Source: Gluconobacter wancherniae NBRC 103581
GTDB lineage: Bacteria; Pseudomonadota; Alphaproteobacteria; Acetobacterales; Acetobacteraceae
Length of the DNA stretch: 64,000 nt
Assembly: GCF_007988885.1 (NCBI RefSeq)
Contig: NZ_BJUZ01000001.1
Location: 868,001-932,000, forward strand
Direction of reading: 5' to 3'
This document shows positions 1 to 64,000 of the stretch, piece by piece (within the stretch, counting starts at the first letter, position 1; each line of letters begins with the position of its first letter). The notes below the pieces were generated by a model that made no database searches, was not told the DNA's origin, and was given only the letters and a program-made list of their open reading frames with translations. A program made the position numbers and the translations under genes.

Positions 1-22
1 GGCCCATTCGTATTTGGCCAAT

Positions 23-48
23 CCACTAATAACTATTATTATTGGTGG
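23..48. promoter_or_regulatory. Imperfect inverted repeat upstream of isomerase gene
   Basis: Two 10-base arms (23-32 and 39-48) of the form CCACTAATAA and TTATTGGTGG match with one mismatch around a 6-base loop. They lie in AT-rich DNA about 120 bases before the first gene. It could be a regulator site or a weak hairpin; nothing else supports a function. Confidence 0.25.
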
Positions 49-168
49 ATATAATTGAGATACTTATTGATCCGTATATTATATTAATGCATGACGCAAT
101 GATGTTAATGAGCTAAACTCATTTCAATTCACGATTTTTATATCGTTTTTGGCGCAGCGAGGAACAAT

Positions 169-789
169 ATGACCGACGAACAGCCGTTGAACGTAGGAAC
201 AATCGAGGTTTTCTACGGAATTTCATCTCCGTGGGCATATCTTGGAATGCCAAAGCTACGTGAAATTGCGCGTTCTGAAGGCGTGTCACTCACTCTACGG
301 CCCATCAGGATAATCCAGAATAATGGTGGCATCCCTCTGCGTGAGCGTCCTTTAGCTCGGCAGAATTATCATGTGGTTGAACTGACACGTTGGCGAAAAT
401 TTCTAGACATTCCGCTTAATCTGAAGCCAAAATACTACCCCTGCAGAACTATAGAATATGCTGCTTGTCTTGTTATTGCCGCGGGCCTCAGGGGACATGA
501 CGATGTCGCTCTATCGTGGGCTATTCAATCCGCATTATGGGCCCACGATCAGGATATTGCAGATACGAACACGCTTGAGAATATTGTTGGAAGCGTACTT
601 CATGGTGACGCCAAAGAGCTATTAGCCTTTTCCCAAACGTCAGAGGTGTACGCTGTATGGGAAAAAAACCTGTTTGACGCAGAACAGCTTGGTATCTTCG
701 GTACTCCCACCTACGTGGTCGGAGACGAACTGTTCTGGGGGCAGGATAGACTAGACTTTGTGCAACGGAAAATACATGCAAGATGTTAA
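169..789 (+). CDS. 2-hydroxychromene-2-carboxylate isomerase / DsbA-fold (GST kappa-like) protein
   Basis: A 206-residue thioredoxin-fold protein of the HCCA isomerase/GST-kappa type. The N-terminal segment YGISSPWAYLG (about residues 16-26) holds the family's SSP motif that binds glutathione. The C-terminal GIFGTPTYVVGDELFWGQDRLDFV is the cis-Pro and helix signature of the family. Length is usual (about 200). Relatives isomerise aromatic-ring degradation intermediates or act as glutathione transferases in the cytoplasm; the true substrate is not visible here. GAGGAA lies just before the ATG. It stands alone, and an unassigned stretch follows it. The family call is firm and the reaction is inferred. 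Confidence 0.8.
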   Translation: MTDEQPLNVGTIEVFYGISSPWAYLGMPKLREIARSEGVSLTLRPIRIIQNNGGIPLRERPLARQNYHVVELTRWRKFLDIPLNLKPKYYPCRTIEYAACLVIAAGLRGHDDVALSWAIQSALWAHDQDIADTNTLENIVGSVLHGDAKELLAFSQTSEVYAVWEKNLFDAEQLGIFGTPTYVVGDELFWGQDRLDFVQRKIHARC

Positions 790-1535
790 AATAAGAATGT
801 GTTTCTTACCTTAGAAAGTGTGTTTGAGCGCTGGAGCTAATACAGCAGATCTGGTTTGAAGGGGGTATGGAGACCCCGTGCTATAGCAGCGATCGCTAGT
901 ACACATGGTATATCCAGCTATTTTATGTGTCTGGCAATAGCTTTCAGAACAGGATTATGTCAGGAGAATACCAATCCTGCCTATCATGACAATTCCGTTT
1001 TTATTGTAGTGTAGGCGAGATATGCCCGTGCCTGATGCGCTCGTCGAAAGACGGGCCAACGGAGCATATGCGGGATTGGGATTTAGTCCTGGGTGATTTT
1101 CAAGGCGAGGCTGCGGATTCATTGGATGAGTTTGTTTTGCGTAGTGAAACCAGTAGTTGGCGTTTACGCATATTACAAAACCTCTGCCTGCTCGACGCAG
1201 GCAAACGGCACCTCTACCGCCAGCGCCTACTCGATCATAGCGCTTGACAGGGATGGCTTGGTGGCAAAGCGGATATCGTCGGGCACATGCGTCGCTGCCA
1301 GTTATTTCGGTGTATCAGTTCAGCTTTTCGGCAGATCCTGTGTATTGTCGGCTTACGCAGCAGGAAGCCGCACCCTCTTCTGCCGCCAAAGCCCCAGATT
1401 GCATTTAGATAAAAATTAATCCAAATAAGAAATTAATTTATAATATAAATACAGAAAATTCACTTCATATTAAAATCAACATTCGTAATTAATTTATATT
1501 TATTGTATTATTTCCTTAAATATTTAGCATTATTG
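790..1535. other. Gap without recognisable gene
   Basis: About 745 bases between the isomerase and a converging LysR gene. Short open frames occur at 1035-1247 and 1093-1419, but neither translation resembles a family I know and they overlap in different frames. The last 140 bases before 1535 are extremely AT-rich. It may be decayed DNA. Confidence 0.4.
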
Positions 1536-2492
1536 CTAGTTTTCAATTCCAATTAATAACTCTAATCTTGCAGTATTCTCCAATACGGACACTACTACAT
1601 CACGCAACCACATTGCGGCGGGATCACGATCACTGCGGGCCGACCAGATCATCGATACTGCCGGGATACGCAAATCCAGCGGAACGGGACGGACCACCAA
1701 ACCAAAATCCGCGGCATGCTGCTGAGCAATTCGACTGGGAATCGTAGCCAAAACGGGTGCTGCTGCGGCAGCCGCAAGTGCCGTCAGAAAATCTGATGCA
1801 GCGAGAACCACGTTGAGTTCCTGACCAATCTGCATCAGTGCCTCGGACAGGCACCCCTGGATGTCATCTTTCAGCGTCATGAGAACATGGGGCAACGCAA
1901 GATAACGCTCAACCGTGATTGGAGCATCCGGATCGATCAGTTTCGGGTTGAAGCAGCAGGCTAGAGACTGCTGATATAACGATACACCACAATAGCGTTC
2001 CAATCCGAAATCAAAACACCCAACTGCGATATCCAACGCCCCCGTATCCAGCAGCGTATAGACCTCACTTCGAGGGGATCCACGTGACAGCAGTCGTATT
2101 CCGGGTGCATTCTGTTGCAAATAGGCCGCCAGTTTCGGCATCAGAAAGACTTCAAGTTCGGACGAAAAGCCAAAACGGAAGATCCGCTGTTCCGTCGCAG
2201 GATCAAACTGTTCCTCGGACATCAGGATGTTCTGAGCCTGCCTCAATAGCTCCCCAACATGAGAGGCCATGGCAGATGCTTTAGCGGTTGGCTGCATAAC
2301 AGTACCGGTTCTTACGAGCACCTCATCTCCCAGCAACATTCGGAGAGTGGCAAGCGCATGGCTCATTGCTGGCTGCTGGATACGAAGGCGGCGCGCCGCT
2401 TTTGTGACGCTCCGCTCGGAAACGAGGACGTCGAAAGCGATTAGAAGGTTGAGGTCGAAAGATTTAAGATTGAAATGATCGATGGGTTTCAT
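1536..2492 (-). CDS. LysR-family transcriptional regulator (NodD-like branch)
   Basis: A 318-residue LysR protein. Residues about 12-70 form the winged helix-turn-helix (FDLNLLIAFDVLVSERSVTKAARRL followed by QPAMSHALATLR), and the rest is the two-lobed effector domain. The FDLNLL start and the GDEVLVR segment after the recognition helix are typical of the NodD/LinR/PcpR-like branch. It is divergent from the MBL-fold hydrolase at 2570 with 77 bases between starts, so it probably controls that hydrolase and the alpha/beta hydrolase behind it. The effector is unknown. The run of alanines near residue 245 is only an oddity of composition. Confidence 0.85.
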   Translation of the reverse strand: MKPIDHFNLKSFDLNLLIAFDVLVSERSVTKAARRLRIQQPAMSHALATLRMLLGDEVLVRTGTVMQPTAKASAMASHVGELLRQAQNILMSEEQFDPATEQRIFRFGFSSELEVFLMPKLAAYLQQNAPGIRLLSRGSPRSEVYTLLDTGALDIAVGCFDFGLERYCGVSLYQQSLACCFNPKLIDPDAPITVERYLALPHVLMTLKDDIQGCLSEALMQIGQELNVVLAASDFLTALAAAAAAPVLATIPSRIAQQHAADFGLVVRPVPLDLRIPAVSMIWSARSDRDPAAMWLRDVVVSVLENTARLELLIGIEN

Positions 2493-2569
2493 TTATCAAA
2501 TCGATTTGTGTGATACCTAAGCGCACCTTAACTTCCGATGTGATGTAAAACAATCGCATTGGATCAATT

Positions 2570-3514
2570 ATGGCAGCGGCTTTTCAGGTGGGTGACGCCC
2601 GTGTCACGCGCATTCCGGAACTTCACTGGGATAATGCACTCCCCAAAAAACTGTATCCGGATATCGAGGCCGAGGCACTTGCAATATTCGGCCCGTATTT
2701 GACGCCAGGATCATTTAACCCCGGGACAGGCAGGCTTGCGCAGGGAACTCATGCGTGGCTTATTCAGGTTTCTGGCCTCAATATTTTGGTTGATACCGCC
2801 ACGGGTAACGATAAGCCGTTACCCGCCGCACCGGCACTGGATCATCTGCATACGCCGTTCCTCAAACGTCTCGCAGCAGCAGGCGTACAGCCAGAGCGGG
2901 TCGATGCCGTCCTACATACGCACATTCATGCCGATCATGTCGGCTGGAATACACGCCTGCATAATGGAAAATGGGTGCCGACCTTTCCGAACGCGCGTCA
3001 CGTTTTCTCAGCAATCGAGGCGCGATACGGTGCAAGCAATGACCGTATTGACCCTGCACCGGATTTGCCTCCGGAGATATTGGGGCGCCCAGATCATCAT
3101 CCGCTACCGCGCGTCTATGCAGACAGCATGCTCCCCGTCATCGAAGCTGGGCTTGGAGAAGCGATTATAATCGACGGTCAAGAGGTTCTTGCGGGCTTCT
3201 CCTTTCATCCTACCCCCGGCCACAGCATTGATCATGCGTCGATCCGGTTGCGGTCAGACGGTGTGCAGGCGTGGTTTACAGGAGATGTCATGCATCACCC
3301 TCTGCAGGTTTATAGGCCGGATTTACGGTCCGTTTACTGTGAGTTCGTTCAGCCCGCCGAGCGCTCACGACGGTGGTTTCTTGAAGAAGCAGCTGTAAGT
3401 GGAAGCCTTTGCTTTACCAGTCATTTCGCGGAAACAGGTGCCGGTTATGTCAGGAGTCGTCCAGGAGGGTTTGGGTGGGAGTTTGCACAGCCAAATGTAG
3501 GAGACATCAAATGA
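2570..3514 (+). CDS. MBL-fold metallo-hydrolase (lactonase-like)
   Basis: A 314-residue metallo-beta-lactamase-fold hydrolase. The metal motif HTHIHADH occupies residues 116-123 (H118, H120, D122, H123). Further metal ligands are suggested by the H in PTPGHSIDH and by FTGDVMHHP. No signal peptide is evident, so it is probably cytoplasmic. Related proteins include acyl-homoserine lactonases and other lactone or ester hydrolases; the substrate cannot be read from sequence. The stop overlaps the start of the next alpha/beta hydrolase by four bases (ATGA), so the two are translationally coupled, and both are probably under the divergent LysR at 1536-2492. Confidence 0.85.
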   Translation: MAAAFQVGDARVTRIPELHWDNALPKKLYPDIEAEALAIFGPYLTPGSFNPGTGRLAQGTHAWLIQVSGLNILVDTATGNDKPLPAAPALDHLHTPFLKRLAAAGVQPERVDAVLHTHIHADHVGWNTRLHNGKWVPTFPNARHVFSAIEARYGASNDRIDPAPDLPPEILGRPDHHPLPRVYADSMLPVIEAGLGEAIIIDGQEVLAGFSFHPTPGHSIDHASIRLRSDGVQAWFTGDVMHHPLQVYRPDLRSVYCEFVQPAERSRRWFLEEAAVSGSLCFTSHFAETGAGYVRSRPGGFGWEFAQPNVGDIK

Positions 3515-4476
3515 CAAATCTGCTTATGGAAAACTTATCCATTCCGAGTGATACGGCCGATATCTCGCTTCATCTCCGCCATAAACGACGTTCAGACATC
3601 AAGACGTTTGATCCACAACGCACCATCCTACTGATGCATGGTGCAACGTTGCCGGTAGAAAGTCTTTTCGATGTTCCTGTTGGGGAGGGGGCATTCATGG
3701 ATGTCCTCGCTCGGGAAGGATTTGACGTTTATGCGCTCAACGTGCGGGGCTTCGGAGGGTCAACTCGGCCTTCTGGAATGGAAGGTGCGCCTGAAGATGC
3801 CCTGCCTCAAGTCAGGACCGAAACTGCAGTACGCGATCTGAGTACCGCTGTTGATTATCTTCTCGCGGCGCTTGCCCTCCCACGTCTTTGCCTGATCGGA
3901 ATGTCCTGGGGGGGCACGGTTACCGGTGCGTATACGGCGGCTCACAATGACAAGGTGGAGAGATTGGCTCTGATTGCCCCGCAATGGATTAATAATGGGG
4001 TTTCACGTCTAGATCCTGGCGGCTCTATACACGCTTATCGGCGCTTCAATGTTCAGGCATTTCGTCAGCGCTGGCTGGAAGGCGCACCGGAGCAGAAACG
4101 TACAGAGATCCTTCCGGCAGGGTGGTTTGAACAGTGGGTCTCAGTTATTCTTGCGAGCGATCCAGCAGAGCAGGATGGAGTGATCCGGGCACCTGCGGGT
4201 GTGATTCAGGATGTGCGTGATTACTGGTCCGTTGGAAAATCATTTTATAATCCCGAAGAGATCAAAGTCCCGGTTCTACTGCTGCATGCTGAGTGGGATC
4301 TGGATGTAACTACTCAGCAGATGGGAAACCTGTTTCCACGTTTTCTCAACGCCCCGTATCGTCGCTGGACGGAGATTGGGGAAGGAACGCATATGGTGAT
4401 TATGGAGAAGAATCGATGGCAGGTAATTGAAGAAATTCTGCTCTTTTTGAGAACGCGCAATCATTTAGAGGCGTAA
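3511..4476 (+). CDS. Alpha/beta-hydrolase fold protein
   Basis: A 321-residue alpha/beta hydrolase. The oxyanion region is LLMHGAT, the nucleophile elbow is GMSWGG, the acid lies in LLLHAEWDLD and the terminal His in GEGTHMVIMEK. The frame is open upstream to 3409, but the ATG at 3511 overlaps the stop of the MBL hydrolase (ATGA) and is the natural start. The pair may act in sequence on an ester or lactone, one enzyme metal-dependent and one serine-dependent. The substrate is unknown. It is probably co-regulated by the LysR at 1536-2492. Confidence 0.82.
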   Translation: MTNLLMENLSIPSDTADISLHLRHKRRSDIKTFDPQRTILLMHGATLPVESLFDVPVGEGAFMDVLAREGFDVYALNVRGFGGSTRPSGMEGAPEDALPQVRTETAVRDLSTAVDYLLAALALPRLCLIGMSWGGTVTGAYTAAHNDKVERLALIAPQWINNGVSRLDPGGSIHAYRRFNVQAFRQRWLEGAPEQKRTEILPAGWFEQWVSVILASDPAEQDGVIRAPAGVIQDVRDYWSVGKSFYNPEEIKVPVLLLHAEWDLDVTTQQMGNLFPRFLNAPYRRWTEIGEGTHMVIMEKNRWQVIEEILLFLRTRNHLEA

Positions 4477-4609
4477 ATTCCTAGCAAAATATTCAGTCTA
4501 TTTGGCGTGTATCGTCCTGATTTAAAAAAGAATCTTCACTATTTATTTTTCGCATGACAGATAACATTGAGATAAAAAAGACGATGATTTTCAAAATAAT
4601 GAGAAACGC

Positions 4610-5449
4610 ATGCCCATAAGAACAACATGCCTGTCTTATGTAATTCTCATGATTTTCTACCTATACATCCAGCCCGTGCATGCGCGGGGCCTCATCCAAC
4701 TTGAGGAGGGCGATCAGGGTATCGCTGCGACCAAGGCCATGATTGACGGTCAGAACGGTCTATTCATGTTCGATAGCGGTATCGGTACGTCTGGCATCAC
4801 GCCTGGTACGGCCCAAAAAATCGGATGCGTTCCCTGGGGCCAAGTCACAGGTTTCAGGGCGATTGGTGAGAGACTGGATCTTTCCCGATGTAACACGACA
4901 CACGTAGCCATAGGCATGTTTCGTGTAACGATGCCGCAAGTGGCTGTTATCGATCTCGAAAAGCTTATGGGGCCGCCGGCCCAAAAGTTTAGTGGTATTC
5001 TAGGCCTTGATCTCTTTGCAGGACAGATCGTGAGTCTTGATGTCGCCAAGAACCGGGTTGTTCTCGAAGATTATCGCAGCCTGTCACGGATCAGACTCTC
5101 TGCGACCGAGGTACCAATAAGGTTGGTCAGGGCCGCAGAAGGGGCGGCACTAACGGTCGACCTCGGAATTCCTACACGGGAGGGCATGCTCTGGATGGAG
5201 ATTGACACAGGTAACTACGGACCTACGCTGATTAACAGGAAGGCAGCGTCGCTTGTTGGCCTCGAAGCGGACAGGAAAGCCCGTCAGGAGTTGCGTGTGA
5301 CGCCAAAGCCAGGCCTCGAATCTTCCGGGAGCGCTTTGGTACGTGATCTAATTTTGGATGGTGATCTGGGACGTGAGGTGTTGCGTCATTGGCTTATTAC
5401 TCTTGATTTGGCGGCAGGCCGAGGTTGGATTCAGCAGGCGGCACAATAA
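4610..5449 (+). CDS. Secreted retropepsin-like aspartic protease-fold protein
   Basis: A 279-residue protein with an N-terminal signal peptide (hydrophobic residues 8-21, cleavage likely near HARG at 25). Two aspartic-protease-type triads are visible: D55-S56-G57 in LFMFDSGIG and D199-T200-G201 in MEIDTGNYG. The first half also has the GILGLDLF segment seen after the active site in bacterial retropepsin-like proteins. Two triads in one chain suggest a bilobed pepsin-type enzyme or an internal duplication acting in the periplasm. Activity is not proven by sequence alone. It stands alone with no operon partner. Confidence 0.6.
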   Translation: MPIRTTCLSYVILMIFYLYIQPVHARGLIQLEEGDQGIAATKAMIDGQNGLFMFDSGIGTSGITPGTAQKIGCVPWGQVTGFRAIGERLDLSRCNTTHVAIGMFRVTMPQVAVIDLEKLMGPPAQKFSGILGLDLFAGQIVSLDVAKNRVVLEDYRSLSRIRLSATEVPIRLVRAAEGAALTVDLGIPTREGMLWMEIDTGNYGPTLINRKAASLVGLEADRKARQELRVTPKPGLESSGSALVRDLILDGDLGREVLRHWLITLDLAAGRGWIQQAAQ

Positions 5450-5974
5450 TATGTAGAGAGCTGTTCTGCCTGTCTTGTCACCAATAGCCACCGCGACACA
5501 TACAAAATAGATATAAGCCTGCGTGAGTCGCAAAACGTACTAGAAACGATAGGACTGTCATCTCAGGGGCAGCCTCCGTCCGTGGATCGATACTCTCAGT
5601 CAGCATATCGGAGAGGCCTTTTCGGTTTTTTTTATGCATCTGGCACTATGTCCGATACAGTTGCTTTACGGACATAGGTTGACTTTCAACAGAAACAATC
5701 TGGATATTTAGATCCGAGGGAATTCTGGGCAGCAACTCATGTACGACTGGGCAAGGAGAGGGCAGGCATGGAAAACTTTAAACTGACAGCATTTTAGTAT
5801 TCATTACGTCGTACTGAAACTTCAACGTGTCATCATTATAAAATCGACTAAGAAACGACTGCTGCTTGCTCGCTTCGCAGACCCTAGAAAATGAGCAGCT
5901 ATGGGGTGGATGCGGAAGGCTTGCTTATCGCCTGCGAAGTTAACGAGCAGACATTATGATTGCGAAAGATCTGG
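5450..5974. other. Gap without recognisable gene
   Basis: About 525 bases between the protease-like gene and a converging LysR gene. A T-run near 5626-5633 could belong to a terminator for the upstream gene, but no convincing stem precedes it. No open frame with family resemblance was found. Confidence 0.35.
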
Positions 5975-6892
5975 TCAGGAGAGGCGATCAGGTTCATGTC
6001 GCTGCTGTTTCAATAACAGTCGTGAGATCAGGAGATCGATAAATGCACGCAGTTTAGGCACGAGCTGCTTGCTTGTCGGCCATAAAATTGTCATGTCACG
6101 AGGTGACGAAACCTCTGTAAGCAGAAGTTGTTCCAGTTTTTTATCGATCAAGGCCGACTTCGTTTCGAAGTCGGGTAGGCAGGCGATGCCTCGTCCCTGA
6201 AGGGCAAGATAGGTGAGCGTCTCGATCGAATTACAACTGACGGTCGTTAGCCTCCCGCTGCTCAAGATGCTCTCCCATTCTGGCACGGGCCATGGTTCGA
6301 TTTTTCCGGTCGTGGGAAACCGGTAAAGCAGGCAGGTATGGTGCAATAGTGCTGCTGCGCTCTCCGGCCGCCCCACCTGCGTCAGATAAGCAGGCGAGGC
6401 GAAGAGGTGGCGATGGAAAATACCAATTTTCCTGCTGAGCAGTCGAGTGTCGTTTGTTTCGCCGATACGTACGGCTGCATCGAAGCCTTCGTCAATCAGA
6501 TCCACTTTCCGATCCGTAAAGTCGATATCGAGTTCAACTTCGGGGAAGCGCTCTATGAACTCCGAAAGCACAGGCAAAAGTATTGTGCCTATCGCCGGAA
6601 GGCTCACGCGTAATTTTCCTCTCGGCGCAGCCTGTATATCACTCAGCTCTTGCTCGGCGGCATTAAGTTCTCCCAGAATGCGATGACATCGTTGAAGAAA
6701 TAACGCGCCTTCCGCCGTCAGCTTCATGCTCCGGGTGTTGCGATGGAACAAACGTACGCCCAATCGTGCTTCAAGACGGGCGATGGTTTTACCGATTGCG
6801 GACGAGGAAACGCCATGCAGACGGCCAGCCTCCACGAAACTCAATGATTCTGCTGCGGAGACGAAGGCGGAAATACCAGCGAGATGATCCAT
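5975..6892 (-). CDS. LysR-family transcriptional regulator (CrgA/DmlR-type)
   Basis: A 305-residue LysR protein. The winged HTH covers about residues 1-60 (ISAFVSAAESLSFVEAGRLHGVSSSAIGKTIARLEARLG). The effector domain has the LPAIGTILLPVLSEFIERFPEVELDIDFTD and GFDAAVRIGE segments of the CrgA/DmlR-like group. It starts 161 bases from, and divergent to, the MoaF-like and SDR genes at 7054-8145, which are its likely targets. Regulators of this group usually respond to small metabolites or electrophiles; the ligand is not visible here. Confidence 0.87.
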   Translation of the reverse strand: MDHLAGISAFVSAAESLSFVEAGRLHGVSSSAIGKTIARLEARLGVRLFHRNTRSMKLTAEGALFLQRCHRILGELNAAEQELSDIQAAPRGKLRVSLPAIGTILLPVLSEFIERFPEVELDIDFTDRKVDLIDEGFDAAVRIGETNDTRLLSRKIGIFHRHLFASPAYLTQVGRPESAAALLHHTCLLYRFPTTGKIEPWPVPEWESILSSGRLTTVSCNSIETLTYLALQGRGIACLPDFETKSALIDKKLEQLLLTEVSSPRDMTILWPTSKQLVPKLRAFIDLLISRLLLKQQRHEPDRLS

Positions 6893-7053
6893 CTTTCGAA
6901 CTTAGAATAGTCAATTACGGACGTAAACGTCCGATCTGTTCGGAACCAGAGCCTATTTTTCCGTCCTGAGACAGCGCCTATCCTACGGAGGTAGGCGGGA
7001 TCGATATGATGCGTGCCTCATATGATAGCCACTAAAACCTTCGCAGGAATAGC

Positions 7054-7374
7054 ATGACCCACACGGACTTATTTCCCTATGCTGGCCGCTCGTTCGTCGT
7101 GAACTATGGCGAAAACCTTGTCTTTCGGAATACCTATGCCGACGATGGTATGACCGTTACCGCCGAATTCCTGACGGGTCCCCAGACGGGAACCAAGATG
7201 ACGGTGCCCTTCAAATGGACCGCTCTGGAGGGAGGATTCTATCTGCTCTCATGGCAGGAAGAAGATCAATCCACTGTTGTCCACTGCGACAATTTCGAAG
7301 CAAGAGCCTCCCGGTCCTTCTACACGATGATGAACGGCAACTTTTACGTCCTGTCCGGCACGATCTCAGAGTAA
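7054..7374 (+). CDS. Small MoaF-like protein
   Basis: A 106-residue protein whose sequence (YAGRSFVVNYGENLVFRNTY, then FKWTALEGGFYLLSWQEED) resembles the lipocalin-like MoaF domain found in small stand-alone bacterial proteins. It has no signal peptide, no Cys cluster and no catalytic motif I can name. It lies directly upstream of an SDR gene (24 bases from its stop to the likely SDR start), so the two are probably one transcript under the divergent LysR at 5975-6892. Such small proteins often accompany SDRs and may bind a substrate. Function is unknown. Confidence 0.6.
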   Translation: MTHTDLFPYAGRSFVVNYGENLVFRNTYADDGMTVTAEFLTGPQTGTKMTVPFKWTALEGGFYLLSWQEEDQSTVVHCDNFEARASRSFYTMMNGNFYVLSGTISE

Positions 7375-7398
7375 AAAATAATGAGAGGAATAAACACC

Positions 7399-8145
7399 AT
7401 GGCTCAACTGCATGGCAAGAAAGCTTTGGTCACAGGCGCTTCTCGTGGCATGGGCCGCGCCACGGCACTCGCTCTGGCAGCTGCCGGCGCCGAAGTGCTG
7501 GTTCATTACAGCTCCAACGAGCACGCTGCTAAGGCAGTAGTCGAGGAGATCACAGGCAAAGGTGGGCAGGCATATGCTCTCCCAGCTGACTTGCGCGATA
7601 TCCAAGAGATATTTGACTTATCCGAGCGCGTCAGAGAGGTCTGTTCCGGAAAACTCGATATTCTCGTTGCCAATGCGGGAATTGCGCGTCCCGCCCGTCT
7701 CGAGGATACAACAGTTGCAGACTTCGACGATATGTTTGCCATCAACGTCAAGGCGCCGTTTTTTCTGGTCCAGCAGTTATCGCCCATCATGAGCGCTGGC
7801 AGCAGCATTATTTTTACCTCGTCGCTGGCGACCCGCACAACTGTTGGCAAACTGTCAGCCTATGCTGCCTCGAAGGGAGCAATCTCGACATTGGTAACTC
7901 ATTTTGCAGCGGAACTGGGTGCGCGTGGCATCCGTGTCAACGCGATCGCACCGGGTATCGTCGCTACTGACATGTCAAGTTTTGTCGAAACGAAAGAAGG
8001 TCGGGAATTTACCTTGGGTATCCAAGCGCTCAAGCGTGTAGCGATACCAGGGGATATCGCCGGAGTGATCGTGTTCCTTGCAGGAGATGATGCCCGCTGG
8101 GTTACGGGAGACATCATCCGGGTCGACGGCGGTTCTAAGCTATAA
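7399..8145 (+). CDS. Short-chain dehydrogenase/reductase (SDR)
   Basis: A 248-residue classical SDR. The cofactor loop is TGASRGMG, followed by NAG (VANAGIA), the catalytic Ser in TSSLA, and YAASK with the Tyr/Lys pair. The tail GGSKL closes the fold. An ATG at 7381 opens the frame, but the AGAGGA sequence at about 7384-7389 fits as ribosome site for the ATG at 7399 (MAQLHGKKALVTG), which is chosen. It is probably a cytoplasmic NAD(P)-dependent ketone/alcohol reductase co-transcribed with the MoaF-like gene. Confidence 0.85.
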   Translation: MAQLHGKKALVTGASRGMGRATALALAAAGAEVLVHYSSNEHAAKAVVEEITGKGGQAYALPADLRDIQEIFDLSERVREVCSGKLDILVANAGIARPARLEDTTVADFDDMFAINVKAPFFLVQQLSPIMSAGSSIIFTSSLATRTTVGKLSAYAASKGAISTLVTHFAAELGARGIRVNAIAPGIVATDMSSFVETKEGREFTLGIQALKRVAIPGDIAGVIVFLAGDDARWVTGDIIRVDGGSKL

Positions 8146-8336
8146 CTACGAAGGTGGCACGTTGAGTGTGGTGAAGCGCATCAGCATTGTTTCCCAATAT
8201 TAACGTCGTAGCTGCTTTTGAGGTGTGCCTGTTGGTTACGGGATGCCTGTTATGTAGGCGGGAGTAGTCCTATTTAAGCCGTTCGTTCCGATAGGCCGTC
8301 TTCCGGGGAGGAGAGGGGGCTGCCAGCCTGTGCCAT

Positions 8337-8738
8337 TCAGCCCGAGACAATCGCTGCAAGCTGAAGTGGATTCATATAGTCTCGTATCCGAGTGACCTTC
8401 GCGTCACGCCTCTCGATAAACCAGACGTAGGACAGGATCTTCGTGCTGTTGTCGACGACGCGCTCATGATGGCCTGTCGCCTCGACGATCAGTTCGTCGC
8501 CTGTGCTACGAACGCGAATGTCGGTCAGCGTGCCGAACCGGATGATCGTCGGCAGATGGGCCATGTAGGCCGCAATGGCGTCCCGTCCTATTAGTTCACG
8601 CGGTGCGCCTTCGGGCGCGAACGGAAATTCATGGCATGCGTCGTCTGCGTAGATCGCCATCCAGCCCGCGATGTCCCCCGCGCGAAGTGCGTCCAGTGCA
8701 TTTTCGAGCCAGTCTGGCAGGTCGGATGTTGGTGACAT
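8337..8738 (-). CDS. SnoaL-like / NTF2-fold protein
   Basis: A 133-residue NTF2-fold protein of the SnoaL-like polyketide cyclase type: ALDALRAGDIAGWMAIYADDACHEFPF, then LIGRDAIAAYMAHLPT and a C-terminal VTRIRDYMNP strand. The frame opens at 8768, but AAGGAAG before the ATG at 8738 (MSPTSDLPDW) makes that the better start. The upstream position also keeps the coding region clear of the palindromes at 8761-8806. It is divergent from the TetR gene at 8767, which probably represses it. Members range from ketosteroid-isomerase-like enzymes to simple ligand-binding proteins; the substrate is unknown. Confidence 0.75.
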   Translation of the reverse strand: MSPTSDLPDWLENALDALRAGDIAGWMAIYADDACHEFPFAPEGAPRELIGRDAIAAYMAHLPTIIRFGTLTDIRVRSTGDELIVEATGHHERVVDNSTKILSYVWFIERRDAKVTRIRDYMNPLQLAAIVSG

Positions 8739-8760
8739 GGTGCTTCCTTGATATGATTTC

Positions 8761-8806
8761 CGGACCATGAGTCCAGATTCACATTATATATCGGACCATA
8801 AGTCCG
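8761..8806. promoter_or_regulatory. Tandem palindromic operators of the TetR/SnoaL divergon
   Basis: Two near-identical palindromes, CGGACCATGAGTCCA (8761-8775) and CGGACCATAAGTCCG (8792-8806), start 31 bases apart, about three helical turns. The second has perfect 5-base arms CGGAC/GTCCG. They sit in the intergenic space and over the annotated TetR start codon at 8767. Such a pair is what a TetR dimer pair would bind for autorepression and repression of the SnoaL gene. That role is inferred from position and symmetry. Confidence 0.65.
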
Positions 8807-9417
8807 AAAATCAAGTGGTTCGTCGCGGACGGCCGCCGACCGCCACGATCCGCATGCTCGAGGCCGCCGATACCCTTTTTGCACAGGCTGACGGGCCGGA
8901 ACGTGTGACCATGGATGCCATTGCGGCGGCATGCAGTGTCGGGAAGGGAACACTGTTCCGGGCGTTCGGTAGTCGCGCGGGATTGCTTGACGCTCTTTGG
9001 ACAACAAAGATCGACGCCCTGCGGGAAAGCGTGGAGAGCGGTGCGCCGCCTTTCCGGCAAGATACCTTGCCGCAACAGCGTCTTGCGGCGTTTCTTGACC
9101 TGATCCTGACGTTCAAACTGGACAACCGCCACCTGATCCGAGCACTCGAATTCGGCCCAGGCATTCTGCAATCCCCGCATTATCGCTGGATGCTTGGGGT
9201 GACCGAGAGGTTTATCGAGGAAGGGACGGGCTCGCCGACGGAAGGTGCGACCCTCTATACCGCCCATACCCTTCTGGCGGCCCTGCATATCGACCTGATC
9301 GAGGACATGCTCTCAAACGGGCTGTCGCTGGACACGATCAGGGAAGCCCAGGCCAGGCGTGCCTACATGGCAACGGGCATCGCAGCAACTGACTACAAAA
9401 CGCTCGTACGCACTTGA
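8767..9417 (+). CDS. TetR-family transcriptional regulator
   Basis: A regulator of up to 216 residues. The N-terminal HTH is clear (IRMLEAADTLFAQ, then VTMDAIAAACSVGKGTLFRAFGSRAGLLDALW), and the C-terminal helical domain is of usual length. The ATG at 8767 lies inside the first palindrome and lacks a ribosome site, so translation may be leaderless or begin lower down (for example GTG near 8814, just before VRRGRPP). It probably represses itself and the SnoaL-like gene through the operators at 8761-8806. Confidence 0.82.
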   Translation: MSPDSHYISDHKSENQVVRRGRPPTATIRMLEAADTLFAQADGPERVTMDAIAAACSVGKGTLFRAFGSRAGLLDALWTTKIDALRESVESGAPPFRQDTLPQQRLAAFLDLILTFKLDNRHLIRALEFGPGILQSPHYRWMLGVTERFIEEGTGSPTEGATLYTAHTLLAALHIDLIEDMLSNGLSLDTIREAQARRAYMATGIAATDYKTLVRT

Positions 9418-9628
9418 TCGATCATGTCTTCTTTGTAGAGGGCAGAACGATCGTCTTAATGTCCGACATGAGGACGAGTGCCGCCTGTCTGATCTCACTT
9501 CGTAGAACAGACAGGTCGTTCAAAGGGGGGGAGTACAAGGTCCGGTCTTGGGTGGAAAAGAGAGAAAATTAACATTGTAAAAAAACGAGACGCGCAAACA
9601 TTATCAATATGAATTTCGGAAACAATTC

Positions 9629-10528
9629 TTAATTATCTGAATGAGGTGAAGCAGCGAATTCAATAAAATCCTGCAGATATTGAATTTCCTCGTCAGTTTC
9701 CCGATGGCCAAGGAAGATCTGTTTGGCAATGCCTTGTTTGCCAAGTTTTACGGGATAAAGTTCAAAGCGTGTGGCATATTCTTCCACAAGCCAGCGAGGA
9801 AGCGCCGCAACGCCTCTTCCATGGGTGACCATCACAAGCATGATGTCCGTCGTCTCAATCTGCTTCTGCTGTCGTGGCCCAATCCCTGCCGGTTGCAGGA
9901 ACTGCGTGTAAATATCTAGTCGTTCAGATGGAACCGGGTAGGTAATCAATGTTTCGTCTGCGAGTTGCTGTGGCAGGACAAATTTGGCCTTCCGAAGAGG
10001 ATGTTCCGGACCAACAGCCAGCACCAGTTCATAGTCAAATACCGGCGTGAATTTCAGGCCTGGTTTATACAGTGGATCAGGGGTCACCAGAATATCGATT
10101 TCATTGCTGAACAGCGCGCCGATCCCGCCAAACTGGAATTTCTGTCGTACATCAACATCGACCTTGGGCCATCTTTCCAGGTAAGGTGAAACGACCTTCA
10201 GAAGCCACTGATAACAGGGATGGCATTCCATTCCGATGCGCAATGTCCCGCGCCCACCATTTGCAAATTGTTCAAGGCGGCTTTCCGCCAGTTCAAACTG
10301 CGGGAGCAGACGGTTCGCCAGGAACAAAAGCCATTCACCGGCCTGAGTAAGAACAAGGGACCGCCCCTCCCGCCGCCATATCCTGACACCAAGCTGCTGT
10401 TCAATCTTGCGGATAGAATGGCTGAGCGCTGGTTGGGTCAGGTTCAGACGCACCCCGGCAGCCGTTAACGAACCTTCCCGTGCGACTTCCCGAATGATTG
10501 TCAGATGACTGCGTTCCAGAATGCCCAT
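9629..10528 (-). CDS. metR: MetR-like LysR-family regulator
   Basis: A 299-residue LysR protein with HTH at about residues 6-65 (SLTAAGVRLNLTQPALSHSIRKIEQQLGVRIWRR). The effector domain carries MECHPCYQWLLKVV, a segment characteristic of MetR, the homocysteine-responsive activator of methionine genes. It is divergent from the metF remnant at 10741 and lies near mesX-mesD, so a methionine role fits both sequence and context. AT-rich DNA between 10529 and 10740 contains TTCA/TGAA-type half sites, but I cannot assign a MetR box with confidence. Confidence 0.85.
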   Translation of the reverse strand: MGILERSHLTIIREVAREGSLTAAGVRLNLTQPALSHSIRKIEQQLGVRIWRREGRSLVLTQAGEWLLFLANRLLPQFELAESRLEQFANGGRGTLRIGMECHPCYQWLLKVVSPYLERWPKVDVDVRQKFQFGGIGALFSNEIDILVTPDPLYKPGLKFTPVFDYELVLAVGPEHPLRKAKFVLPQQLADETLITYPVPSERLDIYTQFLQPAGIGPRQQKQIETTDIMLVMVTHGRGVAALPRWLVEEYATRFELYPVKLGKQGIAKQIFLGHRETDEEIQYLQDFIEFAASPHSDN

Positions 10529-10740
10529 GTTTGTCCGATAAATGCACGAAATTCATATAACTATAAAACTATATCATTTCAGTTCATTTTTATAAACTTC
10601 TATTATGGGGGACTAATCATTCATGCGGACGCTGCCTATGGTCTCCAATGACATTCACGACCGTTTTCACTGTGGATTGAAATATGGCTTCAATTTTTCT
10701 CCCGAAATTTTCAAGGAAAAATCTGACGCTGTGAGCGTTT

Positions 10741-11340
10741 GTGACTGACATTCTGAGCAACTGGTTGTCGGAAACGCGTATCGACGGATTGTTATCTCGT
10801 AATTCTGCTGTTCCAATCCTGTCCTTCGAGTTTATTCCACTCCGCACTGACGCAATGGAACTGCGGCTCTGGCACTACATCCGGCATCTGGCACCGCTTG
10901 CACCCCGCTTTGTCTCGGTCACCTATGGCGCGGGCGGGACCACGCAGGCCGGCACCCTCTCCACGGTGTTGCGTCTGAAGCGGGATACAGATCTCATTCC
11001 CGCCGCCCACCTGACCTGTGTCGGGGTAACCCGCGCGGACGTAAATGACCTAGCCCGTTGCTATCGGGATGCCGGTGTTAATTATATCGTGGCCCTACGT
11101 GGTGATCTCCCCGCAGGTGTTGCTGACTATAGTCCGCGGCCGGGTTGGCATATGCCTATGCCAGTGATCTTGTTGCCGGTCTGCGTCGTATCATCGCTTG
11201 TATGGTGGCGGTGGAACAGATTCGTACCTTGCCGACCTATGGACTTAACGAGTTTCATGTCTCCACGTTGAGCCGCTCTGACCTGACTTACGCGATTGCC
11301 CATATCCTTGGGGGGGGGGGCGTCCGACGAAGACGAACGC
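10741..11340 (+). pseudogene. metF: Decayed methylenetetrahydrofolate reductase gene
   Basis: The frame from the GTG at 10741 encodes a clear MetF N-terminus: FEFIPLRTDAME, VSVTYGAGGT, HLTCVGVTRADV and ALRGDLP. Near 11145 the frame breaks and continues one frame over as AYAYASDLVAGLRR. Then some 130-150 codons of the middle of the barrel are missing. The sequence jumps to the normal C-terminus (GLNEFHVSTLSRSDLTYAI) and runs into an 11-base G tract at 11310-11320. A full MetF is about 290-310 residues; this product could not fold. The gene lies between metR and the folate-independent methionine synthase genes, which would make its loss tolerable. Confidence 0.85.
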
Positions 11341-11800
11341 ATCTCGTAATGTGGCAGGCCTTCCCTTGTCAGAGATATTCTGTCTTATCTTCAGACACCT
11401 GAACGTCTGGCCCTTTCGAAGGGTAAAGGTCTGAAGCGATTTGTGGATTTTTTTTCAGAACGCCACAGGATTATAGGATGCCGAAAGCAAGAATGTCTGA
11501 AACGGCTGCGCCGGTTCGAATAGGTGCTAGACATGGTTTACCCCACGCTAAACGAGACGCGTGATATTGAAAAATTGATAACGACGGCAGAAGAAATCTG
11601 CAAGCGTCCTTTCACGCCAGCCACTGTTCAGGATGCACTGGGAATTTTCAGTTGGGAGCGCATCAGATGGACGCGTGACGGCAAGCTCAGGCCGATTAGA
11701 ACGAAAAGGATAAAAGGATAAAAGGATCGAGGGCATTTCTCGCTAACTTTATACAGCACAGAAGACGTGGCGAAACTGCTGATATCTTTGGAAATTCTGG
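11341..11800. other. Gap with an unassigned open frame and 8-base tandem repeat
   Basis: Between the metF remnant and the mesD terminator. A 65-codon frame (11524-11721) has no family I recognise. It ends in three perfect tandem copies of AAAAGGAT (11704-11727). The run-out frame after the G tract is also not recognisable. It is probably decayed DNA. Confidence 0.4.
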
Positions 11801-11802
11801 TG

Positions 11803-11838
11803 TCATGGAGGGCAAGACCAGTGTTCTGCCCTCCATGA
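11803..11838. terminator. Hairpin downstream of mesD
   Basis: A perfect 12-base stem, TCATGGAGGGCA (11803-11814) and TGCCCTCCATGA (11827-11838), surrounds a 12-base loop. It lies 22 bases past the mesD stop codon on the minus strand. A clear U tract is missing, so it could be a terminator or a 3-prime stabilising hairpin. Confidence 0.55.
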
Positions 11839-11860
11839 TAGAAAATTGTCGAGTCGACTG

Positions 11861-12889
11861 TCAGGCCGAGAGTTCTTTTCGAACAATTTCCGCACCCGCG
11901 CCCAAAGCATTCAACTTGCCACGTGCTACATCACGCGGCAAAGGCGCCATACCGCAATTGGTGCAAGGATAAAGCTTGTCCGCATCCACGAACTGAAGCG
12001 CTTTTCGCAGAATATCTGCGACTTTTCCAGGGGTCTCAATGGTTGTGGTAGCCACGTCAATGGCGCCTACCATGACTTTTTTCCCACGAATGAGTTCGAT
12101 CAGATCCATTGGGACGCGGGAGTTCTGACATTCCAGTGAAATCAGATCGATATTAGATTTCTGAAGTTTGGGAAAGATCTCTTCATACTGACGCCACTCT
12201 TCCCCAAGAGCATTTTTCCAGTCGATATTGGCTTTGATGCCGTAGCCATAACAGATATGGACGGCGGTTTCGCATTTCAGGCCTTCAATGGCCCGCTCCA
12301 GCGTGGCAATGCCCCAGTCATTGACCTCATCAAAGAACACATTGAAGGCAGGCTCATCGAACTGAATGATGTCGACACCTGCCGCTTCCAGCTCTTTCGC
12401 TTCCTGATTAAGAATTTTAGCAAATTCCCAAGCGAGCTTTTCGCGGCTTTTGTAGTGGCCATCATGCAGCGTGTCGATCATCGTCATAGGCCCAGGGAGC
12501 GCCCATTTGATGGGTTTCTTTGTCAGCGTGCGTAAAAACTTCGCGTCCTCGACGAAAACCGGTTTTTCACGTGCTACGGCCCCCACAACGGACGGCACGC
12601 TCGCATCGTAGCGGTTGCGAATTTTAACCGTCTGACGGTTCTCGAAATCGACACCACTGAGATGTTCAATAAACGTCGTGACGAAATGCTGACGCGTCTG
12701 TTCACCGTCACTGACAATATCAATGCCAGCACGGTCCTGATCGTCCAGCGTCAGGCGAAGTGCGTCCTGTTTGCCCTCGAGAAGTTCTTCTCCCTGCAAT
12801 TTCCAGGGGGACCAGAGTGTTTCAGGCTGTGCAAGCCATGAGGGTTTGGGCAGGCTACCAGCCGTTGAGGTAGGGAGTAGTGTTTTCAT
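11861..12889 (-). CDS. mesD: Core-MetE folate-independent methionine synthase MesD
   Basis: A 342-residue protein equal to the C-terminal catalytic half of MetE, without the N-terminal half. Zinc ligands are suggested by the H and C of AVHICYG and the Cys of LYPCTNCGM near the end. FDEPAF is a conserved barrel strand. The gene behind DUF1852 in this arrangement matches MesD, one of the short methionine synthases known not to use methyl-tetrahydrofolate and to need MesX and oxygen. The methyl donor of that family is not settled. It follows mesX by 27 bases, so the two form an operon. Confidence 0.85.
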   Translation of the reverse strand: MKTLLPTSTAGSLPKPSWLAQPETLWSPWKLQGEELLEGKQDALRLTLDDQDRAGIDIVSDGEQTRQHFVTTFIEHLSGVDFENRQTVKIRNRYDASVPSVVGAVAREKPVFVEDAKFLRTLTKKPIKWALPGPMTMIDTLHDGHYKSREKLAWEFAKILNQEAKELEAAGVDIIQFDEPAFNVFFDEVNDWGIATLERAIEGLKCETAVHICYGYGIKANIDWKNALGEEWRQYEEIFPKLQKSNIDLISLECQNSRVPMDLIELIRGKKVMVGAIDVATTTIETPGKVADILRKALQFVDADKLYPCTNCGMAPLPRDVARGKLNALGAGAEIVRKELSA

Positions 12890-12916
12890 GGAAAATGACC
12901 TTGTATTTCTGAGAGC

Positions 12917-13900
12917 TTAAGCGGTGTAGTCGGCGGACCATTTTTCGAGAATATCGTGATACGGTTTGATGAAATGCTCGTCCGTATAGTGCCCCTGCGA
13001 GATCGCCAGTTGTGTACGCTCCTCACGGTCGTAGACAATACGGGTGTTGGAATAGTCCTGATGTTTCAGGCTCGGCTGACAACAGTCAGCCGCAGCGGAA
13101 TTGGCATTGTAAATTTCAGGACGGTAGACCTTCTGAAAAGATTCCATCACGCTGATGGTGCTGATTAGCTCAAGGGTAGAATAGTCAGACAGCAGATCGC
13201 CAAAAAAATAGAAGGCCAGTGGCGCAGCACTATTACGCGGCATGAAATAACGAACCTGCATTCCCATTTTTTTGAAATACTGATCTGTCAGGGAAAATTC
13301 ACGCTGCTCATATTCAACACCGAGAACAGGATGCTGATTTTCCGTCCGATGATAGGTGCGATTGGTCGAGACACTGAGGCAGATGACCGGCAGTTTTTTA
13401 AAATTCTGCTTGTAAGCCGTCGAGTTCATAACGCTTTTAAAGAGATTTCCATGCAGGTTCCCATAGTTATGGGGGACACTGAATTTGGCTTTCTTTTTAT
13501 TGTAAGCCGGTAACAATACGCTGAAGTCGTAATCCCGCACGTACGAGGAAAAACTGTTCCCGGCGAGGCCCGATATCCGCTTGTTGGCGTTTTTATCAAC
13601 AATTGTTGTGTAGAGGATTTCGATCAGAGGGAAGCTGCCACTTTGGCCAGAAAAGGCAAGATCCATCTCGACAGAAACGATTTCAAGTTCAAGAGTGTAG
13701 CGATCTCTTTTGGTATTATCCCAGTGCGCCAGATCATTGAACCGATTGTCTATCATCCGCAGGACGCTGCGCAGATTTTCCTGACGGCTTTCCCCTCTCG
13801 CCAGATTGGCAAAATTGGTTGTAAGGCGCGTCTTGTCGGAGGGATGGTAGTTCTCATCGAAGCGAAGCCGATGGATACTGAATGTCGTGTCCTGAATCAT
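12917..13900 (-). CDS. mesX: DUF1852 protein MesX, partner of MesD
   Basis: A 327-residue DUF1852 protein with family segments such as TRLTTNFANLARGESRQENLR, NRFNDLAHWDN and the C-terminal EERTQLAISQGHYTDEHFIKPYHDILEKWSADY. In the MesD system this partner is required for methionine synthesis and is thought to act in the oxygen-dependent methyl-donor chemistry. It has no signal peptide or membrane segment, so it is cytoplasmic. It is the first gene of the mesX-mesD operon. MetR at 9629-10528 is the plausible activator. The palindrome TTTCATGAAA (14053-14062) lies upstream and could be part of the control region. Confidence 0.85.
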   Translation of the reverse strand: MIQDTTFSIHRLRFDENYHPSDKTRLTTNFANLARGESRQENLRSVLRMIDNRFNDLAHWDNTKRDRYTLELEIVSVEMDLAFSGQSGSFPLIEILYTTIVDKNANKRISGLAGNSFSSYVRDYDFSVLLPAYNKKKAKFSVPHNYGNLHGNLFKSVMNSTAYKQNFKKLPVICLSVSTNRTYHRTENQHPVLGVEYEQREFSLTDQYFKKMGMQVRYFMPRNSAAPLAFYFFGDLLSDYSTLELISTISVMESFQKVYRPEIYNANSAAADCCQPSLKHQDYSNTRIVYDREERTQLAISQGHYTDEHFIKPYHDILEKWSADYTA

Positions 13901-14099
13901 TATGCTTCTGCATCCCTATCTCCACCTCAAACCAAAATGAGAGCATGAGGCGCATGGCGTCCCCAAGTTTGTCATCTGAGTTTTTTAGGCGACGGTGGTC
14001 ATCGTCAGACCAGCTTTATGCCTGAACGAACCCGTGAACAGAAATGATTTGATTTCATGAAAACATAAATATTGTGCATGGATCGAGGTAGGTTGCTCT

Positions 14100-14690
14100 G
14101 TTGCAAACGATACTTCACCACGTTTCCTTAACGCGCGATGTCTGACAAAGTGTGTATCATTGAAAGAGAGTTGGCCCGCGTTTTTGGGCAGGGCATAAGC
14201 GCGCCCGTCGGCACATGGCGATCATTGGCTTGCGGATGATCTATCAGAAACCGCGGATGGCAGATGACCGTGCCGCATCCGGCACATTAGAAATACCCAT
14301 ATTTGCTAAGGAAGCTGGTGATTGATCGTTTCAATTAGGTCTGGTGCTCCGATATCACCTACATCCCGATGCGTAAGGGCTTTCTTTATCTGGTTGCCAT
14401 CATGGTACTGGTCGAGCCGCAAGGTGCTGTCGTGGCAACTGTCAAACACGATGGATGTCGAGTTCTGTGTCGAGGCGTTGCGGGAGTCTCTGATCTGCTA
14501 CGGTGCGCCGGAGATTTTCAACACGGACGGCCGAACCTCTTTCATTCGTCTCTGACCGCGATTAACTCAAGCCCCTCTGTAAGCCTGACCACTTAGCTCA
14601 AGACCAGTATATTAGGCCTCATCTGGTCGTTTGGCTTCAGATTCTGCAGGGGAAAGTGGCTCTGGCGACGCCTATACCCTCACAGGATAA
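14100..14690 (+). pseudogene. Degenerate IS3-family transposase (OrfB remnant)
   Basis: Translation in shifting frames gives pieces of an IS3 OrfB integrase core: YPYLLRKL, VWCSDITYIPMRKGFLYLVAIM, then VLSWQLSNTMDVEFCVEALRES, YGAPEIFNTDG. Frameshifts fall near 14340 and 14420, stops interrupt it, and the second catalytic Asp region is damaged right after NTDG. No orfA or terminal repeats were identified. It is a dead element. Confidence 0.75.
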
Positions 14691-14696
14691 CAGCCT

Positions 14697-15026
14697 TTAC
14701 AAAGACCAGCAGCGTGATGTTGGTACATTTTGGTCCGTTTGCGGATTAGGAGGGGTGAGTACGCAGAGAATGGTCTGACCGTGCTTCTCAAGCGTGAAAA
14801 GCGCTCCAGATTCAGCGTAGCTGGTGGTCGTGGTTATTCGGAATCCTGTTTTTAGCAAAATACTCAGAGAAACCTTGAGTGGACGAAGTGTCGTTGGGAC
14901 AGCAAGTGGACTGTAAGGAGATTTGACACCAGATTCCGGCAACCAGTCGTGGGAGCTTTGCGCAAAAGCGTTGACTGGAAAGAGAAGGGCGCACAGGACA
15001 GGAAATGCGGCCAAAGGATTGATCAT
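14697..15026 (-). CDS. Small secreted hypothetical protein
   Basis: A 109-residue protein of unknown family. The ATG at 15026 is preceded by GGAG and starts a signal peptide (MINPLAAFPVLCALLFPVNAFAQ, cleavage after AFA or AQS). The mature part contains GFRITTTTSYAESGALFTLEKHGQTILCVLTPP, which looks like a short beta-rich periplasmic domain. It is wedged between two transposase ruins, so it may be cargo or a survivor of insertions. No function is proposed. Confidence 0.5.
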   Translation of the reverse strand: MINPLAAFPVLCALLFPVNAFAQSSHDWLPESGVKSPYSPLAVPTTLRPLKVSLSILLKTGFRITTTTSYAESGALFTLEKHGQTILCVLTPPNPQTDQNVPTSRCWSL

Positions 15027-15239
15027 AGAAAGCTCCAAAAGAGGGAATACGTTGAGGTCAGTGACCCGCTGACGTTGAGAGGAAGTTCATGACCAGCACT
15101 CCTGCGACGACAAAACTTATTTTTATGATGGTCTGGAAATTAAGGCTTTGACCATGAAAGATAATTTAATTTCCTAAAAAATGATCAGCGTTTTAACCAG
15201 TCGGAACTACATTATATCTTCTTCCCGAAGCTTTTGTAG

Positions 15240-15990
15240 CCATTAGCTTATGGCGCTGATTGCTTGAGCACGCTTGTTAGGCTTAGGACCCATTGATATG
15301 GGTGGCAGAATGTGATTCAGGCTCTGCAAAAAACTGGAGATGAGCGGCCTGTTTGGGCTGACAAACGAACAAATAGTGCGTCTGCGCTTGTTCTTTCCCC
15401 AAGAGCCGCGGCAAACCTCGCGTCGATGACCGCCATGTGCTGAGCGGCATTATTTTTGTGAACCGTAATGGCCTGCGCTGGTGTGATGCGCCCCGGGAAT
15501 ATGTTCCGCACAAGACGCTCTACAACCGCTGGAAGCGTTAGAGGGGCATGGGCATTTTCATGCGGATGATGGATGGCCTGTCTGCCGCGAAAGCCGAGCC
15601 TCAGACAATTATGATTGATGCGGCGTATCTCAAGGCGCCCGCACGGCTTCGAGCCTGCGGCTAGAAAAGGGAATCCGGGCCGCCCGATCGGACGGACAAA
15701 AGGTGGCATGAACCCGAAGCTGCATGCGATCACGGATCAGAACTGACGACCGCTGAGCTTGGTTATGACTGCGGCACAGATCAGCGATTATAACGGTGTC
15801 GCTGCTCTTCTGGATAGTCTTCTTGGTGGGAGATCGCGGCTATGATGCTGACTGGTTCAGGGAGGCCCTGCAAGGGAAAGACATAAAGCCCTGCATTCCA
15901 GGAAGGATATCTCGTAGAGAAACAGTCAATATGGTAAGCAAAAATATAAACGCCGCAATCATCATCTTCTCGCTATGAGTCCTCAGCCTA
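15240..15990 (+). pseudogene. Degenerate IS5-family transposase
   Basis: Frames joined by hand give an IS5/IS427-like DDE transposase. The N-terminal part reads GKPRVDDRHVLSGIIFVN, RNGLRWCDAPREY, PHKTLYNRWKR then a TAG stop. Next come GMGIFMRMMDGLSAAKAEPQTIMIDAAYLKA, GRTKGGMNPKLHAITD, and finally YDADWFREALQGKDIKPCIPGR. Several frameshifts and stops make it non-functional. Its right half is degraded after PCIPGR. Terminal repeats were not found by eye. Confidence 0.8.
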
Positions 15991-16115
15991 CCGTCGGACT
16001 TGCGTAAAATTAATCTGCATAACTGACACTGTGGTTGCCCTTTCTGTAGCTCTAGAGGCAGTTATACGTGTGGCATACTTCGTGTGCTAAGAAAGTATGC
16101 TTAAGGGAGGATGCT

Positions 16116-16775
16116 ATGCCAAACCGTGGTAGGGGACGTAAAAAACTAAAGCAGCCTGTTCAGAAGCAACCTGCTCGTCTCAATGAAGCGAAGAAACTAT
16201 TTGCTCCGGCGTTAATCATCGCGGCTCTCTTTCTCGGGGCAACCGGAATACGCGGGATGTTGCTCAATCGGGCGGCGCCGACGTTAGGCGGCCCTTATAC
16301 GCTCATCGATATGCACGGTCATCCTCTTACGGAGCGTCAATTCCAAGGGCGCTATACGCTGATTTATTTTGGATACACGCACTGCATAGATGTCTGCCCG
16401 TTAACTCTCGCGACGGTCACACAGGCTCTCGATCTTATGGGAAAAAAGGCACACCAAATTGTGCCGCTTTTCATCACGGTTGATCCATCGCGTGATACCC
16501 CTGATGTTGTGGCTGATTACGTCAGCCATTTCTCTCCTAGTATCGTTGGGCTTACGGGAACGGAATCTCAGATTCACGCAGTTATTGAAAGTTTCCACGT
16601 TATGGCACGACGTCGCGACGTTCCAGTGGGACATATGTCCTCAGACTACCTCATGGATCATAGTTCCGTTCTCTATTTAATGGATGGCGATAACCGGCTT
16701 GTCTCCGTTCTGCCGGTCGACACCAACCCACAGGAAATCGCCACACGACTCAGTCATCTCGTTCCTGCCAGTTAA
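16116..16775 (+). CDS. SCO1/SenC copper chaperone
   Basis: A 219-residue SCO-family protein. One membrane anchor lies at about residues 31-48. The copper site is C90-x3-C94 in YTHCIDVCP with H182 in DHSSVLYL. TVDPSRDTP is the family's thioredoxin-fold signature. AAGGGAGG ends directly before an ATG at 16111, too close to use, so the ATG at 16116 is chosen. SCO proteins deliver copper to cytochrome oxidase and other copper enzymes in the periplasm. The stop codon overlaps tail-to-tail with that of the PepSY gene at 16772, and the TonB receptor beyond it supports a metal theme. Confidence 0.88.
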   Translation: MPNRGRGRKKLKQPVQKQPARLNEAKKLFAPALIIAALFLGATGIRGMLLNRAAPTLGGPYTLIDMHGHPLTERQFQGRYTLIYFGYTHCIDVCPLTLATVTQALDLMGKKAHQIVPLFITVDPSRDTPDVVADYVSHFSPSIVGLTGTESQIHAVIESFHVMARRRDVPVGHMSSDYLMDHSSVLYLMDGDNRLVSVLPVDTNPQEIATRLSHLVPAS

Positions 16776-18127
16776 TGGTAACGATGGTGAATGGCTTTTG
16801 AAAGCACGCTCGCAAGACAGAGAAGCAAAAGCGAGGCTCCAAGTTCTGGCAGGAGTAGCCCTAATACAATTAGTGCAACCAGCGCTCCCACACCAATCTT
16901 CTTGTTGGGATCGACAGACGGTATTCCCAACTGTCCTGGCGGTTTGCGTCTGAACCATAAGGCAAGTGCAGCGATGCTCATCGTCAGTAATCCAACCGCT
17001 ACAAGAAGATTCAAAAATTGATTGGCTCTCCCGAATAAGTGCCCCTCATGCGCTGCAACTCCATATCCAATAACGCGATCAGTCAGGGCTTTCTCTTCAA
17101 AACGCTGGACTGATCTTACCGACCCGGATGAATCCACAACTGCGCTGATGCGGTTTGGGCGATTTTGCGTATCTGAACGAACACTCCATGCCGTGCCTCC
17201 TGCTGACGGTGGCGTTATGAGAACCGGGGCTGTAAATCCGAGTTGGGAAGCCGTCGTGACCACTTGGTTCAGGCTTTCTGATATAGAGTTGTCCGACACA
17301 GCCATGGAGCCCATATCCATACCTGGCATCGTATCGGTCTGTTGAGGCGAGACCGAGCGCCCTGCAATCCGATTTCGTTCAGAAACAGCTCCGATTTCCC
17401 AGTCGGGAACTGAGGTCAGGTGGCTGAACTGTGTCTCCACCCGAGACAGGGCGTGCCCCCAAACAAAAGACCATGGCAAGCCGGAAAGCAGAAAAAGAAC
17501 CAGAAACGAGGAGACCCACAGCCCTGTTACGGCATGGAGATCTCGCCATCGAACTCGACCTTCCCGGGTGATCCGTGGATAAAGAATACCCGCCAAATTC
17601 TGTATATGGCGCGGCCACCAGAGATACAGGCCTGTGGCAATCAGAACGATTGTCCAGGAGGCCACCATTTCCATGATGATGGAGCCAGTATTCCCCAATA
17701 ACAGCTGGCCGTGCAGTTTGAAGATGATGCGCTCAAAACGTTCTTCTTCAGGAACCTGCTTGAGCACCTTACACGATGTCGGGTCAACATACACGCGAAT
17801 GGCCGTGCCCTGGCGATCGACGATCACCCGGGCAGCACTAAAAGCCGTCTCTGGAAGCTCATAGGCTAGAAAATGGCTGCCAGGGACAGCATTGAGTGCT
17901 GCCATGGCTTCCTGTTTCGGCGTTGAATGTGTCGCACTGCTTGCTAGGTGGTCGTAACGCCAGTCGATCCAACGATCCACCTGCGGTTTGAACAGGTAAA
18001 TGGACCCCGTGAAGCACAGAAGTATTATAAAGGGCAGGCAGAAGAGTCCCGCAAAAAAATGCCATCGCCATACGGTGCGATAGTCCGGCCATAGAGGCGT
18101 TCTGAAATACTTCATCGTCGTAAACAC
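16772..18127 (-). CDS. PepSY-domain inner-membrane protein with Met-rich motif
   Basis: A 451-residue PepSY-TM protein. Four or five membrane spans are visible: residues about 23-45, 155-170, 204-224 and two close to the C-terminus. PepSY-type periplasmic loops lie between them. Relatives reduce ferric or cupric species beside TonB receptors. Here the loop holds TMPGMDMGSM (residues 266-275, Met 267, 270, 272, 275), a motif typical of copper-binding proteins. A second start exists at 18115 (MKYFRTPLW). It follows the TonB receptor by two bases and is in one operon with it. Confidence 0.8.
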   Translation of the reverse strand: MFTTMKYFRTPLWPDYRTVWRWHFFAGLFCLPFIILLCFTGSIYLFKPQVDRWIDWRYDHLASSATHSTPKQEAMAALNAVPGSHFLAYELPETAFSAARVIVDRQGTAIRVYVDPTSCKVLKQVPEEERFERIIFKLHGQLLLGNTGSIIMEMVASWTIVLIATGLYLWWPRHIQNLAGILYPRITREGRVRWRDLHAVTGLWVSSFLVLFLLSGLPWSFVWGHALSRVETQFSHLTSVPDWEIGAVSERNRIAGRSVSPQQTDTMPGMDMGSMAVSDNSISESLNQVVTTASQLGFTAPVLITPPSAGGTAWSVRSDTQNRPNRISAVVDSSGSVRSVQRFEEKALTDRVIGYGVAAHEGHLFGRANQFLNLLVAVGLLTMSIAALALWFRRKPPGQLGIPSVDPNKKIGVGALVALIVLGLLLPELGASLLLLCLASVLSKAIHHRYH

Positions 18128-18129
18128 TT

Positions 18130-20487
18130 TCAGAACTTGATCCGAACGCCACCGAAAAATGCTCGTGGCGAACCCGCGTAGATGGATCCGGTTTTATTGG
18201 CCAAAACACTCCGCCCAGCCTGCTGTCCGGTCGGGAGGAGTGTATCGCTAATGTCAGTTGCGCCGGCGGCATAAACTTGATTGGTCACGTTCTGCACTTC
18301 GAAGTAGCTGTGCAGACGATGAACCCAGCCCATACGTGGAGGTGGATCGTAATGGATTTCCAGATTCAACAATGCGTATGAGGGAGCTTTCAGAATATTG
18401 GCATTGTCGAGAAAAAAGGTACTTCTCCACGTCACTTCTGCAAAGCCTCCCAGCCCCTGCAGCCATCCGTCTGGCTGATTATAGAGGACACGCGCATCCA
18501 GGAAGTGAGGGATGACACCGGGGATAAGGTTGCCTTTTCGTGCAAAGCTCTGCGCCAGCGTACTGTTGGACAGGGTTTCAGTGTATTTTGTGTAGATCTG
18601 GTTGCCATAGGTGTAAGACAGCTTCAGTCGTGCACCCGGCAGAGAGGCACGCAATGGCTGCCATGTCGCACCGAGTTCAATGCCACGATGCTCTGAGGCC
18701 GGGGCGTTGAAGGTATAGCTTCCTGCGGGTGTATTGACGCCCGCTGACTGACTGACAAGTTCGTTTCTGTAGAACTCATAAAAGCCAGTGGCCTGAATAT
18801 TGATGCTGGGTGACGGATGCCATTCGACACCAAGATCAAAACCGAGACTTGTTTCGCTCTTGAGCTGCGTGTTGTTTCCGTAGTTTCCTTGAGGGGTCAC
18901 AAAAAAACTGGAATAGCCAGGCGTGGCGTAGGCTGTTCCAACGCGGGTATGGAGAGTCCAGTCTTTGGTTGGGGTATAAACCAGCGAGGCTTCAGGTGCG
19001 AGATTGAAGAAGCGTCGATTAGCCGTGATATTTTGCAGCGCGGTTGAACGTGCTGATCTATTGTAGAGCGTCTGAACTGCTCCGACATCAGATTGCGTAC
19101 CACCCAGTCCAACCACAGCATGCCAAAGCGGAGAAAACTGCCAGTCTTCCTGGAAGCGAAGACCGATGTTCCACTGGTGACCGTATGACGTGGAATTCAA
19201 AGCACCGCGCGTCGCGCCGCCTTGCGGGGTCAGATTATAGACCTGATAGCCATAATCCATGTAGTCGAAGCTGGCACCGACAAAGCTGGTCAGAGGCGTT
19301 TTCCCGATACGGCCACGGTTCGTCCAATCCGTCTGCACATTGTAGGAATTAAACGGCCCCACAAAAGCCGTTGTCGATGTTGGCTGATCGGTATGACGTT
19401 GATCGTAAGTAAACTGGGTATGCCAGGTTGTTCTTGGATCGAAATCATGCTCCCATCGCAGGCCTACAATGGTGCGTCGGTCAAAACGCCCTAGCCCTGC
19501 CTGTTGTGGACTCGTCGCCTGGTGGGCTCCATACGCACCATTCACCAGAAGATTGACCGAGGCGCATCCAGCAACGGCCGATGCCGCATTTGCGCAACCA
19601 TTTTGGTAGGGATTACTGCGGAATTGGTTGAGAGAGAGGCGTAACGGTAGAGATGTGTCCGTAACATTATTGACGAATTTCAGGACGAGGCGATCTGATG
19701 AGGTCAGATTGACCCGCAGCCGCATATTCTCGGTGGAGGTATTATACTGACTGTTCGCGATAAAGCCCTTGCCTCGCACATCGCTGCCAAACAGCATAAA
19801 GTCGTAGCGTTTATTGCCTGCTCCAATCGTCGCGTAATTATTGAAAAGACCAAAACTGCCAAAGTCTGAGCCCAGTTCCAGGCCGTGAATGTCGGCTCCA
19901 TTTCGTGTGCGGAAGTTGATTGCCCCATTAATCGCGTAATTACCGTATAGCGTAGAGGCCGGTCCCTGAGAGACATCCACGCCTTCATAGGCGTGCGGAT
20001 CGATCAAATCTGCCCGCGCCGTGCCATCAGGTTGCGTCATGGGAAACCCGTCTTCCGTAATCTGAAGGTTCTTCAGGCCCCAAGACTGACGTGCACCTGA
20101 CCCACGGACAGAAACGACATTATCGCGTGGGCCATTACCTTGCAGAACAGTTACTCCTGGGAGGGTTGCAACCATATCGGCGACCGACTGTGCTGCCCTG
20201 TGCGCAAAATCTATGTGGTCCGAACTATAAGTGGTTTCACCGACGGGGCGAAGCAGTGCCGAACCACGCGCGGCGCCTCGAACCAAAATGCTTTCAACAT
20301 TCTGCTTCTGATTTACAGAGGAAGCAACTGTTACTGTTTTGCGAGAACGTGCCTGGAAAGGTTGGGCGTGGGCTGGAAAAGCACCAAGAAAAACGCAGCC
20401 AAGCACTAGCGAGCCGAGAGGACGGCTTGATTCAAAAGAAGTGTTCATGTGTTCGTTCTGATCTGAAAAACGCAGAAAGCCTTTCAT
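18130..20487 (-). CDS. TonB-dependent outer-membrane receptor
   Basis: A receptor of up to 785 residues. A plug domain with SVADMVATLPGVTVLQGNG, VSVRGSGARQSWGLKNLQITEDGFPMTQPDGTAR and GPASTLYGNYAINGAINFRTR precedes a beta-barrel that ends in a Phe (GGVRIKF), as usual. A signal peptide follows the inner ATG at 20448 (MNTSFESSRPLGSLVLG, AHAQ cleavage), and that ATG may be the true start. It imports a metal or metal complex using TonB energy. Its partners (PepSY with Met-rich loop, DUF2946-like, SCO) suggest copper, although siderophore-iron is the common role of the family. Confidence 0.85.
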   Translation of the reverse strand: MKGFLRFSDQNEHMNTSFESSRPLGSLVLGCVFLGAFPAHAQPFQARSRKTVTVASSVNQKQNVESILVRGAARGSALLRPVGETTYSSDHIDFAHRAAQSVADMVATLPGVTVLQGNGPRDNVVSVRGSGARQSWGLKNLQITEDGFPMTQPDGTARADLIDPHAYEGVDVSQGPASTLYGNYAINGAINFRTRNGADIHGLELGSDFGSFGLFNNYATIGAGNKRYDFMLFGSDVRGKGFIANSQYNTSTENMRLRVNLTSSDRLVLKFVNNVTDTSLPLRLSLNQFRSNPYQNGCANAASAVAGCASVNLLVNGAYGAHQATSPQQAGLGRFDRRTIVGLRWEHDFDPRTTWHTQFTYDQRHTDQPTSTTAFVGPFNSYNVQTDWTNRGRIGKTPLTSFVGASFDYMDYGYQVYNLTPQGGATRGALNSTSYGHQWNIGLRFQEDWQFSPLWHAVVGLGGTQSDVGAVQTLYNRSARSTALQNITANRRFFNLAPEASLVYTPTKDWTLHTRVGTAYATPGYSSFFVTPQGNYGNNTQLKSETSLGFDLGVEWHPSPSINIQATGFYEFYRNELVSQSAGVNTPAGSYTFNAPASEHRGIELGATWQPLRASLPGARLKLSYTYGNQIYTKYTETLSNSTLAQSFARKGNLIPGVIPHFLDARVLYNQPDGWLQGLGGFAEVTWRSTFFLDNANILKAPSYALLNLEIHYDPPPRMGWVHRLHSYFEVQNVTNQVYAAGATDISDTLLPTGQQAGRSVLANKTGSIYAGSPRAFFGGVRIKF

Positions 20488-20517
20488 CGCAGGTGCGATA
20501 AAGGTGCTAGGTTTGTG

Positions 20518-20910
20518 TCAGATCAGGTGGGGAGGACCCTGAGCATAAATGCCCGACAGCCGCCATAAGGGAGGGGCCCGTACTGGCGGAAAGCACCAGA
20601 CAACACGCCGACTTGTTCCAGAAAAGACGAGAAGAACAGCAACGGCGCATCCGATCGCCAGGATCGTTAGCAGATCGTCAATTACAGCAATACCATCACC
20701 GATGTCTGCTGCATGATGATGATCGGGACTATGCTTGCCAAGATCCTGACTGTCGCACAGGGTCGAGAGGCTGGCCAGCTGCTTAAACGGATCATCGAGG
20801 AGGAACTGCGGTAAAGGCAGACTTCCAACGCTGAGGCGAATAATGATGGCGAGCAGAACCAGCGGCCAAAAGACCAGCACTCCTTTACTCTGCCACGCGC
20901 TTTGCATCAT
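20518..20910 (-). CDS. DUF2946-like small membrane protein
   Basis: A 130-residue protein with two hydrophobic stretches (about residues 10-32 and 79-96), a His cluster (HSPDHHHAAD, residues about 61-70) and the C-terminal AQGPPHLI. That tail resembles the ARGPP ending of DUF2946 proteins, which occur next to TonB receptors and copper genes. It is the first gene of the run leading to the receptor and PepSY protein (30 bases upstream of the receptor frame), so it is probably co-transcribed. The His cluster would suit metal binding; this is inferred. Confidence 0.6.
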   Translation of the reverse strand: MMQSAWQSKGVLVFWPLVLLAIIIRLSVGSLPLPQFLLDDPFKQLASLSTLCDSQDLGKHSPDHHHAADIGDGIAVIDDLLTILAIGCAVAVLLVFSGTSRRVVWCFPPVRAPPLWRLSGIYAQGPPHLI

Positions 20911-21268
20911 TCTTCTGCATTTAAAGGGGCTTGCCGCGCTGCGCTAGATGGAAATATATTTTTTTGACAGTTTGGATTGTGACGCACCGAGTTCCAATTT
21001 TTTGAGCGCTCCATATTAGCTGACGATGTCGGCCGTCCGGAAGCCAAAGGGGCTCTGCCTAGGTCCAGTATGAGGGCAACTGCTACCTATCTGCAAAATA
21101 TGGATTCAGATCCAGAAATATTTATCATCAATCCGACTTATCAAAACACGGGTCTAAAGCACCTAACTCTTTCGATATCGCTCTTGAATTGGCTCTGACC
21201 GTTTTTACCGATGCCAGTGCCTTGTAAGATAGTAGATGTGCGGCGCTCACAAAAGAAAGGAGATCCAG
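20911..21268. other. Intergenic region between metal operon and aldo-keto reductase
   Basis: About 360 bases upstream of two divergent units. AT-rich DNA near 20945-20975 (with TTGACA at 20964-20969) is the likely promoter zone, but I could not define a regulator site. No gene is recognisable. Confidence 0.35.
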
Positions 21269-22255
21269 TTGGAGTACGGAAAACTCGGTTCCACCGGGAT
21301 GGACATATCTCGTCTATGCCTCGGATGCATGACGTTTGGACAACCCCACGCGGGTATTCCCCCTTGGACTTTGGACGAGAGTGCTGCGCGCCCTATCGTT
21401 AGGAAAGCTGTTGAGTGTGGTATAAATTTTTTTGATACTGCTAACAGCTATTCTGCAGGAACGTCAGAACAAATTGTTGGAAAAATTCTCAGAGAATTTC
21501 TTTCACGCGATGAAATGGTATTGGCAACCAAAGTTTATTATCCCATTGAGGGACTCGGTTCCGCGATGCGACCGAATAAGCAAGGGTTGTCGCGCAAAGC
21601 AATCATCGCTGAAATTGACGCAAGTCTTTCCCGCCTTGGAACTGATTATGTTGATCTGTACCAAGTTCATCGGTGGGATTATACAACCGCGATCGAAGAA
21701 ACAATGGAAGCGCTCCATGATATCGTCCGTGCAGGTAAGGCGCGTTATATCGGAGCGTCTTCGATGTACGCATGGCAGTTTGCGAAAGCACAAGAAGTTG
21801 CGCGTTCAAACGGTTGGACAACTTTTTCGACAATGCAGAATTTGGTTAATCTTCTTTACCGAGAAGAAGAGCGCGAAATGCTACCGCTGTGTCGCGATCA
21901 GGGGGTTGGCATCCTCCCTTGGAGTCCTTTGGCACGCGGTCGCTTAACGCGACCCTTTAACATACAGACTGCGCGATCGAAGGCCGATAATTTTGGAAAG
22001 ACGCTGGAAGGCGAAGCTGACGAGGCGATCATTTCAGTAGTTCAGAAAATAGCTGAGCGTCGTGGAAGTCCTATGGCACAGATTGCGTTGGCATGGGTGT
22101 TGAATAAACCTGAAGTTTCCGCTCCAATTGTAGGAGCGTCCACAATCGCTCAGGTTGACGATGCAATCAGCGCGCTGAGCGTAGAGCTAACGACTGATGA
22201 AATCGTAGCACTTGAAGAACCATACAAGGCCAGAGCTATTGCGGGATTCAGCTGA
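21269..22255 (+). CDS. Aldo-keto reductase with probable TTG start
   Basis: A 328-residue aldo-keto reductase barrel. The start of the domain is YGKLGSTGMDISRLCLGCMTFG. The catalytic Tyr and Asp lie in FFDTANSYSAG, the Lys in VLATKVYY and the His in LYQVHRWD. The C-terminal NADP site is ALAWVLNKPEVSAPIVGASTIAQ. An ATG at 21236 opens the frame, but AAAGGAG at 21256-21262 sits seven bases before TTG at 21269, which gives MEYGKLG, the normal family N-terminus. No operon partner is seen. Substrates of this AKR group are small aldehydes or sugars. Confidence 0.85.
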   Translation: MEYGKLGSTGMDISRLCLGCMTFGQPHAGIPPWTLDESAARPIVRKAVECGINFFDTANSYSAGTSEQIVGKILREFLSRDEMVLATKVYYPIEGLGSAMRPNKQGLSRKAIIAEIDASLSRLGTDYVDLYQVHRWDYTTAIEETMEALHDIVRAGKARYIGASSMYAWQFAKAQEVARSNGWTTFSTMQNLVNLLYREEEREMLPLCRDQGVGILPWSPLARGRLTRPFNIQTARSKADNFGKTLEGEADEAIISVVQKIAERRGSPMAQIALAWVLNKPEVSAPIVGASTIAQVDDAISALSVELTTDEIVALEEPYKARAIAGFS

Positions 22256-22292
22256 TGACCTCTATTTGAGCCGTTCCAGGATTGGCGGAGAC

Positions 22293-22523
22293 CTATTCAC
22301 CTGAGAGGAGGGTGGAAGGATAAAAGAACCGTTGATTGATGGGCGTGTCTTTTGATTTTACGGCTGCGGCGTACTGATTGACGGTTGCCGTGATGGCATT
22401 CGCTCTACGTTTTGAGTAGTGTGAGATTTCCATGTTCTGACTTATTAAGCGGCGGCGCTGATACTTGAGCTCGCTCAGGGGAGCAAGCCGCTTATCCACA
22501 TCAAAAAAGCCAGATTGCTTCAT
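22293..22523 (-). pseudogene. N-terminal fragment of an IS transposase
   Basis: The frame starts MKQSGFFDVDKRLAPLSEL, which resembles the first residues of a widespread IS5/IS1182-type transposase (KQxGFFDVxxRLxxLS). After about residue 24 the sequence no longer fits the family and ends at 76 codons instead of several hundred. The rest of the element is missing. Confidence 0.5.
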
Positions 22524-22711
22524 GATCTATGCCCCAATCAATGCAAAAGGAATGAAACCACACAGAAGCAATTAAAATAATTGGCTTCTTCGAGATCTTC
22601 AGGTTTTCATCGTTTGATGGTGTTCTAGGGGCATATCGTCGTCGTGACAGGATATTTCAAATATTTTACATAAATAATAAGAATACCCACGTGAAATATT
22701 CGAAAAAATTC

Positions 22712-22939
22712 TTACCTACAATATTTAGGACTTTTGTAGAGTGATGCTTCTTTGTCCTGAATATCAGGTCTATAAACCTGATCACGCCAGTCTGATGATG
22801 CAACCTCGTCGAAACCAACCGAGACCGCATCGTCCGTATAACCCAGAATAGTGGTAACCTGCTGGGTGATCGCATCCGCCAGACGCTGTTTCTGCTGCTC
22901 GGATTTACCTGGCCATAGCTTAACGATGATATGCGGCAT
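22712..22939 (-). CDS. 4-oxalocrotonate tautomerase family protein (PptA-like)
   Basis: A 75-residue tautomerase. The ATG at 22939 gives [24 protein letters not shown], so Pro2 becomes the catalytic N-terminal proline once Met is removed. The C-terminal half ([23 protein letters not shown]) fits the PptA/YdcE-like short subgroup. The frame continues upstream to 23020, but that would bury the proline. It lies 10 bases past the stop of the SDR gene and closes the cupin-SDR-tautomerase run. It probably isomerises a keto-enol substrate made by that pathway. Confidence 0.85.
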
Positions 22940-22949
22940 TGAGGATTCC

Positions 22950-23693
22950 TCACCAGGCCTGATTGGCTGGCCCAACTGTAAACTCGTTGATCGTTGTGTC
23001 TGCTGGGGCAGAAATCGCAAACGAGACTACGTCGGCAATACGTTCGGGTGGGATAGCATGCTGATCGTATAGCTTTTGCATGGCTGCAGCCGCCCCGGGA
23101 TCAGAAATGCCGCCGAGCAATTCAGTTTTCACCGCTGCAGGATAAATCGTGGAGGCGCGAATATTGGTACCCTCCATGGCTGACTCCATGCGAAGCACCT
23201 CCATGAAATCGCGAACGAACCACTTGGTGCCGCCGTAGATCGCGCTGCCAGGGTATGCTTTAAGACCGGCCACTGACGAAACGGCAATGATCTGACCGTA
23301 TTTCTGTGCCAGAAAATGAGGCATGGCGGCAGCAACGCCATTCAGAACGCCTTTGATGTTAATGTCGACGGCTGCATTCCATTCCTCCGTCTTCAAGGCG
23401 GATACGGGGGCTGTCGGCATCAGACCTGCGTTGAGGAAAATAACGTCAAGACGACCGTATTTTTCTTTGGCGATGTTGACCAAAGCTTCATTATCGCTCG
23501 GCTTCGTTACATCCGTCACGAGGTAGGTCGCTGTTCCGCCCTCGCTTTCAATAGCACTGACAATTTGTTGAAGGCGTTCTTCTCTACGCGCACCCAGAAC
23601 AACTTTCGCACCTTGCCGTGCGAGAAGCCGTGCGGTTGCTTCGCCAATGCCCGAAGATGCACCAGTGATAAGAACAATTTTATCTTTAATCAT
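22950..23693 (-). CDS. Short-chain dehydrogenase/reductase (YdfG-like)
   Basis: A 247-residue classical [13 protein letters not shown] is the cofactor loop, FLNAGLMP the NAG region, [22 protein letters not shown] the Ser...Tyr-x3-Lys catalytic set. The C-terminus [12 protein letters not shown] is usual for YdfG-type oxidoreductases that act on 3-hydroxy acids or aldehydes. It is the middle gene of the run cupin-SDR-tautomerase, divergent from the LysR at 24236. Confidence 0.86.
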
Positions 23694-23720
23694 GATGTTT
23701 TACCTGTATAAATATTTGAA

Positions 23721-24116
23721 TTATTGCCCATACTGGTCGTCAGAGACATGTTCGAGCCAGTCTACGACTTTGCCATTCTCAACTTCCTGAATGGCGATAT
23801 GGGTCATGCCCGTGTCTGGCGCGGCGCCATGCCAATGCTTTTCACCCGGTTCGAAGAAAACCACGTCGCCAGGGCGGATTTCTTCGATAGGACCGTCCCA
23901 TCGCTGCACGCGACCAACGCCTGATGTCACAATAATGGTCTGGCCCAGTGGATGAGTATGCCAGGCTGTCCGTGCACCCGGTTCAAATGTCACATTTGCA
24001 CCCTGAACCCGATCGGGAGCAGCAGGGTTGAAAAGCATATCAACCCTGACCGTGCCAGTGAACCAGTCTCCGGGCCCTTTGAAAGACGGCTTGTGACCTG
24101 CGCGGAAGATTTCCAT
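23721..24116 (-). CDS. Cupin-domain protein
   Basis: A 131-residue single-domain cupin. Motif 1 is [19 protein letters not shown] (metal His pair and Gln). Motif 2 is [18 protein letters not shown]. It belongs to the group with N-terminal [19 protein letters not shown] often found with SDRs and LysR regulators, annotated as carboxymuconolactone-like or quercetinase-like cupins. AGGAAAT before the ATG is a good ribosome site. It is the first gene of the operon, divergent from LysR 24236. Function is probably enzymatic on a small phenolic or keto compound; unproven. Confidence 0.82.
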
Positions 24117-24235
24117 AAAAATTTCCTGTGCTTCGCTATGAGGCCAGAAGAGGCCTTGTTCTCAACACGATAAGAGATCTTGCAGCACTCGATTAGAGCA
24201 TATAACGTGCATGAACCTTTGAAATAAGCTCAGTA

Positions 24236-25147
24236 ATGCCGCGCGATCATATCAACGAATTGACAGCTTTTCTCGCGGTTGCCAAAGAACGAAGCTTTAC
24301 GCGGGCTGCTGCTGAACTCGGTGTCACACCCTCAGCCTTGAGCCATACGGTGAGGGGGCTTGAGGAGAGGCTTGGGGTTCGTCTTCTGTCTAGAACAACT
24401 AGAAATGTCGCAACAACCGATGCCGGAGAGCAGCTTCAAAAGCGTGTGGGGCCACTTCTTGAACAGGTCTCTGCGGAACTCGATTCAGTTGCTTCTCTGG
24501 GGAGCAAGCCTGCCGGATCAATTCGTATCACATGCACCGATGCGGCCATAGAACTGGTATTTCGACCTAAACTTCTCGCATTTCTTCGGCAGTACCCCGA
24601 TATCAACATCGAATTCAGTATGGATTACGCTTTTGTTGATATTGTTGCAGAACGCTTTGATGCAGGGGTCCGTATCGGGGAAGCCGTCGAGAAAGACATG
24701 GTCGCGACGCGTGTGGGCCCAGACTGGCGTTTTTGCGTCGTAGGATCACCGGATTATTTTCGCCGTCATCTGCCCCCTGCAACGCCACATGATTTGCGCC
24801 GTCATAACTGTATTAATATGCGGATGACGACTGCTGGAGGAAACCTGAAGTGGGAGTTTCGTGAACCGACAGGTCGCGAAATTTCATTTCGTTTTACGGG
24901 GCAAACAACGTTTAGCAACTCCATGTTGGTCCTCAATGCTGCCATCGATGGGATTGGATTAGGCTACATTCCTTACGATCTGGCAAAGCCCTATATTGAA
25001 ACGGGGAGTCTGGTTGAGGTGCTTTTGGAGTGGAGTCTGGAGTGTGAAGGCCCTTATCTATATTACCCCAGCAGGCGACTACACTCACCAGCTTTTGCAG
25101 CGTTGGTAGAAGCCATGAGATATCATATCCCTATTGCTCGGGAATAA
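24236..25147 (+). CDS. LysR-family transcriptional regulator (CrgA/PecT-type)
   Basis: A 303-residue LysR protein. The HTH covers residues about 5-60 (LTAFLAVAKERSFTRAAAELGVTPSALSHTVRGLEERLGVRLLSRTTR). The effector domain has DIVAERFDAGVRIGE and the end SLECEGPYLYYPSRRLHSPAFAALVEAMRY. It closely parallels the LysR at 37227-38120, with the same segments and the same ending, so the two are paralogues. It is divergent from cupin-SDR-tautomerase with 119 bases between starts, and very likely activates or represses that operon. Confidence 0.88.
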   Translation: MPRDHINELTAFLAVAKERSFTRAAAELGVTPSALSHTVRGLEERLGVRLLSRTTRNVATTDAGEQLQKRVGPLLEQVSAELDSVASLGSKPAGSIRITCTDAAIELVFRPKLLAFLRQYPDINIEFSMDYAFVDIVAERFDAGVRIGEAVEKDMVATRVGPDWRFCVVGSPDYFRRHLPPATPHDLRRHNCINMRMTTAGGNLKWEFREPTGREISFRFTGQTTFSNSMLVLNAAIDGIGLGYIPYDLAKPYIETGSLVEVLLEWSLECEGPYLYYPSRRLHSPAFAALVEAMRYHIPIARE

Positions 25148-25149
25148 TG

Positions 25150-25800
25150 CTGTCACCACTGGGCATAAATTTTTTAACGAATTTGCGCCACTTTCCATAA
25201 TGTGTCGCGTATCCAGCAGTGCGCCTGATCGTCTCCATAGGATCTATGCCAGATCATATCGATCCTGACATCTGTTAGTGCTACAGGAGGCGAACTGGTC
25301 GTAAGATCGAAGATCTTTGCCAGCATTTGCGCAGGATAACCTCACCCATGAAGCTGATAAAAGTAGCTTTATCTATATGTCGCTTACGATCAACGAGCTT
25401 TTCGCTGGCGTCATAAGCGGGGACCTTTGCGTGAGGGGGGGGCTGATACTCTAACTATCGATGACACCAGACTGGATAGGCTGCTTCGTATCCCGCAGGC
25501 GCAGGTTCACGATCCAGAATCATGCAGACATGATGGAGAGTACAGAATAAAAAACGGTGACTCCGTCTGCGGTACTACCAGTAAATGGTCGGCCACATGC
25601 TTACAATGAGTCAGCAGCATCTGCCAGCTACAATCGGAGTGGACAAGATAGCGCAGCGCATTGATGATCTCGCGAAAATTGGTTGCGCGTTTCAGGCTAC
25701 GCTGGTTCGCAGGCGGCATCAGGGGAGGGGCTTTGTGCTCCCATTTTTCATCGGTCAGGCCAAACAACTAACGCTTCGTACTTCAGATGACGTCGGTCAT
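25150..25800 (-). pseudogene. Degenerate IS5-family transposase
   Basis: On the minus strand the N-terminal part reads MFGLTDEKWEHKAPPL, FREIINALRYLVHSDCSWQML (25767-25640), then the frame is lost. The later segment YDASEKLVDRKRHID (25425-25380) corresponds to the IS5-family YDAGKKIKGRKRHI block in yet another frame. Multiple frameshifts and stops, no intact ends seen. Confidence 0.7.
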
Positions 25801-25931
25801 CCGGTCTCTTTGCTCTCGCGGTCATATTCAGGGCTTGAATCAAGCAGAAGGGCATATGGAAATCCTTTAATTCGAATTTCCAAAAATAGTTTTTATACTC
25901 TGTAAATAATATTTAAGTTAAATGAAATTAT

Positions 25932-26744
25932 TTATTTTATATCGGAGAATAGATAGTCTTTTATAATTTCCCCTTTGTGGGGTGACTGTCTTATTGATAA
26001 GTTGTTGATTGCAGTGACGGGTGCAATAGAAAGTGCATTAATAAGCCATGCTCCCTGGATGGAGGGTAACTCTTCTGGTTTCACCGAAATTTCTTTACAT
26101 AAACCGGCCTTCAATAGGCGACCTCTGGATGTTCCAGGTAAAGGACCGTCTAACAGCGGAGGAGTTACAAGTATATTATTTTTCAAAAAAACAATATTTG
26201 CTGCGGTTGCTTCTGCAATAGAGCCTGTGTGCCCCAGTAGAAGAGCATCGTCATAGTTTTTATTTTTTGCTTCTATGCGACTTAGAATGGACGGTAAATA
26301 ATTAGTAGTTTTAACTACAGAAAGAGGACTTCTTCCGTCTCGAAAATATCTTGAAATAACAAGTTTTATAGGAGATAGTATTGTTTTGGTTTCATCAAAA
26401 ACTTGCAGGATAATTGTAAGATTGGTATCTCCGGAAGGAATTATACCACGCGGCCCGTCTCCTCGCGTGATAGTTAGCCTTAAGGATCCATTATTTATCA
26501 CATTGATTTTTAATATTTCTTCTATGCCTTTTTTTAATAATATTTTTTCAGGGAAAGGAAAAAAGAGAGTGCTGCAACCTTTTTCCAGTCTGGAAAGATG
26601 TAATCTTAAATGGGGGATTTTCTTGTTAACTACCCTCATTGTCTCAAAAAGACCGTCACCAAGAAGAAAGCCGCGATCATTTACGTTAATTTTCGCATCC
26701 AGGTAAGAAAGAATTTCTCCATTAATCCATGTAAAATTTTTCAT
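25932..26744 (-). CDS. pabC: Aminodeoxychorismate lyase (class IV aminotransferase fold)
   Basis: A 270-residue PLP enzyme. RGFLLGDGLFETMRV is the fold-type IV N-terminal signature, K145 in VVKTTNYL the probable Schiff-base lysine, and GSIAEATAANIVFLKNN the cofactor-binding segment. Paired with PabB it fits 4-amino-4-deoxychorismate lyase, which makes p-aminobenzoate for folate. D-amino-acid or branched-chain aminotransferase activity is a less likely alternative. It overlaps the pabB stop by one base. The gene is markedly AT-rich compared with its neighbours, with many AAA/ATA/TTT codons, suggesting recent acquisition. Confidence 0.8.
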   Translation of the reverse strand: MKNFTWINGEILSYLDAKINVNDRGFLLGDGLFETMRVVNKKIPHLRLHLSRLEKGCSTLFFPFPEKILLKKGIEEILKINVINNGSLRLTITRGDGPRGIIPSGDTNLTIILQVFDETKTILSPIKLVISRYFRDGRSPLSVVKTTNYLPSILSRIEAKNKNYDDALLLGHTGSIAEATAANIVFLKNNILVTPPLLDGPLPGTSRGRLLKAGLCKEISVKPEELPSIQGAWLINALSIAPVTAINNLSIRQSPHKGEIIKDYLFSDIK

Positions 26745-28081
26745 TATTGAAATGCCTTAAGTATGGGCGTAGCTTTTAAAATCATTTCATTGTATTCTTT
26801 TTCTGGATCTGATAGCCAAGTAATGCCCCCACCAGCACCAATCGAAATTTGAGTTTTTATTCTAGACAAACTGCGTATCAAAACGGAGCTATCCATTGCT
26901 CCATCATAACTAATCCAAAATAAATTTCCACAATACAGCCCCCTGGGAGAGATCTCCGTGTCATCTATAATTTCAAGTGCACGTTTCTTTGGAGCACCTG
27001 TAACCGAACCTGAAGGGATTGTCGCTTCAAGCAAATCTACAGGGGTTAATCCTTCTTTCAGTTTACCATTTATTTGAGATACAAGATGTAAAATGTGTTT
27101 AAATTCTTCTATCTCAAATAACTCAGGCACTGTTACAGACGCTATCGTACTTACTTTTCCAATATCATTTCTCATAAGGTCAGTAATCATTAAATTTTCT
27201 GCTAATTCTTTTTCATTTTTCAGTAGGTTGTTTTTGTTTTTAATTTTTTCTTCAATACTTTTTCCGAGAGGCGCTGTTCCTTTAATGGGGCGTGTTTCTA
27301 TTTTCCTTGTTGTGGATAGCGAAAGAAATCGTTCAACTGAAGCACTCAATAAAGAACAATGTGGAGATTTGAAATAAGCTCCGAACGGTGAAGGAGAAGT
27401 GTTACGTAGTGAACAATATGCACTTAACTCGTCAAAATCTTCTAGATTTTCTGCCCGCCAGCGCATTGTCAAATTAGCCTGGAAGATATCCCCCTTTCCA
27501 ATATAGGAAATAATTTTTTCTGCATTCTTGGTCCAATCCTCGCGTGACTGTTCTGCCTTTAATGGTATTTTTATCATGCAAGAGGAAGCTCGAGGTGTTA
27601 AATGTGGCGCTTCTTTCCCCGATCGGCTTACCCACCAGCAACGCTTTTCCAGACGATCAAATGCATAGACATCCTGATATGCCGCAAACACCATCCCAGG
27701 AGCATTTGAACTATGTTTAGAAAGAATATTTTCTTTTCTTAGGCCTTCTTCGTAAGAAATAATTCCTACTATACCACCTAAAAATGGGATGAAAATATTA
27801 TTTTGATACGTCCCGGGATCTATTTTGTACTTCGAAAATAATCTTTTTAATTCTCCCCAAGCGTCGCCAATTATATATATATCGTTTTTTTTAAGATAGG
27901 GAAATTTCCATTCAAAAGTTTCAATCGGGTCGAGGCACAAAAACGTCCACCTTGATCTGCTGTCTGTAGCCGGACCACCACTGTCAAGAAATGCCGCCCA
28001 CGGTTTTGATCTCATCACCTCCAACGCAGTTTCTGGTGGACTCCAGGGCATTTCGGTGATGATAGGAAGGTCGTTAGGCAT
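26744..28081 (-). CDS. pabB: Aminodeoxychorismate synthase component I
   Basis: A 445-residue chorismate-utilising enzyme. GDIFQANLT (about 197-205), the PIKGTAP motif with K267 (typical of PabB rather than TrpE), LMITDLMRNDIGKV, PSGSVTGAPKKRALEII and the C-terminal IGAGGGITWLSDPEKEYNEM are all in place. It aminates chorismate, normally with PabA glutaminase, which is not in the window. It is followed directly by pabC. AT-rich codon use sets both apart from flanking genes. Confidence 0.88.
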   Translation of the reverse strand: MPNDLPIITEMPWSPPETALEVMRSKPWAAFLDSGGPATDSRSRWTFLCLDPIETFEWKFPYLKKNDIYIIGDAWGELKRLFSKYKIDPGTYQNNIFIPFLGGIVGIISYEEGLRKENILSKHSSNAPGMVFAAYQDVYAFDRLEKRCWWVSRSGKEAPHLTPRASSCMIKIPLKAEQSREDWTKNAEKIISYIGKGDIFQANLTMRWRAENLEDFDELSAYCSLRNTSPSPFGAYFKSPHCSLLSASVERFLSLSTTRKIETRPIKGTAPLGKSIEEKIKNKNNLLKNEKELAENLMITDLMRNDIGKVSTIASVTVPELFEIEEFKHILHLVSQINGKLKEGLTPVDLLEATIPSGSVTGAPKKRALEIIDDTEISPRGLYCGNLFWISYDGAMDSSVLIRSLSRIKTQISIGAGGGITWLSDPEKEYNEMILKATPILKAFQ

Positions 28082-28129
28082 ATTTTCTTTTCTATAGTTG
28101 ATGATGAACTATCTTCGGAGGAGAACATC

Positions 28130-29488
28130 TTACTCCGTTTTTAAAATTACTGGGAATATTTGCGCCGGGGTTGTTCTCTTTCTGATATTTTTGACGTCAT
28201 TGGGTGAAATAACCGTTTTACGGTTTCCCCAGGACGATCGAATAAACGTCAGAACATCTGCAGCCTGCTGATCTGACAGTTGGGAACGATAAGACGGCAT
28301 TCGATAGGCATCAGGCATACCGTTTGCAACGACACGTCCAGATCCGTTGAGCGTTATGTTGATCTGTGATGACGTGTCTGCGGTTAGAGAAGAGGCGGCC
28401 CCTGCAAGAGGAGGAATCCAGACGCTTTGTCCGCGTCCATCAGTCCCATGACAGAAGCTGCATTTTGCCATGTATGTCTGAGCTCCTGAAGGGGTTTTGC
28501 GCTGATTTGGCTCTAGAGCTTCTGCGGTTGTTGGGACATACTGCCAGGGTTGGACAGTATGAGATGCGTTTCTCTGCAAAGACTTCAGATAGTGTGCCAC
28601 GGCCTTTAAATCAGCGTCAGAGAAAAATTGTGTTGAGTTATTGAAGGCTTCTGTCATGGATCCAAAGACAACGGCATGGGAATTCCGACCCGTCTTTAGG
28701 AAATCAAAAATATCCTGCTCGTTCCATCGTCCTAACCCAGTGTTCGGGTCATTGCGCAAACTGGGTGCGAACCAGTGATCAATAAGTGCTCCGGAGAGAA
28801 ACTGCGAGTTGTGACTGTTCATGCCTTTTTCATTGAACGCCAGACTGCGTGGCGTATGGCAGGCGCCACAGTGGCCTGCCGTTTCCACGAGATAAGCGCC
28901 ACGGTTCCATTGTTTATCGCGAGCTGCATCCTGAACATATTGGCCAGCAGGTACGAAAAGTTCATTCCAGAAAGACAGCGGCCAGCGCATATTTAATGGC
29001 CAGGGAATTGTACTCTTTTTGTTTTCACGATGAACGGCAGGCACGCCCTTCATGAAATAGGCATATAAAGCCCGGACATCCTCATTGGACAGTTTTGCAT
29101 ATGATGGATAGGGCATTGCAGGATACAGGCGCCGTCCATCCTTGGCGACGCCGGCCCGAATGGCACGATCAAAGTCAGCAAGCGTATAGGTGCCGATCCC
29201 GGTTGTCTGATCTGGCGTAATATTGGTCGCGAAGATGGCACCCATTGGAGTGACCATCTTCAAACCACCAGTATATGCTGCGCCATCTGGTACACTATGA
29301 CACGCCACGCAGTCTGAAAGACGTGAGATATACTCACCACGAGATACAAGCGCAGGCGAAAGATCGGGAGAAATCACGGAATCAAAATGAGACGCGGGCG
29401 TGCGGGATACAAACCAGGTAACGCCAGCCGTTAGAACAACAGCAGTCGGTGCGAGGACTGTGAGAGCTTTTTTCAAACGGTTATTCAT
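28130..29488 (-). CDS. Tri-haem cytochrome c subunit of membrane-bound dehydrogenase
   Basis: A 452-residue cytochrome c with three haem sites: C60VACH64, C207GACH211 and C343SFCH347. The N-terminal hydrophobic segment (about residues 8-27) is a signal or anchor. The spacing and segments such as GEYISRLSDCVACHS and RGAYLVETAGHCGACHTPRS are those of the AdhB/AldF-like cytochrome subunits of acetic acid bacteria, which pass electrons from periplasmic dehydrogenases to ubiquinone. It is the last gene of the run [2Fe-2S]-molybdopterin-cytochrome, 57 bases after the large subunit. Confidence 0.87.
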   Translation of the reverse strand: MNNRLKKALTVLAPTAVVLTAGVTWFVSRTPASHFDSVISPDLSPALVSRGEYISRLSDCVACHSVPDGAAYTGGLKMVTPMGAIFATNITPDQTTGIGTYTLADFDRAIRAGVAKDGRRLYPAMPYPSYAKLSNEDVRALYAYFMKGVPAVHRENKKSTIPWPLNMRWPLSFWNELFVPAGQYVQDAARDKQWNRGAYLVETAGHCGACHTPRSLAFNEKGMNSHNSQFLSGALIDHWFAPSLRNDPNTGLGRWNEQDIFDFLKTGRNSHAVVFGSMTEAFNNSTQFFSDADLKAVAHYLKSLQRNASHTVQPWQYVPTTAEALEPNQRKTPSGAQTYMAKCSFCHGTDGRGQSVWIPPLAGAASSLTADTSSQINITLNGSGRVVANGMPDAYRMPSYRSQLSDQQAADVLTFIRSSWGNRKTVISPNDVKNIRKRTTPAQIFPVILKTE

Positions 29489-29545
29489 GTGTTAATCCGC
29501 ATCGTTATGGGCTCGCATGGGAGGCGCTCGGTAACCGCTAGCGTA

Positions 29546-31807
29546 TCAGCTTTGAAAATTATGACGTGACAGCGGCATGCTGCGGATACGGCGCCCGACG
29601 AGTGTCGACACGGCATTGGCAACGGCTGGGGGGATAGCGGGTAAGGGAGGCTCACCAACACCTCCCATTTTCTCACCACTTTCCACGATTTTTACATGAA
29701 CGCGCGGCATATGATCCAAAGTGAGAATGGGATAGCCATCATAGTTCCGGGCCCGTGGCATACCGTTCTCATATACAGCTTCTTCCAGGAGTACCTGGGA
29801 CAGGCCCAAAGCAACCGCTCCGTTGATCTGAGCCTCTACAATAGCCGGGTTGACGATGGAACCTGGATCCAGAGCTTCCCAGATCTCGTGTACACGAACC
29901 TGCCCCTGTTCAATCGATACTTCCGCTATCGCAGCGGCTTCAGAACCAAACGGAGATGCCATACCGATCCCCCGGGCGCGCCGGGAGCCATCTGCAGCAG
30001 TAAAGGGACCGCGCTTCCAGCCGCCGGAGAGGTCCACTACGGCCTGAAGCAGGGTAGTAAGACGTTTATTGCCTCGTAATAGATGGCGACGAAGTTCATA
30101 CGGATCCTTGCCACCTTTGTCCGCCAGTTCATCCAGAAAAGTTTCGTATAGAAAATCATTCATGGAATTGCCGACCGAGCGCCAGTATCCAAGCGCAGTC
30201 GGGCTTTGGATGTATCGTTGGGAAATACGACGATTGGGAATGTCGTAGGCCTTGCCTGTTAAACCTTCGAGTGCTGATGGATCCAGATCCTTACCCCGTT
30301 TGGGACCTAACCCTTCAGTTGGCCCTTCCGTCGCGCTGATCGCTTCAAGCGCCACAGGATAGCCGTTTGTATCAAGGCCACCACGGAACTTGACCACCGC
30401 GAGCGGACGCAGAGCATCGCGCAGGAACTCTTCTTCGCGGCTCCAGATCAATTTGATGGGGCGTCCTGTCGCTTTGGCCAGAAGAATGGCTTGCGGATAG
30501 GGATTAGCCTGATCGTAAAGGAAATGACGACCGAAAAATCCACCCAAAAGTGGCGAATGAATGGTGATTTTTTCGACATCAAGGCCTGTACGCTTGGCCA
30601 TATCGGCCCGGAACATATCGGGGGCCTGATTGGGTAGCCAGATATCCAGTGTTCCGTCAGCGTTGTAGCGGGCAAGAGCAGAAGGCGGCTCGAGCTGGGC
30701 GTGATTTACATATTGGCTGGAATATGTTGCTTCGAGAACGGTGTGAGCTTTTTGGAGAGCCTGTTCTGTATCTCCTTTAGTCTCAGCGTCGTCTATCTTT
30801 CCGGACGCCGTTGCAAGATGTGTTTTGTATGACTCTGAAGAAAAATCAGATGGCATCACGCGCATGGTTTCTGCGGTACCAAGAGTGGCCTCGGCCCAGT
30901 TGACGAGAAGGGCTTCAGCTCCCTGTTTGGCATGCCACCAGCGTTCTGCGACGACAGCGACGGCGCCCGGAAGGTGGTGAACGGAGTGGATGCCCCGCAT
31001 GTTGAGGACCTGCTCTTCATTCCGAATGGACGCGATGGTCATTCCCAGTCGGGGGGCATGCTGGACAGCTGCATGGAGCATACCCTCCACACGCATATCA
31101 ATCGTATATTCCGCTTTTCCGGTTGATTTTTCGTAAATATCAAGCCTCTGTACGGGCTGTCCTATCCACCGAAATTGTGAGGGGTCTTTGAGCGTCACAA
31201 TGGCAGGATCCGGGATCGGAAGATCCATAGCGACGTGAGCGAGGTCTCCATAGCGGACGGTACGTCCAGATCCTGTATGTACGACATAGCCGGGCTGCGT
31301 TGTCAGTTCAGTCACAGAAACGCCCATCTGCTGGGCGCCAGCCTGTAAGAGCATTGCCCGCGCCAGAGCACCAAGACGACGCATGGGAGCATAGCCATCC
31401 CGCACAGACATGCTTCCGCCCGTAATGCGCATGCCGCTATCCATAACGGTGTATTCGTCACCTGCAGGCGCATTCTCAACGATAAATGTTTCCGGGTCAG
31501 CATCGAGCTCTTCACCGACGATTTGTGCCATTGCGGTGAAAGTCCCCTGGCCTCCTTCGATGAAAGGGCTTTGCAGAAGGACCGTGTTATCTGGACGGAT
31601 TTCAAGGAAGGCAGGCACTTGTGTCCCACGAAATTTCGGAGACTTCGTATCGTCGGCGCGAGCTCGTCGTGTCGGCAACCCAAATCCGAGAATAAATGCG
31701 CCCGCTGCAGCGCCGCTTGATGCTCGCATGAAGCCACGACGGGACAAATTGACGGGCTCTTGCACGGTTTCTGCGATATTTTCGAACGGGCCTCTGCTCA
31801 TGCTCAT
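29546..31807 (-). CDS. Molybdopterin-binding large subunit, xanthine dehydrogenase family
   Basis: A 753-residue protein of the aldehyde/isoquinoline oxidoreductase branch. A twin-arginine signal (SRRGFMRASSGAAAGAFILGFG, R23-R24) sends the folded enzyme to the periplasm. Molybdopterin regions include FIEGGQGTFTAMAQIVGEELD, SPLLGGFFGRHF and GYWRSVGNSMNDFLYETFLDELA, and GGVGEPPLPAIPPAVANA carries the catalytic Glu. With the [2Fe-2S] subunit and the tri-haem cytochrome it matches three-component aldehyde dehydrogenases of acetic acid bacteria. Isoquinoline 1-oxidoreductase is the alternative. It overlaps the small subunit gene by four bases. Confidence 0.87.
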   Translation of the reverse strand: MSMSRGPFENIAETVQEPVNLSRRGFMRASSGAAAGAFILGFGLPTRRARADDTKSPKFRGTQVPAFLEIRPDNTVLLQSPFIEGGQGTFTAMAQIVGEELDADPETFIVENAPAGDEYTVMDSGMRITGGSMSVRDGYAPMRRLGALARAMLLQAGAQQMGVSVTELTTQPGYVVHTGSGRTVRYGDLAHVAMDLPIPDPAIVTLKDPSQFRWIGQPVQRLDIYEKSTGKAEYTIDMRVEGMLHAAVQHAPRLGMTIASIRNEEQVLNMRGIHSVHHLPGAVAVVAERWWHAKQGAEALLVNWAEATLGTAETMRVMPSDFSSESYKTHLATASGKIDDAETKGDTEQALQKAHTVLEATYSSQYVNHAQLEPPSALARYNADGTLDIWLPNQAPDMFRADMAKRTGLDVEKITIHSPLLGGFFGRHFLYDQANPYPQAILLAKATGRPIKLIWSREEEFLRDALRPLAVVKFRGGLDTNGYPVALEAISATEGPTEGLGPKRGKDLDPSALEGLTGKAYDIPNRRISQRYIQSPTALGYWRSVGNSMNDFLYETFLDELADKGGKDPYELRRHLLRGNKRLTTLLQAVVDLSGGWKRGPFTAADGSRRARGIGMASPFGSEAAAIAEVSIEQGQVRVHEIWEALDPGSIVNPAIVEAQINGAVALGLSQVLLEEAVYENGMPRARNYDGYPILTLDHMPRVHVKIVESGEKMGGVGEPPLPAIPPAVANAVSTLVGRRIRSMPLSRHNFQS

Positions 31808-32268
31808 GCCCCTTTGTTTTCAGGAGAGGACGCCAGGTCATGGATTGCGGCGCGGATGGCATTATAGGTTCCACACCGGCAAAGATTGAGCATGGCGGCG
31901 TTAATATCGTCGTCTGTTGGGTGAGGGACCTGCTTGAGGAGAGAAACGGCTGCCATCACCTGACCTGACTGACAGTAGCCGCATTGAGGGACCTGATGTT
32001 TGACCCATGCCGAGACGACGCGTTTGCCGAGGTCGTCTTGTTCTATTGCCTCAATGGTTAAGACAGAAGCGCCTGCCACCCTTTCAATGGGCGTGACACA
32101 AGACCGGACAGCCTGACCATTCACGAGGACCGTGCAGGCCCCGCATTGCGCGAGGCCGCAACCATACTTCGTACCCGTCATGGCAAGGTCATCACGCAGA
32201 GCCCACAACAGGGGAGTTTCTGGCTCGATCTCAAGCTGGTGAGGTACGCCGTTTATGGTTAGATCCAT
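31804..32268 (-). CDS. [2Fe-2S] small subunit of molybdo-dehydrogenase
   Basis: A 154-residue protein with two [2Fe-2S] clusters. C37, C42, C45 and C57 (YGCGLAQCGACTV...SC) bind the plant-type cluster, and C96, C99, C130 and C132 (CGYCQSG...LCRCGTY) the second. The frame extends to 32331, but the ATG at 32268 gives MDLTINGVPHQLE, the standard N-terminus. Its stop overlaps the large-subunit start (ATGA), so translation is coupled. It relays electrons from the molybdenum site to the cytochrome c subunit. Confidence 0.9.
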   Translation of the reverse strand: MDLTINGVPHQLEIEPETPLLWALRDDLAMTGTKYGCGLAQCGACTVLVNGQAVRSCVTPIERVAGASVLTIEAIEQDDLGKRVVSAWVKHQVPQCGYCQSGQVMAAVSLLKQVPHPTDDDINAAMLNLCRCGTYNAIRAAIHDLASSPENKGA

Positions 32269-32339
32269 CTTTTCGACTTTCACTCTCAAGAACAGACTTT
32301 TTGAAAAGAACGATATCTGTTCGGAACCCAAATCACTAT

Positions 32340-32570
32340 ATATATTTTACTCATAAAATTCATGAATAGGATGCATGAATGGGATCTTGCGTTCTGAAAT
32401 GCTTGTCTGCGATCCATTTGATGCGCTCAAGGTCGCGTTGGACCCATAATTTGGTGGTGAAAAAAATTTCATTACGGGAGTGATATTTGTTGTAATAGCT
32501 CGACCGACAGCAGCTTCGTTCTCATATTCTGTCACTGTATCAATCAGACAATAGCCCATATTGAGTGCCT
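32340..32570 (-). pseudogene. Aldo-keto reductase fragment
   Basis: On the minus strand GYCLIDTVTEYENEAAVGRAI matches the conserved DTA-Y block of AKR5-type reductases. After a frameshift near 32490 the reading continues as HSRNEIFFTTKLWVQRDL, the next block with the catalytic Lys. Both ends are missing. It seems to be the ruin of a gene once divergent from the LysR remnant at 32700-33040. Confidence 0.7.
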
Positions 32571-32699
32571 AAAGCACTGAGACTTCGGATTGAGAATCAT
32601 TGGTCACTTGGTAAACGCTAAACCATAGGAGAGGCATTTTACGCCATTATTCAGCGTAACGTGAGGATATGCAATCATTGCCTAGTAGTCTTGGAGAAA

Positions 32700-33040
32700 G
32701 ATAGACCATTTTAAATGAGTGAAATTTTCAGAGGCTTGGGTCATCATGACGAAATGCTGTAGTGGGAGGCCTGCGAGAGCGTACTAGAAATTCCCCGATT
32801 ACGGTCCCTGGCAGCACCATCCAGCTTCCGAATGAAAATGCGGTTGTACTCGACGTCAGGGTGTTCAACGCCGTATCAGACCGGCAACTGGGCCTTAAAC
32901 TGACGCTCGCAGGTTTTGGGCTCTGCATGGTCAGTTCTCCCGATGCACAGCCTTATCTAAATAGCGGTGGACTGGTGGAATTATCTCCTTCTTATTGTTC
33001 GCTATATCCCGGGTGGCATATTTGTTTTCCTCGCTAACAT
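32700..33040 (+). pseudogene. LysR effector-domain remnant
   Basis: The frame 32762-33037 contains STIQLPNENAVVLDVRVFNA and LTLAGFGLCMVSSPDAQPYLNSGGLVELSPSYCSLYPGWHICFPR, which read as the C-terminal lobe of a CrgA-type LysR regulator (usual form GLGI...V.P.L..G.LV..L..Y.....G....PR). The DNA-binding half is absent. It is probably the regulator of the AKR fragment at 32340-32570. Confidence 0.6.
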
Positions 33041-33130
33041 TATGTGCCTAAGCCGTTAAGACTTATGATTGATTATATTCGTCGGTTTCATGCAGGAGCA
33101 TGACATTCTGTACTTTATTGTGTTAATTGG

Positions 33131-34504
33131 ATGCAATTTATGAGATCTTATTCTAATTGCTTACGGATGTTCTCGGTAGGAGCTTTCTTAAGTTTCCCAG
33201 TGCTTTGTCACGCAAATTCTTCTCGCTGTGATCCTGTCACATATGGTGCACGGCATGACGGCCGCACAAATGACGGACCATCCATTCAACGTGCTATCAC
33301 TGCCTGTAGCGAGGCTGGCGGTGGCGTGGTGTCGTTGGTGTCAGGAATATGGTTGAGCGGACCGTTGTCTCTCAAAAATCACGTCACGCTGAATTTGGAG
33401 CAGGAAAGTACCCTTCTGGGGAGTTCGGACACTCATCTTTTCTACTGGGCCTTTCTGGGGAAAGCTGCGCAGCCCGGTGAAGCCCTCATCTCTGCGATTG
33501 ATGTTCAGGATGTGGCCATAACCGGTCAGGGCCATATTGATGGAAATGGCGCCGCTGTCTGGTGGCCCCAAGCCGTGCGAGCCCATAAGACGCAGACCAC
33601 AGGTCCTTTACCTTATGGTCCAGACTATCCGGGAGTTCCTGCTGCTAATGGTCTGCCGCGGCCCTGGCTGATTGAGTTTTCGCATGTGCAGCATGGAAGG
33701 ATCTCAGGCGTTACGGCGACCAATTCTCCGATGTGGACGGTCGTTGTAAGGGAGTCCAGCCAGATCAGGATTGACCATCTTACGATCCGCAACCCTGCCT
33801 CGTCTCGGAATACTGATGGCATTGATCTTGTCTCCTCAGATCATGTCACGATGAGCAATCTCGATATCGCGACAGGGGATGACAATATTGCCATCAAGTC
33901 CGGCTTGACGCAGCCGGGCCGAACGACGAGCGATATCAACATCACACACTCTCGCTTCGGTGAAGGGCACGGTCTGTCTATTGGCAGCGAACTGGCCAAT
34001 GGGGCTCATCATATTAGAATTTCTGATGTCTCGTTTCAGAACACACTGTCCGGACTGCGGATTAAGTCTGGGCGGGATCGTGGGGGAGATATTGGCTGGA
34101 TTAGTGCGGAACACCTAACGATGGATCATGTCCGGGTTCCGCTGTCGATCAGTGATTATTATGCAGGGCAGCCCGGGGGAACACAGCAGACTGTCTCGAT
34201 GACCGATCCTGCCGCCCCGTTAACGTCAACGACCCCGCATATTCACGATGTCACTATTGCGGATTTGAGAGCGACAAATGCGGAGATTGCGGGTGTTGTG
34301 TTGGGTTTGCCCGAGGCACCGATTGAGCGCTTGACCTTGAGGAATGTTCGACTATCGGCTCGGAAGGGGCTTCAGTTTAGTCATGTTAGTGGACATACTC
34401 ATGGAAGTACGCTCACAGTTCAAATGTCTTCAGTTCTTCAGTGTGGATCTAGCCCGACATCGGCAGATAGGCTGCGCTGCGCAGGGTTACATCAAAGCGA
34501 TTGA
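33131..34504 (+). CDS. Secreted glycoside hydrolase family 28 (polygalacturonase-like)
   Basis: A 457-residue right-handed beta-helix enzyme with a signal peptide (hydrophobic 11-25, cleavage near CHANS). All four GH28 active-site motifs are present: N227-T-D229, G249-D250-D251, G279-H280-G281 and R310-I-K312. Catalytic aspartates are therefore intact. YGARHDGRTNDGPSIQRAI is the usual pectate-lyase-fold start. It would hydrolyse galacturonan or rhamnogalacturonan in plant cell walls after export. It has no transporter or uronate pathway next to it. DNA before it is decayed (AKR/LysR ruin), so it may be a transferred gene. Confidence 0.88.
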   Translation: MQFMRSYSNCLRMFSVGAFLSFPVLCHANSSRCDPVTYGARHDGRTNDGPSIQRAITACSEAGGGVVSLVSGIWLSGPLSLKNHVTLNLEQESTLLGSSDTHLFYWAFLGKAAQPGEALISAIDVQDVAITGQGHIDGNGAAVWWPQAVRAHKTQTTGPLPYGPDYPGVPAANGLPRPWLIEFSHVQHGRISGVTATNSPMWTVVVRESSQIRIDHLTIRNPASSRNTDGIDLVSSDHVTMSNLDIATGDDNIAIKSGLTQPGRTTSDINITHSRFGEGHGLSIGSELANGAHHIRISDVSFQNTLSGLRIKSGRDRGGDIGWISAEHLTMDHVRVPLSISDYYAGQPGGTQQTVSMTDPAAPLTSTTPHIHDVTIADLRATNAEIAGVVLGLPEAPIERLTLRNVRLSARKGLQFSHVSGHTHGSTLTVQMSSVLQCGSSPTSADRLRCAGLHQSD

Positions 34505-34735
34505 ATAGACCATTGATCGCACTTGTCTGCGCCAGGCTCTCGTAAAGCAGCCAGACCGTTTAGCATCCGATGCCCGATCTGAAAGCCCTACAGCAAAAGA
34601 CGCATAGACGAACACGCTCCTAAAACACGATACTATCATGATAGACAAAAGAATATAAATTTTCAATATTGAACAACAATTTTTTTATTATTAATATTAA
34701 AAAAATCAAAAATTACAGAATTTGGAGATATTGTC
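34505..34735. other. AT-rich intergenic region with 12-base palindrome
   Basis: The last 110 bases are very AT-rich. A perfect palindrome CTATCATGATAG lies at 34633-34644, about 100 bases before the HAD gene, and could be an operator for the HAD-gnd pair. No gene is visible. Confidence 0.35.
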
Positions 34736-35407
34736 ATGAACAATAAAAATATAGATCTAGTTATATTTGACTGTGACGGAGTATTAGTTGGGGGAGAATC
34801 TCTTTCTACAGAATTAATGGCAAACGAAGCTCGAAAATATGGATGGAATATTACAAACGCCCAAGCGGATAAGATTTTTTCCGGCGGAGAGCTGAAGAAG
34901 ATTGGCGAGTTAATTGCCGAGAAAAGTGGTTCAAAAATTCCTGACGATTGGGCCGTCATGATGGAACGTAAAATTGCAGAAATGATGCGTACTCAAGCCG
35001 TTACGGTCGATGGTGCCGAAGATATGCTGCAGGACATCATTGCGCTGGATCTGCCCATTCGCGTGGGTTCCAATTCTTCCACATGCGAAATGGATGCAAA
35101 ATTTTCAAAAACAGGCCTTGATCAGATTATTCAAAAAGATCGAATTCATTCTGCTCGCGACCTGAATATTCCCAAACCAAACCCTGATATTTATCTTCAT
35201 GCTGCTCAAGAAGAAGGCGTTCCTCCAGAGGCCTGCATTGTTCTCGAGGATTCGGATGCGGGCGTGGAAGCTGCTGTGCGAGCAGGTATGACCTGTGTTC
35301 TGCTGCGTGATGCAGAAAAACCTGATCCAAAATTTGGTGACGTGATCCGAATTGATCACCTTTCCCAGTTCGCTGGCGTTGTGCAATCCATTGCAAGCAA
35401 TCTCTGA
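34736..35407 (+). CDS. HAD-family phosphatase (beta-phosphoglucomutase/YieH-like)
   Basis: A 223-residue HAD hydrolase. Motif I is FDCDGVLV with D12 and D14. Motif II is VGSNSS. The Lys and Asp motifs lie in KPNPDIYLHAA and VLEDSDAGVEAA. The cap sits after motif I, as in subclass I phosphatases such as YieH, known to act on 6-phosphogluconate. It precedes a 6-phosphogluconate dehydrogenase gene by 21 bases, which makes a role at that metabolite attractive; this is inferred. Its first third is AT-rich compared with its own second half. Confidence 0.82.
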   Translation: MNNKNIDLVIFDCDGVLVGGESLSTELMANEARKYGWNITNAQADKIFSGGELKKIGELIAEKSGSKIPDDWAVMMERKIAEMMRTQAVTVDGAEDMLQDIIALDLPIRVGSNSSTCEMDAKFSKTGLDQIIQKDRIHSARDLNIPKPNPDIYLHAAQEEGVPPEACIVLEDSDAGVEAAVRAGMTCVLLRDAEKPDPKFGDVIRIDHLSQFAGVVQSIASNL

Positions 35408-35428
35408 GCGCAGGTAGGTTTATCATTG

Positions 35429-36427
35429 ATGCGTATTGGAATTGTTGGTTTGGGACGCATGGGGGGCAATATCGCCGTGCGCCTCACACGTCATGGTCAT
35501 AATGTCGTCGTGCATGACCGCACTGAGACGGTTACGCACGCTGTCGTAGCGCGTGCCGAAGCAGAACATGCCACCGGTGTGAGCAGTCTTGAGGCACTTG
35601 TAAAAAACCTTGAAGGTGAGACACATCGCGTTATCTGGGTTATGCTGCCTGCGGGAGCTATTACCGAGGCCTGTATCAAAGAACTTGGAAACCTTCTGAG
35701 CTGCGGCGATATCATTATCGATGGCGGAAATACCTACTACAAGGATGATATCCGCCGTGCTGAAGCACTAGCCCTAAAAGGCATATCGTACATTGATGTG
35801 GGAACATCCGGAGGTATATGGGGGCTCGAGCGTGGTTACTGCATGATGTATGGCGGTCCGAAAAACGCTACAGAATATATCGATCCAATTCTTGCCGCTC
35901 TGGCGCCCGGAAAAGGCGATATTCCGTTAACACCAAATCGTAACGTCACAGATCTCGATCCACGTGCTGAACAAGGCTATCTGCATTGCGGGCCGCCTGG
36001 GTCAGGACACTTTGTGAAGATGGTCCATAACGGTATCGAATACGGGATGATGCAGGCTTTCGCTGAAGGCTTCGACATCATGAAGAGTAAGAATTCACCC
36101 CTTCTGGCGCAATCCGATCGCTTTGACCTGAACGTCGCTAATATCGCGGAAGTCTGGCGCCGTGGTAGCGTCGTCTCCTCGTGGCTTCTGGATCTGACAG
36201 CTGAGGCGCTGGCTAAATCAGGAGAACTCACCGAGTTTTCAGGCGAAGTCTCTGACTCGGGAGAAGGCCGATGGACGATCGAAGCGGCTATTGAAGAAGA
36301 CGTTCCTGCACCGGTCATGACCGCAGCTCTGTTTACCCGGTTCCGTTCACGTTCAGGAAATAGCTTTGGCGAAAAAATCCTTTCCGCTCAGCGTTTTGGT
36401 TTTGGCGGCCATGTCGAACCGAAGTAA
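35429..36427 (+). CDS. gnd: 6-phosphogluconate dehydrogenase, decarboxylating (short YqeC-type)
   Basis: A 332-residue enzyme: Rossmann loop [42 protein letters not shown], the catalytic [22 protein letters not shown] segment with the active-site Lys, and a C-terminus [25 protein letters not shown]. The length marks the short form common in acetic acid bacteria, often NAD-dependent. TTG at 35426 extends the frame, but ATG at 35429 with AGGTAGG upstream is preferred. It oxidises 6-phosphogluconate to ribulose 5-phosphate in the pentose phosphate pathway and forms a unit with the HAD phosphatase. Confidence 0.9.
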
Positions 36428-36499
36428 TATAAATCATTTCTTTATCGTATCGGATAAAGCGCTGCGCCTTGCTTGAAAGAATTTCTTTCATCACGCCCT

Positions 36500-37130
36500 A
36501 AATTGCTGAGCTTTTCTACGACGCCGTTTCGGTAAAGGCATATTGCATGTTCTCCGGGCGGAGGTGAGGGGCGAAAACCTCTTGGCTTTAGGGGCGTTCT
36601 TCGTAATTGCATCCTTGGTGTGATGACGGAACGCCCCCCCACAATGGATCTTGCCATTTTGTTCTTTGGCTACAAATTGCATGTTCCTATCGAACAAAAA
36701 TTTCGGCTGATTCAGAAATGTAGGACGACGAATGCCGCTGCCAGTGACTGTGTGCGATCAAGTGAGGGCTTGCTGGATACAACCAATACAGCCTCAGCGG
36801 TGTGGGCGAACACGGCCTGTCGTTCAAAAGCAAATGAAGATTTCATGGACAGCAGGGCTTTGTCTCAAAAGTCTATAGGAAAAAGCCGCACCTCACACCG
36901 ATGCTCTGACATGTATAAAAATCGAATGCTGGAAAGTCAGTGATCTATTCACGTGTCGAGAATATGTTTGCTGATCAGAAGTCACAGACTGGGCTGATTG
37001 TCCGAACCGTTGGCATCACCTTGGCCACAATGAGGATTGGCCTTACCAATATCGTCTACAATGTACGCTGCATTTTCTGCCCGAAGAGGATGAACGCGAG
37101 CGCGTAGTAATTCAGCGTGGGAAGCCTCAC
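36500..37130 (+). pseudogene. Degenerate IS5-family transposase
   Basis: Frame 36620-36943 reads FFGYKLHVPIEQKFRLIQKCRTTNAAASDC, LLDTTNTASAVWANTACRSKANEDF. It parallels the FGYKNHVxxDxKxxLI...VTDAxxHDS...LLDxxNTxxxVWADSAYRS block of IS5 transposases. The C-terminal block RVENMFADQ...VRTVGITLATMRIGLTNIVYNVR follows in another frame (36950-37080). The catalytic Asp of VWAD is replaced by Asn. It is dead by frameshift and substitution. Confidence 0.78.
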
Positions 37131-37226
37131 TCTGCTCGAAACATAGATCGAATGCCATCACGGCAATCATCGATCAACGCTTCTTTGATCCTTCCACTTA
37201 GGAGTTTTGCCCGGAACAAATCTCAT

Positions 37227-38120
37227 TCATCTCTTATAACGCAAAGCATCCAGCACAAGGTTGAATGCTGGCGAAGGCTGACGCCTGCTTGGGTAATATA
37301 AATAATAGCCGTCGAATGGCTCGCACCATTCTTCAAGAACTCGCACTAGGTTTCCTGAAAAAAGGTGATCTTTCACATGATCTTCGAGCATAAAAGCAAT
37401 GCCGTGGCCGGTGAGTGCAGCTTCTACAATCAGATTGATATCGTTGAACACCAGTTGTCCTTGCGTTTTAACCCGGATTTCTTTTCCATCGCGCTCAAAC
37501 TCCCAAGCATATAGTCCACCGGAAGTCGACAGGCGCAGATTAATGCAGCTGTGCTGTGCAAGATCGTACGGTGTCTCCGGAATGGTCTTTCCGCTTAGGT
37601 ACGATGGCGAGGCCACAGCAGCCATCCGAAGGCGTGGACTGATTGGGATCGCAATCATGTCCTGCTCCAGTCTTTCTCCCAGTCTTATCCCGGCGTCATA
37701 TCGCTCAGCCACGATATCGACGAGGCCGCTTTCGATATTGATTTCCACGTTGATGTCAGGATTTTCGGCTGTGAGACGATTAATAGCTGGCCAGAGCAAT
37801 GTGTTCGCCGCGTGAGAACTTGTCGTGATCCGAACAGTGCCAGCAGGGCGGTCCCGCAATTCGGTCAGTGCGACAAGCTTCTGATCAATATCCTGAAGAG
37901 CAGGACGCAGTGTTTCTATAAGGCGTTCACCAGCCAGTGTAGGCGCGACACTCCGGGTTGTACGCGTAAGGAGCCGTAGGCCAAGTCTGGCTTCGAGCCG
38001 CCGAAGAGAGTGGCTGAGCGCAGATTGTGAAATACCAAGCTTTCCTGCGGCCTTGGTAAAACTGCCCTCATCAGCAACTGCCATGAACATGGCCAGACTT
38101 CCAAGCTCTTCACGCCGCAT
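37227..38120 (-). CDS. LysR-family transcriptional regulator (CrgA/PecT-type)
   Basis: A 297-residue LysR protein. HTH about residues 6-60 (SLAMFMAVADEGSFTKAAGKLGISQSALSHSLRRLEARLG), effector domain with DIVAERYDAGIRLGERLEQDMIAI and end EWCEPFDGYYLYYPSRRQPSPAFNLVLDALRYKR. It is a paralogue of the LysR at 24236. It is divergent from two consecutive aldo-keto reductase genes (150 bases between starts) and most likely controls them. Confidence 0.88.
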   Translation of the reverse strand: MRREELGSLAMFMAVADEGSFTKAAGKLGISQSALSHSLRRLEARLGLRLLTRTTRSVAPTLAGERLIETLRPALQDIDQKLVALTELRDRPAGTVRITTSSHAANTLLWPAINRLTAENPDINVEINIESGLVDIVAERYDAGIRLGERLEQDMIAIPISPRLRMAAVASPSYLSGKTIPETPYDLAQHSCINLRLSTSGGLYAWEFERDGKEIRVKTQGQLVFNDINLIVEAALTGHGIAFMLEDHVKDHLFSGNLVRVLEEWCEPFDGYYLYYPSRRQPSPAFNLVLDALRYKR

Positions 38121-38251
38121 TGTGCTCAGGCCTTCTCACTGGTTTCATGACTAAAAATCATAAACCTAAGAAATTTACCTTGTCTAATAGATTGATGAGT
38201 CTGAGCTTATGATCTGCTTGTTCAGAGCCTTGGCAGAGGCACAAGGATTAA

Positions 38252-40138
<1,887 letters not shown>

Positions 40139-40617
40139 AAGGTTTCTTTTCAGAGTTGTCCGCCTCGCCTGCATTCAGATTGCTGCGTACTCTAGAGAAA
40201 TAGAGAAGATATTTTTTCAACAATGCCAACTAAAGAGGATGTTCGAGTATCGGCAATTTCGCTCATCACCGGATATGCTTATTACCCCCCCCAAGTCAGT
40301 CGTAACTCCGATAAATGATTCCAATACAGCGTGGGTTGAAATGTACCTCGTAGAAATGGTTAGAGACGATCAGATTTGCTTTCCGGCATCAAAATTTATT
40401 CTTGGTTGAGTGTCTGTGGACAATGCCTCGAAAAGACTTTTACGGTTTTTTGTGGCAAGGCCTGCCTTGTGGGTGAAGCGTCCCTTCTGTCGGAAGACGG
40501 ACATTCATCTATCACTGAGAAGACAGGCAGATCAGGCCCTGCTACTACCCGACACTTTCGTCCCCGGATCAGTAGTGCGACAGCTTTCGGCCAGTTTGGG
40601 CCTTCATGAAGCCTACG
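40139..40617. other. Gap without recognisable gene
   Basis: About 480 bases after the reductase pair. Overlapping short frames (40376-40667) give no known family. A C tract CCCCCCCC lies at 40286-40293. It is probably decayed DNA bordering the pseudogene cluster that follows. Confidence 0.35.
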
Positions 40618-40652
40618 GTAAACTACCGCTCACATCGCAAGCGGTAGTTTAC
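40618..40652. repeat. Perfect 13-base inverted repeat
   Basis: GTAAACTACCGCT (40618-40630) and AGCGGTAGTTTAC (40640-40652) are exact reverse complements separated by nine bases. The stem can be extended by a wobble and one more pair. There is no U tract, so it looks more like a dimeric operator or recombination site than a terminator. No intact gene is adjacent; it may have served a gene lost in the neighbouring deletions. Confidence 0.6.
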
Positions 40653-40741
40653 TGGCCAAAATTATAAAGCCTGGAACGAGTATTGGCGCATGCGCCTTAT
40701 ATCACTATGCCAGTGCAGGAGTTCGATCTCACTGAGATGCT

Positions 40742-41330
40742 TCAATCCAGCGTGAGTACGATCTTACCGAACTGGCTGTTCGCCTCGAGGTAGCGATAAG
40801 CTTCTACGACTTCCTCGAAGGCGAAGGTGCGGGCGATCTGAGCCTGGAAATGTCCGGCACTCAAGCCTTCGTTGATGAAGGCCTTGGCACGCTCCAGCTT
40901 GACGTCGTCGCCGGTGACTTCGATGAATTCGTATCCCCTGACCATCGGTAAGCCGGAGGATCTCACGCTCGATGTCACCCGCGCCAGTCTGTAATACATG
41001 CACAAAACCGGCCCTCTTCAATTCATCGATTTTCCCACCCTTGCGGGTGATCGCGATCGGAGTGGCGCCGACATGCTTGGCAATCTGCATCGCGGCAAGG
41101 CCGACGCTGCTTGACGCAGCTCCCAGCACGACGAAGTCACCCGCCCCGAGGTTTGCGATGTCGATCAACGCGCCCCAGGCTGTCGTGAAGGGCATCCGGG
41201 TCGTTGCGACATTCTCTCAGCGCACGCCATCGGGTAGCTTCACGACTGCGCGGGCTGGAGCGATCGCTTGATCCGCGAACATTGCATATTCGTCAAACAT
41301 GAAAGCAGGGATGACGGCGCCGGTGATGTA
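40742..41330 (-). pseudogene. NAD(P)H:quinone / zinc-type oxidoreductase, truncated and frameshifted
   Basis: Minus-strand frames give AFMFDEYAMFADQAIAPARAVVKLPDGV, a stop (TGA at 41217-41219), MPFTTAWGALIDIANLGAGDFVVLGAASSSVGLAAMQIAKHVGATPI and, after a frameshift near 40945, EVTGDDVKLERAKAFINEGLSAGHFQAQIARTFAFEEVVEAYRYLEANSQFGKIVLTLD. These are the middle and C-terminus of an MDR-type quinone oxidoreductase. Its first 90 or so residues are gone because it is joined to the SDR remnant at about 41310. Confidence 0.82.
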
Positions 41331-42030
41331 ATGGGTACGCGGCGATGCCAGGAACGAGACCATGTTGGCGACGTCCTGCGGCTCGCCAAAATCGCGCAGT
41401 ACGATCTCTCGCTCGGCGAACGTACGGCGCTCGTCACCGGGATAGAGACGGCGGATCTGAGCGGTATCGATCAACCCAGGTTGGACGCAGTTCACGGTGA
41501 TGCCGTGCTTTCCGATCTGTTCGGACAGGCCCTTCGATCAGATAACGAGGCCGGCCTTTGCGACCATCGCGGTATTGACGACCTCGGGTTCCAAGTTACC
41601 CGTCACACTGACGATCGCGCCCGACTTCCGCTCGAGGAAATTCGGGAGCAACGCCTGAGTGAGTTGGCGGTGGCGATCGAAATTGAGCGTCATGCCCTCG
41701 ACCCAATGCGCTTCCGGAGCATCGATTTCCATCGGGCGGCTGCCGCCAGCGTTGTTGATCAGGATGTCGACGTGACCAAGCGCAGCGAGCGTCGCATCGG
41801 CGACCCTCTGTGGACCGTCCACGGCCATGAAGTCCTGCACGAGCAGGGTCGGTGCGGTGTCGCCGACGGCCATGACCTCGCTCTTAAGGCTTTCAAGCAG
41901 CGTTATGTTACGGGCGGCGGCGAAGACGGCCACGCCTTCCCCCGCCAGAGTTGCTGCGATCGCGCGGCCGAGGCCTTGGCTGGCGCCGGTGACGAGAGCC
42001 GTCTTTCCCCGAAGTGGACGTGTCCCGGTT
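41310..42030 (-). pseudogene. Short-chain dehydrogenase, interrupted at both ends
   Basis: The minus strand reads GKTALVTGASQGLGRAIA, ARNITLLESLKSEV, LINNAGGSRPMEI, a TGA stop where Trp is expected (LVI-stop-SKGLSEQIGKHGITVN), then CVQPGLIDT and DVANMVSFLASPRTHYITGAVIP. That last block runs straight into the quinone oxidoreductase sequence AFMFDEY. The start codon is missing: reading back meets a stop near the edge of an IS3 remnant. So one gene has lost its start, gained a nonsense codon and been fused to another. Confidence 0.82.
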
Positions 42031-42039
42031 TACCTCCGG

Positions 42040-42540
42040 ACCTTTAAGACCGAAGATGGTCATGAAGGAGATGTGGAATAATGAGAAGTTATGCCTCGAG
42101 AATCTTTTGCTGAAGGAGGAGAGGGAGCAGCTAAAAAAAGCGACACAGTTCGTCGCGAACCAAAGATCGTGAGGTTTGCGTTCATTGCGCGATATTGCGG
42201 TCTATTTTCCTGTGAACGGGTCTATCTGTTGTTTGGTGTAAGCGACCTAGGGTTGAAGGCCTGGTAACGGCGTCCGGTATGTGCCTGCAAAAAAGACAGG
42301 ATGACATTCTGATGGTCCATATCGGCGCCATTCACGCTCAGAACAGGCGACGTTATGGACATCTCCATATCACAGAAGAGCTCAGGGCTCGTGGATTTTC
42401 TGCGTGACATCGCCGTGTAGGACGGCTGATGCCGTAAGTCCGGATTGGACGAGGATTTGCGGCCAATAGTTAAGATATCAGCGTCATGCCCGACGCGTGC
42501 CGTATCGGACACCTGATGCCCATAGCCGTTGGGATGATCA
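42040..42540 (+). pseudogene. Degenerate IS3-family element (OrfA end and OrfB start)
   Basis: ENLLLKEEREQLKKATQFVANQRS followed by a stop is the leucine-zipper tail of an IS3 OrfA. Directly after it VRFAFIARYCGLFSCERVYLLFGVSDLGLKAW is the OrfB start. Then pieces such as YGHLHITEELRARGFS and RVGRLMRKSGLDEDL appear in mixed frames up to about 42480. The DDE core is absent. Its left edge abuts the SDR remnant. Confidence 0.75.
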
Positions 42541-42692
42541 TAGGAGCGGCCGACTCATCCGACGGCATATTGATGACGTACACTCAGATCTTTGCCAGTT
42601 TCCTAGCGAACGCTACATTGCCGTTGGCAGCCTAGCGCCTTGAGCGACAAACTCAGTTGCCGTGGACGGACAGCTTATACATGTTGAAGACA

Positions 42693-43310
42693 TTAATCTG
42701 GCCATGTCGCTAGCAGAATTGAGGGAAGCGCCGTCTCGATAAAGGTGCCGATCGGGTCTGGTGTCTCGAACAAGAGCGCAGGCCGGCCTTCTATGACCAT
42801 ATGCGCTAGCCCGTGGGCGGTCGCCATCGCACTGGCCATGTACGGACGAAAGATCCGTTTCTGCGGATCTGGTGGTTCGTACCCGAAGTAGGCAGCAGCG
42901 GCATGTTCATATGATGCCATCGCCTCAAAGGCAGCTTGCATCAAATTAGGATCTTTGAAGTCGATCAGGTCAACGCGGCAGATCAGGCGGAACAATCCAG
43001 GATGAAGCGCCGCAAATTTTACATAACCCAAACCCTGTGTTCGAAGGTCCTGAGCGGGTATACCAGATGACGGGAGAGTATTCAGTTCGGCTCCAAGCTT
43101 TTCGAAAGTCCGGATGGCAATAGCTGTCAAAAGCCCCTTGGTGCCACTGAAATGGTGCGATGGAGCTCCGGGAGAGACGCCAGCAGACTTGGCGGCCTTC
43201 CTTAATGTAAATCCTTCGACGCCTTCGGCCCGGATGATCTCCTCCGACGCCTCAATAAGCGCTGCTTTCAGATCCCCATGATGGTAGCTGCTCCGTGTTG
43301 CCGTGCTCAT
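42693..43310 (-). CDS. TetR-family transcriptional regulator
   Basis: A 205-residue TetR protein. GAGGAGACGGA precedes the ATG at 43310 (MSTATRSSYHHGDLKAALIEAS), which is preferred to the upstream frame start at 43397. HTH: IRAEGVEGFTLRKAAKSAGVSPGAPSHHFSGTKGLLTAIA. The C-terminal domain is of the WHG/TetR_C_33 type (LRLICRVDLIDF-like segment). It is divergent from the FAD monooxygenase at 43411 with 100 bases between starts, its likely target. Confidence 0.85.
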   Translation of the reverse strand: MSTATRSSYHHGDLKAALIEASEEIIRAEGVEGFTLRKAAKSAGVSPGAPSHHFSGTKGLLTAIAIRTFEKLGAELNTLPSSGIPAQDLRTQGLGYVKFAALHPGLFRLICRVDLIDFKDPNLMQAAFEAMASYEHAAAAYFGYEPPDPQKRIFRPYMASAMATAHGLAHMVIEGRPALLFETPDPIGTFIETALPSILLATWPD

Positions 43311-43410
43311 TCCGTCTCCTCGTTGGTGATATAAACATCGTTCAGATTGATGATTACTGTTATCTATGCAATGTTCAAATGAAGCAAGCCACTCCATCGG
43401 AATACGTTAT

Positions 43411-44523
43411 ATGACACAGCGCGCACTGATCGTAGGCCTCGGTATTGGCGGTATGTCTGCCGCTATCGCTTTGAAGCGTCAGGGTTGGATGCCAGTGATT
43501 ATTGAACGTGCTCCGGAGCGGCGAAAAGGTGGCTATTTCATCGGTCTGCGCGATGAAGGCAAAAATGCCGCCTCGGCTTTAGGCGTGCTGGATGTCATGG
43601 AAAAAAGAACCCCGGAAAACATTCGTTTCTGGGATGTGCGTAAGGATGGCACCCGCAGGCGCATTGCCGATCTGACGCAAGAGACAAACGCGCCGATTGC
43701 CGTGCTGCGAGGGGATATCGAAGAAGCTCTCTGGTCCGGAGTTGAAGGAAAGGTGGACGTTCGGTTCAGCACTGTCTCCGTGGCGATCGTGAATGGTGCC
43801 ATGCAGGCTCAGGTTAAACTCCAAACAGAAGGTGGTGGTGAAACGACGGAAACCTATGATCTTGTAATCGGTGCTGACGGGGTTCGCTCGACCGTCCGCA
43901 AGCTGGTTTTTGGACCGGATGAAGCATTTTTCCACTCGATTGGCACGATGCTGTGTGCTTTTCCGCTGGCGCGACCCGTTGAGGGCTTCGAAGCTGGCGA
44001 TGGTCTTATGGTCGCAGACGTAAAGCGTACTCTGACCGTGTTTCCGCTGGAAGGACGCCCCTCAACTGCACTTTTCTCATACCGAACCAGAAATCCGGAA
44101 AGAGCTTCGAGAAAAGACCCGCTTTCTACGCTGCGTCAGATATTTTCCGACCTGGACGTGGGCGGGCTTATTCCCAAAGCTCTTGAGGATCTGGGAACAA
44201 TGGACGACTTCCTTTTTGATTCCGTTCAGATGGTCAAAATGCCCCGTTGGTCGAGAGGTCGTGTCCTGCTTCTGGGCGCTTTAGCCGGGATGCTTGGTGG
44301 ACAGGTCCTCGGTGACGCTTTCGCGGCTTGCCCGCAGGATGTTGATAGTGCGCTGAAAATGTTCGAGGCCCGGATGCGTCCATTTATCCGCAAGCATCAG
44401 AGATTCATCGCCCTGCGCTCCCAGTTGTTCGTGCCATCAAACCGCTTTTCGCTCTGGGGGCGCCGTGTTCTATGGCAGATCCTCCTGCGCTCTAGAAAAT
44501 ACTGCTCCCGCAAGAGTGCATGA
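43411..44523 (+). CDS. FAD-dependent monooxygenase, atypical C-terminal FAD motif
   Basis: A 370-residue flavoprotein of the PheA/UbiH/TetX type. The Rossmann loop is G9-L-G11-I-G-G14, with IERAPERRKGGYFIGLRD behind it, and LVIGADGVRSTVRKL is the DG motif. The expected second FAD motif (LLGDAAH...) reads LLGALAGMLGGQVLGDAFAAC, as if about 15 residues carrying Gly-Asp-Ala had been removed in frame. The C-terminus AARMRPFIRKHQR-like is otherwise normal. The start at 43411 gives MTQRALIVGLGIGG; the upstream frame from 43366 is rejected. Activity is doubtful. It is regulated, probably, by the TetR at 42693. Confidence 0.78.
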   Translation: MTQRALIVGLGIGGMSAAIALKRQGWMPVIIERAPERRKGGYFIGLRDEGKNAASALGVLDVMEKRTPENIRFWDVRKDGTRRRIADLTQETNAPIAVLRGDIEEALWSGVEGKVDVRFSTVSVAIVNGAMQAQVKLQTEGGGETTETYDLVIGADGVRSTVRKLVFGPDEAFFHSIGTMLCAFPLARPVEGFEAGDGLMVADVKRTLTVFPLEGRPSTALFSYRTRNPERASRKDPLSTLRQIFSDLDVGGLIPKALEDLGTMDDFLFDSVQMVKMPRWSRGRVLLLGALAGMLGGQVLGDAFAACPQDVDSALKMFEARMRPFIRKHQRFIALRSQLFVPSNRFSLWGRRVLWQILLRSRKYCSRKSA

Positions 44524-44672
44524 AGAAGGGAACAGCAGAGTGGTTTGCTACTTTCTTTCTCCGGAACTAACTGTTTATTCTACGCTGTGGGATTAGACAG
44601 GCAGTAGTCGTCTACATAGATGATATTATCCCTGTGATTAAAAAAAGCCTTTTTACCGCAAGCGCACAGCAC

Positions 44673-45566
44673 TTACAGACGCTTGGGAAATCCAGAGGCG
44701 AGGTAATCGATGAACGCACGCACTGCGGACGGTAGCCCCCGCCGCGTCGTAAATACGAGATGGACAATTCCTTCTGGCCCCGTCCAGTCTGGCAGTATAT
44801 GGACCAACTGACCGCTCTCCAGTGGCTCCCGAACAAAATGATCCGGAAGCCAGGCAATTCCGAGTCCCGCAATCGCCACATCCTTTACCATATTCATATC
44901 CTGAGAGCCGAACCGGGGTATCCGGCGTATTTCGTGGGTCTCGCCATGCGCATTCATTAAGGGCCAGACGCACTCTGTTATCTCGTCGCTTGTTGTTAAT
45001 AGCGATGTCGTCTCTAGATCATGCAGGCTTCTGATATTCGCCGCTACGCGTGGATGCGCGACTAAAATACGTACGGATCGCCCTAGCGTACGCATGGTCA
45101 AAGCTGCATCTGAGGTCAGTGTCAGGCGAACCCGCAATGCGAGGTCGATGCGCTCCTCTATCAGATCCACTGGTCGATCCACCGCCAGAAGTTGCAAGCG
45201 CACCTTTGGATGGCGATCCAGAAATTCTGTCATCAAATGGCTGATTACGGCGACCATACCTGTCGGACAGCTAAACCGAACGACGCCCGCTGGCTCAGCC
45301 TGAGCCGCGCTGATGACTGCCTCTGCTGCTTCTGCTTCATCCAGCATAGTCCGGCAGCGCTCATAAAATGCCCGACCAAGATCCGTGACGCGAAAACGCC
45401 TGCTGGATCGCTCGATTAGTCGTGTACCGAGGCGGTTTTCCAGCTCGGCAATGCGACGGCTGAGTTTTGACTTCGGCTCGTGCAACGCGCGCGATGCAGC
45501 TGAAAAGCCGCCATGCGCGACCACCGCTACGAAATACGCATAATCGTTGAGATCCCGCCGCTCCAT
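44673..45566 (-). CDS. LysR-family transcriptional regulator (DmlR/CrgA-type)
   Basis: A 297-residue LysR protein. HTH: YAYFVAVVAHGGFSAASRALHEPKSKLSRRIAELENRLGTRLIERSSRRFRVT. The recognition helix PKSKLSRRIAELE is typical of this subgroup. Effector domain: DLIEERIDLALRVR and GLGIAWLPDHFVREPLESGQLVHILPDW. AGAGGAACG precedes the ATG. It is divergent from the SDR at 45680 and probably controls it and the perhydrolase gene. Confidence 0.88.
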   Translation of the reverse strand: MERRDLNDYAYFVAVVAHGGFSAASRALHEPKSKLSRRIAELENRLGTRLIERSSRRFRVTDLGRAFYERCRTMLDEAEAAEAVISAAQAEPAGVVRFSCPTGMVAVISHLMTEFLDRHPKVRLQLLAVDRPVDLIEERIDLALRVRLTLTSDAALTMRTLGRSVRILVAHPRVAANIRSLHDLETTSLLTTSDEITECVWPLMNAHGETHEIRRIPRFGSQDMNMVKDVAIAGLGIAWLPDHFVREPLESGQLVHILPDWTGPEGIVHLVFTTRRGLPSAVRAFIDYLASGFPKRL

Positions 45567-45679
45567 CGTTCCTCTTTCTGAACGCTGTGTGTCAATATTG
45601 CCATCTACAGCAATGATCGTTCCAATGTCATCTATTTCCTACCGGCGCAAACGGAGCGCTGAGAATGAAGGATAGAACA

Positions 45680-46432
45680 ATGGCTTACGGATTTGATGGC
45701 AAGGTCGTTATCGTAACAGGCGGCACCAGTGGTATTGGTCTGGCTACCGCCAAAGCTTTTGCGGATGAAAGCGCGTTTGTCTTCATCACTGGTAGACGAC
45801 AGGAGGCACTCGATGCCGCTGTTACTGAGATCGGCGGTAAGGTGACGGGCGTACGCGGCGATATGGGCCGTCTGGACGACATTGACCGTCTATATGATGC
45901 CGTCCAGCAGGCACACAGCCAGATCGATGTTATCTTCGCCAATGCTGGCGGTGGAGAATTTGCACCACTTGGCGCTATTTCTGAAGAACATTACCAGTCC
46001 ACTTTCGACAGTAACGTCAAGGGCGTACTCTTTACAGTACAGAAGGCGCTTCCTCTGCTTCGTGATGGGGCTTCGATCGTACTGAATGCGTCGAATGTCA
46101 GTGCAGCAGGCACGCCTGCTCTGAGTGTGTATGCAGCGACGAAGGCGGCGGTGCGTAGTTTTGCCCGAAACTGGATCCTCGACCTCAAGGATCGCCATAT
46201 TCGAGTCAATGCGATCAGTCCGGGTGTAACCGATACGGCAGGATTGAATCAATTGTTTGGCGGTGGTGAGCAGGCCGAAGGGACCAAGGCTTATCTCGCA
46301 GGTCTGATCCCGTCAGGTCGTGTTGCTCAGCCGCAAGAAATCGCCCGCTCTGTTCTGTTTCTGGCATCTGACGAAGCCAGTTTCATAAATGGTGTCGAAC
46401 TCTACGTCGACGGTGGTCAGAAGCAGATCTGA
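45680..46432 (+). CDS. Short-chain dehydrogenase/reductase
   Basis: A 250-residue SDR with TGGTSGIGLATAKAF, IFANAGGGEF, the catalytic Ser in LNASNVSAAG and YAATKAAVR. The end FINGVELYVDGGQKQI is common. ATG at 45665 extends the frame, but AAGGA with eight bases spacing favours 45680 (MAYGFDGKVVIVTGG). It is the first gene behind the divergent LysR at 44673. A G+C-rich hairpin separates it from the hydrolase gene. Confidence 0.87.
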   Translation: MAYGFDGKVVIVTGGTSGIGLATAKAFADESAFVFITGRRQEALDAAVTEIGGKVTGVRGDMGRLDDIDRLYDAVQQAHSQIDVIFANAGGGEFAPLGAISEEHYQSTFDSNVKGVLFTVQKALPLLRDGASIVLNASNVSAAGTPALSVYAATKAAVRSFARNWILDLKDRHIRVNAISPGVTDTAGLNQLFGGGEQAEGTKAYLAGLIPSGRVAQPQEIARSVLFLASDEASFINGVELYVDGGQKQI

Positions 46433-46443
46433 TCACCATCGAA

Positions 46444-46472
46444 ACCGCTCCCGGGTGTGTCCCCGGGGCGGT
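46444..46472 (+). terminator. GC-rich hairpin between SDR and hydrolase genes
   Basis: ACCGCTCCCGGG (46444-46455) and CCCCGGGGCGGT (46461-46472) pair with one mismatch around TGTGT. No U run follows, so it may act as partial terminator or attenuator between the SDR and the hydrolase at 46514. Confidence 0.45.
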
Positions 46473-46513
46473 CCAGTGCCAATCGCGACTATCTAAATTT
46501 TGGAGAGATAATC

Positions 46514-47350
46514 ATGGCGTTCGTTACCACCAAAGATGATGTCGAGATTTTCTACAAGGACTGGGGCCCTAAAGACGCCCGTCCTATAATGTTTCATCAT
46601 GGCTGGCCCCTCTCGTCTGATGATTGGGATGCCCAGATGCTGTTCTTTTTGCAGCGCGGGTTTCGCGTGGTAGCTCATGATCGTCGCGGTCACGGGCGCT
46701 CCGGGCAGGTCTCGGAAGGGCACGACATGGATCACTATGCATCAGACGCATTCGCGGTCGTCGAAGCACTGGACCTTCGGAATGTCGTGCATATCGGGCA
46801 TTCTACTGGAGGCGGCGAAGTTGCGCGTTATGTTGCTAAGTACGGTCAGCCGTCTAGCCGTGCCGCCAAAGCCGTTCTGGTCGGCGCCGTGCCGCCGTTG
46901 ATGCTGCGCACTGAAGCAAATCCTGAGGGACTACCGATGGAGGTGTTCGATGGCTTCCGCACCGCCCTTACTACCAACAGGGCGCAGTTCTTCCGTGATG
47001 TTCCGGGCGGTCCGTTCTACGGATTCAATCGTGATGGTGTTAACCAGCAGGAGGCCGTCATTCAAAACTGGTGGCGTCAGGGAATGATGGGGAGCGCCAA
47101 GGCTCACTATGAGGGCATTAAGGCCTTTTCCGAAACGGACCAGACTGAAGACCTTAAGAGTATCACGATACCAACGCTCGTGCTGCATGGGGAAGACGAC
47201 CAGATCGTCCCGATCGCTGATTCGGCATTAAAGTCGGTTGAATTACTCGCCCACGGCACTCTTAAAACCTATCCCGGCTTTTCGCACGGGATGCTGACAG
47301 TCAATGCGGAGGTACTAAATGCGGACCTCCTCGCGTTTGTTGAAAGCTGA
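46514..47350 (+). CDS. Alpha/beta hydrolase, non-haem chloroperoxidase type
   Basis: A 278-residue alpha/beta hydrolase of the perhydrolase/non-haem chloroperoxidase group. FHHGWPLSSDDWDAQM is the oxyanion region, S97 in GHSTGGGEVARY the nucleophile, the acid in LHGEDDQIVP (about 228) and H258 in FSHGML. GGAGAG lies before ATG 46514; upstream extension to 46457 is rejected. Family members hydrolyse esters and form peracids. It is strikingly similar to the gene at 50664-51500, of identical length and opposite strand. Confidence 0.9.
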   Translation: MAFVTTKDDVEIFYKDWGPKDARPIMFHHGWPLSSDDWDAQMLFFLQRGFRVVAHDRRGHGRSGQVSEGHDMDHYASDAFAVVEALDLRNVVHIGHSTGGGEVARYVAKYGQPSSRAAKAVLVGAVPPLMLRTEANPEGLPMEVFDGFRTALTTNRAQFFRDVPGGPFYGFNRDGVNQQEAVIQNWWRQGMMGSAKAHYEGIKAFSETDQTEDLKSITIPTLVLHGEDDQIVPIADSALKSVELLAHGTLKTYPGFSHGMLTVNAEVLNADLLAFVES

Positions 47351-47353
47351 CGT

Positions 47354-47395
47354 CACAAGCAGAACCATGGCTTCGTTGCCGTGGTTCTGCTTGTG
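47354..47395. terminator. Bidirectional terminator hairpin
   Basis: CACAAGCAGAACCATGG (47354-47370) and CCGTGGTTCTGCTTGTG (47379-47395) form a 17-base stem with one wobble pair, loop CTTCGTTG. It lies between converging genes (hydrolase on plus, cytochrome b561 on minus) and would serve both. Confidence 0.75.
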
Positions 47396-47403
47396 AGATG
47401 TGA

Positions 47404-47946
47404 TTACGGTTTTTCCCGCCATAGCATGCTGCGTAGTACGCCATCGCGCCGGATCAAGCCATGAAACAAGGCTGCGGCGATATGTGCCAGAACAACACCA
47501 AATAGTAGGAAAGCCAGCACGGTATGTGTCCATCTGAGCCACGCCCAGAGCATCGGGTCGTGCGGCAGGATCGGTGGTAGAAGCACGGACTGCCCCAATA
47601 GCGGAATGGGATAGGCACCGGCCGACAGCATCCCCCATCCGACAAGCGGCAAAGCGATCATCAATGCATAAAGTAGAACATGCGATGCGTGGGCTCCAAG
47701 TTTCATCACCGGCGGCAAATCCCGTGGCAACGGAGGGGGAGGCGTGTGCAACCGGTTTCCTAGACGCAATATGGCAAGGACCAAAATTGCGCTCCCTAAT
47801 GGGCGATGCAGAGCCACCAGCCGGTCATAATCAGCTCCAACAGTCGAGGCCATAGACACGCCGATAAGGAGCATGGCGAGGATCATCACGGCCATGACCC
47901 AGTGCAGTACGCGCGACGGTAGGGCGAAGGATGCCACGGTTTTCAT
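47404..47946 (-). CDS. Cytochrome b561
   Basis: A 180-residue four-helix membrane haem protein of the bacterial b561 family. Helices lie at about residues 13-30, 50-66, 90-110 and 140-165. Candidate haem histidines are in SRVLHWVMAVMIL, RLVALHRPLG, HASHVLLYALM and LAHIAAALFHGLI. It moves electrons between the quinone pool and a periplasmic partner. Its start overlaps the stop of the catalase-like peroxidase gene (ATGA), so b561 is probably that enzyme's electron donor. Confidence 0.88.
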   Translation of the reverse strand: MKTVASFALPSRVLHWVMAVMILAMLLIGVSMASTVGADYDRLVALHRPLGSAILVLAILRLGNRLHTPPPPLPRDLPPVMKLGAHASHVLLYALMIALPLVGWGMLSAGAYPIPLLGQSVLLPPILPHDPMLWAWLRWTHTVLAFLLFGVVLAHIAAALFHGLIRRDGVLRSMLWREKP

Positions 47947-49037
47947 GACTTTTTGTCTTTCGCGTTGGCCGACGGGATCGTCATTTCATGTGAAATGGCA
48001 GGGGCGGTCGGGTGCTCGCCGGAACGCAGATAAAACGAGCGCATATAGACCGCGGATCGTGCAGGTAGGATCGGATCGGCAGACGGCATTATGCCCTTGG
48101 GCAGAACAAGCGGATCGAACGTTATGCCGGTGCATGCACCGTTTTCCTCGCTCTCGATACCTGTCAGGGTCAACGTTCCGGCATCAATTTGTCGATCATC
48201 CTGTGACCATTCCTTGCTCGGGTTGTCGATTGCGTCATCTTTGCTCGCTAGAGTCACCATCAAGCGCCACTGAAGCGGATGGGCGTGAATATCATCAATG
48301 ATCTGATGGAAGAGATAATCGTGATCGTTCGCATGACTACCGTCAGGCACGGCGGGTTGCACCGGGACCATGGCCCAACGTATGGCTGTCTTCGTTCCGC
48401 CTTCCGCGACAAGCAGGAAACTGTCGAGACTGTAATAGGTATCGTCGCCAAAGCCCGACGAAACAGTTCGTTGGCCGATCTGTACCATCGCAGGTTGCAA
48501 CCAAGGGTGGCCTGTAAGGAATGCCCGCATGCGTGCGGGATCGGGCTTTCCCGTTGTCGGATCTGGGCGTGCTGCAAGCTGAAGGTCGTGGAATTCCTGC
48601 GGTGTTCCGACTGGGAAGACGGGAATATCGTTGATTCCCATACGCCATTCCTGTCCGTCGGATGGGCTCAGACGCAAGGCCATGCTGCGGACCTTTCCAG
48701 GAGCGTCAGCCTGATATGGCAAGCCCCCGGCAAGTGCGAAACGCCCAATTACTGGAACGCGTGCCTTCTGCAGAACTGTGGCTGTTGAGAGGATGGAGGC
48801 GTTACCGTTTCCGTCAAACCATCCTGTCACGCAGATGCCTTTCGCGTGGTTGCGGCGGAAGCCAGACTGCATGCCACCCCCTTTCTGCAACGCATCCAGC
48901 ATGGCGGCCTGCGTCAGACGAGAAGGTGTCAGCCACCCGCCAGCCCAGAGAAAGGAAAGCATGAGAACAGCTGGGAGCGCGACCACACCGAGCCAGCGCA
49001 AAATGGAAGCAAGCGTGGCATGAGCGTTCGTCTTCAT
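47943..49037 (-). CDS. Membrane-anchored catalase-related peroxidase
   Basis: A 364-residue catalase-fold protein shorter than true catalases. A hydrophobic segment (about residues 14-33) anchors it or exports it to the periplasm. The distal His is H64 in GFRRNHAKGICVTGWF, and the proximal haem Tyr is Y331 in PARSAVYMRSFYLRSGE with R327 four residues before. Such proteins act as peroxidases rather than catalases. It is coupled to cytochrome b561 and divergent from an ECF sigma gene; an ECF-type promoter (49071-49096) lies upstream. Confidence 0.88.
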   Translation of the reverse strand: MKTNAHATLASILRWLGVVALPAVLMLSFLWAGGWLTPSRLTQAAMLDALQKGGGMQSGFRRNHAKGICVTGWFDGNGNASILSTATVLQKARVPVIGRFALAGGLPYQADAPGKVRSMALRLSPSDGQEWRMGINDIPVFPVGTPQEFHDLQLAARPDPTTGKPDPARMRAFLTGHPWLQPAMVQIGQRTVSSGFGDDTYYSLDSFLLVAEGGTKTAIRWAMVPVQPAVPDGSHANDHDYLFHQIIDDIHAHPLQWRLMVTLASKDDAIDNPSKEWSQDDRQIDAGTLTLTGIESEENGACTGITFDPLVLPKGIMPSADPILPARSAVYMRSFYLRSGEHPTAPAISHEMTIPSANAKDKKS

Positions 49038-49070
49038 TTTTTCGGTCCTCTCACATCGTCTGGGGGTAAA

Positions 49071-49096
49071 GACGATCGAGCGGGCGCATCTATTCC
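49071..49096 (-). promoter_or_regulatory. ECF-type promoter of the peroxidase-b561 operon
   Basis: On the minus strand GGAATAGA (49096-49089) is followed after 14 bases by CGTC (49074-49071). The same two boxes at the same spacing occur in front of the sigma factor gene. Position 34-60 bases upstream of the peroxidase ATG fits a promoter. Recognition by the neighbouring sigma factor is inferred. Confidence 0.72.
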
Positions 49097-49146
49097 CTCC
49101 GAGTGAAACTATTTAGCGAAAACATTTCTGTCTTGCCATTTGGCGA

Positions 49147-49172
49147 GGAATAAACTGGCGCACCTAAGCGTC
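49147..49172 (+). promoter_or_regulatory. ECF-type autoregulatory promoter of the sigma gene
   Basis: GGAATAAA (49147-49154), 14 bases, CGTC (49169-49172). GGAAT-type -35 and CGTC-type -10 elements are classical for ECF sigma factors. It lies about 42 bases upstream of the sigma start and matches the peroxidase promoter box for box. Confidence 0.75.
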
Positions 49173-49196
49173 CATATTCAGGAGGATTAGAATTCC

Positions 49197-49217
49197 ATGG
49201 AACAGAGGCCAGGTTGA
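49197..49217 (+). other. Six-codon leader frame overlapping the sigma start
   Basis: AGGAGG (49180-49185) stands 11 bases before ATG 49197, which opens MEQRPG then TGA (49215-49217). That stop overlaps the TTG (49214) used by the sigma gene. It may couple translation of the sigma factor to the leader, or be a real frameshift in the sigma N-terminus. Confidence 0.4.
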
Positions 49218-49717
49218 ACGAGAATACTGACATCAGGTTACAAAGAGCGATACCCGCCCTGAGAAGGTATTCTCGGGTCCTGACGCGTGACCAGCATAGA
49301 GCAGATGACCTTGTGCAGGACTGTTTGGAGCGAGCACTTACGCGAATGCATCAGGTGCGCGACTTGTCGGATCTTCGGCCATGGCTGTTCACCATCGCCT
49401 ACCGCCTCAATATCAGTCAGTGGCGCCGCCTTAAATCTCTGGTCATTCCAGCGGAAACGTCTCCTGACCCAATTCAGCATGCCAATCAGATCCCACACCT
49501 TGAATGGAAGGAAGTCATCAATGCATTTGAGCGTTTGTCTGATGAGCACCGGCAGGTGCTGCTACTCGCCGGGGTCGAAGGTCTGGGATATGGAACTGTT
49601 TCAGACATACTGGGAATACCGATCGGTACTGTAATGTCCCGGCTGTCCAGAGCCAGAGATGCGCTACACCGGCTCGTTGATCAGGACCACCGACCAAAGA
49701 TCAGGAGGATAAAATGA
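49214..49717 (+). CDS. ECF RNA polymerase sigma factor
   Basis: A 167-residue ECF sigma factor. Region 2 is ALRRYSRVLTRDQHRADDLVQDCLERALTRM...LRPWLFTIAYRLNISQWRR. Region 4 is VINAFERLSDEHRQVLLLAGVEGLGYGTVSDILGIPIGTVMSRLSRARDALHRL. No in-frame ATG exists nearby, so TTG 49214 with AGAGG five bases before is the likely start. The stop overlaps the anti-sigma start. With the divergent peroxidase-b561 operon and matching promoters it looks like an oxidative-stress sigma factor. Confidence 0.87.
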   Translation: MNENTDIRLQRAIPALRRYSRVLTRDQHRADDLVQDCLERALTRMHQVRDLSDLRPWLFTIAYRLNISQWRRLKSLVIPAETSPDPIQHANQIPHLEWKEVINAFERLSDEHRQVLLLAGVEGLGYGTVSDILGIPIGTVMSRLSRARDALHRLVDQDHRPKIRRIK

Positions 49718-50478
49718 CACGGTCTGACCGCCCGGTGACTGAGGATGATCTTCATGCCTGGGTCGATGAACTGCTTTCGCCGGAGCGATTGCGGATTGTA
49801 GAAAACTGGCTGGATGCAAACCCTGAAGAGCGACAACGTGTGATGACGTGGCGGAGGGAGCGAAATCTGTTGCGATCTGCACTGGACGCAGACGTTCAGC
49901 CTCCCGTGGCGCCACGTTTCAATAATCCTCGGCGGCAGCAATCGAAGTTACGCTATTTCAATGCGCCGCAAATGGCTGCGTCCATCGCATTGGCACTATT
50001 CATCGGACTTGGGGGAGGGTGGTTCCTCCGGGACCGGCAAGTTCCTTTGGGGCTCGCGTCAGTCGAACAGGAAGCTACAATCGTGCATGTTTCTGGAGCG
50101 GGCAGCGTAATTACAGACGGAAATGTCGCTCAGTTGGCAGCCTGGGGCGGGCGGTTTTCTGGCCGGACAGTGCGCCCACCAGATCTTTCTGTCGCAGGTT
50201 ACCACTTTCTCAGAGGGCAACTGGTCACGACAGATCACGGACCTGCATGTGTATTTTTTTATAAAGATGATCGCGATACACTCATATCTCTTTTCATTCG
50301 CCCGATGCTGGGCCGAGACATGACCGCTCCTATGCGACCGATGCAGCATATACCCGGTTATATCTGGGCGCAGGATGGGCTGGGTGTCAGCATGATATCG
50401 GACGCGTCAATTTCGGGTCTGCATGGTCTTGCCAATCAGGCGCGGGATCTAATGGCAGGGCAGAACCGGACGCTTTAA
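49714..50478 (+). CDS. Transmembrane anti-sigma factor
   Basis: A 254-residue protein. The N-terminal cytoplasmic part TEDDLHAWVDELLSPERLRIVENWLDANPEERQRVMTWRRERNLLRSALD is a typical anti-sigma (RsiW/ChrR-like helical) segment. One membrane span lies at about residues 88-107 (ASIALALFIGLGGGWFLRD), followed by a periplasmic domain with VHVSGAGS and a beta-rich remainder. No zinc HxxxCxxC motif is present. The ATGA overlap with the sigma gene is the normal arrangement. It would hold the sigma factor until a periplasmic oxidative signal arrives. Confidence 0.83.
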   Translation: MTRSDRPVTEDDLHAWVDELLSPERLRIVENWLDANPEERQRVMTWRRERNLLRSALDADVQPPVAPRFNNPRRQQSKLRYFNAPQMAASIALALFIGLGGGWFLRDRQVPLGLASVEQEATIVHVSGAGSVITDGNVAQLAAWGGRFSGRTVRPPDLSVAGYHFLRGQLVTTDHGPACVFFYKDDRDTLISLFIRPMLGRDMTAPMRPMQHIPGYIWAQDGLGVSMISDASISGLHGLANQARDLMAGQNRTL

Positions 50479-50663
50479 TGTATGGCACAGAGCCGCCCCG
50501 TCTGGTGAACACCGGGTCAGTTCAGGAATAGTTCCCTGAACGGATTGAACGGTCACGACGGAAAAATGGCCATTCATCGAGAATATTCTGCGCGTTTGTA
50601 CCGACGTGCAGGACATAGAGTGCACCGAGAGGGCTACATTTTAGACCTCCCGGTGGCATTCAA

Positions 50664-51500
50664 TTAGCTTCGCACAAAGGCGAGCAGGTCGAGGTTGATG
50701 ACGTCGGCGTGAACGGTCAGCATGCCGTGTGGATAGCCTTTGTAGAGCTTGAGGGCTGCGTTCGGCAGAATTTCGGCCTGAAGCACACCGGCGTTCTTAT
50801 AAGGGACGACCTGATCGTCATCACCATGTAATACGAGGGCAGGGACTGTAATCGCCTTTAAATCGGCGGTCTGGTCAGTCTCAGAGAAGGCCTTTATGCC
50901 CTCATAATGGGCTTTGGCGCTGCCCATCATGCCCTGGCGCCACCAATTGTCGACAACCGCCTCTTTGACGTCTGCGCCTTCGCGATTGAAGCCATAGAAC
51001 GGGCCTGCGGCTACATCGCGAAAGAACTGTGCACGGTTGGCAGCGAGGGCAGAACGGAAGCCGTCGAATACTTCGATCGGGAGTCCGCCCGGATAAGCTT
51101 CTGTCTTCAGTATGATTGGAGGAACCGCACTGACCAGAACCGCTTTGGCGACACGGTCGCGAGGGATGCCATAGCGGGCGACGTATGCTGCTACTTCCCC
51201 CCCGCCGGTTGAATGACCAATGTGAACAGCGTTGCGCAGGTCCAGATGCTCCATAACGGCGGCGGCATCAGCGGCGTAGTGGTCCATGTCATGACCTTCA
51301 CTCACCTGAGCGGACCGGCCGTGGCCACGGCGATCATGGGCGACGACACGGAAGCCTTCGGAGAGGAAGAACATCATCTGCGCGTCCCAGTCATCAGACG
51401 ACAGGGGCCAGCCGTGATGGAATACGATGGGTTGAGCGCCCTTCGGCCCCCAATCCTTGTAAAAAATCTCAACGCCGTCAGTGGTGGTTACGTAAGCCAT
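50664..51500 (-). CDS. Alpha/beta hydrolase, non-haem chloroperoxidase type (paralogue)
   Basis: A 278-residue hydrolase nearly superposable on that at 46514-47350: same length, FHHGWPLSSDDWDAQMMFFL, GHSTGGGEVAAY (S97), LHGDDDQVVP and YPHGML. It faces the other copy across the sigma/peroxidase block in inverted orientation. Substrate is unknown. It stands alone, with the DUF1348 gene behind it at 51678-52142 on the same strand. Confidence 0.9.
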   Translation of the reverse strand: MAYVTTTDGVEIFYKDWGPKGAQPIVFHHGWPLSSDDWDAQMMFFLSEGFRVVAHDRRGHGRSAQVSEGHDMDHYAADAAAVMEHLDLRNAVHIGHSTGGGEVAAYVARYGIPRDRVAKAVLVSAVPPIILKTEAYPGGLPIEVFDGFRSALAANRAQFFRDVAAGPFYGFNREGADVKEAVVDNWWRQGMMGSAKAHYEGIKAFSETDQTADLKAITVPALVLHGDDDQVVPYKNAGVLQAEILPNAALKLYKGYPHGMLTVHADVINLDLLAFVRS

Positions 51501-51677
51501 GATATTGCCCCATGGAAATTGCTATATTTGAAGCATCAAAGCACCTTAAGAATAGCCAAGGCGCCAGGGACGATCAGAGGGAAGACAGTACGCCTCGCTG
51601 AAGCACACAAGCAAGCGCAGGGCCTCTGCCAACGCCGCAATAGCGCTTCTCCCGCCAACGAGGGTACTTCCTGAACA

Positions 51678-52142
51678 TCACATGCCGAATTCGCTCAGCG
51701 AAGGGTAGTCATCCGGCCGGCGCCCCAAAGGCCAATGAAACTTCCGGTCTGCTTCGGCGATAGGCATTTCATTGATGCTGGCGTGACGATCGGACATCAA
51801 CCCGTCTTCAGCAAATAGCCAGTTCTCGTTTCCGTAGGCGCGGTACCACTGGCCAGCGTCATCGCGATACTCGTACGCATAGCGAACCGCAATACGGTTG
51901 CCGGTGAAAGCCCAGAGCTCCTTGATGAGCCGGTATTCGTGCTCCTTGTTCCATTTGCGCGTCAGAAAGGCCTGTGCTTCGCTCCGGTTTGTCGCAAATT
52001 CGACCCGGTTACGCCAACGTGTATTGAGCGAATAAGCTAGAGCGACTTTCTCAGCATCGCGGGTGTTCCAGCCATCCTCGGCGAGGCGAACCTTCTGGAC
52101 GGCGGTATCGTGAGTGAATGGGGGCAGGGGCGGACGAGACAT
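51678..52142 (-). CDS. DUF1348 / NTF2-fold protein
   Basis: A 154-residue protein of the DUF1348 group in the NTF2/SnoaL fold: [81 protein letters not shown] and [18 protein letters not shown] are near-invariant blocks. Catalytic role is not known. It lies between the cyanase gene and the hydrolase, all on the minus strand, possibly in one transcript. Confidence 0.82.
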
Positions 52143-52260
52143 AGCTTTGTTCCTTTGAGGTTGAAGTAGTGTTGACGAGAGTTAGAACCATCAAGAGTTT
52201 GTGGGCTGAGGCGGCAGTGGCACGGCTAAGACTTTCTCAATCGCGATGGACATCGGACTG

Positions 52261-52731
52261 TCAGAAGGGCTTCGTCGGGAGATATTTGCCGTCTAGTGTG
52301 ATGACACAGCGATGCCCGCCTTCTGGGTCGTCCCGTTTCTCAAGTTTGAGCTTGAAATTGATGGCGCTGATGATGCCGTCACCGAAATCCTCGTGGATGA
52401 GAGCCTTCAGGGTTGTGGCATAGACTTGGATCATTTCGTAAAAGCGGTACATGGTGGGGTCGGTCGGCACGCCTTCCAGAAAACTGCCACGGACGGGTAT
52501 CGCCTGAAGCAGTTTGACATCGCCCTCAGTAAGATCGAGCGTTTTACCGACCGCCACAGCCGCGCTTTTTGGAAGCGGATGCTGCCCGAGCAATGCAGCG
52601 GTCACAAACTCGCGGGAGAGGCCACCGGATTCAGCAATCCCGGCCCAGCTAAGCTGCTTTTCAGCCTTCCGCTGAATCACGGCTTCGGTGAGTGTCCTGC
52701 GTGCTGATTGGGTAACTTGGACCTGAATCAT
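52261..52731 (-). CDS. cynS: Cyanate hydratase (cyanase)
   Basis: A 156-residue cyanase. The N-terminal HTH-like domain (residues 1-80) precedes the catalytic C-terminus [41 protein letters not shown]96, E99 and S122 coincide in number with the active-site residues of the E. coli enzyme. It forms decamers and turns cyanate plus bicarbonate into ammonia and CO2. The divergent LysR at 52915 is CynR-like. No carbonic anhydrase (cynT) is adjacent. Confidence 0.93.
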
Positions 52732-52914
52732 TAATTTACCTTTCTATTATTTTGGAATTCAGGCGATGCCATTGGAATGGTAGGTGAGAACCTGAAACCT
52801 CCGATAACCCTCTTCATCTATTGACCTCCCTGCTCGGTCAGGCAGGTATCGACTTTCTGACTATAAGTGTCCAAGACTGGTTTCAGATAAGTGCTATAAG
52901 CAGGCGTTATACAT

Positions 52915-53814
52915 ATGCTTCTCCGTCACCTTCGTTATCTTTCATCGGTCGTGGAGCATGGGAGCTTCACACGCGCCGCTCAGGCGTTGCACGTGTCCCA
53001 ACCAGCATTATCGCAGCAGATACGCCAGCTAGAGGAACGGCTTGGCGTGCAATTGCTTGACCGCACTGGGAAAGCAGTTCGTGCGACTGACGCAGGCGCG
53101 AAATATTTGGAGTATGTGCGTCGCGCTTTTCGCGAAATTGACGCGGCAGGCCGCGCTGCGCGCGATGTTAACGATTTAAGCTCTGGAGTGCTCCGACTTG
53201 GATTTACGCCGAGTTTCAGCGCTTACTTGACGGCACCGCTAGCAAGACGGTTTCGTGAAAAATATCCACGAATTACCCTTGAGCTAAATGCTTTGTCTCA
53301 AGACGAAATCGAAGCAGACCTTATAGACGACAAACTGGATTGTGCTCTTGCATTTTATGCGGCGAGGGCAAGCGGCATCACTTCGTATCCCCTTCACACG
53401 GAACGATTGTCATTGGTGGGCCGATGCGACCACCCGGTGATGAATAATAAATTCATTGATGTTAGGTGCATTGAAAAAGAAGAATTGATACTTTTAAATA
53501 ACACATTCGTTACGCGTCAGACTATTAATAGTCATTTTGATAAATATGGTATAAAGCCGAATATAGTTATTGAAACCAGTTCCATGACAACGATTATTGA
53601 GCTTATTAAATCTAGTTCTCTGGTTACAATTCTTCCCGATGCGGTCGCCATAGAGCGACAGGGTTTACTATCCCGGAAACTCTTGCCGACGATGCAAGAA
53701 CGGCAGGTAGTATTATTACAAAGAGAGGGTGCTTACCGCTCCGCCGCTATGCGAGCATTTATCGGCATACTCGATCCACTAGTGCAAGAATTGGAGACTT
53801 TTCCCCTTTCGTAG
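52915..53814 (+). CDS. cynR: CynR-like LysR-family regulator
   Basis: A 299-residue LysR protein starting MLLRHLRYLSSVVEHGSFTRAAQALHVSQPALSQQIRQLEERLGVQLLDRTGKAVRAT, which is close to CynR, the cyanate-responsive activator. The effector domain runs to EREGAYRSAAMRAFI-like end at about residue 290. It is divergent from cynS with 183 bases between starts, the same arrangement as in enteric bacteria. Its codon use turns AT-rich in the second half (53440-53640), unlike the first half. Confidence 0.85.
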   Translation: MLLRHLRYLSSVVEHGSFTRAAQALHVSQPALSQQIRQLEERLGVQLLDRTGKAVRATDAGAKYLEYVRRAFREIDAAGRAARDVNDLSSGVLRLGFTPSFSAYLTAPLARRFREKYPRITLELNALSQDEIEADLIDDKLDCALAFYAARASGITSYPLHTERLSLVGRCDHPVMNNKFIDVRCIEKEELILLNNTFVTRQTINSHFDKYGIKPNIVIETSSMTTIIELIKSSSLVTILPDAVAIERQGLLSRKLLPTMQERQVVLLQREGAYRSAAMRAFIGILDPLVQELETFPLS

Positions 53815-53889
53815 CTCTTTAACGACAAGGAGAAGACAAGGAATTTGCTGTAAATATTTGAATGGGGAATGCTCTCTCCGGATTGGGTG

Positions 53890-54150
53890 ATATCGAACAG
53901 CCTGTCGGTCGGAGGCGCTTCTCGCATAATTCATTGCCAGAGTATCAAGGCTCCTCATGCAAGGGGCCGCGGTTATGCCGCCGGCAAAAAAATTACTGGG
54001 CGTAAGCGACATATCTCGGTTGATTCAGATGGCCGGTTGCTTCTGGTTGGACTGACGCCAGCAGACATTTCAGATAGCGCAGGAGGGCAGATGATCTTCA
54101 ATGCGATCCACAAGCGCCTGCCTGTTAAACACCAGTATACAATCAGTCAA
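53890..54150 (+). pseudogene. IS5-family transposase fragment
   Basis: HCQSIKAPHARGRGYAAGKKITGRKRHISVDSDGRLLLVGLTPADISDSAGGQMIFNAIHKRLP matches the middle of an IS5/IS427-like transposase (DSQSIK...YDAGKKIxGRKRHI...LTPADxSDSAGAQ). The catalytic Asp of DSQ is Cys here. N- and C-terminal thirds are absent. Confidence 0.75.
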
Positions 54151-54172
54151 TCTCGGGTGCGAGAGTTTCGCG

Positions 54173-55084
54173 TCAATCCTGTGTCGGCTCCCCCAGATGT
54201 TCTTGCATCCATTTAGCCTCTTCGCCTGGAGTACGATGAAAGTGGCGCTTGAAGTCCCGGCTGAACTGGGCAGGGCTGGCATAACCGACTGCGGCCGCAA
54301 TCATGGCCATCGAACCCTTGCGCCTCGCAACCATCAACCGAGCTTCGTGTAGTCGCAAAGCCTTAATGTATTGGATCGGGGTTGTTCCAGTGAGAGACTT
54401 GAAGTCGGCATGATAGGAAGGAACGCTCATACCGGCCTCGGCTGCCAGCTTGGGTACCGCAAGTCTAGCATTATAGCGTTCGCGGATCAGCGTCAGGCTA
54501 TGTACTATCCTGTCTGTCGTGTCGTTGCCACGTAACGCCGCCATCAGTGCCTCCCCCTGCGGGCCGATCAGGATACGATAATGCACTTCCCGAAGTAGCC
54601 CCGGCCCCAGAATGGCAAGCTCCTGCGGATGATGGAGAGCATGAAGCAGACGCTGGAGCACATCTACAATGGAAGACGTCATACGACTTGAAACCAAGCT
54701 TTTTGCGCGCACTTTCTCGTCATGAGCAACCTGTCCCTCTAGGGCTGTCACAATTTCAGCAGCCAGATGCAAGTCAAAATCAAAGTAGATGGCCAGCAAA
54801 GGTTGCTCAGAACTGGCCTGCGATGCCATCCGAAAAGGTACAGGGACCGAAACTGCAAGATAATGATCGGCGTCATATCGGTGGACCTCGCTATTGAGGA
54901 AACCTTGTTTGGCTCCTTGCAATACAAAGACTGCTCCAGGACGATATAGGACCGGCACATTTTCAAGGATGGTCTCGGAACGCAGGATGCGGATACCGGG
55001 CACAAGCGTGGCGTTGTAACCAGTTCGCGGTGCGAGTGTGGCGGCCAGCACAAGGAGAGCAGAGGATGTGGAATGAGAGATCAT
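54173..55084 (-). CDS. AraC-family transcriptional regulator
   Basis: A 303-residue regulator. The N-terminal AraC_N/cupin-like ligand domain contains GIRILRSET, VFVLQGAKQGFLNSEVHRYDADHYLAVSVPVPF. The C-terminal double HTH reads LAVPKLAAEAGMSVPSYHADFKSLTGTTPIQYIKALRLHEARLM and IAAAVGYASPAQFSRDFKRHFHRTPGEEA. A GTG at 55114 would add ten residues; no clear ribosome site decides. It is divergent from the SDR at 55180. Such pairs control detoxifying reductases. Confidence 0.85.
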   Translation of the reverse strand: MISHSTSSALLVLAATLAPRTGYNATLVPGIRILRSETILENVPVLYRPGAVFVLQGAKQGFLNSEVHRYDADHYLAVSVPVPFRMASQASSEQPLLAIYFDFDLHLAAEIVTALEGQVAHDEKVRAKSLVSSRMTSSIVDVLQRLLHALHHPQELAILGPGLLREVHYRILIGPQGEALMAALRGNDTTDRIVHSLTLIRERYNARLAVPKLAAEAGMSVPSYHADFKSLTGTTPIQYIKALRLHEARLMVARRKGSMAMIAAAVGYASPAQFSRDFKRHFHRTPGEEAKWMQEHLGEPTQD

Positions 55085-55179
55085 AGAATCAAGCAATAAT
55101 ATTATAGGAATCACAATAGATATCGCACCAGTACAATATTATTGGTCAAGGTCTAGATGCAATCAAACAGAGCAGAGCC

Positions 55180-56007
55180 ATGCCAAAGCAGAGTTTTTTC
55201 ATCACTGGTGCGAATTCAGGCTTTGGGTTTGCCATCGCACAAAGTGCCCTTGAAGCGGGTCATCGAGTGATTGGTACAGTCCGGACGCAAACCGCAAAAG
55301 CGTCGTTATTGGAGCAGCTGCCGGATGTTCACGCAATCCTGTGTGACGTCACCGAGTTTGATCGTATTCCCGCCATTGTCGCCCAAGCAGAAGACGATCA
55401 CGGTCCGGTTGACGTACTCATCAATAATGCCGGGTATGGCCATGAAGGTATTCTGGAAGAATCTCCTTTAGATGAAATGCGTCACCAGTTCGACGTGAAT
55501 GTCTTCGGTGCTGTTGCGGTCGCCAAAGCATTTCTACCTCGCTTTCGCGAACGCCGCTGCGGATTCATCGTGAACGTGACATCGATGGGTGGTCTGATCA
55601 CGATGCCTGGTATCGCGTATTACTGTGGCAGCAAATTCGCTTTGCAGGGGATTTCGGACGTCATGCGCGCGGAAATGGCGCCTTTTGGCGTTCATGTCAC
55701 TGCACTGTGCCCTGGCTCATTCCGCACAGACTGGGCCGGGCGTTCAATGGTGAGGACTGAGCGCTCAATCGGGGACTACGATACTCTGTTTGATCCGATC
55801 CGGGCCGCTCGACACGAAAAGAATGGCAGACAATTGGGCGATCCGGCGAAACTCGCGGCAGCAGTGCTTCAACTCGTTGCGTCGGATACGCCTCCACCTC
55901 AACTTCTTTTGGGGAGCGATGCTCTGCAACTGGTTCGCGCACGTCTTTCTCGTCTGGAAAAGGAAATTGCAGATTGGGAAGAATTAACCCATTCAACAGA
56001 CGGCTGA
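55180..56007 (+). CDS. Short-chain dehydrogenase/reductase (YusZ-like)
   Basis: A 275-residue SDR: FITGANSGFGFAIAQ, LINNAGYGHEG, NVTSMGGLITMPGIAYYCGSKFAL with Ser...Tyr-x3-Lys. The C-terminal extension with ALQLVRARLSRLEKEIADWE is typical of the long SDR group that acts on hydroxysteroid-like or aldehyde substrates. It is divergent from the AraC gene at 54173 and followed by an oxidoreductase remnant. Confidence 0.87.
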   Translation: MPKQSFFITGANSGFGFAIAQSALEAGHRVIGTVRTQTAKASLLEQLPDVHAILCDVTEFDRIPAIVAQAEDDHGPVDVLINNAGYGHEGILEESPLDEMRHQFDVNVFGAVAVAKAFLPRFRERRCGFIVNVTSMGGLITMPGIAYYCGSKFALQGISDVMRAEMAPFGVHVTALCPGSFRTDWAGRSMVRTERSIGDYDTLFDPIRAARHEKNGRQLGDPAKLAAAVLQLVASDTPPPQLLLGSDALQLVRARLSRLEKEIADWEELTHSTDG

Positions 56008-56034
56008 TCTTTCCGGAGAGCGGTGGTGGATGTG

Positions 56035-56250
56035 TCCGCGAAGCAAACCATCATGACATGGGTCGACAACATCGGCTTTGATTCTGTCGATGCCGGGCCT
56101 CTGGCGAAATCCTGACGCCAGCAGTCAGGACCGCCGGTCTATTGTGCGGATTTGGATGTGGCGGGCGTTGCGCTGGGACTGGCGTCAGCCTTGTGGGATA
56201 GAAAGCGACCAATCAAAGTCTTGGCGACTTCGAAGCAGCAGTCTGATAAG
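56035..56250 (+). pseudogene. C-terminal remnant of NADP/F420-type oxidoreductase
   Basis: TWVDNIGFDSVDAGPLAKS then a TGA stop, then RQQSGPPVYCADLDVAGVALGLA follow the C-terminal block of NADPH-dependent F420-oxidoreductase-like proteins (DxIGFDxVDAGxLxxSWRQQPGxPxYCxDLD). The TGA stands where Trp is expected. The rest of the gene is absent. Confidence 0.7.
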
Positions 56251-56260
56251 GCTTTGCGCT

Positions 56261-57166
56261 TCAGACTTCACGGCTCGGAAGAAGTCCCGAGCCAATAATT
56301 TCCACCAGCCAGTCGACGAAGACACGCACACGCGGAGAAAGCTGCCTATTGCTCGGATAGAGCACCGAAAGCGGCGTTGGTGTCGGTGGAAAATCGGTTA
56401 GCACCTCAATCAAGTTGCCATTCGCGAGATCATCAATGAAGCGGTAACGTGGCGCCTGTACGAGGCCAAAGCCTTGCAGTACGCCGGCGGCACTGGTTTC
56501 AGCACCACTGACCAACAGTCGCGTGGGTAGCATCACCTCGATCACCTCGTCTCCGCGCGTGAACTCCAGCGGCAGGGGCTGGCCAGTGCGCGATGATATG
56601 AAACCGATCATCTGATGGCCTTCAAGATCCTCAGGTGTTGCGGGGATTCCATGTCGCGCCAGATAGTCCGGACTGGCCACGGTGACTTCTTCCATCGCGC
56701 CCAGAGGCCGGGCCACCATGTCGCTGTCGGCAAGAACGCCGGCCCGCACGACGCAATCAACACCCTCCCGGACGAGATCGACAAACCGTTCGCCCTCTCC
56801 GAGATGAACGGTTAGAGCAGGATGTCGTGCAAGGAATTCGGGCAGCGCCGGCAGTAGAATGGTGCGTGCGAGGTATCCGACGGCGTCCACACGTAAAATG
56901 CCAGAAATAGTGCCAGCTGCCCCACGATCCGCATCCTCGAGATCGGCCAGAATCGCGATACAGCGCCGATAATAGGCGGTTCCTTCCACCGTGGGCCGGA
57001 CGTGCCGGGTCGAGCGTTGCAACAATCGGGTACCAAGCCTGATCTCCAGTGCCTTGATCGCAGCGGTCGCGACAGGCCTTGAAACACCACAGGCGACTGC
57101 CGCGGCACTGAAACTGCCACGATCAACAATGCGGATAAAAAGATCGAGCGTGGCAAGTCTGTCCAT
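56261..57166 (-). CDS. LysR-family transcriptional regulator (DmlR/CrgA-type)
   Basis: A 301-residue LysR protein. HTH: LDLFIRIVDRGSFSAAAVACGVSRPVATAAIKALEIRLGTRLLQRSTRHVRPT. Effector domain with DLVREGVDCVVRAGVLADSDMVARPLG and GFGLVQAPRYRFIDDLANGNLIEVLTDFP. It ends at PLPSRV-like tail. It is divergent from the SDR at 57268 with 101 bases between starts, its likely target. Confidence 0.88.
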   Translation of the reverse strand: MDRLATLDLFIRIVDRGSFSAAAVACGVSRPVATAAIKALEIRLGTRLLQRSTRHVRPTVEGTAYYRRCIAILADLEDADRGAAGTISGILRVDAVGYLARTILLPALPEFLARHPALTVHLGEGERFVDLVREGVDCVVRAGVLADSDMVARPLGAMEEVTVASPDYLARHGIPATPEDLEGHQMIGFISSRTGQPLPLEFTRGDEVIEVMLPTRLLVSGAETSAAGVLQGFGLVQAPRYRFIDDLANGNLIEVLTDFPPTPTPLSVLYPSNRQLSPRVRVFVDWLVEIIGSGLLPSREV

Positions 57167-57267
57167 GGGATTGTTCCATGACGCAAAACAATGCTTTCGG
57201 GAAGCATGATCTTATCGAACAGGCGATGGAGGGAGCAATATGAGGCTCCCACCAAACGGAGAGTCCC

Positions 57268-58029
57268 ATGCCTGAAGTCAAAAAAATTGCCCTCGTCACC
57301 GGCGGAAGCCGAGGCCTAGGGCGCTCGACAGTCGAGGCGCTTGCACGACGCGGCGTTTCATCGATTTTCACCTATCACGCCAACGAGGCTGCTGCTGACG
57401 CGGTTGTCGCGAGCGTCGAACGGATCGGAGCCCGCGCCGAGGGCTTACAGCTCGACACTGGCGATGCTCATACGTTTTCGTTCTTTGCCAATCAAATTCA
57501 ACGCGTGCTGAGCGAGTGGGGTGCCGAGCGTTTCGACTACCTCATCAACATGGCAGGTACGTCGCATAGTGGTCTGTTCGGCGAGGTGACGGAGGAAGAT
57601 CTTGACGCCGCTTATCGTATTCATGTGAAAGGCCCGTTTTTCCTAACGCAAGAGCTACTACCATTGATTGCGGATGGCGGTCGGATCGTGAACATCTCTT
57701 CCGGACTCACCCGTTTCTCCTACCCTGGCCGGATCGCCTATGCTTCCATGAAAGGGGCAGTGGAAGTCATGACACGTTACATGGCCAAAGAACTTGGCCC
57801 TCGCGGTATTGCCGTCAATACAGTTGCACCCGGAGCCATCCAGACGGATTTTTCAGGCGGTGTAGTGCGGGACAATCCAGACGTGGCTCGGCACATTGCA
57901 GAAGTGACCGCGCTTGGACGTCCAGGATTGCCGGATGATATCGGCCCAATGATTGCCTCGCTGCTGTCCGAGGATAATCGTTGGGTCAATGCACAACGGA
58001 TCGAGGTCTCCGGCGGCCAGACTATCTGA
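57268..58029 (+). CDS. Short-chain dehydrogenase/reductase (FabG-like)
   Basis: A 253-residue SDR: VTGGSRGLGRSTVEAL, YLINMAGTSHSG, NISSGLTRFSYPGRIAYASMKGA, NTVAPGAIQTDFSGG and the end RIEVSGGQTI. NAG is replaced by NMAG. GGAGAG precedes the ATG. Probably a cytoplasmic NADP-dependent ketoreductase, controlled by the LysR at 56261. Confidence 0.88.
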   Translation: MPEVKKIALVTGGSRGLGRSTVEALARRGVSSIFTYHANEAAADAVVASVERIGARAEGLQLDTGDAHTFSFFANQIQRVLSEWGAERFDYLINMAGTSHSGLFGEVTEEDLDAAYRIHVKGPFFLTQELLPLIADGGRIVNISSGLTRFSYPGRIAYASMKGAVEVMTRYMAKELGPRGIAVNTVAPGAIQTDFSGGVVRDNPDVARHIAEVTALGRPGLPDDIGPMIASLLSEDNRWVNAQRIEVSGGQTI

Positions 58030-58608
58030 GTTCGAGCCGCAAGTATGAGGACTTATGTCATAAACGGGTAACCGGTTGAGCAAATGCTTTTCGAGATTGT
58101 GGTCGCTGCTGCTTTGTAGGGCTTTCCGTAATGGGAGTATTTGTCGTTGAATAAAATGTCATGATCGGCAACAGATGACCGCTTTCCAGGAAATACTGCG
58201 AATTTTCTGTATGTCCGAGATGGGAGGCGTAGGCGAACGTACTGCTTACGCCCACATTTCAGTCGTTATCAAATTTCAATGAGGCGGATCGGATCCAGCA
58301 GATTAAATTGAAAAGACGCTATATTTATTTCTAATAGTTAGCGTTATATCGTTATTTATTTTTTAATCAATATGATTGGTTTATTTGTAGTTTGCAGTTT
58401 GTATAAATATTTACCAATATATAAAAACCCATTCTCAAATTTTGAAGAAATATATGTCGTCAATATCAAAGAGCCATACGGCTTCATGGGCTCCTCCCAC
58501 AATAACAATGCTCCACAAGAACCCTATAATTATCATGTGCACGATCTCTGCTATCGCGAGCCAGCCGGATATGGGGAGGAGCGGTTAGAGGTTGTTCGAA
58601 GACTCACG
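58030..58608. other. AT-rich gap without recognisable gene
   Basis: About 580 bases. The stretch 58310-58460 is very AT-rich. A frame at 58372-58782 runs into the HxlR gene on the other strand and has no family likeness. Probably intergenic or decayed. Confidence 0.4.
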
Positions 58609-58995
58609 CTAAGAATTTGTTGGGGGGCTTTTCATATCTGCGCAGATCTCAGGGCCATGCCTGAACTCTGTGTGCTCATCGCCCCAGGCCTTGAGAGCCA
58701 TGATGACAGGCTCGAGGGTTCGTCCGCGTGGAGTGAGGCTGTACTCCACCTTTGGCGGAACTTCCGGGTAGACCGTTCGTAATACGAACCCGTCACGCTC
58801 CAGCTCGCGAAGCTGGGTCGTCAGCATTCTCTGCGTGATGTTGGGCAGGCGCTTACGGATGGCGTTGAAGCGCAGGGTCCCCTGAAGCAGATGATAGAGG
58901 ATCACGCCTTTCCATTTTCCGTCGATGAGCTGAAGCGTTGCTTCAACAGCGCAGCCGGGGCTGCAATCGAGCGACTGATGGCGAATGCGGGTCAT
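58609..58995 (-). CDS. HxlR-family transcriptional regulator
   Basis: A 128-residue winged-helix protein: MTRIRHQSLDCSPGCAVEATLQLIDGKWKGVILYHLLQGTLRFNAIRKRLPNITQRMLTTQLRELERDGFVLR is the complete HxlR domain. Cys11 and Cys15 in CSPGC could sense electrophiles or quinones, as in QorR-type members. The frame extends to 59406, but the ATG at 58995 matches the family length. It is divergent from the quinone-oxidoreductase-like gene at 59098. Confidence 0.87.
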   Translation of the reverse strand: MTRIRHQSLDCSPGCAVEATLQLIDGKWKGVILYHLLQGTLRFNAIRKRLPNITQRMLTTQLRELERDGFVLRTVYPEVPPKVEYSLTPRGRTLEPVIMALKAWGDEHTEFRHGPEICADMKSPPTNS

Positions 58996-59097
58996 AACGG
59001 TATCATTTCCGACACTATGGGCGTTAAAAGTGCGTTCTTGTCTGTAAACAGCATAATGCTCACTCTTCTCCTCATTCAACAGAGGAGCAGAGACATC

Positions 59098-60117
59098 ATG
59101 CGGGCCATCGGTTATCAGACGCCGCTTCCCATCGAAACTCCGGCATCCCTTCAGGACATTGAACTGCCGAAACCCGTACCTTCGGGCCGGGATCTTCTGG
59201 TGGAGATCAGGGCCGTGTCGGTCAATCCGGTTGATACAAAAGTCCGCCATAGCGCAACACCGGAGGCGGGTCAGTGGCGTGTCCTGGGCTGGGATGCCGC
59301 AGGCGTTGTCGTCGGCACCGGACCGGACGTCACGGATTTCTCTGTCGGCGATGAGGTCTTTTATGCAGGCGCAATCAATCGCCCAGGGACCAACGCCGAG
59401 TTTCATCTGGTCGATGAACTGATTGTCGGTCGCAAACCCCGCTCCCTGAACTGGGCCGAAGCCGCGGCCTTACCGCTGACAGCAATCACCGCCTGGGAGA
59501 TGCTTTTCGATCGCCTGGACATTCGTCGGTCTGTCCCGGGAACGACCCCATCCATATTGATCATCGGAGGTGCAGGCGGGGTCAGTTCCATGGCAATCCA
59601 ACTGGCCAAGGTTCTGACTGATATTACGGTCATTGCCACGGCTTCGCGCCCCGAAACGCAGGACTGGGTTACATCTCTCGGGGCAGATTTCGTGATCGAT
59701 CACAGCAAGTCTCTGGCCGCACAGGTTGCTGCCCTTCTTACGGACGCCCCCGGTTTTGTTTTTTCCACGACACAGACGGATCAACACCTGGCAGAGATCG
59801 TCGAACTTCTTGCCCCTCAGGGACATTTCGGCCTGATTGATGATCCGGCTGAACTCAATGCTGTCCCCCTCAAGCGCAAAAGCCTGTCCCTGCACTGGGA
59901 ACTGATGTTCACGCGTTCACTGTTCGGAACGGCAGATATCAGCGCTCAGGGGAAAATCCTGAACGACGTGTCGCGGCTCGTGGATGAAGGTCGTCTTCGT
60001 ACAACGCTCGGCAAAAATCTTGGCGCGATCACCGCCGCCAATCTGCGAGAGGCTCACGCTCTGATCGAGAGTGGTCAGGCCAAAGGCAAAATCGTGCTCG
60101 AAGGTTTTCCTGCCTGA
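59098..60117 (+). CDS. Zinc-type alcohol dehydrogenase / quinone oxidoreductase-like (MDR)
   Basis: A 339-residue MDR protein: IRAVSVNPVDTKVR, GWDAAGVVVGTGPDVTDFSVGDEVFYAG, NWAEAAALPLTAITAWEMLF, LIIGGAGGVSSMAIQLAK and the C-terminal ALIESGQAKGKIVLEGF. No structural or catalytic zinc Cys cluster is present, as in the quinone-reductase ZADH group. GAGGAG precedes ATG 59098; the long upstream frame from 58891 is rejected. First gene of a run with a cupin and a royal-jelly-like protein, under the divergent HxlR. Confidence 0.87.
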   Translation: MRAIGYQTPLPIETPASLQDIELPKPVPSGRDLLVEIRAVSVNPVDTKVRHSATPEAGQWRVLGWDAAGVVVGTGPDVTDFSVGDEVFYAGAINRPGTNAEFHLVDELIVGRKPRSLNWAEAAALPLTAITAWEMLFDRLDIRRSVPGTTPSILIIGGAGGVSSMAIQLAKVLTDITVIATASRPETQDWVTSLGADFVIDHSKSLAAQVAALLTDAPGFVFSTTQTDQHLAEIVELLAPQGHFGLIDDPAELNAVPLKRKSLSLHWELMFTRSLFGTADISAQGKILNDVSRLVDEGRLRTTLGKNLGAITAANLREAHALIESGQAKGKIVLEGFPA

Positions 60118-60129
60118 ACGGAGACGATC

Positions 60130-60177
60130 ATGGCGAAAACAGTCAAAGCGCTTGAGAGGAGCAGACCTCATGAATGA
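60130..60177 (+). other. Fifteen-codon frame between oxidoreductase and cupin
   Basis: GGAGACG precedes ATG 60130, which opens MAKTVKALERSRPHE and stops at 60175-60177, overlapping the cupin start at 60170. It may couple translation, or be the tail of a lost gene. Too short to judge. Confidence 0.25.
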
Positions 60178-60604
60178 CGAAGAACATCTGATGACCCTGA
60201 ACAGGCCGGGAGGTCGCTTCGATCTCAATAAAATTGCGGCGGCGTTCCCCGAAACGGCGGACACAATGCTGCTGGACACCTATCTGACGGACAAGCCGGA
60301 AGCCAGTATCCGGGTCTTCCGGATTTATCGGGAGGTGCCGCCGCATTATCATACCCAGTGCGATGAAGTGCTCCATGTTCTCTCCGGGACAGGCACATTC
60401 TGGATAGATGATCCCAAGGAAGAGGCGCCGTTTGCCCCCGGCCATCTTCTGGTGTTCCTCCGTCGGGCGGTGCATGCCGTACCCCGCATTCTAAGCCATC
60501 CAGTTATTTTTCTGGCCATCGACACGCCGCGACGGGCGCCAGACGACGTGGTGTTTGTCGATCCTGCCGACGGTACGCCGTCCGGCTTTATTGCAGGAAT
60601 CTGA
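60170..60604 (+). CDS. Cupin-domain protein
   Basis: A 144-residue cupin. Motif 1 is PPHYHTQCDEVLHVLSGTGTFWI, motif 2 APGHLLVFLRRAVHAVPRI. AGAGGAG before ATG 60170 (MNDEEHLM) is a strong ribosome site. The upstream frame extension is rejected. It probably binds a metal and a small organic substrate. It sits between the MDR enzyme and the MRJP-like gene (four bases to the next start). Confidence 0.83.
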   Translation: MNDEEHLMTLNRPGGRFDLNKIAAAFPETADTMLLDTYLTDKPEASIRVFRIYREVPPHYHTQCDEVLHVLSGTGTFWIDDPKEEAPFAPGHLLVFLRRAVHAVPRILSHPVIFLAIDTPRRAPDDVVFVDPADGTPSGFIAGI

Positions 60605-60608
60605 CATC

Positions 60609-61760
60609 ATGGGATTCATGAAACAGCATCCACGGCAGGCTTTCCTAGAAAAAGGCCTGCGCAGGATCGCTATTGCCGTTTGCATGGGTTTCGTTGCGGC
60701 CTGCACGTATTCCGTCCCGTCGCATGCCCAGACCATCAGGATCGAAGCGACCACTAAGTCAATGGACTGGAACGCCGTGGCGCTTGCTGGTGGTCATGTG
60801 TTTGTCGCAGGCCCTCGCTGGACCGGATTTTCCGGGCCTGCCGTGGGTCTTCTGACGAAGAGCAAAGAGATAGAGCCGTTTCCGGATGCTGACTGGAATG
60901 GCTGGAAACCCGGACGGGATGCGACGCATCGGTTTGTCAGCGTCAATGCCCTCCATGTCGCTCCTGACGGCACGCTCTGGGTTGTTGATACGGGAACTCC
61001 GTCTTTTGGAGGTGCTCCCATACCTGAAGGCGCCAAACTGGTCCGCATTGATCCGGCAACAGGTCATGTGCTGAGGATCTATCCTCTGGGCCCAGAAATC
61101 GCGAAGGCAGGCAGTTATATCGATGATATTCGTTTCAACGGGACGCACGCCTATCTCACGGATGGGGGCAAGGCAGCGCTGATCGTTCTTGATATCAAAA
61201 CAGGTCAGGCATGTCGTGTTCTGGACAATGACGCGTCCACACGCGCACGGACAGATCGACCGATTGTCATGGATGGGCATGTCGTAGAGAGCCATCCGCA
61301 TCAAGCGCTTCTGGTGAATGTCGATCCGCTAGAAGTGAGTCCGGACGGGAAGTCGCTGTATTTCGGGCCGCTTGAAGGGCCGTGGTCTCAAGTTCCGACA
61401 ACTCTGCTCGATGATCCCAATGTGTCGTCAACCGATCTGTCTGCGGCTGTGAAACCCTGGGCAGATTTACCTCCCATCGGGGGCAGTTCCATGGATACTG
61501 CCGGAAACCTTTACTTCACCAATTTGAAGGATAACGGTGTCTATCGAAGGGACGTTTCCGGAAAGGTCACGAGACTGATCTCGGACCCACGTCTGCACTG
61601 GGCGGATGCACCTTGCCTTGCCCCTGACGGTCGTCTCTGGCTGCCCGTCGCGCAACTGGACCGTCTTCCGATGTTTCATCAGGGGCAATCCCGCAGTCAC
61701 CAGCCATTTTTGCTGGTATCCATCGATGCTCATGCTGGTCAGGTCAAACGTAAGCCGTAG
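60609..61760 (+). CDS. Major royal jelly protein / Yellow-like secreted protein
   Basis: A 383-residue six-bladed-propeller protein. A signal or lipoprotein-type leader (AIAVCMGFVAACTYSVPSHAQ; possible lipobox VAAC) exports it. The blocks FVSVNALHVAPDGTLWVVDTGTP, KLVRIDPATGHVLRIYPL, YIDDIRFNGTHAYLTDGGKAALIVLDIKTGQACRVLD and SPDGKSLYFGPLEGP are typical of bacterial MRJP/Yellow-family proteins. Function in bacteria is poorly known; some resemble gluconolactonases. Downstream of the cupin, same operon. Confidence 0.83.
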   Translation: MGFMKQHPRQAFLEKGLRRIAIAVCMGFVAACTYSVPSHAQTIRIEATTKSMDWNAVALAGGHVFVAGPRWTGFSGPAVGLLTKSKEIEPFPDADWNGWKPGRDATHRFVSVNALHVAPDGTLWVVDTGTPSFGGAPIPEGAKLVRIDPATGHVLRIYPLGPEIAKAGSYIDDIRFNGTHAYLTDGGKAALIVLDIKTGQACRVLDNDASTRARTDRPIVMDGHVVESHPHQALLVNVDPLEVSPDGKSLYFGPLEGPWSQVPTTLLDDPNVSSTDLSAAVKPWADLPPIGGSSMDTAGNLYFTNLKDNGVYRRDVSGKVTRLISDPRLHWADAPCLAPDGRLWLPVAQLDRLPMFHQGQSRSHQPFLLVSIDAHAGQVKRKP

Positions 61761-61761
61761 G

Positions 61762-61785
61762 TCTCAATTTTGAGAGATTTTTCGT
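61762..61785 (+). terminator. Weak hairpin with T-run after MRJP-like gene
   Basis: TCTCAA and TTGAGA arms with a two-base loop (61762-61775) are followed by ATTTTTCGTG and a T-rich tail. Stem is short and AT-rich, so only a weak terminator. Confidence 0.35.
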
Positions 61786-62101
61786 GTTTTTGTAACAAAA
61801 TTTCCCTCGTCCTACCTGATTTTACCCTCAAGAGTGAGATGTCGATACAACGTTTGGCGGCTAATCTCGTGTTCAGAGCACAGATCTCTAACCTGGGTTT
61901 AAGGATCACTCATGACGACCTGGGCCAGACAAAGCTTGGATCAGGCAGCAAGTGCGATAAATGAATATGTACGGACCGCTTTGTCGCATGATCCGGTAAC
62001 CTAAGTCCTCTCTGTCGCTCTAAGATTTGTCAAGATTTCCTGATAGCGGACATTACTGGTTTTCCTTGACGTATGGGCCGCAAGTGTCCAGCGATGAAGG
62101 T
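61786..62101. other. Gap with one small unassigned frame
   Basis: A 30-codon frame at 61912-62004 begins MTTWARQSLDQAASAINEY behind AAGGATCACTC. It could be a tiny gene or a remnant; no family is known to me. Otherwise no gene is seen. Confidence 0.3.
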
Positions 62102-63370
62102 ATGGATACCATCAGCCTTCTTGCTTTACTTCTGACCCTCTCGGCCGGCTTCAGCATTCTCAATCGTCACACACTGCGTATTCCTGTCACAATTGGTGTT
62201 CTGATTTTCTCGTTGCTGACGTCACTTGTGATCATGATCCTAAGTTCACTGCTGCCGGCCTACGATTTCCAGGCTTTTCCACGATCGGTGCTTGGCGCCA
62301 TCAATCTCCCTGCGGCACTTCTGAATGGCGCGTTATCGCTTCTTCTGTTTGCCGGGGCCATGCAGGTCAATGTCGGACATCTAAGGGCGAAACTGATGTC
62401 TGTGACAGCCCTCTCCATTCTGGGAACCGTTCTTGCTGTAACGTTTTTGGCGGTCGCAGCATGGTACGTTTTTCCCCTGTTAGGCCATTCGGTTCCCTTT
62501 ACATGGTGCATCGTGCTCGGTGCCATTCTTGCGCCTACGGACCCGGTTTCAGTTGTGGGGATGCTGAAGCGTCTAGGGCTACCGGGACCGCTTCAGGCTG
62601 TATTTGCAGGTGAAAGTCTGTTCAACGATGGCGTGGGCGTTGTCATTTTCGGTGTCACGATCGGATTAGCAACCGGAGGAGGTCAGGAAGTGACCAGTTC
62701 CGAGATTGCGCTGAGTTTCTGCCGGGAGGCAATTGGTGGTGGCTTGTTGGGTGCATTGACCGGATGGATGGCTTTGCGGGTACTCAAGGCTCAGCGGGAT
62801 ACTCATATCGACCTGCTGACATCACTGGCATTGGCCACCGGAACCTTCGGCATCGCCAATCAGCTTGGAATGTCCGGAGCGATTGCCGTTGTCGTGGCCG
62901 GTCTGTGCTTCGGAACAAGTTACAGCCATTCCGTGTTCGATGAAGCGTCTCGCAAAGAACTCGACGTTGCATGGACACTCATCGACGAAGTGCTGAACGT
63001 TCTGTTGTTCATGCTTATCGGCTTTGAAATCCTTGAGATCACGCCTCATCTGTTTGCTGTGCTGGCAACATTTGCCGTAATCCCGCTATCCATCGCCGTA
63101 CGGACAATGAGCGTGCTCTTTTCAACGCTCCCGGTTCACATCAGGCAATGGGAGCGAGGTCGCGTCCTGGGTATTCTGACATGGGGTGGGCTGCGTGGTG
63201 GCATCTCGATTTCGCTAGCACTTGGGTTGCCAGATGGTGACTTACGCGATCTGCTTCTGCCTATCTGTTACGGCGTGGTGGTCTTCACAATTATTGTCCA
63301 AGGACTCACGATGGAATGGGTCGTTCGAAGACTGTTTCCTTCTCTCCACTCCGCAAGTTCAGGTAGGTAA
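62102..63370 (+). CDS. Na+/H+ antiporter, CPA1 family
   Basis: A 422-residue membrane protein with about 12 hydrophobic spans. GAILAPTDPVSVVGMLKRLG and GESLFNDGVGVVIF are the CPA1/NhaP-type ion-site motifs (the aspartates of PTDP and FNDG). GGLRGGISISLALGLP is the conserved C-terminal span. It exchanges protons for Na+ or K+ across the inner membrane. The ATG at 62102 (MDTISLLALL) has AAGG very close; upstream extension to 62027 is less likely but possible. Stands alone. Confidence 0.87.
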   Translation: MDTISLLALLLTLSAGFSILNRHTLRIPVTIGVLIFSLLTSLVIMILSSLLPAYDFQAFPRSVLGAINLPAALLNGALSLLLFAGAMQVNVGHLRAKLMSVTALSILGTVLAVTFLAVAAWYVFPLLGHSVPFTWCIVLGAILAPTDPVSVVGMLKRLGLPGPLQAVFAGESLFNDGVGVVIFGVTIGLATGGGQEVTSSEIALSFCREAIGGGLLGALTGWMALRVLKAQRDTHIDLLTSLALATGTFGIANQLGMSGAIAVVVAGLCFGTSYSHSVFDEASRKELDVAWTLIDEVLNVLLFMLIGFEILEITPHLFAVLATFAVIPLSIAVRTMSVLFSTLPVHIRQWERGRVLGILTWGGLRGGISISLALGLPDGDLRDLLLPICYGVVVFTIIVQGLTMEWVVRRLFPSLHSASSGR

Positions 63371-63519
63371 ATTGCCTTCAGGAGCACATGATCCACGTGC
63401 CCAATACTCCGATTAACGGTTATTCCGACATGGAATGACTAATAGTCCTACATGCCATCATCCCTGAAAAAACCAACACCTCTAACGTCAGGCGTTGCTT
63501 TATTTTAGAGGAAATACCC

Positions 63520-64000
63520 ATGTCTCTTCAGGCAAAACTTGATGTGTTCAAAGCTGACTTTGAAGCGGGCAAGCCACCTTATAATGTTCCTGCTTCGGTG
63601 ATTGAAGTCATGCATCGTGCCACAGCTGAACTGATCGCCGCAGGTGCAGCAGAAAAGGCGCTCAAAGCCGGCGATAAGGCTCCGTCTTTCACGCTGAACG
63701 ATCCTGATGGCAATCCGGTGTCTTCCACCGAACTGCTTGCAAAAGGCCCGTTGGTCATCAGCTTTTACCGCGGTGTGTGGTGCCCATACTGCAATATGGA
63801 ACTCCAGGCTCTTGAGGCGGCGTTGCCATCCTTCCGCGAACTTGGTGCAAGTCTGATTGCCATCTCACCACAGACGGCAGTGAACAGCCGTAAGTCGGTG
63901 CGTCAGAACCACCTTGATTTCCCCATCCTGTCGGATGTCCATAACGACGTTGCAGCAGCATTTGGTCTGCGGTTCGCATTGCCGGACTATCTCGTGGACC
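63520..64000 (+). CDS. Peroxiredoxin-like (AhpC/TSA) protein, cut by window end
   Basis: The visible 160 residues start MSLQAKLDVFKADFEAGKPPYN, an N-terminal extension typical of peroxiredoxin-like family proteins. KAGDKAPSFTLNDPDGNPVSS then leads to YRGVWCPYCNMELQALE with two Cys three apart and ISPQTAVNSRK. It reduces peroxides or organic hydroperoxides with thiols. AGAGGAAATACCC stands before the ATG. The gene continues past 64000, so the C-terminus is unseen. Confidence 0.85.
   Translation, partial: MSLQAKLDVFKADFEAGKPPYNVPASVIEVMHRATAELIAAGAAEKALKAGDKAPSFTLNDPDGNPVSSTELLAKGPLVISFYRGVWCPYCNMELQALEAALPSFRELGASLIAISPQTAVNSRKSVRQNHLDFPILSDVHNDVAAAFGLRFALPDYLVD

Follow-up and report, generated by a model that had tools for sequence, protein, structure and literature searches.

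Does the broken metF gene beside mesX and mesD in Gluconobacter wancherniae NBRC 103581 show a bacterium giving up the folate route to methionine? The sequence-only reading of this locus had proposed so: once MesD supplies methionine, the methyl-folate made by MetF would be dispensable and its gene would decay, the folate route being replaced here. In other species MesD is active without MetF and needs MesX and oxygen, according to the part of PMC7857596 available to us. We followed the question through the window (the whole stretch of 64,000 nucleotides that was analysed), the rest of the genome and the related acetic acid bacteria (AAB).

The core of the window is an ordinary MesX/MesD locus (Table 1). 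As first described, mesX and mesD lie on the strand opposite metF, mesX being 27 bases upstream of mesD, and a MetR-like LysR gene accompanies them; E. coli MetR is the top NCBIfam model for this regulator, albeit below its cut-off of 382 bits. MesD (342 aa) has PF01717 as its sole Pfam domain and aligns without gaps with the solved MesD 3RPD. It retains S12, E63 and D178, which are Ser22, Glu73 and Asp188 of 3RPD by this alignment and our own numbering shift, together with the motifs HICYG, SLEC and CTNCG (substrate and zinc residues). No Rfam match or tRNA was found in the window. A short open reading frame that weakly resembles an integrase core (20 bits, below cut-off) occupies positions 14322–14555, just past the end of the similarity to related loci.

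Table 1. Features of the MesX/MesD locus (window coordinates)
Feature	Position	Strand	Evidence
metR-like LysR regulator	9629..10528	-	PF00126, PF03466; NF011950 205.5 bits, below cut-off
MetR-box-like site upstream of metR, one mismatch	10543..10555	-	pattern scan for TGAA-N5-TTCA
metF relic, N-terminal part, cassette-type	10741..11145	+	PF02219 model positions 9-114 of 287, 87 bits
metF relic, C-terminal part, other frame, past 327-bp deletion	11181..11362	+	blastn against six relatives; alignment
Junction of ~900-bp deletion (metF end, queH, orf3 start gone)	11362..11363	.	blastn, alignment
orf3 relic, no Pfam family	11363..11835	+	tblastn to L021 orf3 residues 16-170, 73%
mesD, core methionine synthase	11861..12889	-	PF01717; NF006589 692.7 bits, cut-off 392
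mesX, putative oxygenase partner of MesD	12917..13900	-	PF08908, 580 bits
MetR-box-like site ahead of mesX, one mismatch	14045..14057	-	pattern scan for TGAA-N5-TTCA

The gene at 10741, whose N-terminal part shares 81% identity with the metF of a relative (L018), encodes no full MTHFR domain in one frame. Its breakpoints were located by blastn against six relatives with a whole gene, and the lesions were aligned with four of these. The frameshift and internal loss that had been read from the sequence are real: the relic has two small frame-shifting insertions and a 327-bp deletion at about 11183. A second deletion, following 11362 and amounting to 900 bp against three of the relatives and 897 bp against the fourth, cost the locus the last part of metF, all of queH and the beginning of a third gene, orf3; a Pfam search of an intact relative's copy of orf3 gave no match. 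The first reading had overlooked the loss of queH and the remnant of orf3, as well as the intact metF and metH elsewhere in the genome. An error of sequencing or assembly is an extremely improbable cause of the broken metF; one small insertion does fall in a run of G, but the two large deletions, one of which took a whole gene, are of equal extent against the relatives. Relaxed selection on the relic was also sought by dN/dS and discarded, there being no contrast with intact copies. As the dN/dS of the relic (0.22–0.33) does not exceed that between intact cassette metF copies (0.20–0.38), the lesions constitute the whole case for decay.

A broken metF beside mesD is in itself no proof that the folate route is lost; the rest of the genome (2.78 Mb, 99.88% complete) decides. 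The search for other copies of metF, metE and metH, which the sequence-only reading had advised, found a chromosomal metF that is intact (C1:110386–111204; 292 aa; MTHFR domain positions 12–284 of 287, 284.5 bits; above the TIGR00676 cut-off) and a full-length, intact metH on C4 (1193 aa, the five expected Pfam domains, TIGR02082 above cut-off), metE being represented by a scrap. At C1:803.7–822.6 kb, 16 clustered genes have cobalamin-pathway domains (DBI_PRT, CobU, CobW, CobN, a NIR_SIR protein in the place of CobG, CbiC, four tetrapyrrole methylases, CbiJ/CobK, CbiD, two CobB/CobQ types, CobO and CobD/CbiB), and a TonB receptor with FecCD, ABC and binding proteins stands at a riboswitch near the cluster. 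Because intact genes of the folate and B12 route thus remain elsewhere, no replacement of the folate route is under way, and the causal account fails for this genome by the very finding of intact metF and metH that it had named against itself. Tested by gene content, a takeover in this genome is ruled out, and as an explanation of the locus the proposal, for which the broken metF beside intact mesX and mesD had spoken, is quite improbable.

At the level of the family the idea fares better. Among 220 genomes of the same draw, 17 with MesX and 203 without, canonical MetF was missing (no match, or E above 1e-20) in 11 of the 17 as against 28 of the 203 (p 8e-6, uncorrected for relatedness, some of the genomes without a match being incomplete). 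This lends some support to MetF becoming dispensable in general, and counts against reading MesX/MesD as a backup. The genomes G054 and G180, of the same genus as ours, have MesX and no canonical MetF. G117, in which MesX and QueH are present and MetH, QueG, CobN, full-length MetE and MetF give no match, looks like a B12-free end point. Yet the loss of MetF does not need MesX/MesD, since 11 genomes lacking MesX have full-length MetE (E below 1e-100) without canonical MetF, and since an MTHFR-like gene stands behind folD. In our genome (C2, L009:3999–5659) folD is overlapped by this 249-aa gene, whose product has an N-terminal ELIPR motif; many relatives have retained both genes as a pair. The protein could be a candidate alternative source of methyl-folate, although its best match among solved MTHFRs is weak (E 0.00087) and no NCBIfam model for MTHFR recognises it above cut-off. 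For a similar protein in Pseudomonas putida, a different function was judged probable by Price et al. (2021), in the accessible part of PMC7857596.

What, then, is the decaying metF? We surveyed the cassette at 38 AAB loci (loci, not species; the window, L007, L010 and all non-AAB loci were set aside). At ten of them mesX, mesD and metR are accompanied by a metF-queH-orf3 operon in which metF and queH are both whole. Two others have metF with a queH remnant, one has metF without queH, and in one the contig ends inside queH; at 19 the stretch contains metR without metF, and at five neither gene. In a midpoint-rooted MetF tree of 22 rows, all 13 intact cassette copies form a single clade (100/100), outside which lie the chromosomal MetF proteins of this genome and of two others, G218 and G030. 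The relic is a second, cassette-type MetF that belongs to this separate clade and is redundant with the chromosomal copy, which further argues against replacement of the folate route. The cassette also appears to have moved laterally, since the dS of mesX to Komagataeibacter saccharivorans is 0.23, whereas that of folD has reached saturation already between this genome and two others of its genus; several copies of the cassette are on plasmids. On one plasmid, of Acetobacter ascendens (L011:7648–10297), mesX is interrupted by an IS1380 transposase gene, and in another genome, apparently from the same strain, mesX is whole and on the chromosome.

The presence of metF and queH inside the cassette at 10 of the 38 loci, together with the end of similarity to relatives 180–190 bp ahead of mesX in the window, might suggest that the cassette metF serves MesX/MesD specifically and that its loss marks the whole cassette as being on its way out. 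We consider this highly improbable. Against four relatives dN/dS was 0.009–0.022 for mesD and 0.071–0.099 for mesX, and 0.009–0.099 over mesX, mesD and metR, by which all three genes appear to have stayed under purifying selection; moreover, all the 19 loci with metR and no metF, except L015, keep a mesX match, albeit split in L011. As regards the MesD/MesX system described in the available part of PMC7857596, our locus shares with it a MesD with PF01717 only, an adjacent MesX and coexistence with MetH, which is reported there for 75% of cases. It differs in that the cassette of relatives carries metF and queH, genes that are broken or gone in the window, and in that no flavin reductase was noticed there. 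QueH, an epoxyqueuosine reductase listed as B12-independent (PMC10378866, in the portion we could consult), is whole in the cassettes of relatives (PF02677, 217 bits in one of them) and deleted in the window; this genome has no QueH match and possesses the B12-dependent QueG instead.

The methionine synthase that this genome has lost is MetE. The scrap at the metE site measures 132 bp, contains a stop (23 bits; tblastn E 0.008) and occupies the same neighbourhood as the whole metE of G030, where metE follows a cobalamin riboswitch (129.6 bits) and is transcribed away from metF and an ArsR-methyltransferase gene. In our genome (C1, L007:9343–11339) a weak cobalamin riboswitch (36.7 bits) accompanies the scrap, beside the intact ArsR-methyltransferase gene and metF. 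The MetE behind the riboswitch, whole in G030, is likewise a B12-independent methionine synthase; it differs from MesD in needing methyl-folate. Across the family, full-length MetE was found in 1 of 17 genomes with MesX and 77 of 203 without (Fisher p 0.007, uncorrected for relatedness), and among the 17, MetH is present in 16, QueG in 16 and CobN in 13. Against MesX/MesD standing in for MetE counts G218, of the same genus and without MesX, in which 140 residues of metE are left and metF is whole. In a further genome of the genus, G131, metE, the ArsR-methyltransferase gene and the chromosomal metF are scraps while the cassette metF is whole; two genomes of the genus have therefore kept different MetF copies.

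Taken together, these results make it probable that a laterally acquired MesX/MesD cassette with its MetR-like regulator is a B12-independent, presumably oxygen-dependent methionine backup beside intact MetF and MetH, standing in for the lost MetE, and that the metF, queH and orf3 of the cassette became redundant and decayed. The cassette would bring a step from homocysteine to methionine that requires no B12 and presumably requires oxygen; this step would coexist with MetF, MetH and the cobalamin genes and would take the place of MetE. Cassettes of this type would once have had their own metF-queH-orf3 operon. Since the genome has a chromosomal metF and a B12-dependent QueG, the cassette metF and queH would have been superfluous and may have been lost neutrally, mesX, mesD and metR being kept.

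The MetR-like regulator may activate the cassette when homocysteine builds up. The MetR box has the consensus TGAA-N5-TTCA. Paired sites of this kind, 21 bp apart and with at most one mismatch each, precede mesX in 14 of 21 related upstream regions; the window has one site of the pair at that stringency. Single-base shuffles gave 0.13–0.17 such sites per mesX upstream region in three loci. That the regulator scores under the cut-off of the MetR model counts against control by MetR.

B12 is a recurring theme around the cassette, one to which we attach moderate interest. A cobalamin riboswitch lies divergent from mesX, 238–381 bp off, at 12 of 47 distinct loci of the family (L155 and L161 are left out as repeats of L028 and L037; L017 and L022 have fewer than 600 bases ahead of mesX, so that a riboswitch there could be cut off). 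None was found near mesX at 11 loci that we chose from other, non-AAB bacteria, nor in the window, and its absence from the window counts against reading this locus as a B12-free backup. A Rieske gene follows the riboswitch at 10 of the 12 loci, cut short in some; Gluconobacter potus is among the species with this unit. The two remaining loci have an insertion at that place (L019) or end at a contig border (L031). Downstream of the riboswitch in L021 (3590–5641), and divergent from mesX, come a gene for a Rieske/VanA_C oxygenase and a small uncharacterised gene; at 113.8 bits against a cut-off of 600, the oxygenase distantly resembles 4beta-methylsterol monooxygenase. Beside the cassette of Komagataeibacter diospyri (L019:1716–5639) stand four cobalamin riboswitches in less than 4 kb, and two of these precede genes for small proteins that match no Pfam family. 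In two strains of Acinetobacter baumannii, mesX transcripts fall in response to B12 (log2 fold −8.33 and −8.07), according to the part of PMC12892962 available to us.

These observations allow us to suggest, tentatively and at rather less than even odds, that AAB exchange a B12-free kit in which MesX/MesD bypass MetH and QueH bypasses QueG, with a spare MetF and a MetR-like gene. At some loci the kit might be joined by a unit under the control of a cobalamin riboswitch, made up of a Rieske oxygenase and small uncharacterised proteins, which may use oxygen to stand in for another B12 enzyme; the window would hold a pared-down copy of the kit. Our literature search found no paper linking queH, metF and the riboswitch. 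Among the matches listed, no title dealt with a cobalamin riboswitch and a Rieske gene in Acetobacter, or with B12, metE or metH in AAB, short search terms of this kind matching many words.

Comparing the loci brings out a pattern that can be tested: B12-independent genes move as a set among vinegar bacteria, B12 apparently controls a Rieske oxygenase and, as part of the same pattern, genomes of one genus have kept different copies of MetF.
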